DNA of 64,000 nucleotides from Candidatus Polarisedimenticola svalbardensis. GTDB lineage: Bacteria > Acidobacteriota > Polarisedimenticolia > Polarisedimenticolales > Polarisedimenticolaceae. How positions within the stretch are numbered: position 1 is the first letter of the stretch; every line of letters starts with the position of its first letter. The stretch lies in NCBI GenBank assembly GCA_014764515.1, contig JACXWD010000002.1, positions 1-64,000 on the forward strand, written 5' to 3'. The translations under genes were made by a program, and so were the position numbers. Shown piece by piece: positions 1 through 64,000 of the stretch. The notes below the pieces were generated by a model that did not search any database, was not told where the DNA came from, and saw only the letters and a list, made by a program, of their open reading frames with translations.

Positions 1-3
1 AAC

Positions 4-261
4 ATGTGGGCCGTCATGGCGTGGCTCGTCGTGCTCTGGGCAGCCACCAGGGTGGCGCTAGAAATGATTCCCTGGTCCCCATGGACCAACCTGCTGGTCT
101 CCATGGTGATCTCGCTGGGCCCGGCTGTATTTATCGGGATGAAAGCCAACGGCTGGTACAGGAAGCACCTGGAAAAACAGGGGTTCAGGTTCCAAACTTC
201 CGGTGACGAGTCTACGGTGGAAAAATTTATCATCGACCAGTACGCCGAAGCCGAGGAATGA
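4..261 (+). CDS. Small membrane protein, possibly 5'-truncated
   Basis: An 85-residue reading frame with two hydrophobic stretches (about residues 3-22 and 28-46), then a charged soluble tail ending in an acidic run. The first visible ATG is only four bases inside the window, so the true start may lie upstream. No family is recognised. The pattern of two short membrane helices plus a cytoplasmic tail fits a small inner-membrane protein. It is convergent with the MTH1187-family gene, with a 28-base gap and no clear terminator between them. The call rests on hydrophobicity and frame quality only. Confidence 0.5.
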   Translation: MWAVMAWLVVLWAATRVALEMIPWSPWTNLLVSMVISLGPAVFIGMKANGWYRKHLEKQGFRFQTSGDESTVEKFIIDQYAEAEE

Positions 262-289
262 GGCCCGTGAGGGGGGCCGGCCTTTCTGA

Positions 290-589
290 TTAACCCAGCT
301 TCTCTTCCACGCTCTTGACCTTGTCGTCCATGGTCTGGTCCCGGTCGGTCCGGGTTCCCATCCGCATGGTCGATGAGATCCTCGGGGCGCCCATCTCGTG
401 GACCGTTTCGTGGCAGCGTTTGACGGCGGCCATGACCGTGTCCCATTCCCCTTCGATGTTGGTGCCGTAGGAGTGCATCTTGTAAGAGAGGCCCGAGTCT
501 TCGAAGATCTTCTGGCAGGCTGCCACGTACTTCGAGACGGATACGCCGACCCCTACCGGGACGACGCACAGATCGATGATCACTTGCAT
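290..589 (-). CDS. MTH1187 family thiamine-binding protein (DUF77/YqgV-like)
   Basis: A 99-residue protein matching the small MTH1187/YkoF-type ferredoxin-like fold. It begins with a beta strand rich in V and I (MQVIIDLCVVPVG) and carries the family feature 'YGTNIEGEWDTVMAAVK', where a small protein binds thiamine or a related ligand. Length is typical for the family (about 95-105 residues). It is the last gene of a minus-strand set, 17 bases after a thiamine-pyrophosphate-dependent E1 dehydrogenase. A thiamine-binding protein next to a TPP enzyme makes biological sense, though the link is inferred. No transporter genes are adjacent, so a role in thiamine salvage or buffering is only a suggestion. 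Confidence 0.8.
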   Translation of the reverse strand: MQVIIDLCVVPVGVGVSVSKYVAACQKIFEDSGLSYKMHSYGTNIEGEWDTVMAAVKRCHETVHEMGAPRISSTMRMGTRTDRDQTMDDKVKSVEEKLG

Positions 590-606
590 GGTGTGTTCCT
601 CGTGGT

Positions 607-2709
607 CTACCAGTTGGCGAGATCGACCATCGCCTGCCGGATGTCTTCCACCTGGGGCAGGATGTAGTCTTCCAGTTCGGGAGCGTAGCCGACGAAGGTG
701 TCGGTGGCCGCCAGGCGGCGGACAGGACCGTCCAGCTCTTCGTAATGACGCTGGGATATCTCCGCCGCCAGTTCGGCGCCGTATCCCCAGGATCTGGAGT
801 CTTCGTAGAGGACCAGGACCTTGCTTGTTTTCCGGATGGAGGTCGCGATGCCGTCCCAGTCCACAGGGGAGAGGGAACGTAGGTCGAGGATTTCCGCCGA
901 GATGCCCTCTTCCTCTGCCTTACGGGCGGCCTGGAGGGCTCTGTTGACCGTTGCGCCGTAGGTCACGATGGTGACGTCGGTCCCTTCCCTTGCCACGTTC
1001 AGTTTTCCGAACGGGATCATGTAGTCCGGTCCCGGGTACTGGCCCTTGTTGTAGGTCTGGCGGTAAAGGTGCTTGTGCTCGAAGAACAGCACCGGGTCGT
1101 CGCAGCGGATGGCGGTTCGCAGAAGTCCGTTGGCGTCCATGGCGTTGGACGGGCAGATCACCCGCAGTCCCGGGTTGGCTGCGAACAGCGCGGCGCCGGA
1201 CTGGCTGTGGTACAGGGCGCCGCCGCGGATGTAGCCGCCGTAGGCGACGCGGATCACCACCGGGGCCTTGAAGTCGTTGTTGGATCTCCAGCGCAGCGTG
1301 GCCAGTTCGTTGCGGATCTGGTGGTAGGCCGGCCAGATGTAATCGAAGAACTGGATCTCGGTTACCGGCTTGTAGCCCCGGACCGCAAGGCCGATCGCTC
1401 GTCCGACGATGTTCGCTTCGGCCAGGGGAGAGTTGAATACCCGGTTCTGGCCGAACTCTTTCTGAAGTCCCCACGTGACCTTGAACACGCCGCCCTTGCC
1501 TTTGAGGTTCTCCCGGGCTTCTTCCCTGGTGGCGTCCGCCACGTCTTGGCCGAAGATCAGGATGGACGGATCCCGTCGCATCTCGTCCCGCATGCACTTG
1601 TTGATCAGGTCGACCATGGTGGTCGGGTTGCCTTCAAGCTTCGGTTCGGTGGCGAAGGCGCCGGACGTCGGGTCGATGTCCGGGGAGTAGACGTAGTTCA
1701 GGGCCGATTCCGGTTCCGGACGCGGACCCTCCATGGCCCGGTCACAGGCTTCGTTGATCTCTTCGTCCACCTGGGTCGCAAGGACGTCCAGGACTTCCTG
1801 GTCCACGATCCCTTCCCGGACCAGCATGGCCGGGAAGGTCACCAGCGGGTCGCGCTTCGCTTCCGCTTTCCGCTCCTTTTCGGTCTTGTACATGACCTCG
1901 TTGTCGGACAGGGAATGGCTGTACGGACGGATGACGTGGGCGTGGACCAGGGCCGGGCCTTTCCGGGTGCGGCAATGGTCGGCGGCGGCAGTCAGCGCAT
2001 CGATACAGGCCAGCGGATCGCAGCCGTCCACTTCCCGGATCAGCAGGTCCGGGAAGGAGGCGGTCAGCTTGCTGATGCTCCCCCCGGCAGTGTTCACCTC
2101 CACCGGTGTGGAAATGGCGTAGCCGTTGTCTTCCACCACGAAGATCACCGGCAGCTTCAGGTTGCTGGCGCTGTTCAGCGCTTCCCAGAACTCGCCCTGG
2201 CTGGTAGTGCCGTCGCCGGTGGTCACCAGTGCGATCTCGTCGTTTTCGAAGGTGATCGGCGGCGTGTCGTACCTCTCGGCGCGGACGCCGGCCTCCGCCG
2301 AGCCGACCGCCTGGAGGAACTGGGTTCCGGTAGGCGACGATGTGCTGACGATATGGAGACGGCTGGAGCTGAAGTGGGACGGCATCTGCCGTCCGCCGCT
2401 CTGGGGGTCGTCGGCGTTGCCGAACGCCTGCTGGAACATTTCGTACGGGGTCATCCCCAGGCTCAGGGAGGTGGCCCGGTCCCGGTAGTAGAAGAAGAAC
2501 CAGTCTTTTTCGGCACTCAGCACCGAGCCTACCGCGGCTCCGATCGCCTCGTGTCCGACGCCGTTGATCTGGAAAAAGATCTTGTTCTGGCGCTTGAGCT
2601 GGATTTCCTTGTCGTCGATCCGGCGGGACAGCAGCATGGTGCGGTATATGGATAAAAGTGCTGTCCGGTCCAGTCCTCGAACGGTTTTCGTTTTGGTTTT
2701 CGGTGGCAC
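607..2709 (-). CDS. 2-oxoacid (branched-chain type) dehydrogenase E1, fused alpha and beta subunits
   Basis: A 700-residue protein with an E1-alpha domain (about residues 15-330) followed by an E1-beta transketolase-like domain (about 365-700). The alpha part carries the thiamine-pyrophosphate motif, starting [14 protein letters not shown] near residue 165 and closing at VVEDNGYA. The beta part has the expected [12 protein letters not shown] and [12 protein letters not shown] segments. The family decarboxylates 2-oxoacids and passes the acyl group to lipoyl-E2. The fused layout is known for branched-chain 2-oxoacid dehydrogenases of several phyla, but substrate (2-oxoisovalerate, pyruvate or acetoin) cannot be fixed from sequence. 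No E2 or E3 gene is in the window. The GTG start is preceded by an AAGAGGA ribosome site about eight bases upstream. Confidence 0.88.
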
Positions 2710-2760
2710 GCTTGGGTCCTCTTACAGATCCAGCCATGTAAAAGTGTTGGAATAGCCGGA

Positions 2761-3729
2761 TTATTGGGTTTTTGTACGTCCTTCGCGAGACCCCGCCTCA
2801 GCAGGATCGTCCCCATTATAGGGCATGGCGGGCCGATCGTCGGCTTTCCTCTTCTGGATTTCCGGTTTGAGGACCAGAAGGACCGCTTCTTCCGAGGCAT
2901 ATTTCTGCACAGGGAGCACGATCCGGCCGTCTGGAAGAGTCGCCGGGTGGGAGACGATTTCGTCTTCGATCAGCGGCGCGTCGCCCTGGCCCAGCTGGAA
3001 CCGGGCCACGGTTTGGCCGTCGAACGGGTCCAGCACCCGGATGGAACGGCCCGGATGGGGAACCACCAGGACCAGGTCGTATTTGAGGGCGCCCAGCCCG
3101 CCGTGCCAGTGCACCAGGGGGAACTGGATGCGGTGGCCCAGGTCCTGATACCACTGGCGGTGACCGTTCCTCGCCTTCAGGGAGTAGACCCGGTTGTCGC
3201 TGCAGCCGAACAGGATCGATTTGCCCACCAGGAGCGGCGGGGCCGGGGTGCTTCCCGGAGTTCGGAGGGACCAGCGTCGCTTCCAGACCGAAGACCGGAG
3301 CGAGGCCCGTTTCTGGGCCATGATCCGTCCCTCAGGCTCGGTACGGAAGCGGCGGCGTTTCTTTTTGCCGGTCAGGATCCAGCCGCCGTCGTCTGACCGG
3401 ACCGGCGGCTCGGCCTCCACCCGGGTCACCCGGGATCCCTCCTCCTCTCCAAGGTCCACCAGAACGTAGCCGCCGATTACCGGGACCTGCACCGTGTCGC
3501 CGTCAACGGTCAGTGCGCCGCCGGCCAGAGGGCCGGGAATCGGGATCTCGAGAGCTGTTTCAAGGGTCAGCGGCGGGGGAGCCGGTGTCTTCCGTATCGG
3601 CTTCAGGGTAGGGAAGGAGGCAGGATCCAGGGTGGCGCTGCCGTAACCCTGGCCTCTGGCCGCAGCGGCAGACAGGACCAGAAGGCCTATCGCCAGCAGC
3701 ATGATTCGGCCTCTTGTTCCTGTTCCCAC
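2761..3729 (-). CDS. Secreted PQQ-type beta-propeller repeat protein
   Basis: A 322-residue protein with an N-terminal export signal (charged start, then hydrophobic LLAIGLLVLSAAAARGQ, likely cut after Ala-Arg-Gly or nearby). The C-terminal half holds propeller-like strands such as ILFGCSDNRVYSLKARNG and IRVLDPFDGQTVARF, typical of PQQ-like WD repeats that report structure rather than bound cofactor. The N-terminal half is proline-rich and not assigned. It lies 51 bases upstream of the fused E1 gene on the same strand, possibly co-transcribed, and is divergent from hisS. The GTG start at 3729 keeps Arg6 and Arg8 as the signal n-region. An ATG at 3702 is an alternative. Function unknown; an envelope assembly or scaffold role is speculative. 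Confidence 0.6.
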   Translation of the reverse strand: MGTGTRGRIMLLAIGLLVLSAAAARGQGYGSATLDPASFPTLKPIRKTPAPPPLTLETALEIPIPGPLAGGALTVDGDTVQVPVIGGYVLVDLGEEEGSRVTRVEAEPPVRSDDGGWILTGKKKRRRFRTEPEGRIMAQKRASLRSSVWKRRWSLRTPGSTPAPPLLVGKSILFGCSDNRVYSLKARNGHRQWYQDLGHRIQFPLVHWHGGLGALKYDLVLVVPHPGRSIRVLDPFDGQTVARFQLGQGDAPLIEDEIVSHPATLPDGRIVLPVQKYASEEAVLLVLKPEIQKRKADDRPAMPYNGDDPAEAGSREGRTKTQ

Positions 3730-3764
3730 GGCGCAAATGGTATCACGCCGATCGGCGCAACCGC

Positions 3765-3793
3765 TTGCCGGTCAGAGGCTTATATGCTAAAAG
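3765..3793 (+). promoter_or_regulatory. Candidate sigma70 promoter for hisS-aspS
   Basis: TTGCCG at 3765-3770, a 17-base spacer and TAAAAG at 3788-3793, the latter preceded by TGC as in an extended -10 element. Predicted start of transcription is near 3800, leaving a leader of about 40 bases before hisS. Four of six matches in each hexamer. Confidence 0.45.
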
Positions 3794-3838
3794 TCCAACC
3801 CCGCCGCGGGTTGTAACCACTCTTCCTGGAGTCGTCGG

Positions 3839-5097
3839 ATGAAGGCAAAATACGCCGCCCTCAGGGGCACCCGGGACCTGCTTCCCGAGGAGATCGGACA
3901 CTGGCTCTATCTTGAGCAGGCGGTTCGGGATGTCTTCGGTCGTTACCGGTTTCATGAGATCCGCACACCGGTTCTGGAAGCGACCGAACTGTTCGCCCGC
4001 AGTGTGGGGGAGAGCACCGACATCGTGCACAAGGAGATGTACACGATTCAGCGGGGAGACGAGTCGATAAGCCTGCGGCCGGAGAACACCGCATCGGTGG
4101 TCCGGGCGTTTGTGCAGCACAACCTGCATCGCTCCATCGCAGACGGTTTCCCTGCCCGGTACTACTACATCGGGCCGATGTTCCGTTACGAGAGACCCCA
4201 GAAAGGAAGGCAACGCCAGTTCCACCAGATCGGCGCCGAAGTGCTGGGATCCGCCGATCCGCTGTGTGACGCCGAGACGCTGGAAATGCTCTGTCGCTTC
4301 CTGGACGAGTTGGGGATCGGCGACCGGGAACTGGTGCTCAACAGCCTGGGGGATCCGGACTGCCGCAGCCGCTACCGGGCGGCGCTGGTTGATTGGCTGG
4401 AACCGCGGCGGGAACAGTTGTGTGAAGACTGCCGCCGCAAGAGCGCCGACAACCCGTTGCGGGTGTTCGACTGCAAGGTCAAGGAAGATCAGGCGCTGCT
4501 GATCGATGCGCCTGAAATCGCTTCCTTCCTGGGAGACGAGGCGGCCGAACATTTTTCCGCAGTGCGTGCTCTCCTGGATCGATACGGCATCGCCTATCGT
4601 GTGGACCCTCGCATGGTTCGAGGGCTGGACTACTACCAGCGCACCGTGTTCGAGGTTGTCTCCACCGGGCTCGGCTCCCAGAACGCAATCCTGGGAGGCG
4701 GCCGTTACGATGGGCTGGTCCGGGAACTGGGCGGCCCGGAGGTCCCCGGTTTCGGCTTCGCCATCGGGATGGAGCGACTGGTCTCGCTGATGCCGGAAGA
4801 CCGGGTTGTAGCCGGTGCGGCCGACCTGGTGATGATCTGCCTGGGGCAGGAAGGGCTGGATGGCGGCGTGGACCTGGCCCGCCGGCTGCGGGCCGCCGGC
4901 CTGAACGTCGCCATGCCGGTAGCGGTCAGGCCGATGGGCGCCCAGATGAAACGGGCCGGCCGGACCGGGGCGGCCTTCGCACTGTTTGTCGGCGCCGACG
5001 AACTGGAAGCAGGCCGTTTCGGCCTCAAAAATCTTGAAACCGGAGAGCAGGTAACCGTGGATGAACGGGAACTTCTGATCCGGCTTGGAGTCAATAC

Positions 5098-5101
<4 letters not shown>
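3839..5101 (+). CDS. hisS: Histidyl-tRNA synthetase
   Basis: A 420-residue class II aminoacyl-tRNA synthetase that charges tRNA-His in the cytoplasm. Visible signatures: GTRDLLPEE near the start, motif 2 around FRYERPQKGRQRQFHQ, and the histidine-specific segments VRGLDYYQRTVFEV and LGGGRYDGLV. The C-terminal anticodon-binding domain occupies about residues 325-420. Length is normal for bacterial HisRS. A TGGAG ribosome site lies about eight bases before ATG 3839. The stop overlaps the GTG start of aspS by four bases, implying translational coupling. The hisS-aspS pair is a common bacterial arrangement. Confidence 0.97.
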
Positions 5102-6897
<1,796 letters not shown>

Positions 6898-6951
6898 GTT
6901 GAAATTGCGGTCGATTGACCCCAGGATCGGCGTTATGTTAGCGTTCCGACC

Positions 6952-7911
6952 ATGAAGACGATCACCCTCGACGGGCAGGCGCTCGAGGCGGTAGCAGGTC
7001 ATTACGACGAGGCACTCCGCCTGATCGAGGAACGGTTTGACGTCAGGATCTCAGCCCGGGGCAACGAGATCACCCTGCAAGGTGAAGGTGACGAGGCCGG
7101 TGACCGGGAGATCCGGGTCCAGGATCTGCTGGAACAGCTGTCCGATCTCCAGTCCAGGGGCATCCCCCTGGGGAGGGAAGAGATCAGGACCGCCATCGGC
7201 CTGATGGAGCGTTCCGGCCCGGTCCGCCTGGCCGATCATTTCATACAGGGAGCGATCCGCACCTCGACCCGCAAGGCGATCGTGCCGAAGAGCCGCAACC
7301 AGCGCACCTACCTTGAAGGGATGCTGAACCACGACCTGGTGCTGGCCATCGGGCCGGCAGGCACCGGCAAGACGTTCCTGGCCATGGCCATGGCGGTCTC
7401 CCTCCTGAATCAGAAGCGTGTGGACCGCATCATCCTGGCACGGCCGGCAGTGGAGGCCGGGGAGCGGCTCGGGTTCCTGCCTGGAGACATCGCCGCCAAG
7501 GTCGACCCGTACCTGAGACCGCTGTACGACGCCCTGTACGTCATGCTGGAGCAGGATCATGCCGACCGGCTCCTGGAACGGGGGACCATTGAAATCGCCC
7601 CCCTGGCGTTCATGCGCGGCCGCACCCTGCACCGCTCCTTCGTCATCCTGGACGAAGCCCAGAACTCCACCTCGGCCCAGATGAAAATGTTCCTGACCCG
7701 CATTGGCATGGAAACCAAGGCGGTGGTCACCGGGGACATCACCCAGATCGACCTCCCCAGCGAGACCGTTTCCGGACTGGTGGAAGCCGGCAAGATATTG
7801 AAAGACGTTCCGGAAATCTGCATCAGCGAGTTCGACGAAAATGACGTGGTGCGCCACCCTCTGGTCCGGAGCATCATCCAGGCTTACGACCGTTACGAGG
7901 AGGAAAGCTGA
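6952..7911 (+). CDS. ybeZ: PhoH-family ATPase (YbeZ type)
   Basis: A 319-residue PhoH-like P-loop ATPase. Walker A is [11 protein letters not shown] (about residues 131-141) and Walker B is [11 protein letters not shown]. The N-terminal region (about 1-100) resembles the KH-like extension of the YbeZ group. YbeZ is linked to the endoribonuclease YbeY in ribosome and RNA metabolism, and here ybeY follows two genes later. The stop codon shares one base with the ATG of pgpH. No good Shine-Dalgarno site is visible before ATG 6952. Confidence 0.93.
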
Positions 7912-10205
7912 TGGCTGAACCGACCGGTTCCGGCAAGAAATCGGCCCGATCTTCCTTTGGTCGCAAACTCAATTTCACCGCCAGGGTCCGGAGGCATGTC
8001 CGTCAGTGGGGCGACCGGGTACTGGGCGTCGACGTCGGCTGGTCCCTGGCGCTGGTGGTCACTCTCATGGCGCTGCTGGGAACCCAGCATTGCGGAGGTC
8101 CGGTACTGTTCCAGGCCGGCGATATCGTTTCCGAGGACCTGGTGGCGCCCATGGACATCCAGGTGCCGGATCTGCAGGCCACCGAGGCCAGGCGCGGGCT
8201 GGCCATGGGCGGTGAACCGAACGTCTATATCCATGACCTGGCCCGGGAACAGCGGGTTGTCTCGGATCTGGGCGGGCTGATCCGGGCCGGCCGTGAAGCC
8301 GGTAGCGTCGCCGAAGAGGACGCTGCCGACGGTTGGACACTCCCGGAAAGGTACGAGGGCGCGGTGGCCGGAGTGCTTCTGAAGCACAGTTTCTCCGAGG
8401 AGATCGAGCGCAACCTGACCGCTGCCCTGGGGGCGGTCATGCGGGGCATGGTAGTCGGCAACCGGTCGCTGCTGCTGAACGAGAGTTCCATCACCATCAT
8501 CCATGTTCCAGGCAACCGTGAAGAGGTCCGGGATGACTACGTCCACATCACCGATCTGAACCAGGCCAGGACCGAGGTCCATGACCAGGTGGTCCGCACC
8601 CTGAAGTTCTCCGCCGCCGACCGCGAAGTGCTGGGAGAACTGGCCGCCTCGTTCGTGGACGCCAACCTGTACCACGATCCTGAAGTCACCAGGGAGCGCA
8701 GGGTAGCTGCCGGCGACCAGGTGCTGCCGATGAGCGAGAAGGTCGTTCGGGGGACCGTGCTGGTCCCCCGGGGCGAGAGGGTGGACCAGGCGGCCCTGGA
8801 AGTCATGGAGGCGATCCGGAAGGCGTCTGCGTCCCGGTTCGGCCTGCTGGAGTGGCTCGGCCTGCTGGCCATGGTGGCGATGACGGTGTTCTTCATGTTC
8901 CGCTACGCCACGTACCACCAGCGGGCGTTCAAGCGTATCCGGCGGCTTCACGCCCTCATGGTGCTGGTGCTGATTTCGGTCCTGTTGCTGTCCCGGGGAA
9001 TGATGTGGGTCTTCCGCCATGTGGTGGACGCCCTGCCCCAGCCTTTCAATCACGTGGACGACTACGTCTTCCTGATCCCGGTCAGCGCCGGGGCGATCCT
9101 GATCACACTCCTGGCCAACGGCCGGATCGCCATGGTGTACTCCACCTTCGCCGCGGTTCTGTTCGGGGCGATGTTCGAATGGAATTTCTTCTATACCGTA
9201 TGGGCGCTGCTGGTTCAGTTCGCCGCGGTTTACGCCATCACGACCTATCGCAACCGGGCGGCGTTGCTCCGGGCAGGGTTGATCATCGGCCTGTTCGGCG
9301 CAGGGGCCAGCCTGGCGCTGCAGACCATCGAGGGCAGTCCAGGCGAGGCGTCCAGGCTCGCCCTCGGCACCGGCCTTGCGTTTATCGGAGGCGCGGTGGG
9401 AGCCGGCCTGCTGGTTTCGTTCACCCTGCCGCTCCTGGAAGGGGCGTTCAACGTTCTGACCGATATCCGGCTGCTGGAACTGTCCAACCTGGACAACCCG
9501 CTGCTGTCCCAGCTGGCGGTAAAAGCCCCCGGCTCCTACAACCACAGCCTGGTAGTCGGCTCGCTGGCGGAGGAAGGGGCCAAGGCGATCGGAGCCAACC
9601 CCCTGTTCTGTCGCGTGGCGGCGTTCTACCACGACATCGGCAAGATGGTGAAGCCGGATTACTACGTGGAGAACCAGCGCGGGGAGAACCCTCACGAGAA
9701 GCTGGCCCCCTCCATGTCGGCGCTGATCATCGCCTCCCACGTCAAGGACGGGATCCGCATGGCACGGGAGGCCGGGCTGCCGGAACAGATCGTGGACATC
9801 ATCCCTCAGCATCACGGCACCCGGCTCATGACTTACTTCTACGAGAAAGCCCGGACCAGCTCGGAGAACGCCCAGGCGACCACCAAGGAAGAGGACTACC
9901 GCTACCCCGGACCGAAACCCCAGACCCGGGAGGCGGCGATCTTTATGCTGGCCGATGCGGCGGAGGCTGCGGCCAGGACCGTGGACGAACCGACCCAGAA
10001 CCGCTTGCGCGAAATGATCCGCAAGGTCACCAACGCCATCATGCTGGACCGGCAACTGGACGAGTGCGATCTGACCTTCGCCGACCTGGAACGGATCCAG
10101 AGCGCATTCCTGAGGACGCTGGTCAGCATGTACCACCACCGTGTGGATTACCCGGGGTTCGACTTCGGCGGTGGGGATGAAGCGGTCCAGGAGCCGGAAT
10201 CCTGA
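7911..10205 (+). CDS. pgpH: 7TM-HD cyclic-di-AMP phosphodiesterase (PgpH family)
   Basis: A 764-residue membrane protein. After one N-terminal helix (about residues 45-62) comes a long extracytoplasmic 7TMR-HDED domain (to about 300), then seven transmembrane segments (about 308-510), then a cytoplasmic HD hydrolase domain. The HD signature is YHDIGKMVKPDYY (about 572-584), with further histidines in SYNHSLVVG and IIPQHHGTRL. PgpH-type enzymes hydrolyse cyclic di-AMP to pApA. The gene sits between ybeZ and ybeY, a widely conserved order, with 1-base overlap upstream and a 1-base gap downstream, so one transcript is likely. Confidence 0.92.
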   Translation: MAEPTGSGKKSARSSFGRKLNFTARVRRHVRQWGDRVLGVDVGWSLALVVTLMALLGTQHCGGPVLFQAGDIVSEDLVAPMDIQVPDLQATEARRGLAMGGEPNVYIHDLAREQRVVSDLGGLIRAGREAGSVAEEDAADGWTLPERYEGAVAGVLLKHSFSEEIERNLTAALGAVMRGMVVGNRSLLLNESSITIIHVPGNREEVRDDYVHITDLNQARTEVHDQVVRTLKFSAADREVLGELAASFVDANLYHDPEVTRERRVAAGDQVLPMSEKVVRGTVLVPRGERVDQAALEVMEAIRKASASRFGLLEWLGLLAMVAMTVFFMFRYATYHQRAFKRIRRLHALMVLVLISVLLLSRGMMWVFRHVVDALPQPFNHVDDYVFLIPVSAGAILITLLANGRIAMVYSTFAAVLFGAMFEWNFFYTVWALLVQFAAVYAITTYRNRAALLRAGLIIGLFGAGASLALQTIEGSPGEASRLALGTGLAFIGGAVGAGLLVSFTLPLLEGAFNVLTDIRLLELSNLDNPLLSQLAVKAPGSYNHSLVVGSLAEEGAKAIGANPLFCRVAAFYHDIGKMVKPDYYVENQRGENPHEKLAPSMSALIIASHVKDGIRMAREAGLPEQIVDIIPQHHGTRLMTYFYEKARTSSENAQATTKEEDYRYPGPKPQTREAAIFMLADAAEAAARTVDEPTQNRLREMIRKVTNAIMLDRQLDECDLTFADLERIQSAFLRTLVSMYHHRVDYPGFDFGGGDEAVQEPES

Positions 10206-10206
10206 C

Positions 10207-10626
10207 ATGGAAATCCTGGTTCTCAACAGACAGCGCGGGGAGAAGGTGCCGTCCGGTGAGCTCCGGGAGTTCGCCGGTTCCCTGGCGAGAAGCGCCGGGC
10301 TGTCCGACGCCGGGTTTTCGGTCTGCCTGGTATCCGATCGCAAGATGCAGACGTACAATGCCACCTACCGCTCCATCCGCCGTCCTACGGATGTTCTGTC
10401 TTTTCTCGACGATCCCGAAGACCGGTCCTACCTGGGCGACATCGTCATCTCGGCGCAAACCGCCTCGCGGCAGGCGGCGGAGGCGAAGCACAGCCTGCGG
10501 CGGGAACTGGAGATCCTTATCGTGCACGGCTACCTCCACCTTCTGGGCTACGATCATGAGACCGACGACGGCGACATGATGCGCCTGCAACGAAAACTGA
10601 TTCGGAAGTATTGTCATGGAGAGTGA
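10207..10626 (+). CDS. ybeY: Endoribonuclease YbeY (rRNA maturation)
   Basis: A 139-residue zinc-dependent endoribonuclease acting in 16S rRNA 3'-end maturation and ribosome quality control. The H-x3-H-x5-H metal motif is present as HGYLHLLGYDH. The segment RPTDVLSFLDD is the other conserved block. I chose ATG 10207 over a GTG at 10141 because it begins just after the pgpH stop and gives the normal family length. It overlaps the next gene by 11 bases. Confidence 0.95.
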   Translation: MEILVLNRQRGEKVPSGELREFAGSLARSAGLSDAGFSVCLVSDRKMQTYNATYRSIRRPTDVLSFLDDPEDRSYLGDIVISAQTASRQAAEAKHSLRRELEILIVHGYLHLLGYDHETDDGDMMRLQRKLIRKYCHGE

Positions 10627-11890
10627 TATCTCGATGCTCTGGGCAGCGGCGGTCGGTGTCGTGCTGCTGGTCGGCCTTGATCTGCTGCTGACCATCGCCC
10701 TGGTTGCCGGCAACGCCCTGAGCCCTGTCTCCCTCCATCGTCTGGACGCCGGTGTAGGCGGCGACGACAACATCCTTCTTGAAATGGACTCGCCGGTCTC
10801 GCGCTATCGCACGGCGGCTTACTTCGCCCGGCAGATCTGCCTGCTCGGTGTGTGCGGGCTCCTGGTTCTGATCGGAGGCCGGCTGGGTCTGGCCCGGCAT
10901 CTGATCCTGGCCCTGGCAGCCTCGGCGCTGCTGGTGGTGCTGCTGGTGGAGATCCTGGCGGCCCGGCTTGTCACCGCCCGTTGGGCCGGGTCGGCTCTCC
11001 GGCATCTGATCCCGCTGCTGCGTGTGGTGCGGCTTCTGACCTGGCCGGTACTGGCGCCTGTGCACGCGCTGCTGCACCGGTTCGGCGCCCTGGATCCGGA
11101 AGACGTCGCCAATCTGGAGGAACCGCCTGAAGAGGCGGTGGAAGCCTACTTCGAGGCCGGGGAGAGGGAAGGGATCATGGAGGCCGATGAGGGCCGGATG
11201 ATGCGAAGTATCGTCGATCTGGGGGACACCCGGGTCCGGGAGATCATGACCCCCCGCACCGATATCGAGGCCTTGCCGTTCGGTGCTAGCGTTGGAGACG
11301 CCCGTGCCGCACTGCTAAGGGCTACACACTCCAGCATGCCGGTATTCAGGGACTCCATCGACAGCATCGTGGGGATCCTGCACCTGCGAGACCTGATCCG
11401 GGCCTGGGAACAAGGGAAGGACGAGGATCCGGTTACCGCCTATCTGCGTCCTGCGTTTTTCGTACCGGAGACCCAGATGGTGGACGACCTCCTGGGCCGG
11501 CTCCGGACCACCAGCAACATGGCCCTGGTGGTGGACGAGTACGGCGGCGTGGCCGGGCTGGTGACCATGGAGGACATCTTCGAGGAGATCGTCGGGGATA
11601 TCCGGGACGAACACGATACCGAGGAAGAGCAGATCCGCCGCCTGGACGGAGAGCACTGGCTGTTCAACGGGCTGGTACACGTCAGTGAACTGGAAGAACT
11701 GTTCGGCGTCGAATTCGAAAACCGGGACTTCGACACCGTCGGCGGACTGGTGGTGGCCTGCCTGGGCCGGGTGCCGGCGATAGGGGAGACCGTCCTGTTC
11801 CAGGGACTGGAGCTGAGAGCGGAAGAAGCGGACCCGAGACGGGTGTACGTGATACGGGTCCGGAAGGTGGAACCGGAGGAGGAATCATGA
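10616..11890 (+). CDS. Hemolysin C/CorC family protein with CBS pair
   Basis: A 424-residue protein with N-terminal hydrophobic helices (about residues 8-30, 72-110 and 120-145), a paired CBS module (about 195-320; [13 protein letters not shown] then [19 protein letters not shown]) and a C-terminal transporter-associated CorC_HlyC domain (about 335-420). Members are associated with divalent cation efflux or, in the YbeX branch, with ribosome assembly. The location directly after ybeY matches ybeX/corC neighbourhoods. Start ATG 10616 lies inside the ybeY end, and the stop overlaps era by four bases. Which of the two roles applies is undecided. Confidence 0.88.
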
Positions 11891-12768
11891 AGTCCGGCGC
11901 CGTCGGAATCATCGGATGGACCAACGTGGGGAAATCAACCCTGCTCAACCGCCTGATAGGGGAAAAGGTGGCTGCGGTTTCCAACGTTCCCCAGACCACC
12001 CGCAACCGCATAACGGGAGTCCTGAACGTGGCCGGAGAGGGCCAGATCGTTTTCATGGACACACCCGGGCTGCACAAGCCGAAGTTCCGCATGAACCGGG
12101 CGATGGTCGAAATCGCCCGCGGTACCCTGGGCGGTGTGGATGCGGTCATCCTGATGGTTGATGGCGACCGGGGCCTGGGCCCGGGGGACCGGCAGGCGGC
12201 GGCATTGTTGGAGCACGTGGACGTTCCCAAGCTGGTGGCGGTCAACAAGGTTGACCGCATCAAACCGAAGACCCGCCTGTTCCCGTTGTTGCAGACGGTG
12301 GTAAACGATCTCGGTTTCCCGGCGGCGATCCCGATCTCCGCCCTCCGGGGAGACGGCTGCGATCTTCTCGTGGAAGAGATCCTGAAAGTGCTCCCCGAAG
12401 GTGAACCGCTGTTCCCCGAGGACTACCTCACCGACCAGCCGGAACGGACCCTGGCGGCGGAATATGTCCGGGAGAAAATCCTGCGGCGCACCCGGCAGGA
12501 GATCCCCCACGCGGTGGCGGTGCTGATCGGATCCTGGGAGGAGAGGGACGGGTTTGTGTACGTGGACGCCACCATCCTGGTGGAACGGGAATCCCAGAAG
12601 GCGATCGTCATCGGGAAGGGTGGGGAACTGCTCAAACAGGTAGGGACCGAATCCCGCCTGGAACTGGAAGCCCTGCTGGGAGTCCGCATGCATCTGACCC
12701 TGTGGGTCAAGGTCCGCAAGGACTGGCGCAACGACCGTTCCACCCTTCATGAAATCGGTCTTTCCTGA
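11887..12768 (+). CDS. era: GTPase Era
   Basis: A 293-residue Ras-like GTPase with a C-terminal KH domain, needed for 30S subunit maturation and binding near the 16S rRNA 3' end. G1 is GWTNVGKS (about 10-17), where most Era proteins have GRPNVGKS. G3 is DTPGLHKP, G4 is NKVD and G5 is SALRGD. The KH motif is [13 protein letters not shown] (about 241-253). Length is standard. It begins with a 4-base ATGA overlap with the CBS gene and continues the ybeZ-pgpH-ybeY-corC-era operon. Confidence 0.96.
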
Positions 12769-12799
12769 CCGTTTCCATCCCGGAAAGTTCCGTCCTGTC

Positions 12800-12808
12800 T
12801 GCTACTAT
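12800..12808 (+). promoter_or_regulatory. Candidate extended -10 promoter for recO
   Basis: TGC followed by TACTAT at 12803-12808, an extended -10 element with no good -35 box 17 bases upstream. Transcription would start near 12815, too close to ATG 12822 for a leader, which favours the later start chosen for recO. Confidence 0.35.
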
Positions 12809-12851
12809 GCTTCTCCTTTAAATGCGTGGGAATACCACGGGATCCGGTGTG

Positions 12852-13631
12852 ATGTTGCGTACCGACGAAGCGTTCCTGCTGGACAGCACCCGCCTGGGGG
12901 AGGCCGACCTCATCCTGACCCTGTTCGCGAGAGAGGCGGGAGCGGTTCGAGGTGTGGCGCGCTCGGCCAAGAAGAGCCGCAAGCGGTTCGGAGGAGCACT
13001 TGAGCCGATGAGCCGGGTGCGGCTGAGCTGGCGCGAAAAGCCGGGCCGGGACCTGCACCAGATCGACTCCCTGGAACTGTTGCAATCTTTTGCGGATATG
13101 CAGTCGGATCCGGAGCTGCAGTCTGCCTGTGGAGTCATGGCGGAGATCACCCGGACCCTGGTCGGTGAGAACGATCCTGATGAGCGCTTCTTCCGACTGC
13201 TGGGGGCGGTGCTCGAGGCGATGCGGGACGGGCTAGGGCCGTTCCCCGCCGTCCGGTATTTCGAGTTCTGGGCGCTGCGCATACACGGCATGTTGCCCGA
13301 CCTTGCCCGTTGCGGCGGCTGCCATGAAATTCGCGGTGGCCGGGAGATCCGGCTGAGCTCCCCGGACCTTTCGATCCGCTGTGCCGATTGCCAGCCGGAT
13401 GGAGGCATGGAGTGCAGGGTTCCCGGGGTCGATAGCTGGTCGTTCCTTACCCGGGCAGCGGTGGAGCCCCCGATCGGACTTGCGGACATGGAGAAAGCCT
13501 GCCGCCCCGGAGGCACCCTGGAGTGGTTCCTCCGCAGGGGGCTGGAAGCGTTTGCGGAAAGAGGTTTCAAAAGCTATCGCCATCTCAGGGCGGTTTCTTC
13601 CCTCGGGGATGAACCGGCCGCCAAAGCGTGA
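12852..13631 (+). CDS. recO: DNA repair protein RecO
   Basis: A 259-residue protein with an N-terminal OB fold (LRTDEAFLLDSTRLGEADLILTLF, split here by position 2-25) and a C-terminal helical domain with a zinc-binding set: CGGCHE (about 155-160) and CADCQ (about 177-181). RecO loads RecA on SSB-coated DNA with RecR. ATG 12852 gives the usual RecO N-terminus beginning just before TDEAFLL. An in-frame ATG at 12822 would add ten residues unlike the family and sits almost on the predicted transcription start. It follows era, as in many genomes. Confidence 0.87.
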   Translation: MLRTDEAFLLDSTRLGEADLILTLFAREAGAVRGVARSAKKSRKRFGGALEPMSRVRLSWREKPGRDLHQIDSLELLQSFADMQSDPELQSACGVMAEITRTLVGENDPDERFFRLLGAVLEAMRDGLGPFPAVRYFEFWALRIHGMLPDLARCGGCHEIRGGREIRLSSPDLSIRCADCQPDGGMECRVPGVDSWSFLTRAAVEPPIGLADMEKACRPGGTLEWFLRRGLEAFAERGFKSYRHLRAVSSLGDEPAAKA

Positions 13632-13655
13632 CGGAAACGCGCGATAAGGATGATC

Positions 13656-16399
<2,744 letters not shown>

Positions 16400-16403
<4 letters not shown>

Positions 16404-16428
16404 CTGCCGTTCTGTCGGGGATTATATT
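16400..16428 (+). promoter_or_regulatory. Strong sigma70 promoter for the DksA-like gene
   Basis: TTGACT (16400-16405), a 17-base spacer and TATATT (16423-16428): five of six matches in both hexamers with ideal spacing. The -35 box contains the ppdK stop codon TGA. Transcription should start near 16435, giving a leader of about 73 bases. Confidence 0.8.
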
Positions 16429-16507
16429 ATCGCGCCCTCAGTGATAGGCGGTCCGGAACGGGCCGCCTTCCCCTGAATCCGACCGACCACCATGTGGAGG
16501 GAGCGCC

Positions 16508-17290
16508 ATGGCGGCCCGAGTAACGAAGAAAAAACCGACCACCAAAAAAGCCGCGAAGAAAGCTGTCAAGAAGACGGCTGCCAAGAAAACCGCGAAAAAG
16601 ACAGCGAAGAAGACCGCGAAGAAGAAGGTCGCCAACAAGAAAGTGGCCAAGAAAACGGCGAAGAAGGTCGTAAGGAAGACGGTCGCGAAAAAGCCTGTTG
16701 CGAAGAAGAAGGTTGCCAAAAAGAAAGTGGCGAAAAAGGCCGTCAAGAAAAAGGTGGTCCGGAAGAAAAGGGTCATCAAGAAGAAGCGCTTCAACAAGCG
16801 GGAGCTGAACAAGTTCCGGGCCCTTCTCGAAGTCAAACAGCGAGACCTGACCCAGGCGTACACCCTGTCCAAGGGCGCATCCATGGATTCCACCACTGAC
16901 GGCACAGAGGATTACATCGACTACGCCGTCAGTTCCTACGCCAAGGAGTTCATGCTTTCTCTCAGTGAAATGGATCGCAAGCAGCTCCAGACGGTGGAGG
17001 AGGCTCTGAAGCGGATCGTCGGTGGCGACTATGGCCGCTGCGGATACTGCGGCACCGAGATCAAGATCAAACGGCTGGAAGTCGCACCCTGGGCCCGCCT
17101 CTGCATCAAATGCCAGGATCTGGACGAGCGCGGCCTCCTGGACGACAGGCGCATGTTCGACGATCTCGATGATGAAGAGGAAGAATTCGACTATCATCCT
17201 GAAGATGATGCTGATACGTCGGAAGAGCCTGAGGTGGGTCGTGAGGATCCGACCCTCAAAAAGGATTCTGACGACGAGACTCTGGACTGA
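16508..17290 (+). CDS. DksA/TraR-type zinc-finger protein with lysine-rich histone-H1-like N-terminal tail
   Basis: A 260-residue protein in three parts. Residues 4-98 are almost entirely K, A, T, V and R in KKT/KKV-type repeats, like the C-terminal tail of histone H1. Residues about 98-205 form a DksA module: a helix with the DxxDxA coiled-coil-tip motif (DYIDYA, 135-140) and a C4 zinc finger CGYC-x17-CIKC (about 178-202). Residues 215-260 are strongly acidic. DksA binds the RNA polymerase secondary channel and, with ppGpp, shifts rRNA and amino-acid gene transcription. The intact acidic tip suggests true DksA activity. The basic tail could bind DNA or RNA and the acidic tail could mask it. 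A TGGAGGGAG ribosome site precedes the ATG. It has its own strong promoter. Confidence 0.85.
   Translation: MAARVTKKKPTTKKAAKKAVKKTAAKKTAKKTAKKTAKKKVANKKVAKKTAKKVVRKTVAKKPVAKKKVAKKKVAKKAVKKKVVRKKRVIKKKRFNKRELNKFRALLEVKQRDLTQAYTLSKGASMDSTTDGTEDYIDYAVSSYAKEFMLSLSEMDRKQLQTVEEALKRIVGGDYGRCGYCGTEIKIKRLEVAPWARLCIKCQDLDERGLLDDRRMFDDLDDEEEEFDYHPEDDADTSEEPEVGREDPTLKKDSDDETLD
16526..16795 (+). repeat. Low-complexity lysine-codon repeat tract
   Basis: A purine-rich stretch of repeating AAGAAG, AAAACC and GCGAAG units inside the DksA-like gene, encoding K/A/T/V repeats. It is the only clear low-complexity tract in the window and could vary in length between strains. Confidence 0.7.
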
Positions 17291-17354
17291 CCCGATCCGG
17301 GACCGCTCAACGATACGACCTTCACACCGGCGCCCGGTCCTGTCCTGAAAGGCC

Positions 17355-20300
17355 GTGCCCCTCGTGACCAGCAGTACGAAGGACAAACCAGCCCCCCGCC
17401 GGAAGAGAGTCTGGCTCCGGCGCCTGGTGCTCGTGCTTGTCCTGTTGTTCCTGGTCGGCGCGCCCCTTGCCACCTATCTCCTCCGACACCGGATCGCCGA
17501 CCGGCTGCTGGAGAACCTGGTGCGCAAGGTGGAGGACTCCTCCGGAGGGTCCCTGACCATCGGCCAGGCCGACCTGGACCTCCTCCGTCTCAAAGGGGAT
17601 CTCGGTGACGTCCGGCTGGAGATCCCGCAAGAGGCCGGCCCTCCGTTCCTGGCCTCTGTCCGGACCGTTTCCGCCTCATTCTCTGTAGGCGACCTGTTGC
17701 GGTTGCCGGCCGGGCAGATATCGATTCGCAGCCTGGAAGTGGTAGGCCCCGATATCCGTTTCGATCGCTCTTTCCTGGAGCGGCCGGCCCGGGACACCGG
17801 GGAGGATCTGGCCCTGGACCTCAAGATAGGGGTGTTGGCGATTCGGGACGGGCGATTCCGGTATGAAGGCAAAAACCTGCCTCTGGCGGTGGATGTGCGC
17901 AATCTGGTCCTCTCGGCGGAGTGGGACGATGCCGCCCGGCTGCTGGACGGTGCGGTTTCATTCCAGTCGGACCTGGTCGGTGGGCCGTTCCGCACATCAC
18001 TGCCCCTGGATATTTCCTCCCGATTCCGGCAACGGGGCACCCGGGCCGAACTGACCCGGATGGTGGCGGAGGCGGAAGCGGGCCGAGCCGAACTGACGGA
18101 AGCGACGGTGAGCTGGGATGACGGTGTGCGGATTACCGGTACCGGTGAGGTGGAAGGCGACCTGGCCCGGTTCGGTGAGCTGCTGTCTCCGGGAATGCCG
18201 GTGCTGGCCGGCGAAGTCGGAGGGGACCTCCGTCTGGAGTATGGAGCAGGGGAACTGCTGATCCACAGCAGGATAGAGGGTCACAGTGTCCAGGTCGGTC
18301 CGGTACGGACCGGCAGGGTGTCGGCGGATGCCTCCATCGATCTGGACGCCCTGACCCTGGACCGCCTGGAAGGAACCGCATTCGGCGGAGCGGTCAGTGG
18401 ATCGATCCAGGTGCCCTGGAACCTGGACCGGGAACTGCGGATGGATCTGGCCGGCGCCGCCATGAGCGCCGAAAGGCTGTTCCGACTCCTGGAACTGCCG
18501 CTGCCGTTCGCCGCCGACACCGACCTGACCTTCCGGTTCGTCGGTTCGTGGCCGGAAAGGTCGACCTGGAACGGGTCGGGCAAGGCGGTCCTGCGCAGCA
18601 GGGAGATTGACGATCTGATCCCTGTAGATGGTGAAGGGGAATTCGGGATCCGTGCAGGAGTGCTCCAGGTCGATGCGCCGCGGTTCATCACTTCCGGGGG
18701 CCTGTTCTCGGCTACGGTCAATGTTGACCTGGTCCACGGCCGCTCCGGTGAAGGGCAGTTCCTGAGACTGGCTGGACAGACCGACGACGCCGGGAGAACC
18801 CGGGACATTACGTCCCGGATCCTGGAGAGGTTCGACACCGCACTCCCGGACACCTTGATGGAGCCTCTCTCCGGCTCCGGCGACATTCAGGCCGAGATCG
18901 GGCTGGGGGAGCAGACCTTCCTGGATATGACCCTGGACCTGGCAGACGGGTCGTGGGGGCCGGAGCCGTACCGCCGGCTGTCTTTCCGCACGTTGATGGA
19001 AGGTGATCAGGTTCGAATCCGGGACATGGATATCGACAGCGGGGACTGGACACTGGCCGGCGAGCTTGAACTCGGTCTTGCAGCCGGCGATCTGGTTTCG
19101 GCGTCCCTGACCGCCCGGCGCTTCCCCCTGGAGCGGGTTCTGCAGGTGACCGGCATGGTGGCCGACGCCACCGGCCTGCTCAGCGGCAGGGTCCGGCTGA
19201 GACCAGGAGAGGACGGCGTTCATGGTGACGGCGAAATGACCATGGAAGAAGCGGTCATCGCCGGCTTCCCTGCCGGGGTGCTGGCCGGGTCCGTCAGGGC
19301 GGAGGCCGGCCGAATCCGGATCGGCGATCTTACCGTCAACGGACCGGGGATCGAGGCCGATCTGGATGTTCAATACGACATGACCAGCGGCGAGGCCGAT
19401 TTCAGGATCCTGCGATCCACGATCCTTCCTTCGGAACTGCCTCTCTATGACGGCGAGCCGCCGCCGTTCCAGGCCCCTGCGGAGGTGGCAGGTACGGTGC
19501 AGTACCGGGACGAGGAGTTCAGCGGCCTCCTGGAAGTACAGGGTTCCGGATGGTCCCTTGCCGGCCATGATCTCCCCGACCTGGCAGCCAGGGTCCGGCT
19601 GGAGCCGGCCGGTCTGGAAGCCCGGATCCACTCCAGGGAAGGAGACAGCCTGGAGAGCGACCTCACCCTGGGCTGGGACGATGGGCTACCCCTGGTCCTC
19701 CATCTCAAACTTGGTGACTACCGCCTGTTGTTGGGGGATCCCAGTGACGCGACGCCGATGTGGACCCGGCTCTCAGGCTCGGTGGAGGTGCGTGGTGACC
19801 TGGCTGACCTGGACAGCCTGACCGCCGACGGTTCCCTGGAGCAGATGGATATCCGTGTCGGGGCCCACCACCTGAACCTGGACCGGCCGGCCCCCCTGCT
19901 TCTCAACCGGGAGCGGCTGGTGGTCGGTCCGGTGGAACTGGGTGGCGAAGTGTCCGACCTGAGAGCTCGGCTGACCCTCCTTCGGGATGACGGCAGCGTT
20001 TCCATGGACGTCACCGGCAAGGTCGCCCTGGCTGCGTTGGCTGCACCGCTCCCGGACCTGCGGGCCCGGGGGAATGCAGAGGTCGATCTCCACCTGGCCG
20101 GTACCCTTGAGGATCCGGATCTCACCGGTCAGGTCCGGTTCCAGGACGGGTGGGTCCGGCTGCTCGGCTTCCCCCAGCCGCTGGAGCAGGTCCGGGGCAT
20201 CATCCGGTTCGGGAACGATGAGGCGGAACTTTCCGCATTCTCCGCCCGGTTCGGAGGAGGCGAGCTGTCAGGAGAAGGTGGGCTGCAGTTCGACCGCTTC

Positions 20301-23300
20301 ACGCCGGACTCGTACTTCGTTTCCCTGATCCCGGTGAACACCAGGATCGGCTACCCGGAAGGATTCCGGGGCGTCTATGAAGGTGATCTCCTCCTGCGCG
20401 GGGACCGGACCGACGCCCTGATCAGCGGACGGCTGGAGCTGCTGCGCGGCCTCTACCAGGAGCCGTTCGACATGGCGGCGCTCCTGGGTTACGGCGCTCG
20501 GGAGTACTCGGCCGACGAGCTGGTGATGCTGCCGGTTCCGGTGACTGTGCGCCTGGATATTTCCGCCGCCGATGGGATCTGGATCAAGAACGACGTGGCG
20601 GAGCTGGAGACTTCCCTGGATCTCGATATCAACGGCAACGTGTCGGCACCTGAAGTCACCGGTCGCATCACGATCCTTGAAGGGGGCAGAATCCGCTTTC
20701 GGGACGTGGAGTACCGCATCCGGTCCGGTTCCCTTGAACTGCTGGACCTGAACAAGATCAATCCCTACATGGATATCACCGCCGTGACCACGGTGAACAA
20801 ATACGAGGTCACCCTGAGGATCGAGGGCACCCTGGACCGCTTCGAATACGATTTGACCAGCGTGCCGTCCCTGTCCCAGCAGGACATCCTGGCGCTCCTG
20901 ACCACCGGCTACACCCTGGAAGACATGGCGGCAGGCCCGGGCTCCTCCGGTCTGGATCTCACCGGCGACATGGCGGCCAGTTATTTCGCCAGCGCCCTGA
21001 CCGGCCTTTTCGAAAATCAGTTGAAGAAAGTGTTCCGTCTGGAGAGGGTCCGGATAAACCCGTACGCCGCCAGCGGCAGCGCCGACCCCACCACCCAGTT
21101 GACCCTGGGAAAAGAGGTCGCCGACAACCTGTTCATCATCTACTCCACCGAGCTGGGAGGGGAAGAACGGCAGATCTACAAGGTGGACTGGCAGGTCACA
21201 CGCAAGTTCAACCTCACCGCGGAGAGTGACTCGGACGCCGGGATAGGTGGAGGTTTGGAATTCTCCAACCGGTTCTGGCTGGGGAGGGAGCGTGGAGATG
21301 CCGAGGAGGCCACCGTCGCAGGGAGGCCGGCGGACCAGGCGGAAACCATCGTCCGGTCGGTTGCCCTTCCCGGTTTGTCCGGGGAAGATTCGGCAAAGAT
21401 GCGGAAGGCCCTGCCTTTGAAGGAAGGAGAGCCGTATCGCAGAGCCAGGCTGTTCGAGGGCGCCGAAGAGATCCGCAGGATCTATGTGCGGGAAGGCCAC
21501 ATCCTGGCCGCCGTGGAGCCGGACGTCAGCCACCTGCCGGATCAGACCGGCGTGGACGTGATCTACGCCGTCGATCCAGGACCGGTCTACCAGGTGCGGT
21601 TCGAAGGTGTGCCGGCCAAGGTCGAGAAGGGGCTGCGCAAAGAACTGGAGGAGATGTGGATCGAGTCGATCTTCGTGGATGAAGGGTTCGAGGACTCGAA
21701 GGTGAGTGTGCAGCAGTACTTCCAGAAGCGGGGACATTACACCGTGGATGTGTCGGTGGAAATCGATGCCGAAACCGGCAGAGGCGCCGGGGAGAAGCGT
21801 GCGGTCGTATTCAGAATCGACCCGGGACCCCGGGTGGCAGTCCAATCCCTGACGTTCGAAGGGAACGCTTCCATCGAGGAAGCCCGCCTGCGGAAACAGG
21901 TCCTGACTTCCACAGGCTCGACCTTCGGGAAGGATTATCTCTTCCCGAAAACACTGGAGAGCGATCTGGGAGCGATACGTAACCTGTACCGGGATAACGG
22001 TCACCTTCTGGTGCAAACCCCGCCACCCAGGATCCGCCTCCTGACCACTGGTGACCAGGCCGATATCGTACTGCGTGTTGCGGAAGGCCCCCGGTTCACC
22101 GTCTCCGGTGTGGAGTTCCCGGAACCGGGACCGTTCGACCCGGACCAGATGGCCGGTTGGGCCGGCCTGCCCACAGGCGGCTTGTTCAGCCCCAGGGCGC
22201 TCCTGGAGGCGGAGGGGCGGCTCCGCGGGGCCCTGGACCGGGAAGGGTACCCGGAGGCCCGTGTGGACGGTTCCGGCATAATTGCCGAGGACACTGTCCT
22301 GGTCCGTTTCAAAGTCATCCCCGGACAGCGGGCCACGGTGGGGGATATCCGCATCGAGGGCAACCACCGCACCCAGGACAAAATCATCCGCAGGGAGCTG
22401 ACCTTCAAGCGCGGCGAGACGATTTCACGGGCCAGCATCCTCAAGAGCCAGCACAACCTGTACCGCCTGGGGCTGTTCAGCCGAGTGCGAATCGATTACC
22501 AGCCCGAGGCCGGTGCTTCAGGCGATGCATTCACCATGGTCGTCCAGGTGCGTGAGTCGCCGCCTTTCCGCCTAAGGGTCGGCGCTGGTTACAGCAGCGA
22601 ATACGGCGCCCGGGGCGAGGTGGTGGTGACTCACGAAAACGTCGGTGGGTACGATCGCAGCCTCACCCTCCACGCCCGGGCCAGTGAACAGGAGCGCTGG
22701 CTGCAGGTTCTGATCGAAGAACCCCGGCTGTTCACGCAAAAATGGCCGGCACTGATCAGCATGATCAGCGAACGCCAGGAGGAGATCGGTTACAGCTTCC
22801 GGCGTCGCTCCGGTGCGCTTCGTGTCGAACACGAGTTCCGGCAGAACTGGAAACGGTTCTTGCGGTACAACCTGCAGCGGGTCGATCTGTTCGATATCCA
22901 GGCCGGGAGTGAAGACCTGATCCTGGAGCAGAAGCTGGAAGACCTGGATCTGGGTGACATCGGCTTCGCACTGGTCCGGGACACACGGGACGACCCGTTC
23001 CTGACCCGGAAGGGACAGTACCTCAGCTCCGAACTCCGGCTGTTCGCCCCGGCCCTGGGCTCCGATGCTTCCTTCGGGAAATTTTCCGCCCGTGGGTCGT
23101 TCACCCGGACATTCGATGGAGGCGGCACATTCGCTTCCGGTCTCCGTCTCGGGTTGGCGGAGACCTATGGCCCTACGACCCGTGTTCCGCTGTCGGAGAG
23201 GTTTTTCGCCGGAGGCGATCGCACCCACCGCGGGTTCGCCAGGGACCAGCTCGGGCCCCGGGGCAGTAACGGAGTGCCCCTGGGAGGGGAATCGATGCTG

Positions 23301-23546
23301 CTGTTCAGCCAGGAGTGGCGCCAGCCGCTGTGGCGGATGCTGCGGGGGGTCGTGTTCTACGACGCCGGCAACGTTTATCTGACCCTTCCGGATTTCAGGC
23401 CGGGGGACCTGCGCCACGCGCTGGGACTGGGGCTGCATGTTGAAACGCCGATCGGGCCGATCCGTGTGGAGTACGGTCACAAACTGGATCGGGAGGACGG
23501 TGAATCCCGCGGCGAATACTTCCTCTCCATCGGCCAGATCTTCTGA
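17355..23546 (+). CDS. TamB-Omp85 (BamA/TamA-like) fusion, envelope-spanning translocation/assembly protein
   Basis: One uninterrupted 2063-residue frame. Residues about 18-42 form an inner-membrane signal anchor after a basic start. Residues about 45-1310 are a TamB/AsmA-like beta-rich repeat, ending with the TamB (DUF490) C-terminal block (SQQDILALLTTGY, then LERVRINPYAASG and LTLGKEVADNLFI). After a short linker, residues about 1335-1735 hold five POTRA-like units, the last including IRIEGNHRTQDKIIRREL. Residues about 1736-2063 are an Omp85 beta barrel with FFAGGDRTHRGF (the RGF lid-lock motif) and a C-terminal Phe. In other bacteria TamA and TamB are separate proteins joining inner and outer membranes. 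Here they are one chain. Five POTRAs is the BamA count, against three for TamA. Starts GTG 17355; GTG 17364 is possible. It probably inserts outer-membrane proteins or moves lipid. Confidence 0.9.
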   Translation: MPLVTSSTKDKPAPRRKRVWLRRLVLVLVLLFLVGAPLATYLLRHRIADRLLENLVRKVEDSSGGSLTIGQADLDLLRLKGDLGDVRLEIPQEAGPPFLASVRTVSASFSVGDLLRLPAGQISIRSLEVVGPDIRFDRSFLERPARDTGEDLALDLKIGVLAIRDGRFRYEGKNLPLAVDVRNLVLSAEWDDAARLLDGAVSFQSDLVGGPFRTSLPLDISSRFRQRGTRAELTRMVAEAEAGRAELTEATVSWDDGVRITGTGEVEGDLARFGELLSPGMPVLAGEVGGDLRLEYGAGELLIHSRIEGHSVQVGPVRTGRVSADASIDLDALTLDRLEGTAFGGAVSGSIQVPWNLDRELRMDLAGAAMSAERLFRLLELPLPFAADTDLTFRFVGSWPERSTWNGSGKAVLRSREIDDLIPVDGEGEFGIRAGVLQVDAPRFITSGGLFSATVNVDLVHGRSGEGQFLRLAGQTDDAGRTRDITSRILERFDTALPDTLMEPLSGSGDIQAEIGLGEQTFLDMTLDLADGSWGPEPYRRLSFRTLMEGDQVRIRDMDIDSGDWTLAGELELGLAAGDLVSASLTARRFPLERVLQVTGMVADATGLLSGRVRLRPGEDGVHGDGEMTMEEAVIAGFPAGVLAGSVRAEAGRIRIGDLTVNGPGIEADLDVQYDMTSGEADFRILRSTILPSELPLYDGEPPPFQAPAEVAGTVQYRDEEFSGLLEVQGSGWSLAGHDLPDLAARVRLEPAGLEARIHSREGDSLESDLTLGWDDGLPLVLHLKLGDYRLLLGDPSDATPMWTRLSGSVEVRGDLADLDSLTADGSLEQMDIRVGAHHLNLDRPAPLLLNRERLVVGPVELGGEVSDLRARLTLLRDDGSVSMDVTGKVALAALAAPLPDLRARGNAEVDLHLAGTLEDPDLTGQVRFQDGWVRLLGFPQPLEQVRGIIRFGNDEAELSAFSARFGGGELSGEGGLQFDRFTPDSYFVSLIPVNTRIGYPEGFRGVYEGDLLLRGDRTDALISGRLELLRGLYQEPFDMAALLGYGAREYSADELVMLPVPVTVRLDISAADGIWIKNDVAELETSLDLDINGNVSAPEVTGRITILEGGRIRFRDVEYRIRSGSLELLDLNKINPYMDITAVTTVNKYEVTLRIEGTLDRFEYDLTSVPSLSQQDILALLTTGYTLEDMAAGPGSSGLDLTGDMAASYFASALTGLFENQLKKVFRLERVRINPYAASGSADPTTQLTLGKEVADNLFIIYSTELGGEERQIYKVDWQVTRKFNLTAESDSDAGIGGGLEFSNRFWLGRERGDAEEATVAGRPADQAETIVRSVALPGLSGEDSAKMRKALPLKEGEPYRRARLFEGAEEIRRIYVREGHILAAVEPDVSHLPDQTGVDVIYAVDPGPVYQVRFEGVPAKVEKGLRKELEEMWIESIFVDEGFEDSKVSVQQYFQKRGHYTVDVSVEIDAETGRGAGEKRAVVFRIDPGPRVAVQSLTFEGNASIEEARLRKQVLTSTGSTFGKDYLFPKTLESDLGAIRNLYRDNGHLLVQTPPPRIRLLTTGDQADIVLRVAEGPRFTVSGVEFPEPGPFDPDQMAGWAGLPTGGLFSPRALLEAEGRLRGALDREGYPEARVDGSGIIAEDTVLVRFKVIPGQRATVGDIRIEGNHRTQDKIIRRELTFKRGETISRASILKSQHNLYRLGLFSRVRIDYQPEAGASGDAFTMVVQVRESPPFRLRVGAGYSSEYGARGEVVVTHENVGGYDRSLTLHARASEQERWLQVLIEEPRLFTQKWPALISMISERQEEIGYSFRRRSGALRVEHEFRQNWKRFLRYNLQRVDLFDIQAGSEDLILEQKLEDLDLGDIGFALVRDTRDDPFLTRKGQYLSSELRLFAPALGSDASFGKFSARGSFTRTFDGGGTFASGLRLGLAETYGPTTRVPLSERFFAGGDRTHRGFARDQLGPRGSNGVPLGGESMLLFSQEWRQPLWRMLRGVVFYDAGNVYLTLPDFRPGDLRHALGLGLHVETPIGPIRVEYGHKLDREDGESRGEYFLSIGQIF

Positions 23547-23554
23547 TCACAGGC

Positions 23555-23600
23555 AAAAAAATCCGGCAGCCACCGCGGGGGGGAATGGGCGACTGCCGGA
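23555..23600 (-). terminator. Intrinsic terminator of the sigma4-domain gene
   Basis: On the minus strand an 8-bp stem (TCCGGCAG with CTGCCGGA, plus-strand arms 23562-23569 and 23593-23600) is followed directly by seven T. It lies 26 bases past the stop codon of the minus-strand sigma region-4 gene. On the plus strand the hairpin has no T-run after it, so it does not terminate the TamB-Omp85 transcript. Confidence 0.85.
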
Positions 23601-23625
23601 CCTGCCGAACCAGGAGAGGAGTTTT

Positions 23626-23985
23626 TCAGGCCAGGGAAAACTTCAGATGGCCTTCATGATGCTGAAGTACCTGGCGTAATTTCTGTTTGGCTTCCCGTTC
23701 CAACTGGCGGACCCTCTCACGGCTCAGATTCAGGGTCCTGCCGATTTCTTCAAGGGTCAGCTCGGCGCCGCCGAGCAGGCCGAAACGGTTTCGGATGATA
23801 TGCCGTTCCCGATCATCCAGATCGGTCAACGCCGACCGTACAAGGCCGGCAATCTCTTTCGTGTAAAGTTCGTCCATCTGGCTTTCAGAATTCGCATCGG
23901 TCAACAGGCTCGAAAGCCTGCATTCGCCCGAAGGATCTACAAAGTCGTCAATGGACCGTTCTTTCTGCAGCAGCGGAATGAACAC
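23626..23985 (-). CDS. Stand-alone sigma-70 region 3.2/region 4 protein
   Basis: A 119-residue protein from GTG 23985. Residues about 8-50 match the sigma region 3.2-to-4 linker (SIDDFVDPSGECRLSSLL), and 50-110 match region 4, with LTDLDDRERHIIRNRFGL and the helix-turn-helix LTLEEIGRTLNLSRERVRQ. Regions 1.2, 2 and 3.0 are missing, so it cannot bind a -10 element alone. The start is set by a nine-base perfect Shine-Dalgarno AGGAGGTGA (23998-23990) four bases upstream. Longer in-frame sequence to 24078 has no sigma similarity. It has its own terminator. Options: a decayed sigma factor, or a functional region-4 subunit working with a separate region-2 protein, as known for the split SigO/RsoA system of Bacillus. 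The signals for expression favour function. Confidence 0.75.
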   Translation of the reverse strand: MFIPLLQKERSIDDFVDPSGECRLSSLLTDANSESQMDELYTKEIAGLVRSALTDLDDRERHIIRNRFGLLGGAELTLEEIGRTLNLSRERVRQLEREAKQKLRQVLQHHEGHLKFSLA

Positions 23986-24083
23986 CCTGTCACCTCCTGT
24001 CGAGCCCCTCGACGTCCATAAAAGCAACTCCCGTGCCGGAATTTCAGATCTGGACCATAAACAGGCCGAAATTTCCATAAGTT

Positions 24084-24089
24084 ATTGTA
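24084..24089 (-). promoter_or_regulatory. Possible -10 element for the sigma4-domain gene
   Basis: TACAAT on the minus strand in an unusually AT-rich patch (24075-24108). It would give a leader of about 90 bases. No convincing -35 hexamer is found 16-18 bases upstream, so either an alternative sigma factor or a weak promoter is implied. The 264-base divergent gap 23986-24249 otherwise shows nothing recognisable. Confidence 0.3.
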
Positions 24090-24229
24090 AATAAAGCTCT
24101 AATATTCGACTGGCCTGAGGCGGCGCAGTGTCGTTCCGGCGTGCCGGCGTCCGTATGACGCGCCTTCCTGGCATCCACAGTGGTCATCTTGATGCAAAAT
24201 TGGCACGCACGCTGATGGTTTTGGACCAG

Positions 24230-24238
24230 TGCTAGAAT
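24230..24238 (+). promoter_or_regulatory. Candidate extended -10 promoter for mutL
   Basis: TGC plus TAGAAT (24233-24238), five of six matches, with no clear -35 box. The start point would fall about five bases before the mutL ATG, so the mRNA would be nearly leaderless, in line with the absence of a Shine-Dalgarno site. Confidence 0.4.
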
Positions 24239-24249
24239 CCTAGGCGATT

Positions 24250-25953
24250 ATGGGCAAAATACATCTTCTCGACGACCCTACGATCAATCGCATAGCCGCC
24301 GGCGAGGTGGTGGAGCGGCCGGCGTCGGTGGTCAAGGAACTGCTTGAAAACAGCCTGGACGCCGGTGCGACGCGGATCGATATCCGTATCCAGGGAGGCG
24401 GCAAGCGGTTCATCCAGGTCCGGGACGACGGCTGTGGCATGGACCGGGATGACGCCGTCCTGAGCATCGAGCGCCACGCCACCAGCAAACTGGAAGACGA
24501 CGCCGACCTCCAGGAGGTCCGGACCCTGGGCTTTCGAGGCGAGGCCCTCCCCAGCATCGCCGCCGTTTCCAGGTTCATCCTCCGGACAGCGGCGGAGGAC
24601 GGCGCAGGAACCGAGATCGAGATCCATTCCGGCCGGATCCACGAGATCCGGGAAGGGGGCTTTCCCCGGGGGACCACCATCGAGGTGGACCGGTTGTTCT
24701 ACAACGTCCCTGCCCGTCGAAAATTCATGCGGACCGATGGAACCGAAACTGCGCACATCGTGAGGATCGTGTCCCGCTACGCCCTGGCCAGGCCGGATGT
24801 AGGGTTCAGCCTGGAGCAGGCCGGCCGGAAGCTGGTGGAAGCTTCCACCGCCTGTGACCCTCCGACCAGGGTCCGCCAGGTACTGGGAGGGGAAGCCGCC
24901 GAGCGCATGATCCAGTTCGACACCGGACCTGGTCCGGTCCGCGCCCACGGGTTCGCCGGCCGGCCGACCCACGCCCTGGCCGGTCGGGACAGGCAGCATC
25001 TGTTCGTCAACGGCAGGGCTGTGGCGGACAGGGTCATGGCCCACGCCGTGGCCGAAGCGTACGGCAACACCATCCCCAGGGGGAGATTCCCGGCGGTTGT
25101 CCTTTTCCTCGAGGTGGACGGATCGCTGGTGGACGTCAACGTCCATCCACAGAAGACCGAGGTCCGCTTCCAGCAGTCATCCATGATCCACGAGCGTATC
25201 CGGGGTGGTTTGCGCAGCGCCTTGTCCGACCAGGGCATGGTGCCCAGGCTGGACCAGCTCCGCCCGGTGGTTGCTGAGGACCGGACCGAACGGGACGTCT
25301 CGCCATCCCCGTATTCCGTGTTCGAACCGGCAACCGGTTTCCCCGACCGGCCGTCGGAAACCGCTCCGCCGCCGGTAGGCGCCCGGGCACTGGCCCAGTA
25401 CCGGGATTCCTACATCGTCGCCCAGGACCGGGAGGGACTGTTGGTGGTGGACCAGCACGCCGCCCATGAGCGTGTCATTTTCGAGAAGTTCATGGCGGAA
25501 GCGGATAAGAACAATGTGCAGGTTCAGCGCCTGCTGTTCCCTCGAATGCTGGAGCTTTCCCCGTCGGAGTTCGTCACCCTGGAAGCGGAGCACGACGAGT
25601 TCCGCCGGCTCGGATTCCTGATCGAACCGTTCGGCGGCACCACCGTTCGCCTCGATGCCGTCCCTGCCCATGCCGCCGAGGCGGACCCGGAGGATCTGGT
25701 ACATGAGCTTCTTGGCGATGCAGCCGAAGTGAAATCCAGTGCGACGGCTGCCGAAGGTCTGCGTTACCGCCTTGTCACGACTGCAGCCTGCAAGGCCGCC
25801 ATCAAGATCAACCATCCCCTGGATGGCGCCGGCATGCAGGCCCTGCTAAACGATCTGTACCAGGTCGAGAATCTGACTACCTGCCCCCACGGGCGCCCCG
25901 CCCTGTTCCGCCTGACCCTGGATGAAATCGAGAAGGCGTTCCGGCGGCGCTGA
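24250..25953 (+). CDS. mutL: DNA mismatch repair protein MutL (endonuclease type)
   Basis: A 567-residue GHKL ATPase. The N-terminal domain shows IAAGEVVERPASVVKELLEN (Bergerat motif I with catalytic Glu), DDGCGM and TLGFRGEALPSIAAV. The C-terminal dimerisation domain (about 370-567) has the metal-binding endonuclease motif DQHAAHERVIFE, plus ACKAAIK and CPHGRP. These mark it as a nicking MutL of the kind found in bacteria without MutH. Length is normal. It is divergent from the sigma4-domain gene. mutS is not in the window. Confidence 0.96.
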   Translation: MGKIHLLDDPTINRIAAGEVVERPASVVKELLENSLDAGATRIDIRIQGGGKRFIQVRDDGCGMDRDDAVLSIERHATSKLEDDADLQEVRTLGFRGEALPSIAAVSRFILRTAAEDGAGTEIEIHSGRIHEIREGGFPRGTTIEVDRLFYNVPARRKFMRTDGTETAHIVRIVSRYALARPDVGFSLEQAGRKLVEASTACDPPTRVRQVLGGEAAERMIQFDTGPGPVRAHGFAGRPTHALAGRDRQHLFVNGRAVADRVMAHAVAEAYGNTIPRGRFPAVVLFLEVDGSLVDVNVHPQKTEVRFQQSSMIHERIRGGLRSALSDQGMVPRLDQLRPVVAEDRTERDVSPSPYSVFEPATGFPDRPSETAPPPVGARALAQYRDSYIVAQDREGLLVVDQHAAHERVIFEKFMAEADKNNVQVQRLLFPRMLELSPSEFVTLEAEHDEFRRLGFLIEPFGGTTVRLDAVPAHAAEADPEDLVHELLGDAAEVKSSATAAEGLRYRLVTTAACKAAIKINHPLDGAGMQALLNDLYQVENLTTCPHGRPALFRLTLDEIEKAFRRR

Positions 25954-26003
25954 TCGGGGCCCGGCTTGACGCCCGGGTGCGGGACCGGTACATATCTCTC
26001 ACT

Positions 26004-26675
26004 GTGTCCAAACCGATCCAGATCGTCCTGGCCGCCGTGCTGTGGGCCGGAAGCGCTGTTGCCGCCGAACAGGTGGAGTTCCTGGACGGGCGCACCATGG
26101 TGGTGGAAAGCCTCCGCCTGGATGGCGCGTACTTCATTCTGGTGCTGGAGAACGCATCGACGATTGCGGTCCCCAGGAGCCGGATCGCAACGGTCCAACG
26201 CTACGTTCCGGTTGTTGAAGAACCTGAGGCGATACACGAGGAACCCCAGCCCTGGACCGAAGTGGCCGGAGAGTATGCCGACATGATCCGTACTGCGGCG
26301 ACGGAGTACGACCTGGACCCGGCGGTTATCACCGCCATGATCCAGGTGGAATCCAATTTCGACCAGTTCGCGGTCTCCCACAAGGGCGCCTGCGGCCTGT
26401 TGCAGCTGATACCGGCTACCGCCGAGCGGTTCGGGGTCCAGGATGTTTTCGACGCGGCGGACAACGTCAACGGCGGGGCGAAGTATTTCCGCTGGCTGCT
26501 GGATCACTTCGAGAACCGCATGGAGTTCGCCCTGGCGGCCTACAACGCCGGTGAGAACGTCGTAAAGCGGTACAACGGCATCCCGCCGTACCGGGAAACC
26601 CGGGAATATGTCGCCAAGGTCCTGCGGAAGGCTAAGACCAACGGGAGTGCGGTCAGAAGCCGTCCTGAATCGTAA
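26004..26675 (+). CDS. Periplasmic lytic transglycosylase (SLT domain)
   Basis: A 223-residue protein with a signal peptide (hydrophobic PIQIVLAAVLWAGSAVAA, cut before EQ) and a C-terminal SLT/goose-lysozyme-like domain (about 95-215). Catalytic Glu lies in QVESNFD, followed by GACGLLQLIPATAERFG and AAYNAGENVV. The enzyme cleaves the MurNAc-GlcNAc bond of peptidoglycan with 1,6-anhydro product. A short N-terminal module (about 22-60; EQVEFLDGRTMVVESL) looks like a small beta-barrel found before SLT domains in delta-proteobacterial and related proteins. GTG 26004 is chosen because it starts the signal peptide; GTG 25977 adds nine polar residues. It follows mutL by 50 bases. Confidence 0.88.
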   Translation: MSKPIQIVLAAVLWAGSAVAAEQVEFLDGRTMVVESLRLDGAYFILVLENASTIAVPRSRIATVQRYVPVVEEPEAIHEEPQPWTEVAGEYADMIRTAATEYDLDPAVITAMIQVESNFDQFAVSHKGACGLLQLIPATAERFGVQDVFDAADNVNGGAKYFRWLLDHFENRMEFALAAYNAGENVVKRYNGIPPYRETREYVAKVLRKAKTNGSAVRSRPES

Positions 26676-27942
26676 ACGGTCTCTTGCGGTACAAAGCCGC
26701 TGCGTTATGCCGTCCCGCTTCCCGATACCATCGCTGGGCCTGGGTCCGTTTTCCCGACAGGTCGGCGGCCTGGCCGGCCATCAGGCGGCAACGGTTGCGG
26801 AACTCCGCCGGCAGTGAGGTGCTGCCGGCTGCAACCACCAGGGGCCGGAGCGCCTCGGCCGGTTTGCCGCCTACCAGCAGTTCACGCCCTTCCAGCATCC
26901 GCTTCAATGCCGAGCCTTCCCCGGCCACCGCCATCAGGCGGCAGCGCCGGACCAGATCATCGGCATCCTCGCCCAGCTCCTCAGGGACCGTCCGGCCCGG
27001 TTCCAGCATCCAGTTCAGGTGCACAAGGGCAGCCTGGGGACGGAATCGCTGGTACTCGGCCTGGGCGGCCTGGTAGTGCAGGGCGGCCATGACATCGTCG
27101 TCGGTATCTTCTTCGGCTAAAGCCAGGGCCTCAGCCAGCAGCGATGCGGCCCGCTCCGGCCTGGCCAGACCGAGGTACAGTTTGGCGGCTGCATGGAGGG
27201 CGGTGACGGAACGGTCCTGCTCGTCCAGCAGGAGACCGGCGTGGCGCAGGGCATCGTCGTGCAGGTGTTCCTTGTCCCCGGAATAAATGGTCAGCAGAAC
27301 GACCCGCGCTTCAAAGCGAAACAGGGATCCCTCGTCGGCGGCCCGCTCCAGACGCCGCAGACCGAGTTCCCGGTCTCCACCGGGAATGAACAGAAGGAAC
27401 CGCAGCCCTTTGACCACAGCCGGCAACTGGTCGGCGTAGTATTCGTAAGTGCCCAGGCCGAAGCAGGAGTCGGGCCCGGAATCGCTGGCCTGCAGGGACC
27501 GCAGGAGCATTTTCCTGGACTTCTTGGCCTCGTAAGCTGCCGGAAACACTTTCTTCTCCGCAGCCCGGAGCTGGGCCCTGAGCAGGTGGGCGGAGCCGAG
27601 AAAAAGGGAGGCCCTGGCATCTCCCGGGGAACGTTCCATGTAACTTTCACCCTGCCGGATCGCCTCCAGGAGCTGTTTTTCAAAACGGCTCCGAAGCCGG
27701 TTGTCATACGGGTCGTACAGCACCCTCCAGTATGTGGCGAACGCCTGCAGGAAGGACTTTTCGGCTTTGGCGGCCAGGGTGTCGTCGGGGAACCCGGCGA
27801 TCCGGGCTTCGGCGGCGTCGAAGCGGCCCTGGTGCAAACGGTTCAGGACGTGGGGTACAGATCCGGTGTCCGCCAGGGAGCAAAGCGGAAATAAAACGAG
27901 GAAAACGAATGTAATTTTCCGAATTCCAGGTAGTCGGCTCAC
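26653..27942 (-). CDS. Secreted tetratricopeptide-repeat protein
   Basis: A 429-residue protein with a signal peptide (residues 1-24, KITFVFLVLFPLCSLA) and helical TPR-like repeats through most of the mature part, for example GRFDAAEARIAGFP and LARPERAASLLAEALALA. The segment GLGTYEYYADQLP recalls periplasmic TPR proteins of unknown function in Acidobacteriota and delta-proteobacteria. GTG start with GAAAGGAAAG upstream. Its 3' end overlaps the transglycosylase gene by 23 bases, tail to tail, so antisense transcripts may collide. It likely scaffolds envelope proteins; no partner is indicated. Confidence 0.65.
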   Translation of the reverse strand: MSRLPGIRKITFVFLVLFPLCSLADTGSVPHVLNRLHQGRFDAAEARIAGFPDDTLAAKAEKSFLQAFATYWRVLYDPYDNRLRSRFEKQLLEAIRQGESYMERSPGDARASLFLGSAHLLRAQLRAAEKKVFPAAYEAKKSRKMLLRSLQASDSGPDSCFGLGTYEYYADQLPAVVKGLRFLLFIPGGDRELGLRRLERAADEGSLFRFEARVVLLTIYSGDKEHLHDDALRHAGLLLDEQDRSVTALHAAAKLYLGLARPERAASLLAEALALAEEDTDDDVMAALHYQAAQAEYQRFRPQAALVHLNWMLEPGRTVPEELGEDADDLVRRCRLMAVAGEGSALKRMLEGRELLVGGKPAEALRPLVVAAGSTSLPAEFRNRCRLMAGQAADLSGKRTQAQRWYREAGRHNAAALYRKRPFTIQDGF

Positions 27943-28053
27943 AGGCTTTCCTTTCGGGCAAGAATATCTATATTGTTCATGGAGCCATTATAAGATGGCG
28001 ACCGGAAAGGCACACGTGGGTGCCCGGACCGTGGCGGAGGCGGAATAGCAAGC

Positions 28054-29553
28054 ATGCAGACCCAGTTCAGCAGCCATACCCTGGCGGAAATCTTCCGGGA
28101 TATCTACCAGAGTGAGAAATCGGGGGTACTGCATCTTTCCAGGAAAGATTGCGAAAAACGGATCTATTTCGACAGGGGCATGATCCTGTTCGCCGAATCG
28201 GACGCCCCGGAACAAGATCTGGGCCCCCGTCTGGTGAACGAAGGCAAGATTTCTTCCGGAGCGCTGGCGGAAGCCCGCCGGAACGTGTCCGAGTCCAAGG
28301 ATCTGGCCCAGGTCCTGGTGAACCGGGGCCTGATCGGCAAGGACACCCTGTCCCATACGGTGACCTACCTGATCGAAAAAGTTGTCCGGTCCGTCTTCAA
28401 GTGGGACGGCGGCACCGCCTGGTTCGGAGAAGGTCATCTGTTGCAGGAGATTTTCGAGAGCGATGTGGTCAGCACCTTCGGTGTGATCCTGAAGGGGATT
28501 TCCGGCATGTCCGGCTTCTCCCAGATCCGGGATGCGATGAAGGCCCAGGACAGCGCTCTCCAGGTGACCACGCCGATGGTGGTCCCGCTGGAACGGCTGG
28601 CCCTGACGCCGTCTCACGGGTTCCTGCTGTCCAGGATCGACGGCAACCTGACCATTGGGGAGATTCTGTCCACACTGCCGCCGGCGGAGGAAGAGCAGGC
28701 CTGCAGGTTCCTTTACGGGCTGCTGGTTATGGGAGCCCTGAAATTCGATCCACCGGTCTGTGACGGCCCGTTCTCCATCGGGATGTTCATCCGGGAACAC
28801 GAGGATCATGCCGCCCGGGAGATCGAACAGGAGAAATTCGTACAGGAAGAGTACAAGCGGATCCTGGAATGCAGCAGCCCCATGGACGTACTGCAGGTGG
28901 GGAACGACGCCACCCGGGAGCAGGTGGAGCGGTCGTACATCCATGCCAAGGAGCAGTTCAAGCGGGACCGGCTACTGTCCCGTGTCCGGGACAATCGCAA
29001 GTCCGAACTGTCGATTATCGAGAACCGGCTGGTGGAAGCGTTCCTGGCCCTGGTTCAGCACCGGCAGCATGAAGCCCAGCGGGCGGCCTCGGACGCGGCG
29101 GCGGAAGCCGATGTGGGAGCGGTCAACGCTGAAGATATGCTGGTCCGGGTCGAGATGGACAAGACCAAGACCAAGATGGCTATCGAGGCCAGCAGCAAAC
29201 AGGCCGATCAGCATTTCACCAAGGCGCGCAAGGCAAAACGGGAAGGTGATTTCCACAATGCCATCCAGTACTGCAAACTGGCGATCTCCTACAATCAGGA
29301 AAATGCCCGGTTCTACTACCTCCTGGCCGAATGCCAGGGGATGAATCCGGCCTCGCGCTGGCAGCGTCTGGCGGAAAGGAACTATATCCAGGCCACCGAA
29401 CTGAATCCCTGGGAGCCGGACTACTGGGTCACCCTGGGACGGTTCTACAAAAAGCGGGGTCTTGCCCTGCGGGCCAGGAAGCAGTTCGAGAAAGCGCTGG
29501 AGATCGCTCCGAGCCATGAGACCGCCCAGGAAGAGCTGGCCGGCCTCAAATAG
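28054..29553 (+). CDS. DUF4388 (PATAN-type) protein with J-like segment and C-terminal TPRs
   Basis: A 499-residue soluble protein. Residues 5-100 form a DUF4388 domain (SEKSGVLHLSRKDCEKRIYFDRG), a module common in gliding or predatory bacteria and in response regulators. Residues 60-235 resemble a GspE-N-like and winged-helix region (SRIDGNLTIGEILSTLP). Residues about 285-345 look like a degenerate J domain (MDVLQVGNDATREQVERSY) lacking the HPD motif. Residues about 385-499 are TPR repeats (YIQATELNPWEPDYWVTLGR). It stands alone between an AT-rich gap and the yceD promoter. A second DUF4388 protein is at 56217-57485. Signalling or scaffold role is inferred. Confidence 0.75.
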   Translation: MQTQFSSHTLAEIFRDIYQSEKSGVLHLSRKDCEKRIYFDRGMILFAESDAPEQDLGPRLVNEGKISSGALAEARRNVSESKDLAQVLVNRGLIGKDTLSHTVTYLIEKVVRSVFKWDGGTAWFGEGHLLQEIFESDVVSTFGVILKGISGMSGFSQIRDAMKAQDSALQVTTPMVVPLERLALTPSHGFLLSRIDGNLTIGEILSTLPPAEEEQACRFLYGLLVMGALKFDPPVCDGPFSIGMFIREHEDHAAREIEQEKFVQEEYKRILECSSPMDVLQVGNDATREQVERSYIHAKEQFKRDRLLSRVRDNRKSELSIIENRLVEAFLALVQHRQHEAQRAASDAAAEADVGAVNAEDMLVRVEMDKTKTKMAIEASSKQADQHFTKARKAKREGDFHNAIQYCKLAISYNQENARFYYLLAECQGMNPASRWQRLAERNYIQATELNPWEPDYWVTLGRFYKKRGLALRARKQFEKALEIAPSHETAQEELAGLK

Positions 29554-29581
29554 CCCGCGCCGCCCGGCTGGGCTCCAATTC

Positions 29582-29609
29582 TTGACACCGATCCGGCCGG
29601 TGCTATAAT
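29582..29609 (+). promoter_or_regulatory. Consensus sigma70 promoter for yceD-rpmF-fab operon
   Basis: TTGACA (29582-29587), a 16-base spacer and TATAAT (29604-29609), the latter preceded by TGC. Both hexamers are perfect consensus. Predicted start near 29616, leader about 14 bases. It is the strongest promoter seen in the window, as expected for ribosomal protein and fatty-acid genes. Confidence 0.9.
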
Positions 29610-29629
29610 TCGCGTTTTTCCAAACGGAA

Positions 29630-30160
29630 ATGTTCATTGATGTTAACAAGATAGGTCCGGAAGGGGTCGACGTGGACACCAACCTGGACCTGCCCGAACT
29701 TGAGGGCCCCAGTGGGGAACCGCTACAGGTGCGTTCCAACACCCTCGTGGCGAAGGTGGTTAAGAGCAGCAAGGGGGCCGAGATCAAGGGCAGGCTGGAT
29801 GCGGTAGTGCAGGTCGTCTGCAGCCGCTGTCTAGAGGGGATGGAAGAGACGGTACAGGCCGGTTTTTCCCTCCTGGCCGTTCCCGAGACGGCAGAAGGGG
29901 AAGCGGCGGAGGTTGTCGACGACCCTGAGGAAGAAGGGTACCGTGAGTCCCTGCTCACCGTGACCGACGGCCGGCTGGACCTTGCGGCGGTGGCGCAGGA
30001 GCAGATCTACCTGAATTTGTCCAGGAAACCGATCTGCTCCAGGGAGTGCCGGGGATTGTGCACGGGTTGCGGAGTGAACAGAAATAACGCGGAATGCAGC
30101 TGTGATCAGGAGGAGATCGACCCCCGACTGGCGCCTTTGCTGAAATTCAGGAAGAATTGA
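29630..30160 (+). CDS. yceD: YceD/DUF177 family protein
   Basis: A 176-residue member of the DUF177 (YceD, large ribosomal RNA accumulation) family, which is linked to 23S rRNA accumulation and is almost always found just before rpmF. Two cysteine groups are visible: CSRCLEGM (about 65-72) and a C-terminal cluster CSRECRGLCTGCG then CSC, suggesting metal binding. It is 56 bases upstream of rpmF and is the first gene behind the consensus promoter. Confidence 0.9.
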   Translation: MFIDVNKIGPEGVDVDTNLDLPELEGPSGEPLQVRSNTLVAKVVKSSKGAEIKGRLDAVVQVVCSRCLEGMEETVQAGFSLLAVPETAEGEAAEVVDDPEEEGYRESLLTVTDGRLDLAAVAQEQIYLNLSRKPICSRECRGLCTGCGVNRNNAECSCDQEEIDPRLAPLLKFRKN

Positions 30161-30216
30161 CAGGTTCCGGGTCCGACAGGTAAGGTCGTTCCCGCGCAGA
30201 ATATCGAGAAGAAGTC

Positions 30217-30399
30217 ATGCCCAATCCAAAACGACGCCATTCCAAGGCCCGGAAGAACAAGCGGCGCGCCCACGACGCCCTGCCTACCATCGGCCTGTCG
30301 GTCTGCACCAACTGTCAGGAAAAGAAACTTCCCCACCGTGTGTGTCCCCACTGCGGATACTACAAAGGGAAAGAGGTCGTCGAACCCCGGGGTATCTGA
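30217..30399 (+). CDS. rpmF: Large-subunit ribosomal protein bL32
   Basis: A 60-residue basic protein beginning [19 protein letters not shown], the bL32 signature. It retains the zinc-binding form: CTNC then CPHC (about 28-31 and 44-47). Zinc-containing bL32 often implies a zinc-free paralogue elsewhere, not visible here. It lies between yceD and the fatty-acid genes, as in most bacteria. Confidence 0.97.
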
Positions 30400-30556
30400 C
30401 CCTGGCCGGTACCCTGTTTTCCCGGGATTCTTCCATTAATCTGAGATATGATCGGACGCGATCGCCGAAACCTGTCCGGTTGCGGTGTATCGCCATATCG
30501 GCGCCAGGACCGGCTTGCATTGAGGCACACCCGATCGGCGCCACGGGAGGCATTGG

Positions 30557-31543
30557 ATGTCCACATCCAGCGCGATCATCTCCGGAACCGGCATGAGTGT
30601 GCCGGACAGGGTGGTCACCAACAAGGATCTGGAAAAGATCGTTGATACCAGTGATGAGTGGATCACCACCCGCACCGGAATCCGCGAGCGCAGGATCGCA
30701 GGCGAAGGAGAAAAGGTCTCCACGTTCTGCATCAAAGCCGCCCGGGACGCCATGGACGCCGCCGGTGTGACGCCCCTTGAAATCCAGATGATCATCGTCG
30801 CCACGGTGACGCCGGATCAGCCGATCCCTGCAACCGCCTGCATCATCCAGAAGGCCCTGGGCTGCACGAACGCTGCGGCGTTCGATATGCAGGCAGGCTG
30901 TTCCGGGTTCATTTACGCCCAGTCGGTGGCCAAGCAGTTCGTCGTATCAGGCCGGTGCAAACATGTCCTGGTGATAGGCGCCGAACTGTTGAGCAAGTTC
31001 CTGAACTGGGAGGATCGAGCTACCTGCGTCATTTTCGCCGACGGCGCCGGCGCGGTGGTGATGAGCGAAGGGGAGCTCCCCAGGGGCGTGCTCAGTTCCG
31101 CCATGTATACCGACGGTGGCATGGCCGACTTCATCACCCTGCCTGCCGGCGGCTCGGCGATGCCGCCCAGCGCCGAGACTGTGGAGAAGGGCCTGCATTT
31201 CATCCAGATGAAGGGGAACGAAACGTTCAAGATGGCGGTGCGATCCATCGCCGGGGTCTGCCTGGAAGTCCTGGAGAACGCCGGCCTGACGCCGGATGAC
31301 GTGACCTGGTTCATCCCGCACCAGGCGAACCAGAGGATCATAGGAGCCGTAGGCAACCGGCTGGGGATCACCGACGAACGCTGCTATGTGAATATCGATC
31401 GGTTCGGAAACACATCCGCCGCCTCCATCCCGATCGCACTGGACGAGATCGTCCGGGCCGGGAAGGTCAAGGAAGGGGACATCCTTCTGATGGCTGCCTT
31501 CGGCGCCGGCCTGACCTGGGCCGGATCGGTGGTGCGCTGGTAA
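30557..31543 (+). CDS. fabH: Beta-ketoacyl-ACP synthase III
   Basis: A 328-residue thiolase-fold enzyme that condenses acetyl-CoA (or branched acyl-CoA) with malonyl-ACP to start fatty-acid synthesis. Catalytic Cys115 lies in AFDMQAGCSGFIYAQ, His in WFIPHQANQRI and Asn in GNTSAASIP. CGGGAGG lies before the ATG at good distance. The 157-base gap after rpmF is where plsX is usually found; no plsX is present. A 1-base overlap joins it to fabD. A branched-chain starter would fit the E1 dehydrogenase at the left edge, but that is inference. Confidence 0.96.
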   Translation: MSTSSAIISGTGMSVPDRVVTNKDLEKIVDTSDEWITTRTGIRERRIAGEGEKVSTFCIKAARDAMDAAGVTPLEIQMIIVATVTPDQPIPATACIIQKALGCTNAAAFDMQAGCSGFIYAQSVAKQFVVSGRCKHVLVIGAELLSKFLNWEDRATCVIFADGAGAVVMSEGELPRGVLSSAMYTDGGMADFITLPAGGSAMPPSAETVEKGLHFIQMKGNETFKMAVRSIAGVCLEVLENAGLTPDDVTWFIPHQANQRIIGAVGNRLGITDERCYVNIDRFGNTSAASIPIALDEIVRAGKVKEGDILLMAAFGAGLTWAGSVVRW

Positions 31544-32490
31544 TGCGTTACGGATATCTCTTCCCGGGCCAGGGCGCTCAGTACCCCGGCATGGGGCGCG
31601 ATCTCGCCGAGACGTACCCTGAAGCGAGGCAGGTTTTTGAGGAGGCCGACGAAGCCCTGGGCTTCTCCCTGTCCGAGCTGTGCTGGAGTGGGACGGTGGA
31701 CCAGCTGGCGCTGACGGAGCATACCCAGCCGGCGATCCTGACCCATTCAGTGGCGACCCTGCGCGTACTGGAGAAACTGGGAGCCCCGGCTCCGGTGGCG
31801 GCCGCCGGCCACAGTCTCGGCGAATATTCGGCCCATGTGGCGGCAGGGACCCTGTCCTTCGCCAATGCGGTCCGGACCGTGCGCTCCCGGGGACGGTTCA
31901 TGCAGGAGGCGGTGCCGGTCGGTGTGGGGGCGATGGCCGCCATCATCGGGTTCGAGCCGGACCAACTGGACGAGGTTCTGCAGGACACCGCCAGAGGTGA
32001 GGTCCTGTCTGCCGCCAACCTGAACAGTCCGGGACAGACCGTGATCGCCGGCCACGCCGGGGCGGTGGCACGGGCGGTGGAGCAGGCCCGGGAAAAGGGC
32101 GCCCGCAAGGCGGTGCCGTTGACCGTCAGCGCACCGTTTCACTGTTCTCTCATGGAGCCGGCCGCCGAGGGTCTGGCCGAGGTGCTGGGCAGAGTGGAAT
32201 TTTCATCGCCGGCGGTGCCGGTGTTCGCCAACGTGGATGGAGGCCCGGTCCTGTCCGGTGACCGGGCCCGGGCGCTGCTGCTGGAGCAGGTCTGCGCTCC
32301 GGTGCGATGGATCGACGTCATCACCCGGATGATCGAAGCCGGTGTGGAATCGTTCGTTGAAATCGGACCGGGCAAGGTCCTCTCCGGGCTGTCCAAGAGA
32401 ATCGACCGCAAGGTGCCTGCATCCGCCGCCGGTGATGTCCCGGGAGTAGAGAAGATTATGGCCGGCTTCGGGAGGGACAGCGATGGTTGA
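31543..32490 (+). CDS. fabD: Malonyl-CoA:ACP transacylase
   Basis: A 315-residue acyltransferase transferring malonyl from CoA to ACP. Signatures: FPGQGAQYPGMG at the start, nucleophile GHSLGEYSA (Ser about 91) and the catalytic His in SAPFHCSLM. Length is standard. It overlaps fabH by one base and fabG by eight bases, so translation is coupled. Confidence 0.96.
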   Translation: MRYGYLFPGQGAQYPGMGRDLAETYPEARQVFEEADEALGFSLSELCWSGTVDQLALTEHTQPAILTHSVATLRVLEKLGAPAPVAAAGHSLGEYSAHVAAGTLSFANAVRTVRSRGRFMQEAVPVGVGAMAAIIGFEPDQLDEVLQDTARGEVLSAANLNSPGQTVIAGHAGAVARAVEQAREKGARKAVPLTVSAPFHCSLMEPAAEGLAEVLGRVEFSSPAVPVFANVDGGPVLSGDRARALLLEQVCAPVRWIDVITRMIEAGVESFVEIGPGKVLSGLSKRIDRKVPASAAGDVPGVEKIMAGFGRDSDG

Positions 32491-33241
32491 TCAGGAGCGC
32501 AAACCGCTGGCAGGGCAGGTCGCCCTGGTGACCGGCGCGTCCCGGGGGATCGGGAAAGCGATCGCCTCGAGCCTGGCCGACGCCGGCGCCGACGTCATCG
32601 CCGCCGCGACCACCGAAGATTCGGTTCGGGAAACCGTAGACAGTATCCTCGGGGCCGGTGGGACCGCCACGGGGATCGCCATGGATGTCTCCGACGACGA
32701 CTCGGTGGCGGCGGCCCTTGAATCCATCAAGGAAGAACATGCTAAAATCTCGATCCTTGTGAACAACGCCGGTGTGACGCGGGACACGCTTCTGCTTCGT
32801 ATGAAGAAAGAAGATTGGGACTTCGTCATCGGCACCAACCTGGACGGTGTATACAGGCTCACAAGGGCGCTGGCTCCGGTAATGATCCGGGCCCGCTATG
32901 GAAGGATTGTGAATGTGACCTCGGTGGTCGGCGCCATAGGAAACCCGGGTCAGGGGAACTACGCCGCCTCCAAGGCCGGTATCGAGGGGTTCACCAGGAG
33001 CATGGCCAGGGAACTGGCCTCGCGGAACATCACGGTCAACTGTGTGGCGCCCGGTTTTATCGACACCGATATGACCCGGGGGCTGGACGAGAAGGCCAAA
33101 GAGGCACTGTTGTCCCAGGTTCCACTGGAGCGCCTCGGGACGGCGCAGGATGTGGCCAATGCGGTCATGTTCTTGCTGGGAGAGGAAGCTTCGTATATCA
33201 CGGGTAGCATCCTGCACGTTAACGGCGGCATGTACATGTAG
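32483..33241 (+). CDS. fabG: 3-oxoacyl-ACP reductase
   Basis: A 252-residue short-chain dehydrogenase, the NADPH-dependent ketoreductase of fatty-acid synthesis. Glycine-rich TGASRGIGKAIA (about 15-26), NNAGVTRD and the catalytic Ser-Tyr-Lys set with YAASKAG are visible. The FabG ending (HVNGGMYM) is typical. It overlaps fabD by eight bases and precedes acpP by 55 bases. Confidence 0.96.
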   Translation: MVDQERKPLAGQVALVTGASRGIGKAIASSLADAGADVIAAATTEDSVRETVDSILGAGGTATGIAMDVSDDDSVAAALESIKEEHAKISILVNNAGVTRDTLLLRMKKEDWDFVIGTNLDGVYRLTRALAPVMIRARYGRIVNVTSVVGAIGNPGQGNYAASKAGIEGFTRSMARELASRNITVNCVAPGFIDTDMTRGLDEKAKEALLSQVPLERLGTAQDVANAVMFLLGEEASYITGSILHVNGGMYM

Positions 33242-33296
33242 GCCGCCGCGATCTTGCACGAACTTGTAATTGAAACGTTTATCGGAGGAAAAACCA

Positions 33297-33533
33297 ATGG
33301 CTTCGGTTGAAGAAAAAGTCAAACACATTATCGTTGAGCAGCTCGGTGTCGATGAGGAAGAGGTCAAGTCGGAAGCGTCCTTTGTGGACGATCTGGGCGC
33401 CGATTCCCTGGACGTGGTCGAGCTGGTCATGGCGCTGGAAGAAGAGTTCGGCCTTGAGATCAGTGACGAAGACGCCGAGAAGCTCACAACCGTCAAACAG
33501 GCTGTGGACTTCATCAGCTCCCACGCGAAATAA
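33297..33533 (+). CDS. acpP: Acyl carrier protein
   Basis: A 78-residue acidic protein. The phosphopantetheine attachment site is Ser37 in [13 protein letters not shown]. Start ATG 33297 has the ribosome site CGGAGG nine bases upstream. The upstream in-frame ATG 33270 would add nine residues not found in ACP. The 55-base gap before it contains TTGCAC with a weak GTTTAT, so an extra internal promoter is possible but uncertain. Confidence 0.97.
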
Positions 33534-33580
33534 GCGCCCCCTGCACAGGGGGCCGCATGAGACGCGACGAGGAACAAACC

Positions 33581-34822
<1,242 letters not shown>

Positions 34823-34842
34823 ACTTCTTCAGGAGACCCCCA

Positions 34843-35628
34843 ATGAAGATCCTCGTAGGCCTGAAACATGTGCCGGATACGGAAACCAAGGTCAAGGTGG
34901 CGGATGATGGTGTGTCGCTGGTTGAGGCCGGCATCAAGTTCGTCATGTCGCCCTACGACGAATACGCCGTGGAAGAGGCGCTGAAACTGAAGGAAGCCGC
35001 CGGGGAAGGTGAAGTCCTCCTGGTCTGCGCCGGCCCGGAGTCGGCTACCGCCACCCTGAGGCAGGGTCTCGCCATGGGAGCCGATCGGGCCGTACTGATC
35101 CAGGACCCGAGATTTGACCGGGCCGACGGTCTGGTGCGGGCCTCGGCCCTGGCATCGGTCGCCACCCAAGAGTCGCCGGACCTGGTCCTTCTAGGGAAGC
35201 AGGGAGTCGGCACCGACGAAAGCCAGACCGTTCCGATGCTGGGAGAGCTTCTGGATCTGCCCCACGTCAGTGCGGTAGGAACCCTCGAGATCGTGGACGG
35301 ACGGTTTACCGCCCACCGGGAAATCGAAGGCGCCGTTGAAGTCATGGAAGGTTCGCTGCCTGCGATCCTCGGTTGCGAAAAGGGTCTCAATGAGCCGCGA
35401 TATGCATCTCTCAAAGGGATCATGCAGGCGAAGAAAAAGACCATCGATGTCCGCTCCGCCGCCGATGCAGGCATCGAAGATGGGGCACTGGGCGAAGGGA
35501 AGATGGTGGTCTGGGAAAAACTGGACCTGCCGGCCCCCAGAAGCGGCGCCCGCATCCTGGAAGGCGAGATCGATGACCAGGTAGTTGAACTTGTCCGGTG
35601 TCTGCGCGAAGAAGAGAAGGTGATCTGA
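34843..35628 (+). CDS. etfB: Electron transfer flavoprotein beta subunit
   Basis: A 261-residue ETF beta subunit, holding AMP and docking to acyl-CoA dehydrogenases. Hallmarks: start MKILVGLKHVPDTE, the GADRAVLI region and VLLGKQGVGTDE. Length fits. It follows fabF by 20 bases and shares one base with etfA. ETF carries electrons from beta-oxidation or branched-chain amino-acid breakdown to the quinone pool; ETF:quinone oxidoreductase is not in the window. Its place after biosynthetic fab genes is somewhat unusual. Confidence 0.95.
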   Translation: MKILVGLKHVPDTETKVKVADDGVSLVEAGIKFVMSPYDEYAVEEALKLKEAAGEGEVLLVCAGPESATATLRQGLAMGADRAVLIQDPRFDRADGLVRASALASVATQESPDLVLLGKQGVGTDESQTVPMLGELLDLPHVSAVGTLEIVDGRFTAHREIEGAVEVMEGSLPAILGCEKGLNEPRYASLKGIMQAKKKTIDVRSAADAGIEDGALGEGKMVVWEKLDLPAPRSGARILEGEIDDQVVELVRCLREEEKVI

Positions 35629-36614
35629 TGGGAGCCAACGTACTCGTATTTGCCGAACGTCGTGAGGGCAGCCTCAAGCGGCCCGCCCTGGAAGCGCTGT
35701 CCGCAGCCCGTTCCGCCGCCGATATCCTGGGCGGTAGTGTGGTAGTCCTCGCCCTAGGGAGCGGTGCCGCGGCCCACGCCGAAGAGCTGGGAAAACACGG
35801 CGCCGACCGCCTGCTCACAGCCGAGGCGCCCTGGCTGGACATGTACGTTCCGGAAGCGTACGCCGCCACGCTGGCGGCTGCAGCCGGCGATGTAGACGCC
35901 GGTCTCGTGCTGGTGCCGGCCACCAGCATGGGCAAAGACATGGCGCCTCGTGTGGCTGCCGCGCTCAAAACCGGGATGCTCAGCGACGTTACCGATCTTG
36001 AAGCTTCCGCCGACGGCACGCTGCGCTGCACGCGGCCGGTGTTCTCCGGCAAGGCGAACGCCATCGTTGCCATTCCGGCCGCAAGGCCGGCGGTGGCATC
36101 CCTTCGCCCCAACGTATTTCCGGTGAAGGAAACCGGCGGCGGCGCAGCGGAAACAGGGTCGGTGGAGCCGGCGCTTGCCGAGGACAAGGTCCGGGTGCGA
36201 GCGGTTCGTCTCGAGAAACCGGCGGAGGCCGAACTGGACGTGGCCGAAGCTTCGGTCATCGTGTCCGGCGGCAGGGGGATCAAGGGTGCGGAGAACTTCA
36301 AGCTGATCCGCGAACTGGCGGAGCCCCTTGGTGCAGCAGTCGGTGCTTCGCGTGCCGTTGTGGACGCCGGCTGGATCGCTCATTCCCACCAGGTAGGCCA
36401 GACCGGCAAGGTGGTGTCCCCGAACCTTTACATCGCCTGCGGAATATCCGGTGCGATCCAGCACCTGGCAGGCATGTCCTCTTCCAAGGTGATCGTCGCC
36501 ATCAACAAGGACCCGGAGGCCCCGATCTTCAAGATCGCCGATTACGGCATCGTAGGCGACCTGTTCGAGGTCGTGCCCAAACTGGCGGAGGCGGTCCGGA
36601 ATTTGAATTCCTGA
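35628..36614 (+). CDS. etfA: Electron transfer flavoprotein alpha subunit
   Basis: A 328-residue ETF alpha subunit binding FAD. The FAD signature is present near the C terminus: GGRGIKG, then [24 protein letters not shown] (split at 238-262), then CGISGAIQH and [11 protein letters not shown]. Start ATG 35628 overlaps the etfB stop; an earlier in-frame start at 35598 lies inside etfB. It is convergent with the GAPDH gene, with a 20-base gap and no clear terminator. Confidence 0.96.
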
Positions 36615-36634
36615 TTCGGAACCGCAGGCCGGTA

Positions 36635-37708
36635 CTAGACTTCGTCGGTGAAGAAATCCTTGAGGCACTGGATGCGGTCTTCGTAGTCATCGGGGTACAG
36701 CAGCCAGGTTGCGGCCGACACCGATGACAGCAGCGAGTTGCCGTCCTGGGGTGTGAAGCAGTAGCCGATGACCTCGTTGTCATTGCGAACGGTCAGGGAC
36801 GTCACCGGCAGTACGGTGGTGTTCAGGATGCGGCCGAAATGGCCATGATCCCGGCCGTAGGAAAACACGGCGTTGGCCGATGTCTTGTAGGTGATGGCGA
36901 CCCGGTCGTTGGCCTGAATCTTTTCCAGCAATTTGTCCTTGTCGGTAGGGTTCTTGACCTTGATGTCGAAGAAGATCGTATGCATGTACTGGGAATTGAG
37001 CTTGATCGCCGACGAGAAAATGTTCAGGTCGTAACCCAGGGTCTTGAAAAGATGCCAGGCGTCCCGTGCGTGATGGGTTCCGAACCGGGCGTCATTGTGG
37101 GTTCCGACCTGGGGCGCCGGTACGAAGCCGCCGTCCTGAGAGATGTCGTTGGCCCGGCGCATACAGACGAAACGGCCGTCCACCAGGTTGGCGGGGCCGC
37201 CGTCATCCAGGGCCAGGGTCTCCAGCAGTACCGAAAGATTATGTGTGTTGCACGACACCACCTGGATGAACTGATCCTCGCCTCGAACCAGGGAATGGTC
37301 GTTGACACCACGTGCGTACGGTTTTCCGAATCCGAATTCGCTGCCCTGGGCGATGAACCCCAGAGTGTCTGAAGTGAATTTTTCGTAATATTCATTTTTA
37401 TTGCTGGTGCCGACGCCGGAGGGGGTGCAGTCGATTACCACCGAGGCCCTTTTCAAGGCTTCCACCGTCTCGAAGGTCGGTTCCATTCCCAGGTCCTGGA
37501 ACCCCTTGACCGCAGGATCGTCGGTGCAGAGCTTCGCACCCCGGCGGATCAGGTCCTTGACCTTGGAACGGTCGGTCAAAAGGGGAGTGCGCTTGTGGAA
37601 AGTGACCTCGTCAATCCCCAGATGATCCTTCATGGAGGTCAGGAGGCCGATAAGCGGCTCGCCGATGGTTCCGGTTCCGATTACGTGGACGACTGCGTTT
37701 GATGACAT
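36635..37708 (-). CDS. Type II (archaeal-type) glyceraldehyde-3-phosphate dehydrogenase
   Basis: A 357-residue enzyme. The N-terminal Rossmann motif is GTGTIGEP (11-18), and the catalytic Cys153 is in VVSCNTHNLSVLL, matching the archaeal SCNT motif rather than the bacterial ASCTTNCLAP motif of GapA. Further family blocks are DCTPSGVG and GSEFGFGKPYARGVND. Archaeal type II GAPDH uses NAD(P) and oxidises G3P to 1,3-bisphosphoglycerate. No other GAPDH is in the window. The gene is divergent from hprK, with promoter signals facing both ways, and a CGGAGAA ribosome site precedes the ATG. This type is scattered in bacteria and is probably an ancient transfer. A gluconeogenic or glycolytic role cannot be chosen. 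Confidence 0.9.
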   Translation of the reverse strand: MSSNAVVHVIGTGTIGEPLIGLLTSMKDHLGIDEVTFHKRTPLLTDRSKVKDLIRRGAKLCTDDPAVKGFQDLGMEPTFETVEALKRASVVIDCTPSGVGTSNKNEYYEKFTSDTLGFIAQGSEFGFGKPYARGVNDHSLVRGEDQFIQVVSCNTHNLSVLLETLALDDGGPANLVDGRFVCMRRANDISQDGGFVPAPQVGTHNDARFGTHHARDAWHLFKTLGYDLNIFSSAIKLNSQYMHTIFFDIKVKNPTDKDKLLEKIQANDRVAITYKTSANAVFSYGRDHGHFGRILNTTVLPVTSLTVRNDNEVIGYCFTPQDGNSLLSSVSAATWLLYPDDYEDRIQCLKDFFTDEV

Positions 37709-37766
37709 GCTGTTCTCCGATAGGGTATTTTCCGTTGATGGGTGCTACCGTTACAGACGGAAAAGC

Positions 37767-37796
37767 ACTATGACATGGCGAAAGCGAACGTGTCAA
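37767..37796 (-). promoter_or_regulatory. Candidate sigma70 promoter for type II GAPDH
   Basis: On the minus strand TTGACA (37796-37791), an 18-base spacer and CATAGT (37772-37767). The -35 is perfect and the -10 is four of six. Transcription from about 37760 gives a leader of about 50 bases. Confidence 0.5.
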
Positions 37797-37829
37797 CGCG
37801 GCCCTCGATCCGGTCTGTGAGCGGGTTTG

Positions 37830-37858
37830 TTGACAGCTTGCCCAACGGTTTCTAGAAT
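37830..37858 (+). promoter_or_regulatory. Sigma70 promoter for the hprK-ptsI operon
   Basis: TTGACA (37830-37835), a 17-base spacer and TAGAAT (37853-37858). Predicted start near 37865. This rules out the upstream in-frame start at 37827 for hprK and points to TTG 37896. Confidence 0.8.
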
Positions 37859-37895
37859 CTGCAAGTACAATTCTCTCAACCATTTGGAGAGATTC

Positions 37896-38900
37896 TTGAG
37901 CGAGCACGAAAGCAGCGTTATCCCGACAATGGCGGTGCGCGAACTGCTCACCGATCAGGCGGCCGAAGATCTCGGGCTGGAGCTGCTCTGCGGCGGTGAC
38001 GGTCTGGACAACCTAATCAACCGGCCGCGCATCCAGAAACCGGGCCTGGCCCTGGCCGGCTACCTGGAATACATCCATCCCGGCCGGGTGCAGATTCTGG
38101 GAAAATCGGAGATCCAGTTCCTTTCGGAGCGTGCTCCGGCGGAGCGCAGCCGGATCGCCGCCATGGTCTGCCGCCACGGCGTATCGTGTTTCGTGGTTAC
38201 GGAGAACCTGGAGCCGGCGAATGAACTGCTGGACGAGGCCGAGACTGCAGGCGTGCCGCTGTTCCGCACCGACCTGCCCACATCCCAGGTAATCGATGGC
38301 CTGACCGGATTCCTCCAGAACCGCCTGGCGCCTCGTGCGGTGATGCACGGCGTCCTCGTGGACGTCTACGGACTGGGAGTTTTCATCATCGGCGACTCCG
38401 GGATAGGCAAGAGCGAATGTGCCCTGGACCTGGTGGTCCGAGGCCACCGGCTGGTATCGGACGATGTGGCCGAGATGAAGCGGCTGGGGCCCAGGATCGT
38501 CGGCACCGGACCGGAGCTGACCCGCCACCACATGGAGCTCCGGGGCCTGGGTATCGTCAACGTCAAGGATCTGTTCGGAGTCGCATCGGTGCGGATCACC
38601 AAGGATGTGGAGTTCGTCATCCGGCTGGACCACTGGGCGGACGACAAGAAATACGAGCGCCTCGGCCTGGATGACCGGGAATACGATATCCTCGGTATTC
38701 GTTTGCCGTTCGTGGAGATGCCGGTAGGCCCGGGAAGGAATCTGTCGGTTCTCATCGAGGTGGCGGCCCGGAACCACCTGCTGAAACTGAAAGGCTACCA
38801 CCCGGCCCGGGAGCTGGCCCGCAAGCTGGGCCGCCAACTGCGTGAAGGCGGCAGGGACGACATGGAGACGGAAACCGAAAAAGAAGGTGGTGAGCGTTGA
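37896..38900 (+). CDS. hprK: HPr kinase/phosphorylase
   Basis: A 334-residue bifunctional enzyme that phosphorylates or dephosphorylates Ser46 of HPr. The N-terminal regulatory domain (about 10-135) is followed by the catalytic domain with Walker A GDSGIGKSE (about 166-174), LVSDDVAEM and the HprK motif GPRIVGTGPELTRHHMELRG (residues by position around 201-220). The start is TTG 37896 with GGAGAGA four bases upstream, placed after the predicted transcription start. ATG 37929 is an alternative. The substrate Ser46 of HPr, encoded three genes later, is intact. Confidence 0.94.
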   Translation: MSEHESSVIPTMAVRELLTDQAAEDLGLELLCGGDGLDNLINRPRIQKPGLALAGYLEYIHPGRVQILGKSEIQFLSERAPAERSRIAAMVCRHGVSCFVVTENLEPANELLDEAETAGVPLFRTDLPTSQVIDGLTGFLQNRLAPRAVMHGVLVDVYGLGVFIIGDSGIGKSECALDLVVRGHRLVSDDVAEMKRLGPRIVGTGPELTRHHMELRGLGIVNVKDLFGVASVRITKDVEFVIRLDHWADDKKYERLGLDDREYDILGIRLPFVEMPVGPGRNLSVLIEVAARNHLLKLKGYHPARELARKLGRQLREGGRDDMETETEKEGGER

Positions 38901-39766
38901 AGATGGACAGCCTCGTGATCATTACCGGATTGTCCGGTTCCGGGAAATCCCTGGCCGGGAATTGCCTGGAAGATCTCGGGTTCTTCTGTGTGGACAACCT
39001 TCCGATCAGCCTCATCCGGCCTTTCTGCGACATGGCGCGGCGCAGCACCGACCCGCCCCGGCGATCGGCACTGGTGGTGGATATTCGCGAAGGTGCGGCT
39101 ATCCGCAAACTGCCGGACACCTTGCAGGCGCTGCGTGGAATGGATATCCCGCTGCAGGTTCTGTTCTTCGAGTGCAGCGACGAGGTGCTCAAGAGGCGGT
39201 TCAGCGAAACACGCAGACCCCACCCGATGGCCGGCCACACCGCCACCCTTGAAGATGCAATCGTCCTTGAAAGAATGGAGATGGCGGCGATCCGGGATTT
39301 CGCCGACCGCATCATCGATACGGATCGCTTCAACGCCCATCAGCTCAAGGCATACCTCAGTAACGCATTCGGAGGGGCTGCCGACAGCAGGTCGTTGAAC
39401 ATCAACGTCCTTTCGTTCGGCTTCAAGTACGGGATTCCCGCCGAAGCCGACCTGGTTCTGGATGTGAGGTTCATCTCGAACCCCTATTTCGTGGAAGGGC
39501 TGAGGAACATGACCGGGCAGGACGGGCCGGTTCAGGAGTTCCTGCTGCAACAGCCGGAGACGGAAGCGTTCGCGTCTCGTCTGAAAGACTTTCTGGGATT
39601 CCTGGTGCCTCTGTACACCAAGGAAGGGAAGACCTATCTCACCGTGGCCATCGGATGCACCGGCGGCAAACACCGCTCGGTCTACCTGGCCGGGGAACTG
39701 GGCCGGCACCTTGAAGGCGAGGGACTGGCGGCTACGATCAACCACCGGGACCTGGGCCGGGAATAA
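38897..39766 (+). CDS. rapZ: RapZ/YvcJ family nucleotide-binding protein
   Basis: A 289-residue protein with Walker A GLSGSGKS (about 11-18), the family block LEDLGFFCVDNLP and the C-terminal GCTGGKHRSVYLA. In E. coli RapZ guides RNase E to a small RNA controlling glucosamine-6-phosphate synthase, while Bacillus YvcJ affects competence. In PTS clusters its task is less clear. Start TTG 38897 overlaps the hprK stop by four bases with AAGGTGG six bases upstream; ATG 38903 is also possible. Numbering here counts from TTG. Confidence 0.92.
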   Translation: MKMDSLVIITGLSGSGKSLAGNCLEDLGFFCVDNLPISLIRPFCDMARRSTDPPRRSALVVDIREGAAIRKLPDTLQALRGMDIPLQVLFFECSDEVLKRRFSETRRPHPMAGHTATLEDAIVLERMEMAAIRDFADRIIDTDRFNAHQLKAYLSNAFGGAADSRSLNINVLSFGFKYGIPAEADLVLDVRFISNPYFVEGLRNMTGQDGPVQEFLLQQPETEAFASRLKDFLGFLVPLYTKEGKTYLTVAIGCTGGKHRSVYLAGELGRHLEGEGLAATINHRDLGRE

Positions 39767-39784
39767 CCGGGAAGGATGGGGCCG

Positions 39785-40228
39785 ATGCGCGGATTGCTGG
39801 TAGTTACCCACGGCAGGTTTGCGGAAGAGTTGGTCGCCGCGGCCAGGAGAATCGTCGGCGATCTCGAAGGGGTCGAAGCGGTCTCCATCGACTGGGATGA
39901 TGATGTGGATCGCGCCCGGGAATTGATCGAGGCCGGCATCGGGAAGCTGGACCTGGGAGACGGTGTACTGATCCTCACCGACATGTTCGGCGGGACACCG
40001 ACCAATATCGCCCTTTCCCTGGTAGACCCCGGCCGGGTGGAAATCGTTACCGGCGTCAATCTGCCGATGCTGATCAAGTTCACCAATATCCGGGGCCGGC
40101 TGGAACTCCATGAGTCGGCTGCCCGGATCGCCGAGCAGGGCCGCTCCTCAATCCACGTGGCTAGCGAGATCCTGGAAAGCCGCGCCGTTGAAAACGCGGA
40201 ATCCGGAGAAGACGGAGGACAGCCGTGA
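39785..40228 (+). CDS. PTS EIIA component, mannose/fructose/sorbose family
   Basis: A 147-residue EIIA-Man domain. The phosphorylated histidine is His9 in LLVVTHGRFAEEL, and LTDMFGGTPTNIAL is the second family signature. Normally HPr passes phosphate to EIIA and then to EIIB and a sugar. No EIIB, EIIC or EIID is encoded here, so the protein probably has a regulatory rather than a transport role. Start ATG 39785 has GAAGGA eight bases upstream; ATG 39776 overlaps that site. It overlaps ptsH by four bases. Confidence 0.9.
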   Translation: MRGLLVVTHGRFAEELVAAARRIVGDLEGVEAVSIDWDDDVDRARELIEAGIGKLDLGDGVLILTDMFGGTPTNIALSLVDPGRVEIVTGVNLPMLIKFTNIRGRLELHESAARIAEQGRSSIHVASEILESRAVENAESGEDGGQP

Positions 40229-40494
40229 CCGAGCGCACGCTGAAGATCTCCAATCGCCTGGGGCTTCACGCCAGAGCGGCGGCCCGGTTCGTCCATCTGG
40301 CCAACAGCTTCAAATCCAGGATCCTGGTACACAAGGGCAATGCCCGGGTGGACGGGAAATCGATACTCGGTCTGCTGACCCTGGCGGCGGCCAAGGGGAC
40401 CAGTCTGGGACTGTCCGCCGAAGGCGAGGACGAAGTCGAGGCGCTGGATGCCCTTGAAGGTCTGGTTCGGGACCGGTTCGGGGAGGAGGCGTGA
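40225..40494 (+). CDS. ptsH: Phosphocarrier protein HPr
   Basis: An 89-residue HPr. His15, the PEP-dependent phosphosite, lies in NRLGLHARAAARF, and Ser46, the HprK target, in DGKSILGLL. Both are at their canonical positions. Presence of Ser46 with a cognate hprK in the same operon indicates seryl regulation of the relay. GTG start overlaps the EIIA stop, and the stop overlaps ptsI. Confidence 0.95.
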   Translation: MTERTLKISNRLGLHARAAARFVHLANSFKSRILVHKGNARVDGKSILGLLTLAAAKGTSLGLSAEGEDEVEALDALEGLVRDRFGEEA

Positions 40495-42215
40495 GCGCCG
40501 AGAAGCTCAGGGGCCTGGGGGTCTCCTCCGGGATCGTCACCGGCCAGGTGGTGGTGCTCCAGAGCGCCAACCTTCCGGTGGTGCCGGTGCCGGTGCCTCC
40601 GGAACGGATCGAGGACGAGATCGGGCGGCTGGAAGCGGCCCGCAGCGTGGCCAGAACCGAGCTCCAGGACCTGCGTAACCGAACCTTCGAGGTCCTGGGC
40701 GAGACCTACGCCGGGATCATCGACGCCCAGCTTCTGATCCTGGAAGATCCCGGCCTGTTGCGCAAGACCGCCCACAGGATCCAGGTCGGCAGGATAGCCG
40801 CCGCCTGGGCACTCAAGGAAGAGGTCGGGGACTATCTGCGCAAGTTCGAGACCATCGCGGACGGCGCCTTCAGGGAAAGGGGAGGGGACCTCCAGGATGT
40901 CCACCTCCGGTTGCAGCGCATCCTGCGGGGTGATGTTCGGGGCGGAGAGGAACTTCCCGACGATCGTCCGCTGCTGGTGGTGGCCCACTCCCTGGGGCCG
41001 TCGGATACGGTGATGCTGACCCGGAAAAACCTGGCCGGTTTCGCCACCGATGTCGGAGGCAAGACCTCCCACACGGCGATCCTGGCCCAGGCGCTGTCGG
41101 TTCCGGCGGTGGTCGGCCTGAAAGACATCACCCAGCGGGTCCGCACCGGGGAAGAGATCATCCTGGACGGGGAATCCGGGACGGTGACCATCCGGCCCGG
41201 CGCCAACGACCTGCTGGAAGCGGAGCGAGGTCGCCTCACCCTTGAGGAGCGGGAATCGTCCTGGGTCGAAGTGGAGTCGGCGCCGGCACGAACGGAGGAC
41301 GGCACGGCGGTCTCGGTGCAGGCCAACATCGAGTTCCCTCAGGAAGTCGAGAAAGCGAAGGCGTACGGCGCCGAAGGTATCGGCCTGTACCGCTCCGAGT
41401 TTCTGTTCCTCTCCCGGTCTCCCGAATTGCCTTCCGAGGAAGACCATTACCGGACCTACGTCGAGATGGCGGCACGGATGGCGCCGGCCCAGGTGACGAT
41501 CCGGACACTCGATCTGGGCGGAGAAAAGTATTTTCACGACGTCCTGGACGCCCAGGAGACCAACCCTGTGCTCGGCCTCAGGGCGGTTCGGTTCTGTCTC
41601 CAGCGCCAGGATATTTTCCGGCCCCAGATCCGCGGTCTGCTACGGGCGGCGGCGGAGGCCGACATCCGGATCATGATCCCGCTGGTGACCACCGCCGATG
41701 AGATCCGACAGGTCAAGGCGCTGATCTTCGAGGAGGCCGGATCCCTGCGGGCCGCCGGCATTCCATGCCGGGAGGATGTTCCGGTGGGGATCATGGTGGA
41801 AGTGCCGGCAGCCGCCTGGTCCGCCGACATCCTGGCCCTTGAGTCCGACTTCTTCAGTATCGGCACCAATGACCTGATCCAGTACGCCCTGGCGGTGGAC
41901 CGGAGTAACGAAGCGGTGGATTACCTGTACCAGCCGCTGCATCCGGCTGTTCTGCGGATGATCAAGTTCATCATCGAAAGCGCCGACCGGGCCGGCATCC
42001 CGGTCTCGCTCTGCGGTGAAATGGCCGGGGACGAGGAAATGACCCCGCTCCTGGTCGGCCTGGGCCTGCGGGAGCTTTCGGTACAGCCCAGGGCGATCCA
42101 GCCGGTTCGCAGGGCGATTGCCGGAATGAACACCCGGGAAGCGAAAGCCCGGGCGATGAAGGCGCTGGACCTGCCGACCGCCCTTGAGATCGAAGAGTTT
42201 CTGCTCGCCACGTGA
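40491..42215 (+). CDS. ptsI: PEP:protein phosphotransferase, PTS enzyme I
   Basis: A 574-residue enzyme I that takes phosphate from phosphoenolpyruvate to HPr. Active-site His194 sits in GGKTSHTAILAQALSVPAVVG (residues 189-209, cited by position). The PEP-binding barrel is shown by GIGLYRSEFLF, RTLDLGGEKYF, SIGTNDLIQYAL and the Cys in VSLCGEMAGDE. Length is normal. It closes the hprK-rapZ-EIIA-ptsH-ptsI operon, all joined by 4-base overlaps or short gaps. Confidence 0.96.
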   Translation: MSAEKLRGLGVSSGIVTGQVVVLQSANLPVVPVPVPPERIEDEIGRLEAARSVARTELQDLRNRTFEVLGETYAGIIDAQLLILEDPGLLRKTAHRIQVGRIAAAWALKEEVGDYLRKFETIADGAFRERGGDLQDVHLRLQRILRGDVRGGEELPDDRPLLVVAHSLGPSDTVMLTRKNLAGFATDVGGKTSHTAILAQALSVPAVVGLKDITQRVRTGEEIILDGESGTVTIRPGANDLLEAERGRLTLEERESSWVEVESAPARTEDGTAVSVQANIEFPQEVEKAKAYGAEGIGLYRSEFLFLSRSPELPSEEDHYRTYVEMAARMAPAQVTIRTLDLGGEKYFHDVLDAQETNPVLGLRAVRFCLQRQDIFRPQIRGLLRAAAEADIRIMIPLVTTADEIRQVKALIFEEAGSLRAAGIPCREDVPVGIMVEVPAAAWSADILALESDFFSIGTNDLIQYALAVDRSNEAVDYLYQPLHPAVLRMIKFIIESADRAGIPVSLCGEMAGDEEMTPLLVGLGLRELSVQPRAIQPVRRAIAGMNTREAKARAMKALDLPTALEIEEFLLAT

Positions 42216-42233
42216 CGCCGCTTTGCCTATAAT
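42205..42233 (+). promoter_or_regulatory. Candidate promoter for the MerR-family gene
   Basis: TCGCCA (42205-42210), a 17-base spacer and a perfect TATAAT (42228-42233). The -35 is four of six and overlaps the last codons of ptsI. The predicted start is near 42240. Confidence 0.6.
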
Positions 42234-42265
42234 CGGTGGGTACGTCACCGGACAGGAGGGAAACG

Positions 42266-42859
42266 ATGGCTCCAGAGATCCAGAACCGTGATCAGACGGC
42301 CACAGGCGGGAAACCGGGAGCAGCGTCTTCCGATCCACTCCCGGAAATCCCTCAGAGGGGATATTTCCTCCTGAAAGAGGTCTGCGGGATCACCGACACC
42401 CAGCCTTACGTCCTGCGGTTCTGGGAGAGCGAGTTCCCCCAACTGGCCGGTAAAAAGCGAGGCCGGCAGGTGACCTACACCCAGGAAGACATCGGCCTGA
42501 TACTCCAGATCAAGCAACTGCTGCATAACGAGGAATACACCCTGGCCGACGCCAGAGAGCGGCTGGACCAGGGCGAAGTAGCCGTGGAACCTGCGGAGGA
42601 GCCGGTGGTGCAGGACACCGAATCCCTTCAGGACGAGTTGGACGGCCTCAAGGAGCGGCTGGCGGACATACGGGGCCGCTACGAAGGCGCTACCCGGGAG
42701 ATCGCCCATCTGAAAGGCCAGTTGGCCGGCAGCGAGGACTATCAGCAGCGCTACGAAGAGTCCCGTGAGGAGATCCGCGACCTCAAGGAAGGGATGTCCG
42801 GCCGGTTGCAGGCGATCAAACAGGCGTTCAGGAAGTTGACCGGATCCCGGTCTTCTTGA
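42266..42859 (+). CDS. MerR-family transcriptional regulator
   Basis: A 197-residue protein. The MerR winged helix-turn-helix lies at about 25-95 (YFLLKEVCGITDTQPYVLRFW then RQVTYTQEDIGLILQIKQLL, each given by position). The C-terminal half (about 110-185) is a charged coiled coil (DELDGLKERLADIRG) for dimerisation, without the cysteines of a metal sensor. Such MerR-like proteins with coiled-coil tails are common next to ihfA or in Acidobacteriota and delta-proteobacteria. The ATG 42266 has AGGAGGG nine bases upstream, and the in-frame 42236 start is before the likely transcript start. Target unknown. Confidence 0.85.
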   Translation: MAPEIQNRDQTATGGKPGAASSDPLPEIPQRGYFLLKEVCGITDTQPYVLRFWESEFPQLAGKKRGRQVTYTQEDIGLILQIKQLLHNEEYTLADARERLDQGEVAVEPAEEPVVQDTESLQDELDGLKERLADIRGRYEGATREIAHLKGQLAGSEDYQQRYEESREEIRDLKEGMSGRLQAIKQAFRKLTGSRSS

Positions 42860-42884
42860 CGGCGCCGTAACGATCCCCTAACAT
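42856..42884 (+). promoter_or_regulatory. Promoter of the tRNA-Pro(GGG) gene
   Basis: TTGACG (42856-42861), 17 bases, TAACAT (42879-42884). The -35 box includes the TGA stop of the MerR gene. The predicted start is about 12 bases before the tRNA. Confidence 0.7.
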
Positions 42885-42902
42885 TCCCGCGTTTCCCATG
42901 GT

Positions 42903-42979
42903 CGGGGCGTGGCGCAGCCTGGTAGCGCACTTGCTTGGGGTGTAAGGGGTCGTGAGTTCAAATCTCGCCGCCCCGACCA
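42903..42979 (+). tRNA. tRNA-Pro (anticodon GGG)
   Basis: A 77-base tRNA with encoded CCA. Acceptor stem CGGGGCG pairs with CGCCCCG, discriminator A. The anticodon stem CTTGC/GTAAG encloses loop TTGGGGT, giving anticodon GGG for CCC/CCU codons. The GTTCAAATC T-loop is present. It leads directly into surE with no terminator between. Confidence 0.96.
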
Positions 42980-43019
42980 ATTTTGACCTTCCCTGCACCG
43001 GACCCAGGAGTCGAATAAC

Positions 43020-43799
43020 TTGACGCAGTCCGGGAACCAGGAACGGCCTCTGATCCTCATCACCAACGACGACGGTCACGAAGCGCCGGGTATCGCGGCT
43101 TTGGCCGAAATCCTGGAACCGCTGGGCCGGGTGATATCCGTTGCGCCGGACCGGGAGCGGAGCGGCGCCGGCCATGCGTTGACACTGGACCGGCCTCTCA
43201 GGGTGCGGACGCTGTCGAAGGATTGCTACGCCGTCAACGGCACACCTACCGACTGCATCCACCTGGGACTGGACAACCTGACCGACGGCCTGAAGCCGGA
43301 CCTGGTGGTTTCCGGTATCAACCGGGGATTGAACATCGGTGACGATGTGACCTACTCGGGGACGGTGGCCGGCGCCCTGGAAGGGACGCTGCTCCATATC
43401 CCGGCGGTGGCGGTTTCCTCCGGGCGGTTCGACGACGACAATATCGACTATCACCAGTCCGCCGGGTTCATCCTGGAACTCTGTACCCGGGTCCTGAAGC
43501 ACCGGCTTCCGGAAGGTGTGTTCCTCAACGTCAACATCCCGCCGTGCGAACCGAACGGAGTCCGGGTCACCCGGCAGGGCACCCGAACCTACAGGGCGTC
43601 CATGGACCGCAGGCTGGACCCGTCGGGGAGGCCGTACTTCTGGATCGCCGGGGCCGACACCACGCCGACCGACGAGGTTGACGGCGACCACCGTGCCATC
43701 GCCGACGGGTTCATCTCGGTGTCGCCGCTGTTCGCCAACCTGACCCACGAGAGCTCCCTGGAACCGCTGCGCTCCTGGATCCCGGTGGAATACCGTTGA
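43020..43799 (+). CDS. surE: 5'/3'-nucleotidase SurE
   Basis: A 259-residue metal-dependent nucleotidase (survival protein SurE). Family motifs: [13 protein letters not shown] near the start (metal-binding Asp pair), [25 protein letters not shown] and [19 protein letters not shown]. Start TTG 43020 has CAGGAG about ten bases upstream. It overlaps pcm by four bases; surE-pcm is a known stationary-phase pair. Confidence 0.95.
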
Positions 43800-44470
43800 A
43801 CCGGGCAGGGGACCAGCGTATCCGCCGGGAGAAAATGGCCCGGCTCATCGAGGAGCGGGGTATCAAACACCCCGGCGTGCTCAAGGCGATGGGCAACATC
43901 CCCCGGGAACGGTTCATGGAGGAGGCGCTGGCGAACAGGGCGTACAGCGATTCGGCTCTGCCGATCGGAGAGAAGCAGACCATCTCCCAGCCCTGGATCG
44001 TGGCGCGGATGACCGAACTGACCCGTCCCGACGGCACCGGGAAGGTGCTGGAGATCGGAACCGGATCCGGCTACCAGGCCGCCGTACTCTCTTCCCTTTT
44101 TGAACAGGTCTACACCGTGGAGCGGATCCCCGAACTCTCCCGAAGGGCGAGGAAGACGATCCGGGATCTGGGGATCGAGAACGTGCATTTCAAGATTTTC
44201 GACGGCACCTACGGCTGGGGGGAGTTTGCTCCCTACAAGGCGATCGTGGTGACTGCCGGAGCGCCGGATGTCCCGGCCACCCTGGTGGAGCAGCTGGAGG
44301 ACAGTGGGCGCCTGGTAATCCCGATCACCACCGATCACAAGGGGACCCGGGACGAAGACGAGGACCAGACCCTGACGGTTCTGACCCGTCGCCGTGGACG
44401 GAACATCCGTGAAAACCACGGACCTTGCCGCTTCGTGCCGCTGGTCGGCAAGTACGGGTGGGACCGGTGA
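43796..44470 (+). CDS. pcm: Protein-L-isoaspartate O-methyltransferase
   Basis: A 224-residue SAM-dependent enzyme that begins repair of isoaspartyl damage in aged proteins. The SAM-binding glycine motif is VLEIGTGSGYQAAVLS (about 83-98). PCMT blocks QTISQPWIVARM and VTAGAPDVPATL are clear. TTG start overlaps surE, and the stop overlaps the next gene with GTGA. Length is typical. Confidence 0.95.
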   Translation: MNRAGDQRIRREKMARLIEERGIKHPGVLKAMGNIPRERFMEEALANRAYSDSALPIGEKQTISQPWIVARMTELTRPDGTGKVLEIGTGSGYQAAVLSSLFEQVYTVERIPELSRRARKTIRDLGIENVHFKIFDGTYGWGEFAPYKAIVVTAGAPDVPATLVEQLEDSGRLVIPITTDHKGTRDEDEDQTLTVLTRRRGRNIRENHGPCRFVPLVGKYGWDR

Positions 44471-45081
44471 GCGAAAAGCAGCAAAACGGTATCCACCACC
44501 GCATGTACCGCTGGGTGCTGAAATGGGCCGGGCATCGCAACGCGAAGGGAGCACTGTTCGGCCTGGCCTTCGCCGAGGCCAGCTTCTTCCCGATCCCGGC
44601 CGACGTGCTGCTCATCGCCATGGCGGTGGCCAATGCATCGAAAGCCCGGTTGTACGCCTTTCTGGCTGCATCCGGATCGGTGCTGGGCGGACTGGCCGGC
44701 TACGGCATCGGCCGGCTGCTTTGGCTCGGCATCGCCGGGTTCGTCTTCGAGCATCTGGGATTCCTGGGCATGACCCGTGAGAATTTCGACCTGGTGGAAC
44801 AGCTGTACAACGACAACGCGTTCATGGCGCTGTTCACAGCCGGATTTACGCCGATTCCGTTCAAGGTGTTCACCATCGCAGCCGGCGTATTCAAGGTCTC
44901 CCTGCCCGTATTCATCGCCGCCTCCATCGTCGGTCGTTCCGCCCGGTTTTTCCTGGTGGCCGAACTGGTGGGCAGGATGGGGCCCCGGGTGCTGCCCTTT
45001 GTGGAGAAGCACCTGGGCTGGCTTTCCATCCTGTTCGTCGCCCTCCTGGTTCTCGGCTTCTGGGCGATCAAGCTGCTCTAG
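44467..45081 (+). CDS. yqaA: YqaA/DedA-like (SNARE-associated family) membrane protein
   Basis: A 204-residue inner-membrane protein with four to five hydrophobic segments. The signature FAEASFFPIPADVLLIAMAV (around 39-58) and the re-entrant TPIPFKVFTIAAGV match the VTT/DedA superfamily, YqaA branch. The family is linked to lipid scrambling and membrane homeostasis. GTG 44467 overlaps the pcm stop; a GTG at 44425 would extend into pcm. It is the last gene of the surE-pcm unit. Confidence 0.88.
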   Translation: MSEKQQNGIHHRMYRWVLKWAGHRNAKGALFGLAFAEASFFPIPADVLLIAMAVANASKARLYAFLAASGSVLGGLAGYGIGRLLWLGIAGFVFEHLGFLGMTRENFDLVEQLYNDNAFMALFTAGFTPIPFKVFTIAAGVFKVSLPVFIAASIVGRSARFFLVAELVGRMGPRVLPFVEKHLGWLSILFVALLVLGFWAIKLL

Positions 45082-45109
45082 ACACCCTCCCGACAGTCCC
45101 GGTATTCCG

Positions 45110-45138
45110 TTGCAGCCGTGTGGCGGGGCTGGTACTAT
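45110..45138 (+). promoter_or_regulatory. Promoter of the tRNA-Pro(CGG) gene
   Basis: TTGCAG (45110-45115), 17 bases, TACTAT (45133-45138). The predicted start is about 21 bases before the tRNA. Confidence 0.65.
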
Positions 45139-45165
45139 CTGCCGGTCCTGCAAGGCGGGACGGGT

Positions 45166-45242
45166 CGGGGCGTAGCGCAGCCTGGTAGCGCACCTGCTTC
45201 GGGTGCAGGGGGTCGGGTGTTCGAATCACCCCGCCCCGACCA
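45166..45242 (+). tRNA. tRNA-Pro (anticodon CGG)
   Basis: A 77-base tRNA with encoded CCA, acceptor CGGGGCG/CGCCCCG and discriminator A, nearly the same body as the GGG isoacceptor 2.2 kb upstream. Anticodon stem CCTGC/GCAGG encloses TTCGGGT, giving CGG for CCG codons. A Sel1 gene follows 25 bases later. Confidence 0.96.
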
Positions 45243-45267
45243 CTTTCCATTTTCTTCCGGAGGCGTG

Positions 45268-46098
45268 ATGGGTCGACTGGTTATCCAGTGGTACCGCAAG
45301 CGACCCCGAAGTTCGACTCCGGGGACGATCCCACCGCCGGATCACCACTCCCTCCCAGGCGACCCGCTGCACCGCATCGAGGAAGCCGATCCGGAAACCC
45401 AGTGCATCCTGGGGACCAGCTACGCCTCGGGTGACGGCGTTCCCCTGGATTACGGTGCAGCCATGAAATGCTACCGCCTGGCGGCGGAGCAACAGTTCGC
45501 CAGGGCTCAGTACCATCTGGGAGAGCTGTACGCTGCAGGGCGTGGAGTGGAACGAGATCTGGAGCAGGCCGTCACATGGTGGCGCATGGCGGCTGAAGGA
45601 GGCGACCCACTGGCCCAGATCCGCCTGGCGGATCAACTGGAGCCTGGAGACGAAGCGGACGCCATGCTCCGGAAAGCCGCAAAGGCGGGCCACACCGAAG
45701 CCCAGTACCGCCTGGGCGCAAGGTCCGGCAGAGAGGGCATGCCGTGGCTCTCCATGGCAGCCTCAGCGGGCCATCCGGACGCCCAGCGCCTCCTGGGGCT
45801 GGCGTTCGATCGGGGCACCTGGGTGGAGCGTGACGTGGAGCAGGCCATGGCCTGGTGGAGGAAGGCGGCGGCCGGAGGCAGCGCCGCCGCCCGCAGAACC
45901 CTGGGGACCCGGTATTTCCATGGCGATGCAGTACCCCAGGACTTCCGCCGGGCGTATTATTGGTTCAATCTGGCGGCGGCCGACGGCGATGTGGAGGCCG
46001 GCATGTGGCGGGACTGCGTGCTGCCGAGATTGACCCCCCAGGACCTGGCCGAGATCCAGGAGCAGACCCGGGCCGCCGTCGAGGACAAGGCCCACTGA
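45268..46098 (+). CDS. Sel1-repeat protein
   Basis: A 276-residue protein of Sel1-like repeats, for example ARAQYHLGELYAAGRGVERD, AQAVTWW-like helices and AQRLLGLAFDRGTWVERD. Five or more units run through residues 40-245. No signal peptide or membrane helix is seen, so it is likely cytoplasmic or exported by another route. Sel1 proteins scaffold signalling or secretion complexes. ATG 45268 with GGAGG is used because any earlier start would lie inside the tRNA. Confidence 0.85.
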   Translation: MGRLVIQWYRKRPRSSTPGTIPPPDHHSLPGDPLHRIEEADPETQCILGTSYASGDGVPLDYGAAMKCYRLAAEQQFARAQYHLGELYAAGRGVERDLEQAVTWWRMAAEGGDPLAQIRLADQLEPGDEADAMLRKAAKAGHTEAQYRLGARSGREGMPWLSMAASAGHPDAQRLLGLAFDRGTWVERDVEQAMAWWRKAAAGGSAAARRTLGTRYFHGDAVPQDFRRAYYWFNLAAADGDVEAGMWRDCVLPRLTPQDLAEIQEQTRAAVEDKAH

Positions 46099-46109
46099 CG
46101 GTACTGCGG

Positions 46110-46138
46110 TTGCAGCCCCCGGCTACCTGCCGTAGGAT
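46110..46138 (+). promoter_or_regulatory. Candidate promoter for apt
   Basis: TTGCAG (46110-46115), 17 bases, TAGGAT (46133-46138); four of six matches in each. The predicted start is near 46145, giving a leader of about 14 bases with a strong AGGAGGGGG ribosome site. Confidence 0.55.
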
Positions 46139-46158
46139 GCTCCGCCAGGAGGGGGATT

Positions 46159-46683
46159 ATGCTGGTCGGCGATCTGAAGAAAGTGATCCGGGAGATTCCT
46201 GATTTTCCCAAGCCCGGGATCAACTTCTACGACATCACTACGTTGTTCGCCGACCCGGCAGCCTTCAAAACCGCGGTGAACAAGATGGTGGAACGGTACC
46301 GCGGGGAGAAGATCGATGCTTTCGTCGGCATCGAGGCCCGGGGGTTCATCCTGGCCTCAATCATGGCCCACACCCTGGAAACCAGCCTGGTGCTGATCCG
46401 GAAACCGGGGAAATTACCGGGAAATACACTATCGGAGTCCTACGACCTGGAATATGGAACCAACCAGGTGGAAATCCATGAAGATGCCGTGGAACCGGGG
46501 CATCGGGTGGTAATCGTGGACGACCTTCTGGCCACCGGCGGTACGGCAGGGGCGGCCGGAAAGCTCCTGAACCGGCTGGACGCCCGGGTCGAAGGGTTCG
46601 CGTTCCTTGTGGAGCTGGCGTTCCTGAACGGCCGGGAGGCCCTGGGCGGGCGGAACGTGTTCAGCCTGATCACCTATGAATGA
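46159..46683 (+). CDS. apt: Adenine phosphoribosyltransferase
   Basis: A 174-residue PRTase salvaging adenine with PRPP to AMP. The PRPP motif is VVIVDDLLATGGTAGA (around 115-130). Family blocks IPDFPKPGINFYDITTL and GIEARGFILAS are present. CAGGAGGGGG sits before the ATG. It is followed by the tRNA-Arg gene. Confidence 0.96.
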   Translation: MLVGDLKKVIREIPDFPKPGINFYDITTLFADPAAFKTAVNKMVERYRGEKIDAFVGIEARGFILASIMAHTLETSLVLIRKPGKLPGNTLSESYDLEYGTNQVEIHEDAVEPGHRVVIVDDLLATGGTAGAAGKLLNRLDARVEGFAFLVELAFLNGREALGGRNVFSLITYE

Positions 46684-46686
46684 AAC

Positions 46687-46715
46687 TTGAGCGAATCCTG
46701 AGCTTCCGATACCAT
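46687..46715 (+). promoter_or_regulatory. Promoter of the tRNA-Arg gene
   Basis: TTGAGC (46687-46692), 17 bases, TACCAT (46710-46715). It begins four bases after the apt stop, with the predicted start about 6 bases before the tRNA. Confidence 0.55.
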
Positions 46716-46727
46716 GGCCCGCCGTCA

Positions 46728-46805
46728 GGGCCCGTAGCTCAGTCTGGATAGAGCAGGAGTTTCCTAAACTCAAGGTCGCAGGTTCGAGTCCTGCCGGGCC
46801 TACCA
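46728..46805 (+). tRNA. tRNA-Arg (anticodon CCT)
   Basis: A 78-base tRNA with encoded CCA, acceptor GGGCCCG/CGGGCCT (first pair G-U), D stem GCTC/GAGC and T stem GCAGG/CCTGC. The anticodon loop TTCCTAA gives CCT for the AGG codon. The outermost anticodon-stem pair is a G-A mismatch. A TPR gene follows 20 bases later. Confidence 0.94.
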
Positions 46806-46825
46806 TGTGAAGGGGATCGGTAGTC

Positions 46826-47479
46826 ATGTCCCGCGGATTAACAAAAAAAGAAATCAAGAAGGACGAATTCCTCGAAGCGGCCACCGATGCCGGAGAATGG
46901 CTGGAGTCCAACTGGAAAACGGTCATGGCCTGGGCCGGTGGCCTGGCCGTCCTGGCGATCCTGATCGCCGGGTGGTATTTCATGAGCAAGGCTCGTGACG
47001 AGGCGGCCCAGGACATCCTGGGGCAGGGCATGCAGGTGCTGGCCACCGGAGACTACGAGCAGGCTATCGATCTGTTCGGGCAGGCTGCGGACAAGGGCGG
47101 CTCCGGCGCCACCGAGGCGGTGGCCGAACTCTACCGGGGCATAACCCTCTCCCGGACCGGCCGGAACGACGAGGCTGTCCCGATTCTCACAAAGGTGGGC
47201 GAGACATCCTCCGTCCTGCTGGTGGCCCAGACCGCCCGGGCGGTGCTGGCGGGCATCCACGAAACCGCCGGCGAATACGAACAGGCCGAGGCGATCTACA
47301 TGACGTTGTCAACCGAAGAGGGTGGCGTGTACCCGCCGGCCCGGGCGTTGCTGAACGCCGGACTGGCCCGCCGCGCCATGGGACGTGAAGACGAGGCTCA
47401 GGAACTGTTCGAGGGTATCGTGCGGGATTATCCCCAGTCCGCTGCGGCGGCAGAGGTGAATCAGCTGCTGGAGCCCTAG
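46826..47479 (+). CDS. Inner-membrane TPR protein (YfgM-like)
   Basis: A 217-residue protein with a cytoplasmic basic start, one transmembrane helix (about 35-53, AWAGGLAVLAILIAGWYF) and a periplasmic TPR region (for example ATGDYEQAIDLFGQAAD and EYEQAEAIYMTLS). The layout matches YfgM, which works with SecYEG and periplasmic chaperones. The family tie is by architecture. It follows tRNA-Arg and overlaps the convergent next gene by four bases. Confidence 0.75.
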   Translation: MSRGLTKKEIKKDEFLEAATDAGEWLESNWKTVMAWAGGLAVLAILIAGWYFMSKARDEAAQDILGQGMQVLATGDYEQAIDLFGQAADKGGSGATEAVAELYRGITLSRTGRNDEAVPILTKVGETSSVLLVAQTARAVLAGIHETAGEYEQAEAIYMTLSTEEGGVYPPARALLNAGLARRAMGREDEAQELFEGIVRDYPQSAAAAEVNQLLEP

Positions 47480-48177
47480 TAGCGGCGGTCCGGTTCGTTG
47501 CCGGCCACATCCTCGGCAGTGACCTTGTAGAACACCAGCGGGGTGACCAGGGCGATCTCGGCCCGGTCCACGAATTTGGTTTCGTCGGTCACGGCGATCT
47601 CGAACGGCCGGATCACGAAAAAGAAGCTGCGCCGGATGTACCGGTAAACGTGATACTTCTCGACGTATTCCGGGCGGCCGTCCTGATCGATGGTCACCGG
47701 GTTCCATGCCAGCACGATCCCGGTCCCCCCTTGTTCCACGTCCATCTCCAGCCTGTCGACGTAAGCCGGCGGGATGGAGTCGACATCGACCTCCGAGTAA
47801 TCTTCGCCCTCGACCCAGTCGACGCCGTTCCAGGCATCGGCCCGCCACTGGTAGCGACCGTCTTCAAGCGGTTTGGGCGGCTTGAACATCGCTCCGTACT
47901 CGCCCATCAGCGCCGTAAAGGACCAACCGTTCGGTTCCTCAATCTGGTTGAAGACGTACATCTCGGTATCGAAATCGTCCTGGCTCAGCACCAGGCGAAA
48001 TCTCATTTTGACCAGATCCGTACCTTCGACTTCGATCTTGAAAACCGGCCGCGGCCCGACGGTCTCTCGCCATTCCGGCTCCAGCGGCCTTACCTCGTCC
48101 ACGGTCTGTGCAGAGGCGGTGCAGAACGAGCCGGCAAGGGCCAGAAGGAAGATCAGGATGTGCCGGGACCTTGGCAT
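47476..48177 (-). CDS. Secreted protein with fibronectin-III-like C terminus
   Basis: A 233-residue protein with a signal peptide (HILIFLLALAGSFCTASA, cut before QT). The mature part looks beta-rich. Its second half (about 135-230; IVLAWNPVTIDQDG then VEKYHVYRYIRR and FYKVTAEDVAGNE) matches fibronectin type III strands. No catalytic motif is seen. It is eight bases downstream of ssb on the same strand, so may be co-transcribed. Function unknown. Confidence 0.6.
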   Translation of the reverse strand: MPRSRHILIFLLALAGSFCTASAQTVDEVRPLEPEWRETVGPRPVFKIEVEGTDLVKMRFRLVLSQDDFDTEMYVFNQIEEPNGWSFTALMGEYGAMFKPPKPLEDGRYQWRADAWNGVDWVEGEDYSEVDVDSIPPAYVDRLEMDVEQGGTGIVLAWNPVTIDQDGRPEYVEKYHVYRYIRRSFFFVIRPFEIAVTDETKFVDRAEIALVTPLVFYKVTAEDVAGNEPDRRY

Positions 48178-48185
48178 GAGGCCTC

Positions 48186-48632
48186 CTAGAACGGGATGTC
48201 GTCGTCGTTGTAGCCGCCGGTTCCCGGGTCCGCTGCCGAGGAACCCTGGAGGTCGTCCTGGCCTGCGGCCACCGGTGTCGGCTCACTGGGACGGCTTTCG
48301 CCGCGGCTGCCGAGCATCTGGACCCGCTGGGCCCGGACCTCGGTGGTGTATCGCTTCTGACCCTCCCGGTCGGTCCATTCCCTGGTCTGCAACGAGCCTT
48401 CGACGTAAACCTGGCGGCCTTTTTTGAGATACTCGCCGACGATCTCCGCCTGCTTGGCCCAGACCACGATGCGGTGCCATTCGGTCTTCTCCCGACGCTC
48501 TCCGGTTCCGTCGGTCCACCGGTCGGTGGTTGCCATGGTGAAGTTGGCCACGGCGGTGCCGTTCTGGGTGTAACGGATCTCTGGATCTCGCCCGAGGTTT
48601 CCGATGAGCATAACTTTGTTAAGGCTGGACAT
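48186..48632 (-). CDS. ssb: Single-stranded DNA-binding protein
   Basis: A 148-residue SSB. The N-terminal OB fold starts [19 protein letters not shown] and includes [12 protein letters not shown] and [13 protein letters not shown] disordered Gly/Pro/Ser linker leads to the conserved acidic tip DDDIPF that recruits replication and repair proteins such as RecO. The ATG 48632 has AAGGAGCG about eight bases upstream. Confidence 0.96.
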
Positions 48633-48675
48633 GGCGATTCGCTCCTTCAATTGTCTTTTCGGGGACCCTAACCGA

Positions 48676-48703
48676 AGCGTACCATAGGGCCTTCCGCTGT
48701 CAA
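48676..48703 (-). promoter_or_regulatory. Possible promoter for ssb
   Basis: On the minus strand a perfect TTGACA (48703-48698), a 16-base spacer and a poor TACGCT (48681-48676). The -35 is convincing and the -10 is not. Confidence 0.35.
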
Positions 48704-48752
48704 GCGGACCGCAAAGCCTTGTGGCGAGAGGTACATTCTGGGAAAATGCCCC

Positions 48753-50348
48753 GTGGCAAAACGCTCCAACCTCCTGAAGACCGTCAGCTCCATCAGTGGC
48801 GCAACCCTGGTCAGCAGGATTCTGGGTCTTGTGCGCGAGCAGGTGCAGGCCTACTTCTTCGGCGCCGGCATGGTTACCGACGCCTACATCACCGCCTTCC
48901 GGATCCCCAACCTGATGCGGGACCTGTTTGCCGAAGGCGCCCTGTCGGCGGCGTTTGTTCCGACCTTCATCAACGAGAAGGAGAAACACGGCAGGGAGGC
49001 GGCATGGAGGCTGGCCAATCATCTGTTCGGCGCTCTCCTCCTGGTCCTTGGAGTGCTCACCGTAGCGATCTTCCTGTTTGCTCCCGGGATCATCCGGGTC
49101 TACGCGTTCGGGTTCACGGGGGAGAAGTTCGAACTTGCCGTCACCATGACCCGGATCGTTTCGCCGTTCCTGCTGGTGGTCGCCCTGGCCGCCGTGGCCA
49201 TGGGCATGCTGAACGCCTGCGGTCGCTTCTTCCTGCCGGCGCTGGCCCCGGCCTTCTTCAATGTGGCCAGTATTTCCGGTGTGATCCTGTTGATCCCGGT
49301 TTTCCGCTCCATGGGACTGAACCCGGGGCTCTCCCTGGCGGTCGGCGCAATTCTGGGCGGGTTCCTCCAGTTCGTTGTTCAGGGGCCGGCGCTGCGATCG
49401 GAGGGGTTCAGGTTCCGGCCGGCTCTGGTTCTGACCGATCCGGCCCTGCGCCGGGTCGCCCGGCTGATGATCCCCGCCACCTTCGGCCTGGCCGCCACCC
49501 AGATCAGTATCTTTTTTGACACCGCCATGGCATCGGCCCAGGGCGACGGCGCCCAGAGCTGGCTCGCATACGGGTTCCGCCTCATGCAGCTCCCGCTTGG
49601 TCTGTTCGGGGTCGCCATCGCCACGGCGAATCTGGCGCGGGTCTCCGAAGACGTGGCCCGGGACGACAGCAAGGCGCTGACCTCGTCACTGGCCTCGTCA
49701 CTTCGGGCGGCTGCTCTCCTGACCCTTCCGGCCACCGCCGGGCTGATCGCTCTCAGAGTGCCGATCATCCGGGTTATCTTCGAACATGGCCGGTTCACAG
49801 CAGACTCCACCCTCGAGACTGCAGCAGCGGTGCTGTGTTACAGCCTGGGCCTGTATGCCTACTCGGTGACCAAAATACAGGCGCCGACCTTCTACGCCCT
49901 GGGCACGCCGCGGATCCCGGTGATCGCATCGGCTATAGCGGTCACTGTCAAGGTCGTAACCAGCCTGATCCTGCTGCAGTTGTTCCCGCGGTGGGGGTTC
50001 TCGGCGTTCCTGGCCCTGGCGTTCACCACATCCCTGGCGGCCTGGGTGAACTTTGCCGTGCTCTCCGCGGGGATCCGCAGGTCGGTCGGTTCGTTCGCAG
50101 GCCATGCCGTCGTTTCCAGCACCTTCAAGATGGCCGGGCTTTCTCTGGTAATGGGGATTGCGGTGCATTACCTCCGGCAGGTTCTGGATCTCTCCTTCGG
50201 TGGCGGCGGATTCGGAGGTGAACTGGGCCGTCTGCTTGTCTGTATCGTGGCCGGAGGGCTGATCATCGCCGGGGGAGTAAGTGTCCTGCGCATTCCGGAA
50301 GCGGAACGGTTGCTCGCACGTTTCGGCCGCCGGGGCCGGCGATCGTGA
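48753..50348 (+). CDS. murJ: Lipid II flippase MurJ
   Basis: A 531-residue MATE-like membrane protein with about fourteen hydrophobic helices that flips lipid II to the periplasm. The family start [18 protein letters not shown] and the early block [21 protein letters not shown] are clear. Length is typical. It starts at GTG 48753, divergent from ssb, and overlaps dtd by four bases. Confidence 0.95.
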
Positions 50349-50803
50349 AGACCCTGCTCCAACGGGTTTCCAGCGCTACCGTCCGGGTGGATGGGGCGGT
50401 AGTGGGGAGTATCCAGGAAGGGCTTGTTGTCCTGCTGGGGGTGGAGCGGGACGACGGGAACGATGACGCCGACTACATGGCGTCCAAAACCGCAGGTCTG
50501 AGAATTTTTCCCGACAGTGCGGGGAACATGAACCGCAGCGTGCTGGAGATCGGCGGGTCGGCCCTGGTGATCTCCCAGTTCACCCTGGCGGCGGATACTC
50601 GCCGAGGGCGGCGGCCCTCTTTTTCGACGGCGGCCCGGCCTCTAGAGGCGGAACTCCTGTACCGGCGGTATGTGGACAGGCTCAAGGCGGAAGGCGTGGC
50701 GGTGGAAACCGGCCGGTTTCAGGCCATGATGGAAGTGGAGCTTGTAAACGACGGACCTGTGACCGTTCTTCTGGATCCCCGACCGGATCGGGCCGGCCGA
50801 TGA
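50345..50803 (+). CDS. dtd: D-aminoacyl-tRNA deacylase
   Basis: A 152-residue Dtd that removes D-amino acids (and glycine) mischarged on tRNA. The active-site motifs SQFTLAAD (about 78-85) and NDGPVTVLLDP (near the end) are present. Length is normal. GTG start overlaps murJ and the stop overlaps xerD. Confidence 0.95.
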   Translation: MKTLLQRVSSATVRVDGAVVGSIQEGLVVLLGVERDDGNDDADYMASKTAGLRIFPDSAGNMNRSVLEIGGSALVISQFTLAADTRRGRRPSFSTAARPLEAELLYRRYVDRLKAEGVAVETGRFQAMMEVELVNDGPVTVLLDPRPDRAGR

Positions 50804-51684
50804 ACAGCGGGCAACTGGAGGAGTATCTGGACCACCTCACCGTCGAACGGGGCCTGGCCGGCAATACCATCGATGCCTACCGCAGAGACCTGACGATTCT
50901 TGGAAAGGAGATCGGGAGCCGCAGGAAGCTGGCAGACGCCCGGCAGGAAGATCTGTTGCGGGTCCTGCGGCGGATGCGCGCCGACGGTCGCTCGCCTCGT
51001 TCGGTGGCCCGGTGGCTGGTGGCCGTCCGCGGCTATTTCGCCTGGTTGCTCGCAAGGGGAAGGATCGAGAGCAACCCGGCGGAGCACGTGGATTCTCCCA
51101 AGGTATGGAAACGGCTTCCCACGGTTCTCACACCGGAAGAGGTGGAGCGGCTGCTGGCGGCGCCTGACCGCACCACGCCGCTGGGCATGCGGGATGCAGC
51201 CATGCTGGAGGTTCTGTACGCTGCCGGCCTGCGGGTCAGTGAACTGATCCATCTCCGCTTCCAGGACCTCCATCTGGACGCCGGGTATCTGCGTTGCATG
51301 GGGAAAGGATCCAAGGAGCGGATCATCCCGCTGGGCCAGGAGGCGGAAGGTTCATTGCATGACTACCTGGCCAACGGCCGCCCGGAACTCCTGGGCGAAC
51401 GAAAAACCGATGTCCTGTTCGTCAAGAGAAAAGGTGGTGCGATCAGCCGGCAGGGGTTCTGGAAACTGGTAAAAGCACACGGCCGGAAAGCGGGGATCGA
51501 GGCCGATTTTTCACCTCACACGCTGCGGCACTCCTTTGCCACCCACCTCCTGGAAAACGGGGCCGATCTCCGGTCGGTCCAGGCGATGCTGGGCCATGCG
51601 GACATCTCCACAACCCAGATTTACACACACATCAACAGAGAGCGCCTGAAACGGCTGTATGAGGACTTCCACCCCAGGGCCTGA
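50800..51684 (+). CDS. xerD: Tyrosine recombinase XerD-like
   Basis: A 294-residue tyrosine recombinase with an N-terminal SAM-like DNA-binding domain (about 1-90) and a catalytic domain. The R-K-H-R-H-Y set is visible: GLRVSELIHLRF, GKGSKERIIPLG, HTLRHSFATHLLENGADL, LGHADISTTQIYTHI. It resolves chromosome dimers at dif. The housekeeping neighbours and normal length argue against a mobile-element integrase. XerC is not in the window, so XerD versus a single Xer protein is open. Confidence 0.9.
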   Translation: MNSGQLEEYLDHLTVERGLAGNTIDAYRRDLTILGKEIGSRRKLADARQEDLLRVLRRMRADGRSPRSVARWLVAVRGYFAWLLARGRIESNPAEHVDSPKVWKRLPTVLTPEEVERLLAAPDRTTPLGMRDAAMLEVLYAAGLRVSELIHLRFQDLHLDAGYLRCMGKGSKERIIPLGQEAEGSLHDYLANGRPELLGERKTDVLFVKRKGGAISRQGFWKLVKAHGRKAGIEADFSPHTLRHSFATHLLENGADLRSVQAMLGHADISTTQIYTHINRERLKRLYEDFHPRA

Positions 51685-51754
51685 ACCTGCTATGGCCTCC
51701 GGCGGCCCTGCTGTGGAAGAATAGCTGCCCGGAACGATGTACGAGGAGTGGACC

Positions 51755-52699
51755 GTGAGCGAAGAACTGTTCGAAGAGCCGATCCTGGACCTGGAGCGCA
51801 AAATCGAGGCGCTCTCCGGGACCGGTGACGACAATGCCACTCGCAACAGGCGGCTCCAGCTGGAAAATGAGCTGGACGAGCTTCGCAAGCAGATTTACGG
51901 GAACCTGTCCTCCTGGCAGAAGACACTGGTTGCGCGCCATCCGAAGCGGCCCTACACCCACGACTACCTGGCCCACATGATGGAGGATTTCGTCGAGCTT
52001 CACGGCGATCGGCGATATTCCGACGATCCGGCCATCGTGGGAGGCATGGCGGTGTTCCGGGGAGAGCCGGTGGCGGTCATCGGGCACCAGAAAGGCCGGG
52101 ACACCAAGGAAAAGATTTATCGGAATTTCGGGATGCCCCGGCCGGAAGGGTACCGCAAGGCGCTCCGGATCATGAAAATCGCGGAAAAATTCGGACGACC
52201 GATCATCACGTTCATCGACACCCCCGGCGCGTACCCGGGTATCGGAGCGGAAGAGAGGGGTCAGGCGGAGGCGATCGCCTACAACCTCAGGGAAATGGCG
52301 AAATTGAAAGTGCCTGTCCTGGTGACCGTAACCGGTGAAGGCGGCTCAGGAGGCGCGCTGGCCCTGGGGATCGGAAACAAGGTCAACATCCTCGAGTACG
52401 CGACCTATTCGGTGATCAGCCCGGAAGGGTGCGCCGCCATCCTCTGGAAAGATCCGAAGATGAGCAAGGTGGCGGCCAAGGCGATGAAGGCGACGGCGCC
52501 GGAACTTGCGAAGCTGGATATCGTGGACGAGATCATCCGGGAGGTTCCAGGAGGCGCCCATGCCGATCCTAAAGGGCAGGCCGTTCTGGTCGGTGAGACC
52601 CTGGCGCGGCAGATGGAAGAACTGTCCGCCCTGGGGCCGGACGACCTGGTTCGGCAACGCTATGACCGTTTCCGGAAACTGGGGGTCTACGAAGGCTGA
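51755..52699 (+). CDS. accA: Acetyl-CoA carboxylase carboxyltransferase subunit alpha
   Basis: A 314-residue alpha subunit of the ACC carboxyltransferase, moving CO2 from carboxybiotin to acetyl-CoA. Hallmarks: the N-terminal helix pair (LDLERKIEAL), HGDRRYSDDPAIVGG, FIDTPGAYPGIGAEERGQAE (cited at about 153-172) and EGGSGGALALGIG. Start GTG 51755 has GAGGAG six bases upstream; ATG 51737 would add six residues. Its last 13 bases overlap mazG tail to tail. accD is not in the window. Confidence 0.95.
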   Translation: MSEELFEEPILDLERKIEALSGTGDDNATRNRRLQLENELDELRKQIYGNLSSWQKTLVARHPKRPYTHDYLAHMMEDFVELHGDRRYSDDPAIVGGMAVFRGEPVAVIGHQKGRDTKEKIYRNFGMPRPEGYRKALRIMKIAEKFGRPIITFIDTPGAYPGIGAEERGQAEAIAYNLREMAKLKVPVLVTVTGEGGSGGALALGIGNKVNILEYATYSVISPEGCAAILWKDPKMSKVAAKAMKATAPELAKLDIVDEIIREVPGGAHADPKGQAVLVGETLARQMEELSALGPDDLVRQRYDRFRKLGVYEG

Positions 52700-53490
52700 T
52701 CGGTTTCCAGGCTCTTGACCTGCTGCCAGACCTCCTCCAGGCGGTCGGCCGATGAATCCTCCACGCTGGAACCGTCCTTCCTGAGAATCGCTTCCAGGTT
52801 GCGGAAACGGCCTGTGAATTTCCGATTGGACTGTTCCAGGGCGTCCTCCGGATCGAGGCCGCTGTGCCGCGCCAGCATCACGAGGGTGAACATCAGGTCT
52901 CCCAGTTCCTCCTTGATTCCGGATCGGTCGGAGGCGGCAACCGCTTCCTGCAGTTCCTCCAGTTCCTCCTGGATCTTGGCCATGATTTCGCCGCCGGTTT
53001 TCCAGAAGAAGCCGACACGGGAGGCCTTGGTTCCGATCCGGTACGCCTTGAGCAGGGCCGGCAGGGCGGCAGGCACACCGTCCAGAACCCCTGGGAGGTT
53101 CTGGTTCTTTTCCTTCTGCTCCTCCCGCTTGATCTCTTCCCAATTGCGCAGGACGTCGTCGGAATCACGCACCTTGGCGTCTCCGAAGACGTGAGGGTGG
53201 CGGCGCACCATTTTGGTGGCGATGCTTCGGACCACATCGTCCGCGGAGAAGGCGCCGTTCTCCTTCCCGATCCGTGACAGGAAAACGATCTGGAACAGCA
53301 GGTCGCCTAATTCCTCGCACAAGGCCGCTTCGTCGCCGTCGTCCAGTGCCTGGGCGACCTCGTAAGCCTCTTCCAGAAGGTAACCCCTGAGGGTGTTGTA
53401 GGTCTGCTCCCGATCCCAGGGGCAGCCCTCCGGATCTCGCAGCCGGTCCATGATTTCCAGCAGCCCTTCGAACGTGTCGTATTTGCTCAT
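52687..53490 (-). CDS. mazG: Nucleoside triphosphate pyrophosphohydrolase MazG
   Basis: A 267-residue two-domain MazG hydrolysing NTPs to NMPs and PPi. The N-terminal domain has CPWDREQTYNTLRGYLLEEAYE (by position 21-42) and EELGDLLFQIVF, with the EExxE/ExxD metal set. The C-terminal domain has EEELGDLMFTLVMLARH-like residues. Normal length for the E. coli-type enzyme. ATG 53490 (MSKYDTFEGLLE) is preferred to TTG 53517, though AAGGA is a little far from it. Confidence 0.94.
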   Translation of the reverse strand: MSKYDTFEGLLEIMDRLRDPEGCPWDREQTYNTLRGYLLEEAYEVAQALDDGDEAALCEELGDLLFQIVFLSRIGKENGAFSADDVVRSIATKMVRRHPHVFGDAKVRDSDDVLRNWEEIKREEQKEKNQNLPGVLDGVPAALPALLKAYRIGTKASRVGFFWKTGGEIMAKIQEELEELQEAVAASDRSGIKEELGDLMFTLVMLARHSGLDPEDALEQSNRKFTGRFRNLEAILRKDGSSVEDSSADRLEEVWQQVKSLETDQPS

Positions 53491-53620
53491 AAATACTTCG
53501 TTATCCTTGACTTGCAAAATTTACGGCATCATGTTTTGCTGCCGGATGGAAGAAGTTTCGGCCGTTTTCTGCGGCTGTTTTTCTCCCTTCGGGAGCTGGA
53601 TGCGCCAGTTTTGGTTCCGG

Positions 53621-53647
53621 GGAGCCGGAATGGTACCATCCGGCTCC
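53621..53647. promoter_or_regulatory. Inverted repeat upstream of the DUF1844 gene
   Basis: GGAGCCGGA (53621-53629) and TCCGGCTCC (53639-53647) form a 9-bp inverted repeat around a 9-base centre that is itself near-palindromic (TGGTACCA). A TACCAT -10-like element falls in the centre. With no T-run, it is more like an operator or a structured leader than a terminator. The 213-base gap 53491-53703 holds nothing else I can name. Confidence 0.45.
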
Positions 53648-53703
53648 GACGGATACGAGGCGCCTCGCAGTGAGGTTGCCGCCGTCAGAAAAGGAACGGA
53701 ACG

Positions 53704-54174
53704 ATGTCCGACGATGAGTCCCGGATCAAGGTAACGGACAGACGGCTGTTCACCAGTGACGGTGAGCGACGGGAGTCCGTGGGCCAGGTTGAACCGGAGG
53801 TGGAAGAAGCTCCCCGGGCGACCGCCACACCGGAACCAGAGGATCGCCCGGGGGAGGAAGCCGGCTTCAGCCATGAACCGGTGGACGAGGACCTGGGCGT
53901 GGATTTCACCACCCTCATCAACGCCATGGCTACACCGGCGCTGATCCACCTGGGAGAGGTTCCTCACCCGGACGGAGGGATGACGGCGGTGAATCTGGAG
54001 CCGGCTCGCCTGCAGATCGATTTTCTGGCTCTCCTGCAGGTGAAGTGCCGCGGCAACCTGACCGCCGCCGAGGAGAGTCTCCTGGAACGGGTTCTGTACC
54101 AGTTGCGACTTCTGTATGTATCGAAAACGGGGAAAGCCGGTGACGATGATCAACCGGCTCCAACCGAAGGCTGA
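53704..54174 (+). CDS. DUF1844 domain protein
   Basis: A 156-residue acidic protein. The N-terminal two-thirds (1-65) is low-complexity and rich in E and P. The C-terminal part (about 62-140; VDFTTLINAMATPALIHLGE and LDFLALLQ-like helices) is the DUF1844 domain, found mainly in Acidobacteriota, delta-proteobacteria and Planctomycetes. AAGGAA lies before the ATG. The stop lies 25 bases before the chosen start of the next gene, so an operon is likely. Function unknown. Confidence 0.8.
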   Translation: MSDDESRIKVTDRRLFTSDGERRESVGQVEPEVEEAPRATATPEPEDRPGEEAGFSHEPVDEDLGVDFTTLINAMATPALIHLGEVPHPDGGMTAVNLEPARLQIDFLALLQVKCRGNLTAAEESLLERVLYQLRLLYVSKTGKAGDDDQPAPTEG

Positions 54175-54199
54175 GCGGAACAAGGGGATTGGGAGCCGG

Positions 54200-56215
54200 A
54201 TGATCGGTTTCAGATTCGGTAAGGCGTTGATCTGTCTTGCATGCTGCCTGGCGGTTTCCTTCGCCGTGGCGGAGCAGGGTAAAATCCGCCTGCGACAGTC
54301 TGCGCCTGAGGTGCGGAGCGAGGCGGAGCCTGCACCCCGCGGTCCCTCCGATTCTTCCCTCAGCGGTTTCGATTACGAAGCGTTCGAAAATCGGCTCCAG
54401 AGCCACTGGTTCCAGCGCAAGGCGTTCCTGGCGGAAGGCCGGGAGAACGATGCCCTGCGCCAGTCGGAACGGATCCAGGCGTTCTGCACCGAGGAGGGGA
54501 TCGGGCGCCTCCGCGGGCTTGCAGACGCCCTGATAGTCGAGTCGGATCACCACCTGATCCGCGGCAACTTCACCAAGGCGCTGGAAGCGCTGGATCTGGC
54601 GGAGCAACTCGATCCCGGCCGCTCCCAGGTCCGCCTGGCCAGGGCAGGTGTTTTATGGAAGTCAGGGCGGGGCACGTTCCCGGCACTGGCCGAGTTCCTG
54701 TCAGGACTAAGGGCCGCCATCACGGAAGGGGTTCGGGATTTCAGCCTGGTAAACCGGATCCTGCTTTCCCTGATCCTCGGTCTCCTGGGAACGACCCTGC
54801 TGTTCTCGATCATGATGGTCCTGCGATACCAGATCCCGTTCCGCCACGAGGTGGAAGAGTGGTTCGGCGCGCGGGTACGGAGCGCCGTGGGCCGCCCGGT
54901 CGGGTACGCACTGCTGGTCTTGCCGTTCCTGACCTGGGTCGGCGCCGGCTGGGCCTGTTTTTACTGGTTGATCATTACGTTCCGCTTCATGCGCAGGTCC
55001 GAGAGGGCAGCAACGATACTGCTGCTCCTGGCGACCTTCCTGGCGGTGCCGGCCTACCGTGTAGCCGTAACGGTCTACGGAATCACAACCGACCCCGTCA
55101 CCCGGACGACCATGGAAGCCGCCACCGGCCCCTACAGCCCGTCGCGGATCGTGGACATGCAGAAACTGGTGGAAGCTCATCCTGAAGATGCGACCTACCG
55201 GTTCCTCCTGGCGGGCCTGTACGCCAAGGGGCAGTTCTTCAACGATGCGTTCAACGAGTACCAGAAGGTGCTGGAAATCGATCCGGGCCGTTACGAGGCG
55301 CTGATCAATATCGGGAACATTTATTACGAGCTGCAGAACTTCGATGAAGCCGGTGCGTTCTACCTCAGATCGCTGGAACAGCATCCGGATTCGGTTCTGG
55401 CGCTGTACAACCTGCATCGCTCCCACGCGGAAGGTTTCCGGTTCACGGCGTCGGAAGAGGCCCTGACCAGGGCGCAGAACCTCGATTCCGAACGGGTCAC
55501 CGCCCTGATGGCCGGAGAAGAAGGGGACGGCCGCTCCCACGTTGTTCCGGCGGTCATCGACATCGGTACGATCTGGAACGCCGCCTTCGCCGGTGGAGCC
55601 CTCCACGAAACCGGCAGGGCGAAATCCGGACCGGGTGTGACCGGACTACTGGCGGCACAACTTGTGAACCCTGTGAGCATCGCCGCTCTCCTGACACTGA
55701 TCCTGGCCATACTGCTGGGCCGCCTGCCTGCGGAGAAAGGACCTGCCAGGCGGTGCATCCGATGCGGCCGCCCGTTCTGCCACCGCTGCAAGACAGGTCG
55801 CGAAGGGCATGAATACTGTAGCCAGTGCCTGCACCTGTTCGTTCTGGGCGACGGTCTGGCGCCTGAAACGAAAACGAAGAAAATGTTCGAGGTGGAAAGC
55901 TACGAAAAGCGCCTGCGGGTGGTCCGGTCGGGGATCGGGTGGCTGTTCCCCGGAAGCAGCCATGTCCTGAGGGGCCGGATCCTGGCAGGCTGCCTGTTCC
56001 TGATCGGCTGGTTCACCGCCGTCCTGATGTGGCAGCCGGTCGCCCTTCTGCCACTGGAAAAGTTTACCGGGTTCGACCTGCGCCTGGACCTGCTGTACTC
56101 GGGAGCGGTTCCGGCCTCGCCTGCAGTGAACGCCGCCGCGATCCTCGGTCTGGCCGGTGCGATCCTGATCTGGTTGGCCGTCGTCGTTGGTCGAAGCAAG
56201 AGAAGGGAGTCCTGA
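54200..56215 (+). CDS. Membrane TPR protein with zinc-ribbon-like cysteine cluster
   Basis: A 671-residue protein. Signal peptide or anchor at 1-22 (GKALICLACCLAVSFAVA). Periplasmic helical part to about 185. Membrane helices at about 190-210, 235-262 and 270-293. TPR repeats at about 310-430 (EYQKVLEIDPGRYEALINIG then YLRSLEQHPDSVLALYNL). A helix at about 490-509 is followed by a cysteine cluster CIRCGRPFCHRC-x9-YCSQC (about 519-542) like a B-box or LIM-type ribbon. Two further helices lie near 590-615 and 640-662. No known family covers the whole. ATG 54200 starts the signal peptide. Upstream in-frame ATGs at 54146 and 54116 are less likely. It is followed one base later by the DUF4388 gene. 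Confidence 0.65.
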   Translation: MIGFRFGKALICLACCLAVSFAVAEQGKIRLRQSAPEVRSEAEPAPRGPSDSSLSGFDYEAFENRLQSHWFQRKAFLAEGRENDALRQSERIQAFCTEEGIGRLRGLADALIVESDHHLIRGNFTKALEALDLAEQLDPGRSQVRLARAGVLWKSGRGTFPALAEFLSGLRAAITEGVRDFSLVNRILLSLILGLLGTTLLFSIMMVLRYQIPFRHEVEEWFGARVRSAVGRPVGYALLVLPFLTWVGAGWACFYWLIITFRFMRRSERAATILLLLATFLAVPAYRVAVTVYGITTDPVTRTTMEAATGPYSPSRIVDMQKLVEAHPEDATYRFLLAGLYAKGQFFNDAFNEYQKVLEIDPGRYEALINIGNIYYELQNFDEAGAFYLRSLEQHPDSVLALYNLHRSHAEGFRFTASEEALTRAQNLDSERVTALMAGEEGDGRSHVVPAVIDIGTIWNAAFAGGALHETGRAKSGPGVTGLLAAQLVNPVSIAALLTLILAILLGRLPAEKGPARRCIRCGRPFCHRCKTGREGHEYCSQCLHLFVLGDGLAPETKTKKMFEVESYEKRLRVVRSGIGWLFPGSSHVLRGRILAGCLFLIGWFTAVLMWQPVALLPLEKFTGFDLRLDLLYSGAVPASPAVNAAAILGLAGAILIWLAVVVGRSKRRES

Positions 56216-56216
56216 G

Positions 56217-57485
56217 ATGGCCCTTGAAGGAACCATCAAGGACTTCGGGCTGGGAGATATTTTCCAGCTCATCGGCATCCAGCGCAAAACAGGAGCGCTG
56301 CTCTTCGATTCCGGCAGCGAGCAGGTTACCGTCAAGTTCCTGGACGGCAGTGTGGTTGGCGCCGAAAGCCACAACCACAACCTGGAAGACCTTCTGGGCT
56401 CGGTTCTGGTCCGGACAGGCCTGATCGCCCAGAGTCAACTGGAAGCAGCTCTCAAGATTCAGAAGAACACCCTGCAGCGGCTGGGCCATGTCCTCGTGGA
56501 GTCCGGGTTCATTTCCACCGAAGACCTTCAGGAAGCTCTCCGGACCCAGGTGACCCAGATCGTCTACCGCCTGTTCCGGTGGCGGGCTGGCACCTACCGG
56601 TTTACCCCGGTGGACAACATGGATTACGACCGCAACTTCATGCCGGTCGGCGCCGAAACGATCCTGATGGAAGGTGCGCGGATGGTGGACGAGTGGCCTA
56701 TCCTGGAGCGGAAGATCCGTTCCGAGGAAATGGTCTTCTCGAAGACGTCGGCCACCGTCGGACTGGATATTCCGGTGGAGTCGATCGTCGATGCCGACAT
56801 CGACATGGAGTCTGTGTTTGCCGGCGAGGACGCTCCCGAGCCGTCCGAACCTGAAAGCGATGAAATCCGGCTCTCGAGAGAGGAAACAGAGATCCTGCGG
56901 ATGGTTGACGGTGCGGCTTCGGTTCGTGAAATCGTGGACCGTTCGGCGCTGGGAGAGTTCGACACCTATCGCATTCTCCATGAACTGCTGACGCGGAACC
57001 TCATAGAGGAAGTGCAGGTCGAAACCGGAGACAACGTTCCTGCGAAAAACCGGAATCGATCCAGCGCACTCTGGACCGCACTGAGCCTGGGCGTGGTGGC
57101 CGTTGCGATCCTGGTTGGGGCGCTCATGGCCACCGAAAACGATTTCGGACCCTGGGAAACCGCCGGCCGGGACGGGGCCCTGGACCGGCTGAGGACCTTC
57201 GCTTCCCGGGACCGGGTGCAGCGGGTGGAAAGAGCGCTGAATCTCTGCTTCCTGGACACCGGACAGTTGCCCACCGATCTGACGGTCCTGGTGGATAACG
57301 GCTACCTGGATCCGGGAGATATTCAGGATCCGTGGGGCCGGCGCTACGGCTATATGCTGGGTGAGGACCGCTATACCCTGATCGCATTGGACCCACAAGG
57401 CGTGCCGGATCAAGGACTTACGGTGAACCGCCCCTTCAGCCCCGCCATGCGGATGGTTCTCGACGGCGGCTCGCCCAGCCCCTGA
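56217..57485 (+). CDS. DUF4388 protein with single membrane helix and pseudopilin-like C terminus
   Basis: A 422-residue protein. Residues 3-100 form DUF4388 (GTIKDFGLGDIFQLIGIQRK then GALLFDSGSEQVTVKF). Residues 60-150 add the GspE-N-like stretch (GHVLVESGFISTEDLQEALR). Residues about 215-270 are a winged-helix-like segment (EETEILRMVDGAASVREIVD). A transmembrane helix at about 284-305 leads to a C-terminal domain (about 315-415) with LPTDLTVLVDNGYLDPGDI then QDPWGRRYGYM, recalling the C-terminal part of type II secretion pseudopilin GspG. A cytoplasmic sensor with a periplasmic pilin-like tail would be an odd combination. ATG 56217 follows GGGAG and begins one base after the previous gene. 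Confidence 0.72.
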   Translation: MALEGTIKDFGLGDIFQLIGIQRKTGALLFDSGSEQVTVKFLDGSVVGAESHNHNLEDLLGSVLVRTGLIAQSQLEAALKIQKNTLQRLGHVLVESGFISTEDLQEALRTQVTQIVYRLFRWRAGTYRFTPVDNMDYDRNFMPVGAETILMEGARMVDEWPILERKIRSEEMVFSKTSATVGLDIPVESIVDADIDMESVFAGEDAPEPSEPESDEIRLSREETEILRMVDGAASVREIVDRSALGEFDTYRILHELLTRNLIEEVQVETGDNVPAKNRNRSSALWTALSLGVVAVAILVGALMATENDFGPWETAGRDGALDRLRTFASRDRVQRVERALNLCFLDTGQLPTDLTVLVDNGYLDPGDIQDPWGRRYGYMLGEDRYTLIALDPQGVPDQGLTVNRPFSPAMRMVLDGGSPSP

Positions 57486-57503
57486 GTTTCCACTCCGGCA
57501 TCC

Positions 57504-57532
57504 TTGACACCCTCCCACCCCGATCTTATCTA
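57504..57532 (+). promoter_or_regulatory. Candidate promoter for dnaK
   Basis: TTGACA (57504-57509), a 17-base spacer and TATCTA (57527-57532). The -35 is perfect and the -10 three of six. The region contains CCCCGAT, but spacing does not fit a sigma32 site. The 111-base gap before dnaK has no CIRCE element. Confidence 0.55.
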
Positions 57533-57534
57533 GC

Positions 57535-57554
57535 GTTCGTTCAATCAATCGAAC
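57535..57554. promoter_or_regulatory. Short inverted repeat in the dnaK leader
   Basis: GTTCG (57535-57539) and CGAAC (57550-57554) flank TTCAATCAAT. It falls at the predicted start of transcription and could be an operator for a heat-shock repressor unlike HrcA. Five-base arms are weak evidence. Confidence 0.3.
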
Positions 57555-57596
57555 CCGGTCCGGCCCAGCGCCGGCCAGGTGTGGGAGCTAAGCGTT

Positions 57597-59513
57597 ATGA
57601 GCAAGATTATAGGTATCGACCTGGGTACCACCAACTCGGTGGTGGCGGTTATGGACGGCGGCAAGCCGATGGTAATCACCAGTCCCGAGGGTGGCCGGAC
57701 GACCCCGTCGGTAGTTGCCATTACCGACAAGGATGAGCGCCTCGTTGGGCAGGTCGCCAAACGTCAGGCAATCACCAACCCTGAAAACACCATCTATTCC
57801 ACCAAGCGGTTTATCGGACGGAAGTATACCGAGATCCAGAATGAGATCTCCCGGATCCCTTACAAGATCCAGGCCGCCGATAACGGTGACGTCCGGATCA
57901 TGATCCAGGATAAACTGTTCTCCCCGCCGGAGATTTCAGCCATGGTGTTGCGGAAGCTCAAGGAGGCGGCGGAAGCCCATCTTGGCGACAAGGTCACAGC
58001 CGCCGTCATTACCGTTCCGGCCTACTTCAACGACGCCCAGCGCCAGGCCACCAAGGATGCCGGCAAGATCGCCGGCCTGGAGGTCAAGCGCATCATCAAT
58101 GAACCGACCGCCGCAGCGTTGGCGTACGGCCTCGAGAAGCAGAACGATGAAGTTATCGCCGTGTTCGATTTCGGCGGCGGCACCTTCGACATCTCGATCC
58201 TGGAAGTCAGCGAAGGCGTGGTTGAGGTCAAATCCACCAACGGCGACACCCAGCTGGGTGGTGACGATATCGATCTCAAGCTGATCGACTGGATCGTCGA
58301 TGAGTTCAAGAAGGACCAGGGCATAGATCTGTCGTCGGACAAGATGGCGCTCCAGCGCTTGAAGGAAGCTGCGGAGAAAGCCAAGTGCGAGCTGTCCTCC
58401 GTCAGCGAGACCGAGATCAACCTGCCGTTCATCACCGCCGACGCCAGCGGCCCGAAACATCTCCAGCTCAAACTCAACCGGGCGCATTTCGAGCAGCTGG
58501 TTGCCCAGCTGCTGGAACGGACCCTGGAGCCGTGCCGCAAGGCTCTGGCCGACAGTGGCCTCAAAGCGTCGGAGATCGACGAGGTGGTCCTGGTAGGCGG
58601 TTCCACGCGGATCCCCAAGATCCAGGAAATGGTGCAGGAGTTCTTCGGCCGGGAGCCCCACAAGGGAGTAAACCCGGACGAGGTCGTCGCCATCGGCGCC
58701 GCAATCCAGGGCGGGGTCCTGGCCGGCGACGTGGAGGACATCCTTCTCCTGGATGTCACGCCTCTTTCCCTGGGCATTGAAACCCAGGGTGGCGTGTTCC
58801 ACAAGTTGATCTCGAGGAATACGACCATACCGACGGACAAGAGTGAAATATTCTCCACCGCCGCCGACAGCCAAACCAGCGTCGAGGTCCATGTCCAGCA
58901 GGGCGAACGGGAGATGTCCCGGGACAACAAGACCCTGGGCCGGTTCCATCTGGACGGCATCCCGCCGGCGCCCCGGGGGATTCCCCAGATCGAGGTGTCG
59001 TTTACCATCGACGCCAACGGCATCGTACACGTGTCCGCCAAAGATCTGGGTACCGGCAAGGAGCAGAAAATCACCATCACCGCATCGTCCGGGCTGGACG
59101 AGACCGAGGTCGGCCGCATGGTTCAGGAGGCCGAGGCCCACGCCGCGGAAGACAAGGAAAAACGAGAAGCGGTGGAACAGAAGAACCGGGCCGACCAGCT
59201 GGTCTATCAGATGGAAAAGCTGCTTTCCGAGAACGGAGAGAAGCTGTCCGAAGAAGATCGCAAGCCTGTTGAGGAGGCGATCGCCGACCTGAAGGGTGCT
59301 ATCGAGAAGGAAGACTCCGACGGCATCAAGTCAGGCACGGAGAGGCTGGAGCAGGCCTCCCAGAAACTCGCCACCGTTCTGTACCAGTCAACCGCCGCGC
59401 CGGGCGGAGATGATCCCGGTGCTCCCGGGCCGGATGCTTCCGGCCCTGCCGAGGAGGAAGACGTCATCGAAGCCGAAGTCGTCGACTCCGGGGACGGCAA
59501 GGGCGGCAATTAA
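57597..59513 (+). CDS. dnaK: Chaperone DnaK (Hsp70)
   Basis: A 638-residue Hsp70. Nucleotide-binding domain signatures: [31 protein letters not shown] and [15 protein letters not shown]. The substrate domain and an acidic Gly/Pro tail ending near [12 protein letters not shown] are present. ATG 57597 has GGGAG about nine bases upstream; an in-frame start at 57579 adds six residues unlike the family. grpE and dnaJ are not adjacent. It is followed by a strong terminator and then hsp20. Confidence 0.97.
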
Positions 59514-59518
59514 GACGG

Positions 59519-59550
59519 AAAGGGGCGGGCCTTGCAACCCGCCCCTTTTT
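59519..59550 (+). terminator. Intrinsic terminator after dnaK
   Basis: GGGGCGGG (59522-59529) and CCCGCCCC (59538-59545) form a perfect 8-bp stem, extended by AAA/TTT, with an 8-base loop and followed by TTTTT. It sits five bases past the dnaK stop, so any hsp20 read-through would be partial. Confidence 0.95.
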
Positions 59551-59561
59551 GTAGTGAACTG

Positions 59562-59582
59562 GTTCCTCGCGAGGAGGGAAAC
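59562..59582 (+). promoter_or_regulatory. Possible RNA thermometer hiding the hsp20 ribosome site
   Basis: GTTCCTC (59562-59568) can pair, with two single-base bulges, to GAGGGAAAC (59574-59582), which includes the Shine-Dalgarno bases immediately before ATG 59583. A bulged weak hairpin covering the ribosome site of a small heat-shock gene is the layout of ROSE-type thermometers. Sequence-based inference only. Confidence 0.3.
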
Positions 59583-60032
59583 ATGGCTGAACGTCCGGAC
59601 TGGGATCCGATGACCGATCTGATGTCGGTGCAGAAGCAGATGAACCGGCTGTTCGAGTCGGCGCTGGGCAAGGTCGGCTTTGACGCCGACGCCGGTCTGG
59701 GCGCCTGGTCGCCTGTGGCGGACGTCTACGACGAGCCGGGGCGGCGTGTGTTCTGCCTGGAACTCCCCGGCCTGTCCCTGGACGACATCGGTGTCCGGAT
59801 CGATGCCGACGAACTGATCGTTGAGGGTGATCGCAAGATGGTGCGGGACGACCCCGGGGAGCAGTTTCAGCGCGTGGAACGATCGTACGGCAAGTTCATG
59901 CGAAAGTTCCGCCTGCCGTCCAATGTGGACCGCGGTTCGGTCCGCGCAAGGTACCGGGGCGGCGTCCTGACCATCAGCCTTGAACGGAACGATGCGGCGG
60001 AGCCGGAGCGCTTTCAGGTTGCCATCGACTGA
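59583..60032 (+). CDS. Small heat-shock protein (Hsp20/alpha-crystallin)
   Basis: A 149-residue Hsp20. The alpha-crystallin domain covers about 40-135 (SPVADVYDEPGRRVFCLELPG then GVRIDADELIVEGDRK, each by position). It lacks the C-terminal IXI motif in its most typical form (the end is RFQVAID). It holds unfolding proteins for DnaK. GAGGAGGG precedes ATG 59583. An in-frame upstream ATG at 59532 overlaps the dnaK terminator. Confidence 0.93.
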   Translation: MAERPDWDPMTDLMSVQKQMNRLFESALGKVGFDADAGLGAWSPVADVYDEPGRRVFCLELPGLSLDDIGVRIDADELIVEGDRKMVRDDPGEQFQRVERSYGKFMRKFRLPSNVDRGSVRARYRGGVLTISLERNDAAEPERFQVAID

Positions 60033-60055
60033 CGGGCGACCCATTGCCACCCCCG

Positions 60056-60064
60056 TGATATACT
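60056..60064 (+). promoter_or_regulatory. Candidate extended -10 promoter for the sigma factor
   Basis: TGA plus TATACT (60059-60064), five of six, with no good -35. The predicted start is near 60071, 24 bases before the gene. Confidence 0.45.
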
Positions 60065-60094
60065 CCCGCGATCCGCAAATCGAACAGGAATGGG

Positions 60095-60961
60095 ATGCAA
60101 GAGGAAAAATCAAAATCACGCGGCGCAGGCGGCTCCGGCTCGGAATCTCTCAAGAAATACCTGAAGGAGATTTCCCGGCTTCCTCGCGTTACCGCCGATG
60201 AAGAGAAGGTGCTCGGGAAGCAGATCCAGGGTGGAGACCGCAAGGCACTCCAGACCATGGTTGAGGCGAACCTTCGCTTCGTGGTCTCTTACGCCAAGCG
60301 CTACCGGGGATGCGGCCTCTCGTTTCTGGACCTGATCAACGAGGGCAACATCGGTCTGATCGAGGCGGCCAAGCGATTTGACCCGGCCAAGAAGGTGAAG
60401 TTCATCACCTACGCCGTATGGTGGGTTCGCCAGGCGATCATCCATGCGCTGTCGGACCAGAGCGGCGCCTTCCGCCTGCCCCAGAAACAGGCCAACCTGT
60501 TGTACCGCATCGGCAAGACCCAGGCGACGCTGCGCACCGAACTCCGGCGCACACCGTCCACCGAGGAAGTCGCCAAAATGATGGATGTGACGGTCACCGA
60601 GGTCACCAACCTTCTGCTGGTCTCCGACGACAACATTTCCCTGTCGGCGGTCATCGACGAGGAGCACGACTTCCACCTCTCCGACAAGCTGGAGCAGGAG
60701 ACCATTCCGTCGGCGGATCTGGTCCTCCTGAAGAATTCTCTCAGGATCCTTCTCCGAAAGGCGCTGAACGACCTGGATGCGAAAGAGGAAAAGGTCGTCC
60801 GCCAGCGGTTCGGCCTGGACGGCACCGATCCCAAGACCCTGAAGGAGATCGGGGAGATGATGAATCTCTCCCGAGAACGGATACGGCAGATCGAAGCCCA
60901 GGCTCTAGAGAAGCTGAACCGGTCCCAGAAATGCCAACAGCTCCGCGGCTACCTGAACTGA
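60095..60961 (+). CDS. RNA polymerase sigma factor, sigma70 group 2 (RpoD/SigA-like)
   Basis: A 288-residue sigma factor with regions 1.2 ([20 protein letters not shown], cited at about 18-37), 2 ([26 protein letters not shown] and [13 protein letters not shown], by position), 3 and 4 ([14 protein letters not shown]). It lacks region 1.1, which marks group 2 alternative sigmas. Region 2 and region 4 are both intact, unlike the minus-strand sigma4 protein at 23626. It follows hsp20 by 62 bases and overlaps no gene. A stress or stationary role is likely by location but unproven. Confidence 0.93.
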
Positions 60962-60969
60962 GGCCGAAC

Positions 60970-61731
60970 ATGGCGCCTGATTGCCCAGATTGCGGAGGAA
61001 CCGGGTTCCGGGTCCGATCCACGCCTGATGGTTTCACAGCCGCCGCCCGTTGCGAATGCAGTTACCGGGAGCAGGCGGCCAGGCTGCTCAAGAGCGCCAG
61101 GATTCCGCCACGCTACGATCATTGCCTCCTGGAGACCTTCGAGGGCCAGGAAGACTCCCATCGCGAAGCGATCCAGATCGCCGCTGACTGGGTTGAGCGC
61201 TGGCCTGACCTGGAGTTCAATCACTCGCTGCTGTTCCACGGCAGCCCCGGGATAGGCAAAACCCATCTCGCCATAGGAATCATCCGCCAACTGGCCCTGC
61301 ATAAGGGAGCCCGGGTCCTGTTTTACGAACAAAGGTCCCTCCTGAAAAAGCTGCAGGGAACCTTCGACCCGGGTTCGGCGATTCGCGAATCTCATATCCT
61401 CGCGCCGATACAGGCCGCCGACATCCTGGTCCTGGACGATCTGGGCGCCGGCCGCACCTCGGAATGGGCAAGGGATGTCCTTCATGAGATCATCACCCAC
61501 CGGTACGATCAGCGGAAATCGATGATCATCACCACAAACTGTGCCCTGGGAGACGGCGACGACGAAGACGCCGGCGAGGACGGGACGGCCGGGGTTCTGG
61601 GAAAACTCTCCTTGCGCCAGCGTCTGGGCGACGCCCTGATGTCCCGCCTCTACGAGATGTGCCGGTTTGTGCGCCTCGAAGGAGACGATTACCGTAAAGG
61701 GGTGATCAACGAGCAGATTCGTCGGGTCTGA
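60970..61731 (+). CDS. DnaC/IstB-like AAA+ ATPase with N-terminal zinc motif
   Basis: A 253-residue ATPase. The N terminus has a CPDCGGTGFRV and ARCEC pattern (cysteines at about 5, 8, 31 and 33), like a zinc ribbon. Walker A is GSPGIGKTHLA (about 93-103) and Walker B ILVLDDLGA. DnaC-like loaders bring DnaB to DNA; stand-alone versions also accompany transposons, but no transposase is near. ATG 60970 starts eight bases after the sigma gene. The longer in-frame ORF begins inside the sigma gene and is rejected. Confidence 0.8.
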   Translation: MAPDCPDCGGTGFRVRSTPDGFTAAARCECSYREQAARLLKSARIPPRYDHCLLETFEGQEDSHREAIQIAADWVERWPDLEFNHSLLFHGSPGIGKTHLAIGIIRQLALHKGARVLFYEQRSLLKKLQGTFDPGSAIRESHILAPIQAADILVLDDLGAGRTSEWARDVLHEIITHRYDQRKSMIITTNCALGDGDDEDAGEDGTAGVLGKLSLRQRLGDALMSRLYEMCRFVRLEGDDYRKGVINEQIRRV

Positions 61732-61752
61732 ACGGCCCAAGGAGCCAGGACA

Positions 61753-62544
61753 ATGGAACAGGGTACCCTCGCCGCAGTCGAATATACCGTCCAGGACCGG
61801 GTGGCCTGGATCACCGTCAATCGCCCCAAAAAGCTCAACGCCTTGAACCGGGAGACAGTGGAAGCGATTACCGCCGCCGCAACCCGGGCCGTTGAGGACC
61901 CGGAAGTAGCTGTCCTGGTGCTCACCGGTGCAGGAGAAAAGGCGTTCGTCGCCGGCGCCGACATCGCCGAGATGGCCGCCATGGATGCGAGAGAGGGGCA
62001 GGCGTTCGGCCGATTCCTGGTGGACAGCTTCGATGTTCTGGAACGATCTCCCAAACCGGTCATCGCAGCGGTGAACGGCTTCGCCCTGGGAGGCGGCTGC
62101 GAGCTTGCCATGGCATGCCATATCAGGATTGCCGCAGACAACGCCCGGTTCGGCCAACCCGAGGTCAGCCTGGGCCTGATCCCGGGAGCAGGCGGGACCC
62201 AGAGGTTGCAACGCCTGGTCGGCCGGGGAAAGGCGATGGAGCTGATCCTTACCGGCGACATGATTCCTGCCGCAGAGGCCCACCGCATCGGCCTGGTGAA
62301 CCAGGTTGTGCCGGCGGCGGAACTCCGAACCCGGGTGGCCGCCGTAGCCGAAGGGATCGGGTCCAAAAGCCCGGTGGCCCTTGCCAGGGCGATCGAAGCG
62401 GTGATGACCGGCGGTGACCTGGGACTCGATGACGCCATGCGGATCGAGTCTTCCCTGTTTGGGCTGTGCTTCGCCACCGGCGACATGAAGGAAGGAACCG
62501 CGGCGTTCCTCGAGAAGCGCAAGCCGGAATTCCCGGGGACCTGA
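61753..62544 (+). CDS. Enoyl-CoA hydratase (crotonase family)
   Basis: A 263-residue crotonase-fold enzyme. The two catalytic glutamates are in GGGCELAMAC and FGQPEVSLGLIPGAGG, and the oxyanion-hole block AGADIAEMAAMD is present. It hydrates trans-2-enoyl-CoA to 3-hydroxyacyl-CoA in beta-oxidation or branched-chain breakdown, in line with the ETF genes and E1 dehydrogenase elsewhere. Length is typical. The gene ends four bases before the LptC-like start. Confidence 0.93.
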   Translation: MEQGTLAAVEYTVQDRVAWITVNRPKKLNALNRETVEAITAAATRAVEDPEVAVLVLTGAGEKAFVAGADIAEMAAMDAREGQAFGRFLVDSFDVLERSPKPVIAAVNGFALGGGCELAMACHIRIAADNARFGQPEVSLGLIPGAGGTQRLQRLVGRGKAMELILTGDMIPAAEAHRIGLVNQVVPAAELRTRVAAVAEGIGSKSPVALARAIEAVMTGGDLGLDDAMRIESSLFGLCFATGDMKEGTAAFLEKRKPEFPGT

Positions 62545-62548
62545 ACCG

Positions 62549-64000
62549 GTGAAACGGCTGCGGTTCTTCCGCATCCTGCTGCCGGCCATCCTGGTGCCTT
62601 TCCTGGTGCTGGTCGGACTGGAGCTGCGCAAACGGATCGACCCCTGGTCTCCACCAGTCGGGCGGACCGAAGAGGGGACCAGTGCCCAGGGGATCAAATT
62701 CACCGACCACGATGGAGAGAAACAGACCTTTACCATCGAGGCCGAGTCCTATTCGGACATCGGGGACGGAACGCAGCGGCTGCAGGGTGTGCGTCCTCTG
62801 ACGGTATACCGCGATTCCGGTGAGCCGCTGGTGATCTCCGCCGACTTCGCCGACTGGGAGGGGGAGCCCGGGGCGAGATTCGTACGGGTCGAGGGCGGCA
62901 TCGAAGTTCGCGAGGAAGCAGACGGTCTGCTCGTCAACATTCCGGTGCTTGAGATCGACGAAGCGTCGGCTGAGGCTCGCTCCCTGGGAGGTGTCCGGTT
63001 CGAGGCGCCTGGAATGACCGGAACCGCAGCATCGGTGATCTACCCACTGGACGACCGGCCGACCATGTTCCGGGACCTGGCCGTAACAATGAGCGACCGT
63101 TACAGGCTCCGTTCCGAGACCGCCACCCTGGTGGAGGGCAGCGACGAGATCCTGCTGGAAGGAGGCGTTCGCCTCCTGGGACCGGATATGGAACTCGAGT
63201 GCGCAGTCTTGAGGATCTTTCGGGACGACGAAGGAAACCTGCAGAGAGTCCTGGCGGTTGGCGGTGTGGAAGCCGGAGCGTTGCTGAAAGAAAACAGCAA
63301 CGCGCGGATGAAGTCGGGCAGTCTTGAGCTCAGCTGGAGCGAGGCCGGCGAAATCGATTTCCTGCTTATGGACCAGGATGTGATCCTGCAGGTGGATGAG
63401 CAGGGCCTGGCTGCCCGGATGGTTCGTGTGAGCAACCGGAAGCGCCAGGACGAGCGATGGGATTTTCTGGCGGCAGGCGGCGTCTACCTCGAGGGCCTCT
63501 CCCGGGACGGCAAGGTCAGCCTGCAATCGTCACGGCTGGAGGGAGTGCTCGAGTCGGACGGAAAATTGAAGGATGCCGACGTCACCGGCTCGATCCGGTT
63601 CACCGGCCCGGAAACGATGGCGGAGGCTGACAGCGCCCGGATAGAAAAGAGCGAAGCGCAGTACGCCATTGCACTGCATTCCTCGCCGGCCCTGCGGGCG
63701 AGGGTGTCCAGCGCCCGGCATCGGATCACCGGCCAGAATATCCATCTCCGGTCCGGAAGTCAGTACATCCTTGCCGAGGGACGGGTGGAGGCCACTCTCC
63801 TCCCGGAAAGCGGCGACTCTACAAAGGATGCCGGCATGTTCCGGAAAGGAGAAGCGGTCCATTTCGTAGCCCGGGAGATGCACGGTTCTCCCGACGGCGA
63901 GACGATCCGGTTCACCGGCGATGTCAGGGGATGGCAGGGTGAGCGCACCCTGTCCGCCGATTCGGTACAGCTCAAGAAAGCCGGCGGTGACCTCCTGGCC
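62549..64000 (+). CDS. LptC-LptA-like LPS transport fusion, 3'-truncated by window end
   Basis: An open frame of 484 codons from GTG 62549 to the last base, with no stop. It starts MKRLRFFRILLPAILVPF: a basic n-region and a hydrophobic helix (about 5-25), as in LptC. Residues about 45-165 are LptC-like (IKFTDHDGEKQTFTIEA, then RFVRVEGGIEVREE). Residues about 180-484 are repeated OstA/LptA-type strands, such as LLEGGVRLLGPDMELEC and IRFTGDVRGWQGERTLSADS. LptC hands LPS from the inner-membrane LptBFG to periplasmic LptA. Here both appear in one chain. The true end lies beyond the window. Weakly defined start, but no other frame fits. Confidence 0.8.
   Translation, partial: MKRLRFFRILLPAILVPFLVLVGLELRKRIDPWSPPVGRTEEGTSAQGIKFTDHDGEKQTFTIEAESYSDIGDGTQRLQGVRPLTVYRDSGEPLVISADFADWEGEPGARFVRVEGGIEVREEADGLLVNIPVLEIDEASAEARSLGGVRFEAPGMTGTAASVIYPLDDRPTMFRDLAVTMSDRYRLRSETATLVEGSDEILLEGGVRLLGPDMELECAVLRIFRDDEGNLQRVLAVGGVEAGALLKENSNARMKSGSLELSWSEAGEIDFLLMDQDVILQVDEQGLAARMVRVSNRKRQDERWDFLAAGGVYLEGLSRDGKVSLQSSRLEGVLESDGKLKDADVTGSIRFTGPETMAEADSARIEKSEAQYAIALHSSPALRARVSSARHRITGQNIHLRSGSQYILAEGRVEATLLPESGDSTKDAGMFRKGEAVHFVAREMHGSPDGETIRFTGDVRGWQGERTLSADSVQLKKAGGDLLA

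Follow-up and report, generated by a model that had tools for sequence, protein, structure and literature searches.

In Escherichia coli the translocation and assembly module (TAM) is made of two proteins, namely TamB, which has a signal anchor, a body described as having about 60 strands (PMC13382580), a C-terminal domain of one helix and six strands and a free C-terminus, and TamA, an Omp85 protein with three POTRAs. The last strand of TamB pairs with strand beta1 of TamA to form a hybrid barrel, all three POTRAs of TamA are contacted by TamB, and TamB reportedly carries phospholipid in its groove (PMC12800296). In Borrelia, TamB binds POTRA2-3 of BamA (PMC11361582) and, by prediction, completes the barrel of BamA (PMC13382580). 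The gene order Omp85-then-TamB is reported for Acidobacteria by Heinz 2015 (PMC4494059), and in the BamA-TamB and TamB-BamA operons of Acidobacteria and Spirochaetes (PMC4494059; PMC13382580) TamB is partnered with an Omp85 of the BamA type, not with TamA. The components of these operons are encoded by separate genes, and the available parts of PMC4494059, PMC13382580 and PMC11361582 contained no mention of a fusion.

A one-chain bridge across the envelope as such has a precedent in the elongated MlaD of Veillonella parvula, a single polypeptide in lipid traffic that is anchored in the inner membrane and ends, at its C-terminus, in an outer-membrane barrel (PMC10665443). It is, however, an MCE protein with a narrow barrel, proposed to act in retrograde transport and unrelated to TamB and Omp85. 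Extra N-terminal domains on an Omp85 barrel are also known from the patatin-Omp85 (PlpD), WD40-Omp85 and metalloprotease-Omp85 proteins (PMC4104836), but no TamB-containing architecture was found among the domain fusions described there. A published description of a TamB-Omp85 fusion was not found in the open-access literature searched (subscription papers and preprints were outside the search).

The window, i.e. the whole stretch of 64,000 nucleotides that was analysed, belongs to an Acidobacteriota genome of 3.69 Mb, available as a draft assembly in 180 contigs. A gene for such a fusion lies at positions 17355..23546 on the forward strand; it starts with GTG and encodes 2063 aa (226 kDa) without any internal stop codon, a run whose probability from base composition alone is about 10^-24.6. 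Pfam searches of this one frame yielded TamB (PF04357, aa 962-1307, E 8e-43), POTRA (PF07244, five stretches, E 3e-38) and Omp85 (PF01103, aa 1762-2063, E 3.5e-42), each well above its cut-off. From the N-terminus, the chain consists of an inner-membrane helix and a complete TamB, joined through a linker of 24 aa to five POTRAs and an Omp85 barrel of 16 strands. The AlphaFold2 model of aa 864-2063, built with 48 alignment rows (pLDDT 81.6, pTM 0.70), comprises the C-terminal helix and six strands of TamB (to aa 1307), the linker, the five POTRAs and the 16 barrel strands, whereas the model of aa 1-1200 (pLDDT 82.9) consists of one long N-terminal helix followed by about 66 strands in series (the authors' own count). 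The uninterrupted frame, the inner-membrane anchor, the beta-rich TamB body with its conserved C-terminal block and the joint occurrence of the three families in one ORF had all been put forward in the original prediction, made from the letters alone, and each was borne out.

The inner-membrane signal anchor is marked by the most hydrophobic 19 aa of the chain (residues 25-43, positions 17427..17483, + strand; hydropathy maximum 2.61), which lie within an AlphaFold2 helix at aa 18-63. The beta-rich body follows at residues 64-1200 (17544..20954, +); the best Foldseek matches of the N-terminal model were chain B of the E. coli TamAB structures 9xdd and 9xdc (9xdd_B, E 5e-10), and a sequence profile of the TamB part matched 9xdc_B with E 2.6e-24. 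The C-terminal domain PF04357 (DUF490; 20238..21275, +) scored 147.5 bits against a cut-off of 22.4. It ends with the six C-terminal strands at residues 1231-1307 (21045..21275, +), which were delimited from the AlphaFold2 strands, the alignment and the ends of split TamBs. The last strand ends in EFSNRF, at the site of the free TamB C-terminus in unfused relatives. TamB is thus retained to its very end in the fusions, with strand 6 present but internal, and the aromatic end of this strand is kept in 31 of the 48 aligned rows. The fusion meets the criteria for a TamB protein in its N-terminal signal anchor, its PF04357 score over the cut-off, its beta-rich body and its helix plus six-strand C-terminal segment; the free terminal F or Y is the one not met, the chain running on into POTRA-Omp85.

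The linker between the two halves (24 residues, 1308-1331; 21276..21347, +) is hydrophilic, not conserved and of low confidence in the AlphaFold2 model. It contains no hydrophobic segment and stands in the place of the Omp85 signal peptide. The junction had been expected near 21290-21360, which agrees with the position found. Among relatives the sequence can be aligned through the junction, and linkers of the two large fused clades are 13-32 aa long and variable in sequence. An internal translation start that would yield a separate Omp85 was rejected, since no signal peptide follows the candidate codons close to the junction.

The five POTRA units, each with a beta-alpha-alpha-beta-beta succession in the AlphaFold2 model, are located on the forward strand at residues 1332-1407 (21348..21575), 1412-1489 (21588..21821), 1495-1574 (21837..22076), 1582-1655 (22098..22319) and 1661-1734 (22335..22556), the last of them coinciding with the best PF07244 stretch. 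The barrel comprises residues 1738-2063 (22566..23543, +) and contains the RGF motif at residues 1959-1961 (23229..23237, +), of which R and G are invariant and F nearly so in 23 relatives. The POTRA5-barrel region is strongly conserved, and the terminal Phe is present in 43 of the 48 aligned rows. The count of five POTRAs, the RGF motif and the terminal Phe were thereby all recovered as predicted.

Regarding the identity of this half, Foldseek with the C-terminal model yielded BamA (E 1e-44) ahead of TamA (4c00, E 4e-32). The NCBIfam equivalog of BamA (TIGR03303) was passed with 350.6 bits against a cut-off of 297.15, whereas that of TamA (NF047950) was failed with 130.6 bits against 625. A barrel of the TamA type was rejected on this score, on the presence of five POTRAs instead of three and on the failure of all 41 genomes of the class to reach the NF047950 cut-off. 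Five POTRAs, 16 strands and the TIGR03303 score satisfy the architecture criterion for BamA, but orthology to canonical BamA is not satisfied: in the tree of Omp85 halves the canonical BamAs form a separate clade with 100% support, and every fused Omp85 groups with the TamB-associated Omp85s. The Omp85 half is a TamB-associated, BamA-type Omp85 of Acidobacteriota, neither canonical BamA nor TamA. The earlier interpretation is supported; its suggestion of a hybrid closer to BamA agrees with the profile, and as the phylogeny sets this half apart from canonical BamA, a TamB-associated Omp85 fused to its own TamB is the better description.

The same genome encodes a canonical BamA separately (L082, on contig C171; 899 aa, 459 bits to TIGR03303, near an lpxA-like gene), and canonical BamA is retained in the same genomes as the fusion. 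A separate TamA and a second TamB were both absent from this genome. The search for separate bamA and tamA genes recommended at the outset thus gave the first without the second. A third, weak Omp85 match is a patatin-Omp85 of the PlpD type; one AsmA-like match (in a 556-aa frame) and one MlaD-domain match were obtained, and YhdP and YdbH gave no match in this genome. No plasmid record covers 80% of the query. The gene order ppdK-dksA-fusion-(sigma-like)-mutL-SLT is common to the family and its order and extends partly beyond.

The TamB-POTRA junction was assembled in 33 of the 41 class genomes (authors' count) and is in frame in all 33, including the closed contigs CP011806.1 (Acidobacteria bacterium Mor1, subdivision 22, one of the near relatives) and CP070706.1. 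The TamB C-terminus was not convincing in 6 of the 41 genomes, and in 2 more the match ends before the junction. All of the 23 full-length relatives in the class pass Pfam for TamB, POTRA and Omp85; the version in G002 is very divergent. Two apparent exceptions within the class are an N gap in a scaffold (L101) and what seems to be a break of the frame further downstream, within the POTRAs, the junction itself being intact (L217 in G026). The original prediction had named an erroneous joining of two genes near the junction as the outcome that would refute it and had called for a survey of relatives, which found the same join across the class. The draft state of the 180-contig assembly is the only point in favour of a sequencing or assembly error; because the join recurs in frame in every class genome with an assembled junction, closed contigs included, and can be aligned through the junction, this explanation is rejected with near certainty.

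Across Acidobacteriota three arrangements occur, i.e. the fusion, TamB followed by a neighbouring Omp85, and Omp85 followed by TamB (Terriglobia); outside the fusions the two genes usually adjoin. TamB-first split genes often overlap or are separated by a few bases only. In such operons a recognisable signal peptide begins most of the split Omp85s that were examined, and in the fusions it is replaced by the short hydrophilic linker. In two species of family f37 (L170, L173) tamB and omp85 share one frame and are parted by a single stop codon. Two f16-family genomes, G044 and G059, carry two kinds of fusion, a longer one with several POTRAs and another whose Omp85 has only one (L070, L081).

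In the tree of Omp85 halves the fused proteins fall into three groups, namely a class clade of 29 rows, a clade of 16 rows from other classes and, embedded among the split operons, a clade of 4 rows (families f20, f73, f79). The AU test on this half rejected a single clade of all fused proteins (p = 6e-7). These groups were also recovered with the TamB half, where the 4-row clade once more falls among the split genes, although the AU test for TamB by itself did not significantly reject a single fused clade (p 0.067, borderline). A single origin of all fusions is thus rejected on one half and only borderline on the other. Because the Omp85-half test rejects a single origin and the same nesting recurs in the TamB tree, the phylogenies show that the fusion arose at least twice; one shared event for the two large clades is not excluded. 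The loci L035 and L067 have long branches, and their placement is unsettled. The scan beyond the phylum used a single barrel pattern, from which 80 matches were kept, so that divergent fusions elsewhere could have been missed.

Compared with the E. coli TAM, the locus encodes the same two components, differing in that they form one chain with an internal TamB end, five POTRAs and a BamA-type barrel. The structural elements of the TamB-Omp85 contacts reported or predicted for E. coli and Borrelia are all present in this one polypeptide. It is most simply read as a covalent TAM, a translocation and assembly module made of a single chain in which the TamB lipid/OMP conduit is tethered 1:1 to its own Omp85, and this reading is probably correct. 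That the chain remains uncleaved and spans both membranes, that it docks intramolecularly and that it transports lipid or outer-membrane proteins (OMPs) are inferences, no experiment on any member being available; the single polypeptide across both membranes with fixed 1:1 stoichiometry is likewise inferred, since the sequence does not rule out that the chain is cut once assembled.

The mechanism proposed would begin with an ancestral operon in which tamB preceded a BamA-type omp85 dedicated to TamB, a duplicated acidobacterial BamA being the likely progenitor of the latter, and with the loss of the stop codon and of the Omp85 signal peptide. The N-terminal helix of the resulting chain would hold it in the inner membrane and the C-terminal barrel in the outer one, with a hydrophobic groove across the periplasm provided by the TamB body. 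The unchanged six C-terminal strands of TamB may then engage the chain's own POTRAs and barrel, in the way in which the separate TamB of E. coli engages TamA, and the docked TamB would deliver phospholipid and/or an outer-membrane protein substrate, while the separate canonical BamA would serve bulk OMP assembly and presumably also insert the barrel of the fusion. The boldest version, an uncleaved bridge with internal pairing of the TamB C-terminal strand with the chain's own barrel, hence a permanently self-docked conduit that evolved at least twice by stop-codon loss, is offered only tentatively, its chances being put slightly short of even. A point against self-docking is that the linker of 13-32 aa fastens strand 6 to POTRA1, which along the chain is the domain most remote from the barrel; a self-docked hybrid barrel would therefore require the POTRA arm to bend back or to close into a ring.

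The same tether of strand 6 to the far end of the arm is what speaks for pairing between the TamB C-terminal strands and a partner outside their own chain, either the barrel of a second fusion molecule (domain swap) or the canonical BamA encoded elsewhere. Such a BamA is present in the genome, and TamB is able to bind BamA POTRAs in other bacteria (PMC11361582). In the single-POTRA fusions of the two f16-family genomes, however, strand 6 is brought near its own barrel, and TamB is covalently joined to a dedicated Omp85 clade rather than to canonical BamA, which leaves this alternative quite unlikely. Another possibility, unlikely yet the strongest of the rivals, is that the Omp85 half has lost protein insertion and merely holds a TamB lipid conduit passively in the outer membrane, in analogy with the Veillonella MlaD, whose C-terminal barrel tethers a lipid system (PMC10665443), canonical BamA being retained in the same genomes; the strong conservation of the RGF motif, of the POTRA5-barrel region and of the C-terminal Phe argues against such a loss, as does a BamA equivalog score above the cut-off.

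The fused chain might also be a mere precursor, cut in the linker by a periplasmic protease after export to give an ordinary two-part TAM, the fusion ensuring co-export and equal dosage. Being hydrophilic, variable and 13-32 aa long, the linkers are cleavable in principle, but no conserved cleavage motif was found in those of the fused relatives, and they have remained short over many families in two large fused clades. Moreover, the Omp85 half lacks its own signal peptide and therefore always relies on the TamB half for export. The precursor is accordingly regarded as distinctly improbable, and the covalent TAM remains the preferred reading.

The publications on TamAB and on Borrelia raise the questions of whether TamB and Omp85 form a lasting 1:1 complex and how a barrel occupied by TamB strands is still able to insert substrates. 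A natural single chain would fix both stoichiometry and pairing, and the fusion restricts the geometry by its short linker to POTRA1 and, in one variant, by a single POTRA; it also shows that TamB can do without a free C-terminus, and may be used as a one-gene TAM for structural work. That exactly TamB and Omp85 were fused more than once is a strong Rosetta-stone argument for TamB and a BamA-type Omp85 working together in bacteria without TamA. In a large group of Acidobacteriota, two partners in building the outer membrane that are separate elsewhere are made as one giant chain.

Directly upstream of the tamB-omp85 fusion gene (17355-23546, forward strand) lies a gene for a DksA-like zinc-finger protein (16508-17290), whose N-terminal tail of about 95 residues is lysine/alanine-rich and resembles histone H1; a DksA-like gene occupies this position in relatives too. 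Between the fusion and mutL, a short sigma-70 region 3/4-like protein is encoded on the reverse strand (23626-24078), a position likewise conserved in relatives.

Within the window's own family, genome G002 carries a highly divergent, long-branched fusion (locus L035, contig C46), besides which no ordinary copy was found in that genome. In genomes G059 (L070:4704-10268) and G044 (L081:3-3158) the Omp85 partner fused to TamB has just one POTRA, and a longer multi-POTRA fusion is also present in each. One class member, G027, has, in addition to its fusion, a stand-alone TamA (633 aa, 432 bits) adjoining a stand-alone TamB (1532 aa) at locus L058 (contig C102); this additional pair was probably acquired. 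A fusion gene whose barrel part is nearly identical to that of genome G022 was also found on VBMI01000114.1 (L095), filed as 'Euryarchaeota archaeon EA_19', an archaeal label that is probably a binning error.

At two split loci, L170:1659-8891 (genome G266) and L173:2151-9236 (G287), TamB and Omp85 share one frame that is broken by just a single stop, TAA or TAG, between the two; a signal-peptide-like stretch follows on the 3' side of that stop. This arrangement is an intermediate, a single stop codon away from a TamB-Omp85 fusion.

Follow-up and report, generated by a model that had tools for sequence, protein, structure and literature searches.

A stand-alone sigma factor region 3.2-4 protein behind a predicted sigma-54 promoter, and its possible role as one half of a two-subunit sigma factor

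Introduction

What can a gene do which encodes only the end of a sigma factor? Sigma factors are, to our knowledge, almost always made as one polypeptide. The 64-kb stretch of DNA analysed here (the window) carries a short gene whose product consists of region 3.2 and region 4. We call this stand-alone product the tail, and a sigma factor that ends at the junction of regions 3.1 and 3.2 is called a front half; the genome of the window is G000. The locus raises the question whether the tail is a remnant or a working protein, and with which partner it could work.

If the finger and domain 4 do act as a unit separate from domains 2 and 3, a sigma factor could have its finger and flap contacts supplied in trans, and a sigma factor in two pieces would be a natural AND gate in transcription. 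A sigma-54 programme, which lies here beside pilin and exported-protein genes, would then be linked to sigma-70-type output.

The gene and its signals

The tail (Table 1) has the translation VFIPLLQKERSIDDFVDPSGECRLSSLLTDANSESQMDELYTKEIAGLVRSALTDLDDRERHIIRNRFGLLGGAELTLEEIGRTLNLSRERVRQLEREAKQKLRQVLQHHEGHLKFSLA. The Pfam model PF04545 (Sigma70_r4) matched it with E 1.7e-17 and 63.1 bits against a curated cut-off of 24.1, and no Pfam match to regions 1.2, 2 or 3 was found in the ORF. Residues 6-110 aligned with regions 3.2 and 4 of RpoS, SigB and SigA, and phmmer aligned residues 6-109 with RpoS and 11-105 with SigB and SigA. Region 2 was absent both from the ORF and from the DNA 5' of it, here and in the orthologues, which sets the tail apart from a full sigma factor. 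In the AlphaFold2 model the region-4 helices were confident (pLDDT about 71-93 over residues 41-110), and residues 1-33 were without structure, predicted to be disordered in isolation. Foldseek superposed the tail on region 4 of SigA at 1.7-1.8 Å over about 60 residues, including WhiB-bound and beta-flap-fused forms.

Table 1. Features of the tail gene, with positions in the window
Feature	Position	Strand	Basis
Tail gene, 119 aa, GTG start, TGA stop (stop codon included)	23626..23985	-	translation, PF04545, RpoS/SigB/SigA alignments, orthologues
Region 3.2 (sigma finger), residues 11-33, SIDDFVDPSGECRLSSLLTDANS	23887..23955	-	RpoS/SigB region 3.2 alignment, dN/dS, invariant residues
Region 4, residues 56-107, intact -35 recognition motif LSRERVRQLE	23665..23820	-	PF04545, AlphaFold2, Foldseek, dN/dS
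Shine-Dalgarno sequence AGGAGGTGA, nine bases, 4 nt 5' of GTG	23989..23997	-	sequence
Sigma-54-type promoter (predicted) CGGCACGGGAGTTGCT	24023..24038	-	-24 GG at 24037-24036, -12 GC at 24025-24024
Intrinsic terminator, long GC hairpin and T7	23555..23606	-	RNA fold

The gene is monocistronic: it has a predicted promoter and a terminator to itself. The hairpin of the terminator has a folding energy of -33 kcal/mol (z -3.55, with no shuffled sequence folding equally well), and the T7 run follows it at about 23561-23555. The initial annotation had described region 4 and the 3.2 linker as conserved with regions 1.2-3.0 absent, a GTG four bases after a nine-base ribosome site, and a stop followed by a strong hairpin and T7; all of these hold, with the ORF starting at region 3.2 and keeping a complete region 4. 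An in-frame ATG at 24078, which would give 150 aa, was rejected as the start because the orthologues begin at the GTG residue with their own ribosome sites and the extension would cross the promoter.

The tail gene is divergent from mutL in families f1-f5, in the genomes examined. In the window's order and in families f4 and f7 (the f7 contig ends before mutL) a fused tamB-bamA gene converges on it as well, and it lies at other locations in f8, f12 and f6. The fused gene of the window (17355-23546, plus strand) encodes 2063 aa with TamB (PF04357), POTRA repeats and an Omp85 barrel; this TamB-BamA/TamA fusion is kept in the window's order and in f4 and f7. A dyad-like sequence, GTGCCAWTTTTGCAC, is present at about 24195-24210, about 200 bp 5' of the tail gene and some 45 bp 5' of mutL, and also at four further loci. 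It is possibly an activator site or a mutL promoter element.

Distribution, phylogeny and selection

A profile search covering 41 genomes of the window's class found the tail in 33 of them, whereas 355 other genomes sampled from the same phylum gave no match; some of the eight genomes of the class that are without it are nearly complete. From genus through family and order to class, the orthologues have equal length and begin at the same residue, and every one of them has a ribosome site and start codon of its own. No remnant of region 2 was found 5' of the gene in any relative examined. In the tree of region 3.2-4, the 32 stand-alone rows form one clade with support of 99/99. The clade adjoins full-length sigma factors of about 300 aa from the same class, with weak sister placement (81/27), and these sigma factors, encoded in the same genomes, are the nearest full-length relatives of the tail. 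An alignment-based contig scan gave no stand-alone homologue among the matches listed, which were full-length sigma factors; a phage collection gave no match, and a plasmid collection gave one, a full sigma factor.

Between close pairs the tail has dN/dS of 0.03-0.075. By segment, the value rises from 0.011 in residues 1-10 and 0.014 in region 4 to 0.025 in region 3.2 (computed over six close pairs), 0.094 in residues 34-55 and 0.244 at the C-terminal end. Four residues of region 3.2 (S11, D13, R23 and D30) are invariant. Conservation extends over the whole of region 4, R59/E60 and the -35 helix included; the F68 position, on the presumed beta-flap face, is nearly invariant, as is the recognition helix LSRERVRQLE among the orthologues. 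Residues 1-33 are thus predicted to be disordered alone, yet they are constrained like a folded domain, which points to a sigma finger that functions within RNA polymerase. So we infer that the N-terminus of the tail behaves as a finger there, rather than the tail being a plain repressor.

The tail is, as judged from its sequence and that of its orthologues, a real and selected sigma fragment and not a decayed full-length sigma factor. The suggestion in the initial annotation of a maintained and expressed gene is supported by conservation, purifying selection, the single clade, the predicted promoter and the terminator. The two contrary outcomes, a full-length sigma factor at this locus in relatives with remnants of region 2 upstream in the window, and the loss of purifying selection, were both sought and neither was seen.

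The sigma-54-type promoter

The predicted promoter of the tail gene is of sigma-54 type: the invariant GG and GC are ten bases apart in a -24/-12 arrangement, at a suitable distance, and the site is conserved. GC lies about 38 nt 5' of the tail start, and the transcript is predicted to begin near 24012. The motif GGCACN5TTGCT has its sole copy in the 64-kb window at this promoter, with 0.09 expected. A -24/-12 site precedes each of the 28 primary orthologues examined, 25-45 nt 5' of the start (92 in one); its spacer and flanks vary, and the chance of such a score is about 5e-5 per position. Among 27 full-length sigma genes of the same genomes no such site was found, the best score being 12.0. 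Family f5 has three second stand-alone region 3.2/4 paralogues, and these are without the sigma-54 site. A box of GAGGGG type is seen repeatedly in the predicted 5' UTR, 3' of the -12 element and 5' of the ribosome site (24000-24020 in the window; orthologues in f1-f3).

The rpoN gene was found in 38 of the 41 genomes of the class; in one genome with the tail (G023) no RpoN match was found. In the window's genome rpoN is at G000:C82:66218-66697, a few kb past the window end and near a sigma gene at 60119-60952. Exact consensus sites elsewhere in this genome numbered 18, against 12 for a reversed control, so they are only partly enriched. Eight exact-consensus sites lie 5' of a type IV pilin-like gene, a gene for a ComEA-like helix-hairpin-helix protein and several genes for exported proteins, which suggests the reach of the sigma-54 programme here. 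Another element, TGGC[CG]C-N5-[CT]TTTCA, is conserved 5' of seven full-length sigma genes of the C85 type. It resembles a sigma-54 site at -24, but TTTC replaces TTGC at -12.

A complementary truncated sigma factor

Two findings go beyond the initial annotation, namely the conserved sigma-54-type promoter and a complementary front half of 263 aa. The front half was found when each region-2 match of the window's genome was translated individually. It is encoded at G000:C6:76076-76864 and has regions 1.2 and 2 and, of the 78 positions in region 3, the first 47; a region 4 was not found 3' of it in any frame. On the NCBIfam models the front half and the tail tile a complete sigma factor without overlap: they cover 46-173 and 174-277 of TIGR02394 (RpoS), 89-215 and 216-320 of NF004207, and 79-218 and 222-316 of NF005920 (SigB), respectively.

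Front halves that stop at the same column were found in five of the six genomes of the window's family (G000, G001, G003, G004 and G005) and in G012 of another family, where the start is missing at a contig edge. All six of these genomes also carry the tail. The two genes lie at unlinked sites and go back to separate full-length sigma factors, the front half to one of C85 type. The front half is under purifying selection: comparison of G000 with G001 gave dN/dS of 0.073 overall and 0.043 in the last 95 codons. A sigma-54-like site, TGGCCCTGTTCTTGCT, precedes it in these two genomes, 46-55 nt 5' of the candidate starts, and another, TGGCCCGGCCCTTGCT, lies 44 nt 5' in G005. G003 and G004 have weaker sites, with scores of 12.5 and 11.5, which lie no more than about 14 nt 5' of the start. 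In G001 the front half is missing about 25 residues of region 2.1-2.2 through an in-frame deletion, so its core binding should suffer, unless the loss is an assembly error.

In the remaining genome of the window's family (G002, 81% complete), no front half was found at the search sensitivity, and the sigma factors examined have region 4. Nor was one found in eight genomes of other families, where all group-type sigma factors examined keep region 4. The search in G011 gave none apart from one sigma factor running off a contig end, and that in G037 none apart from apparent assembly frameshifts. An apparent RpoD without region 4 and an ECF sigma factor, both in G037, look like frameshifts of a single-contig assembly and were not counted, and a candidate running off a contig end was also set aside.

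Because no front half was found in most of the other tail-bearing families, pairing is not a class-wide function; if real, it would be a trait of the window's family and perhaps of G012 too. The split sigma factor proposed in the initial annotation therefore stands in part: in the window's family truncated sigma factors end exactly at the 3.1/3.2 junction, whereas in most other families with the tail no such partner was found. The lone region-2 protein expected from the Bacillus case was likewise found only in another form. No short RsoA-like protein (<150 aa) was seen in six genomes, bar one ORF cut at a contig end, and the partner that was found is longer, with regions 1.2-3.1.

Possible function

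The tail likely works on RNA polymerase, since it retains the finger and the -35 helix as well as the flap-facing residues. In the window's family a two-subunit sigma factor is the simplest reading, because the co-occurring halves fit to the residue and both follow sigma-54-like sites. We therefore favour, with confidence that is evenly balanced, a subunit of regions 3.2 and 4 that is induced by sigma-54 and acts in trans on RNA polymerase, and which in the window's family forms half of a two-subunit sigma factor.

Upon an inducing signal, an enhancer-binding activator would fire and the tail would be made from its own sigma-54 promoter. Its domain 4 would dock on the beta-flap, where it could read the -35 element of target promoters, and its N-terminal 33 residues would enter the RNA-exit/active-site channel. 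The separately encoded sigma factor of regions 1.2-3.1 would provide the other half in the window's family, and in at least three genomes (G000, G001 and G005) it appears to be preceded by the same kind of promoter. Paired in this way, the two-subunit sigma factor would be active only when both halves are made. In families without a front half, the target is probably an existing holoenzyme, whose own domain 4 the tail would replace or assist.

Partner-free action could also be of another kind. The tail alone may fill the beta-flap and the exit channel and displace domain 4 of the resident sigma factors, which would lower -35-dependent transcription and shift the balance while the sigma-54 programme is on. 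Such a competitor or modulator, which the initial annotation had also raised, suits the many families in which the tail occurs without a front half, the predicted sigma-54 control and the full conservation of region 4, F68, R59/E60 and the -35 helix included; the phage protein P7 and Rsd show that interference at the region 4/flap interface is workable (PMC3985653, PMC5053324, PMC3089606). A competitor would not obviously need such strong constraint on a helix that reads -35 and on a sigma finger, and the exactly complementary front halves would be left unexplained. We regard this explanation as rather unlikely, while taking it seriously.

It is also conceivable that the two halves meet by accident, the front halves being paralogues that were truncated recently and are heading for decay, unrelated to an older tail that works alone. 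Their restriction to one family plus G012 and the region 2 deletion in G001 would fit this. But the end column is identical in the front halves kept by five genomes of the family, dN/dS between G000 and G001 stays at 0.04-0.07 to the last codon, and three front halves have a sigma-54-like site of matching geometry, so that we consider coincidence unlikely.

Loss of RNA-polymerase binding is still less probable. In that case the tail would be an ordinary helix-turn-helix activator or repressor on TTGACA-like sites, as many regulators use small HTH domains, and its nearly invariant recognition helix and monocistronic gene with own promoter and terminator would be in keeping with that. Region 3.2 and residues 1-10 are useless for DNA binding alone, yet they are equally constrained (dN/dS 0.011-0.025), and so is the presumed beta-flap face with F68. 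That the tail is a pseudogene, a remnant of a full-length sigma factor or a MAG artefact is scarcely credible: it is shorter than normal sigma factors, but its length and start are the same across the class, purifying selection is strong, the promoter is conserved and the relatives examined have no region-2 remnant 5' of the gene.

The sigma-54-induced subunit acting in trans thus remains the reading that we prefer, and a fuller scenario can be put forward tentatively, with well under even confidence. A sigma factor split at 3.1/3.2, with unlinked halves that are both induced by sigma-54, would form a relay from sigma-54 to a two-piece sigma-70-type factor. The tail would be ancestral in the class and serve several sigma factors in trans, and in one family the partner would have given up its own finger and domain 4, both being supplied by the tail.

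Comparison with known systems

The tail aligns end to end with region 3.2-4 of RpoS, SigB and the group-2 sigma-70 factors (TIGR02394, NF005920). Unlike them it is without regions 1.2-3.1, and it scores 76.6 against 378.7 bits, far under the family cut-offs. In phage T4 a sigma-2-like protein (gp55) and a flap-binding protein (gp33) are separate polypeptides, and gp33 is not known to be a -35-reading homologue of sigma region 4. The division of sigma-2-type and flap-binding functions between two polypeptides is shared with gp55/gp33. The tail differs from gp33, which is of phage origin, in that it is a sigma region-4 homologue and had no match in the phage collection.

Complete sigma factors under sigma-54 are known, as in the RpoN-RpoS cascade of Borrelia. 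HrpL is likewise a complete sigma factor whose gene is under sigma-54 control (PMC5263251). The tail gene resembles both as a sigma-family gene with a predicted sigma-54 promoter, whereas its product is a sigma fragment. With P7, AsiA and Rsd the tail would share the sigma-4/beta-flap interface as its site of action. These proteins are not sigma homologues, whereas the tail is itself sigma region 3.2-4.

The closest parallel is the SigO-RsoA pair of Bacillus subtilis: sigma-4 comes from SigO, sigma-2 comes from RsoA, and neither is dispensable (PMC10028694); a structural review places the pair in group III (PMC10141391). In the literature searched (open-licence papers) no other cellular two-subunit sigma factor was found. 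The parallel rests on the split architecture and not on specific sequence similarity: in both cases sigma regions 2 and 4 are on separate polypeptides and the region-4 protein is separately encoded. Here, unlike SigO-RsoA, the cut is at the 3.1/3.2 junction, so that the front half retains regions 1.2-3.1, the two genes are unlinked, the predicted promoter is of sigma-54 type, and the tail is class-wide while the front half is not.
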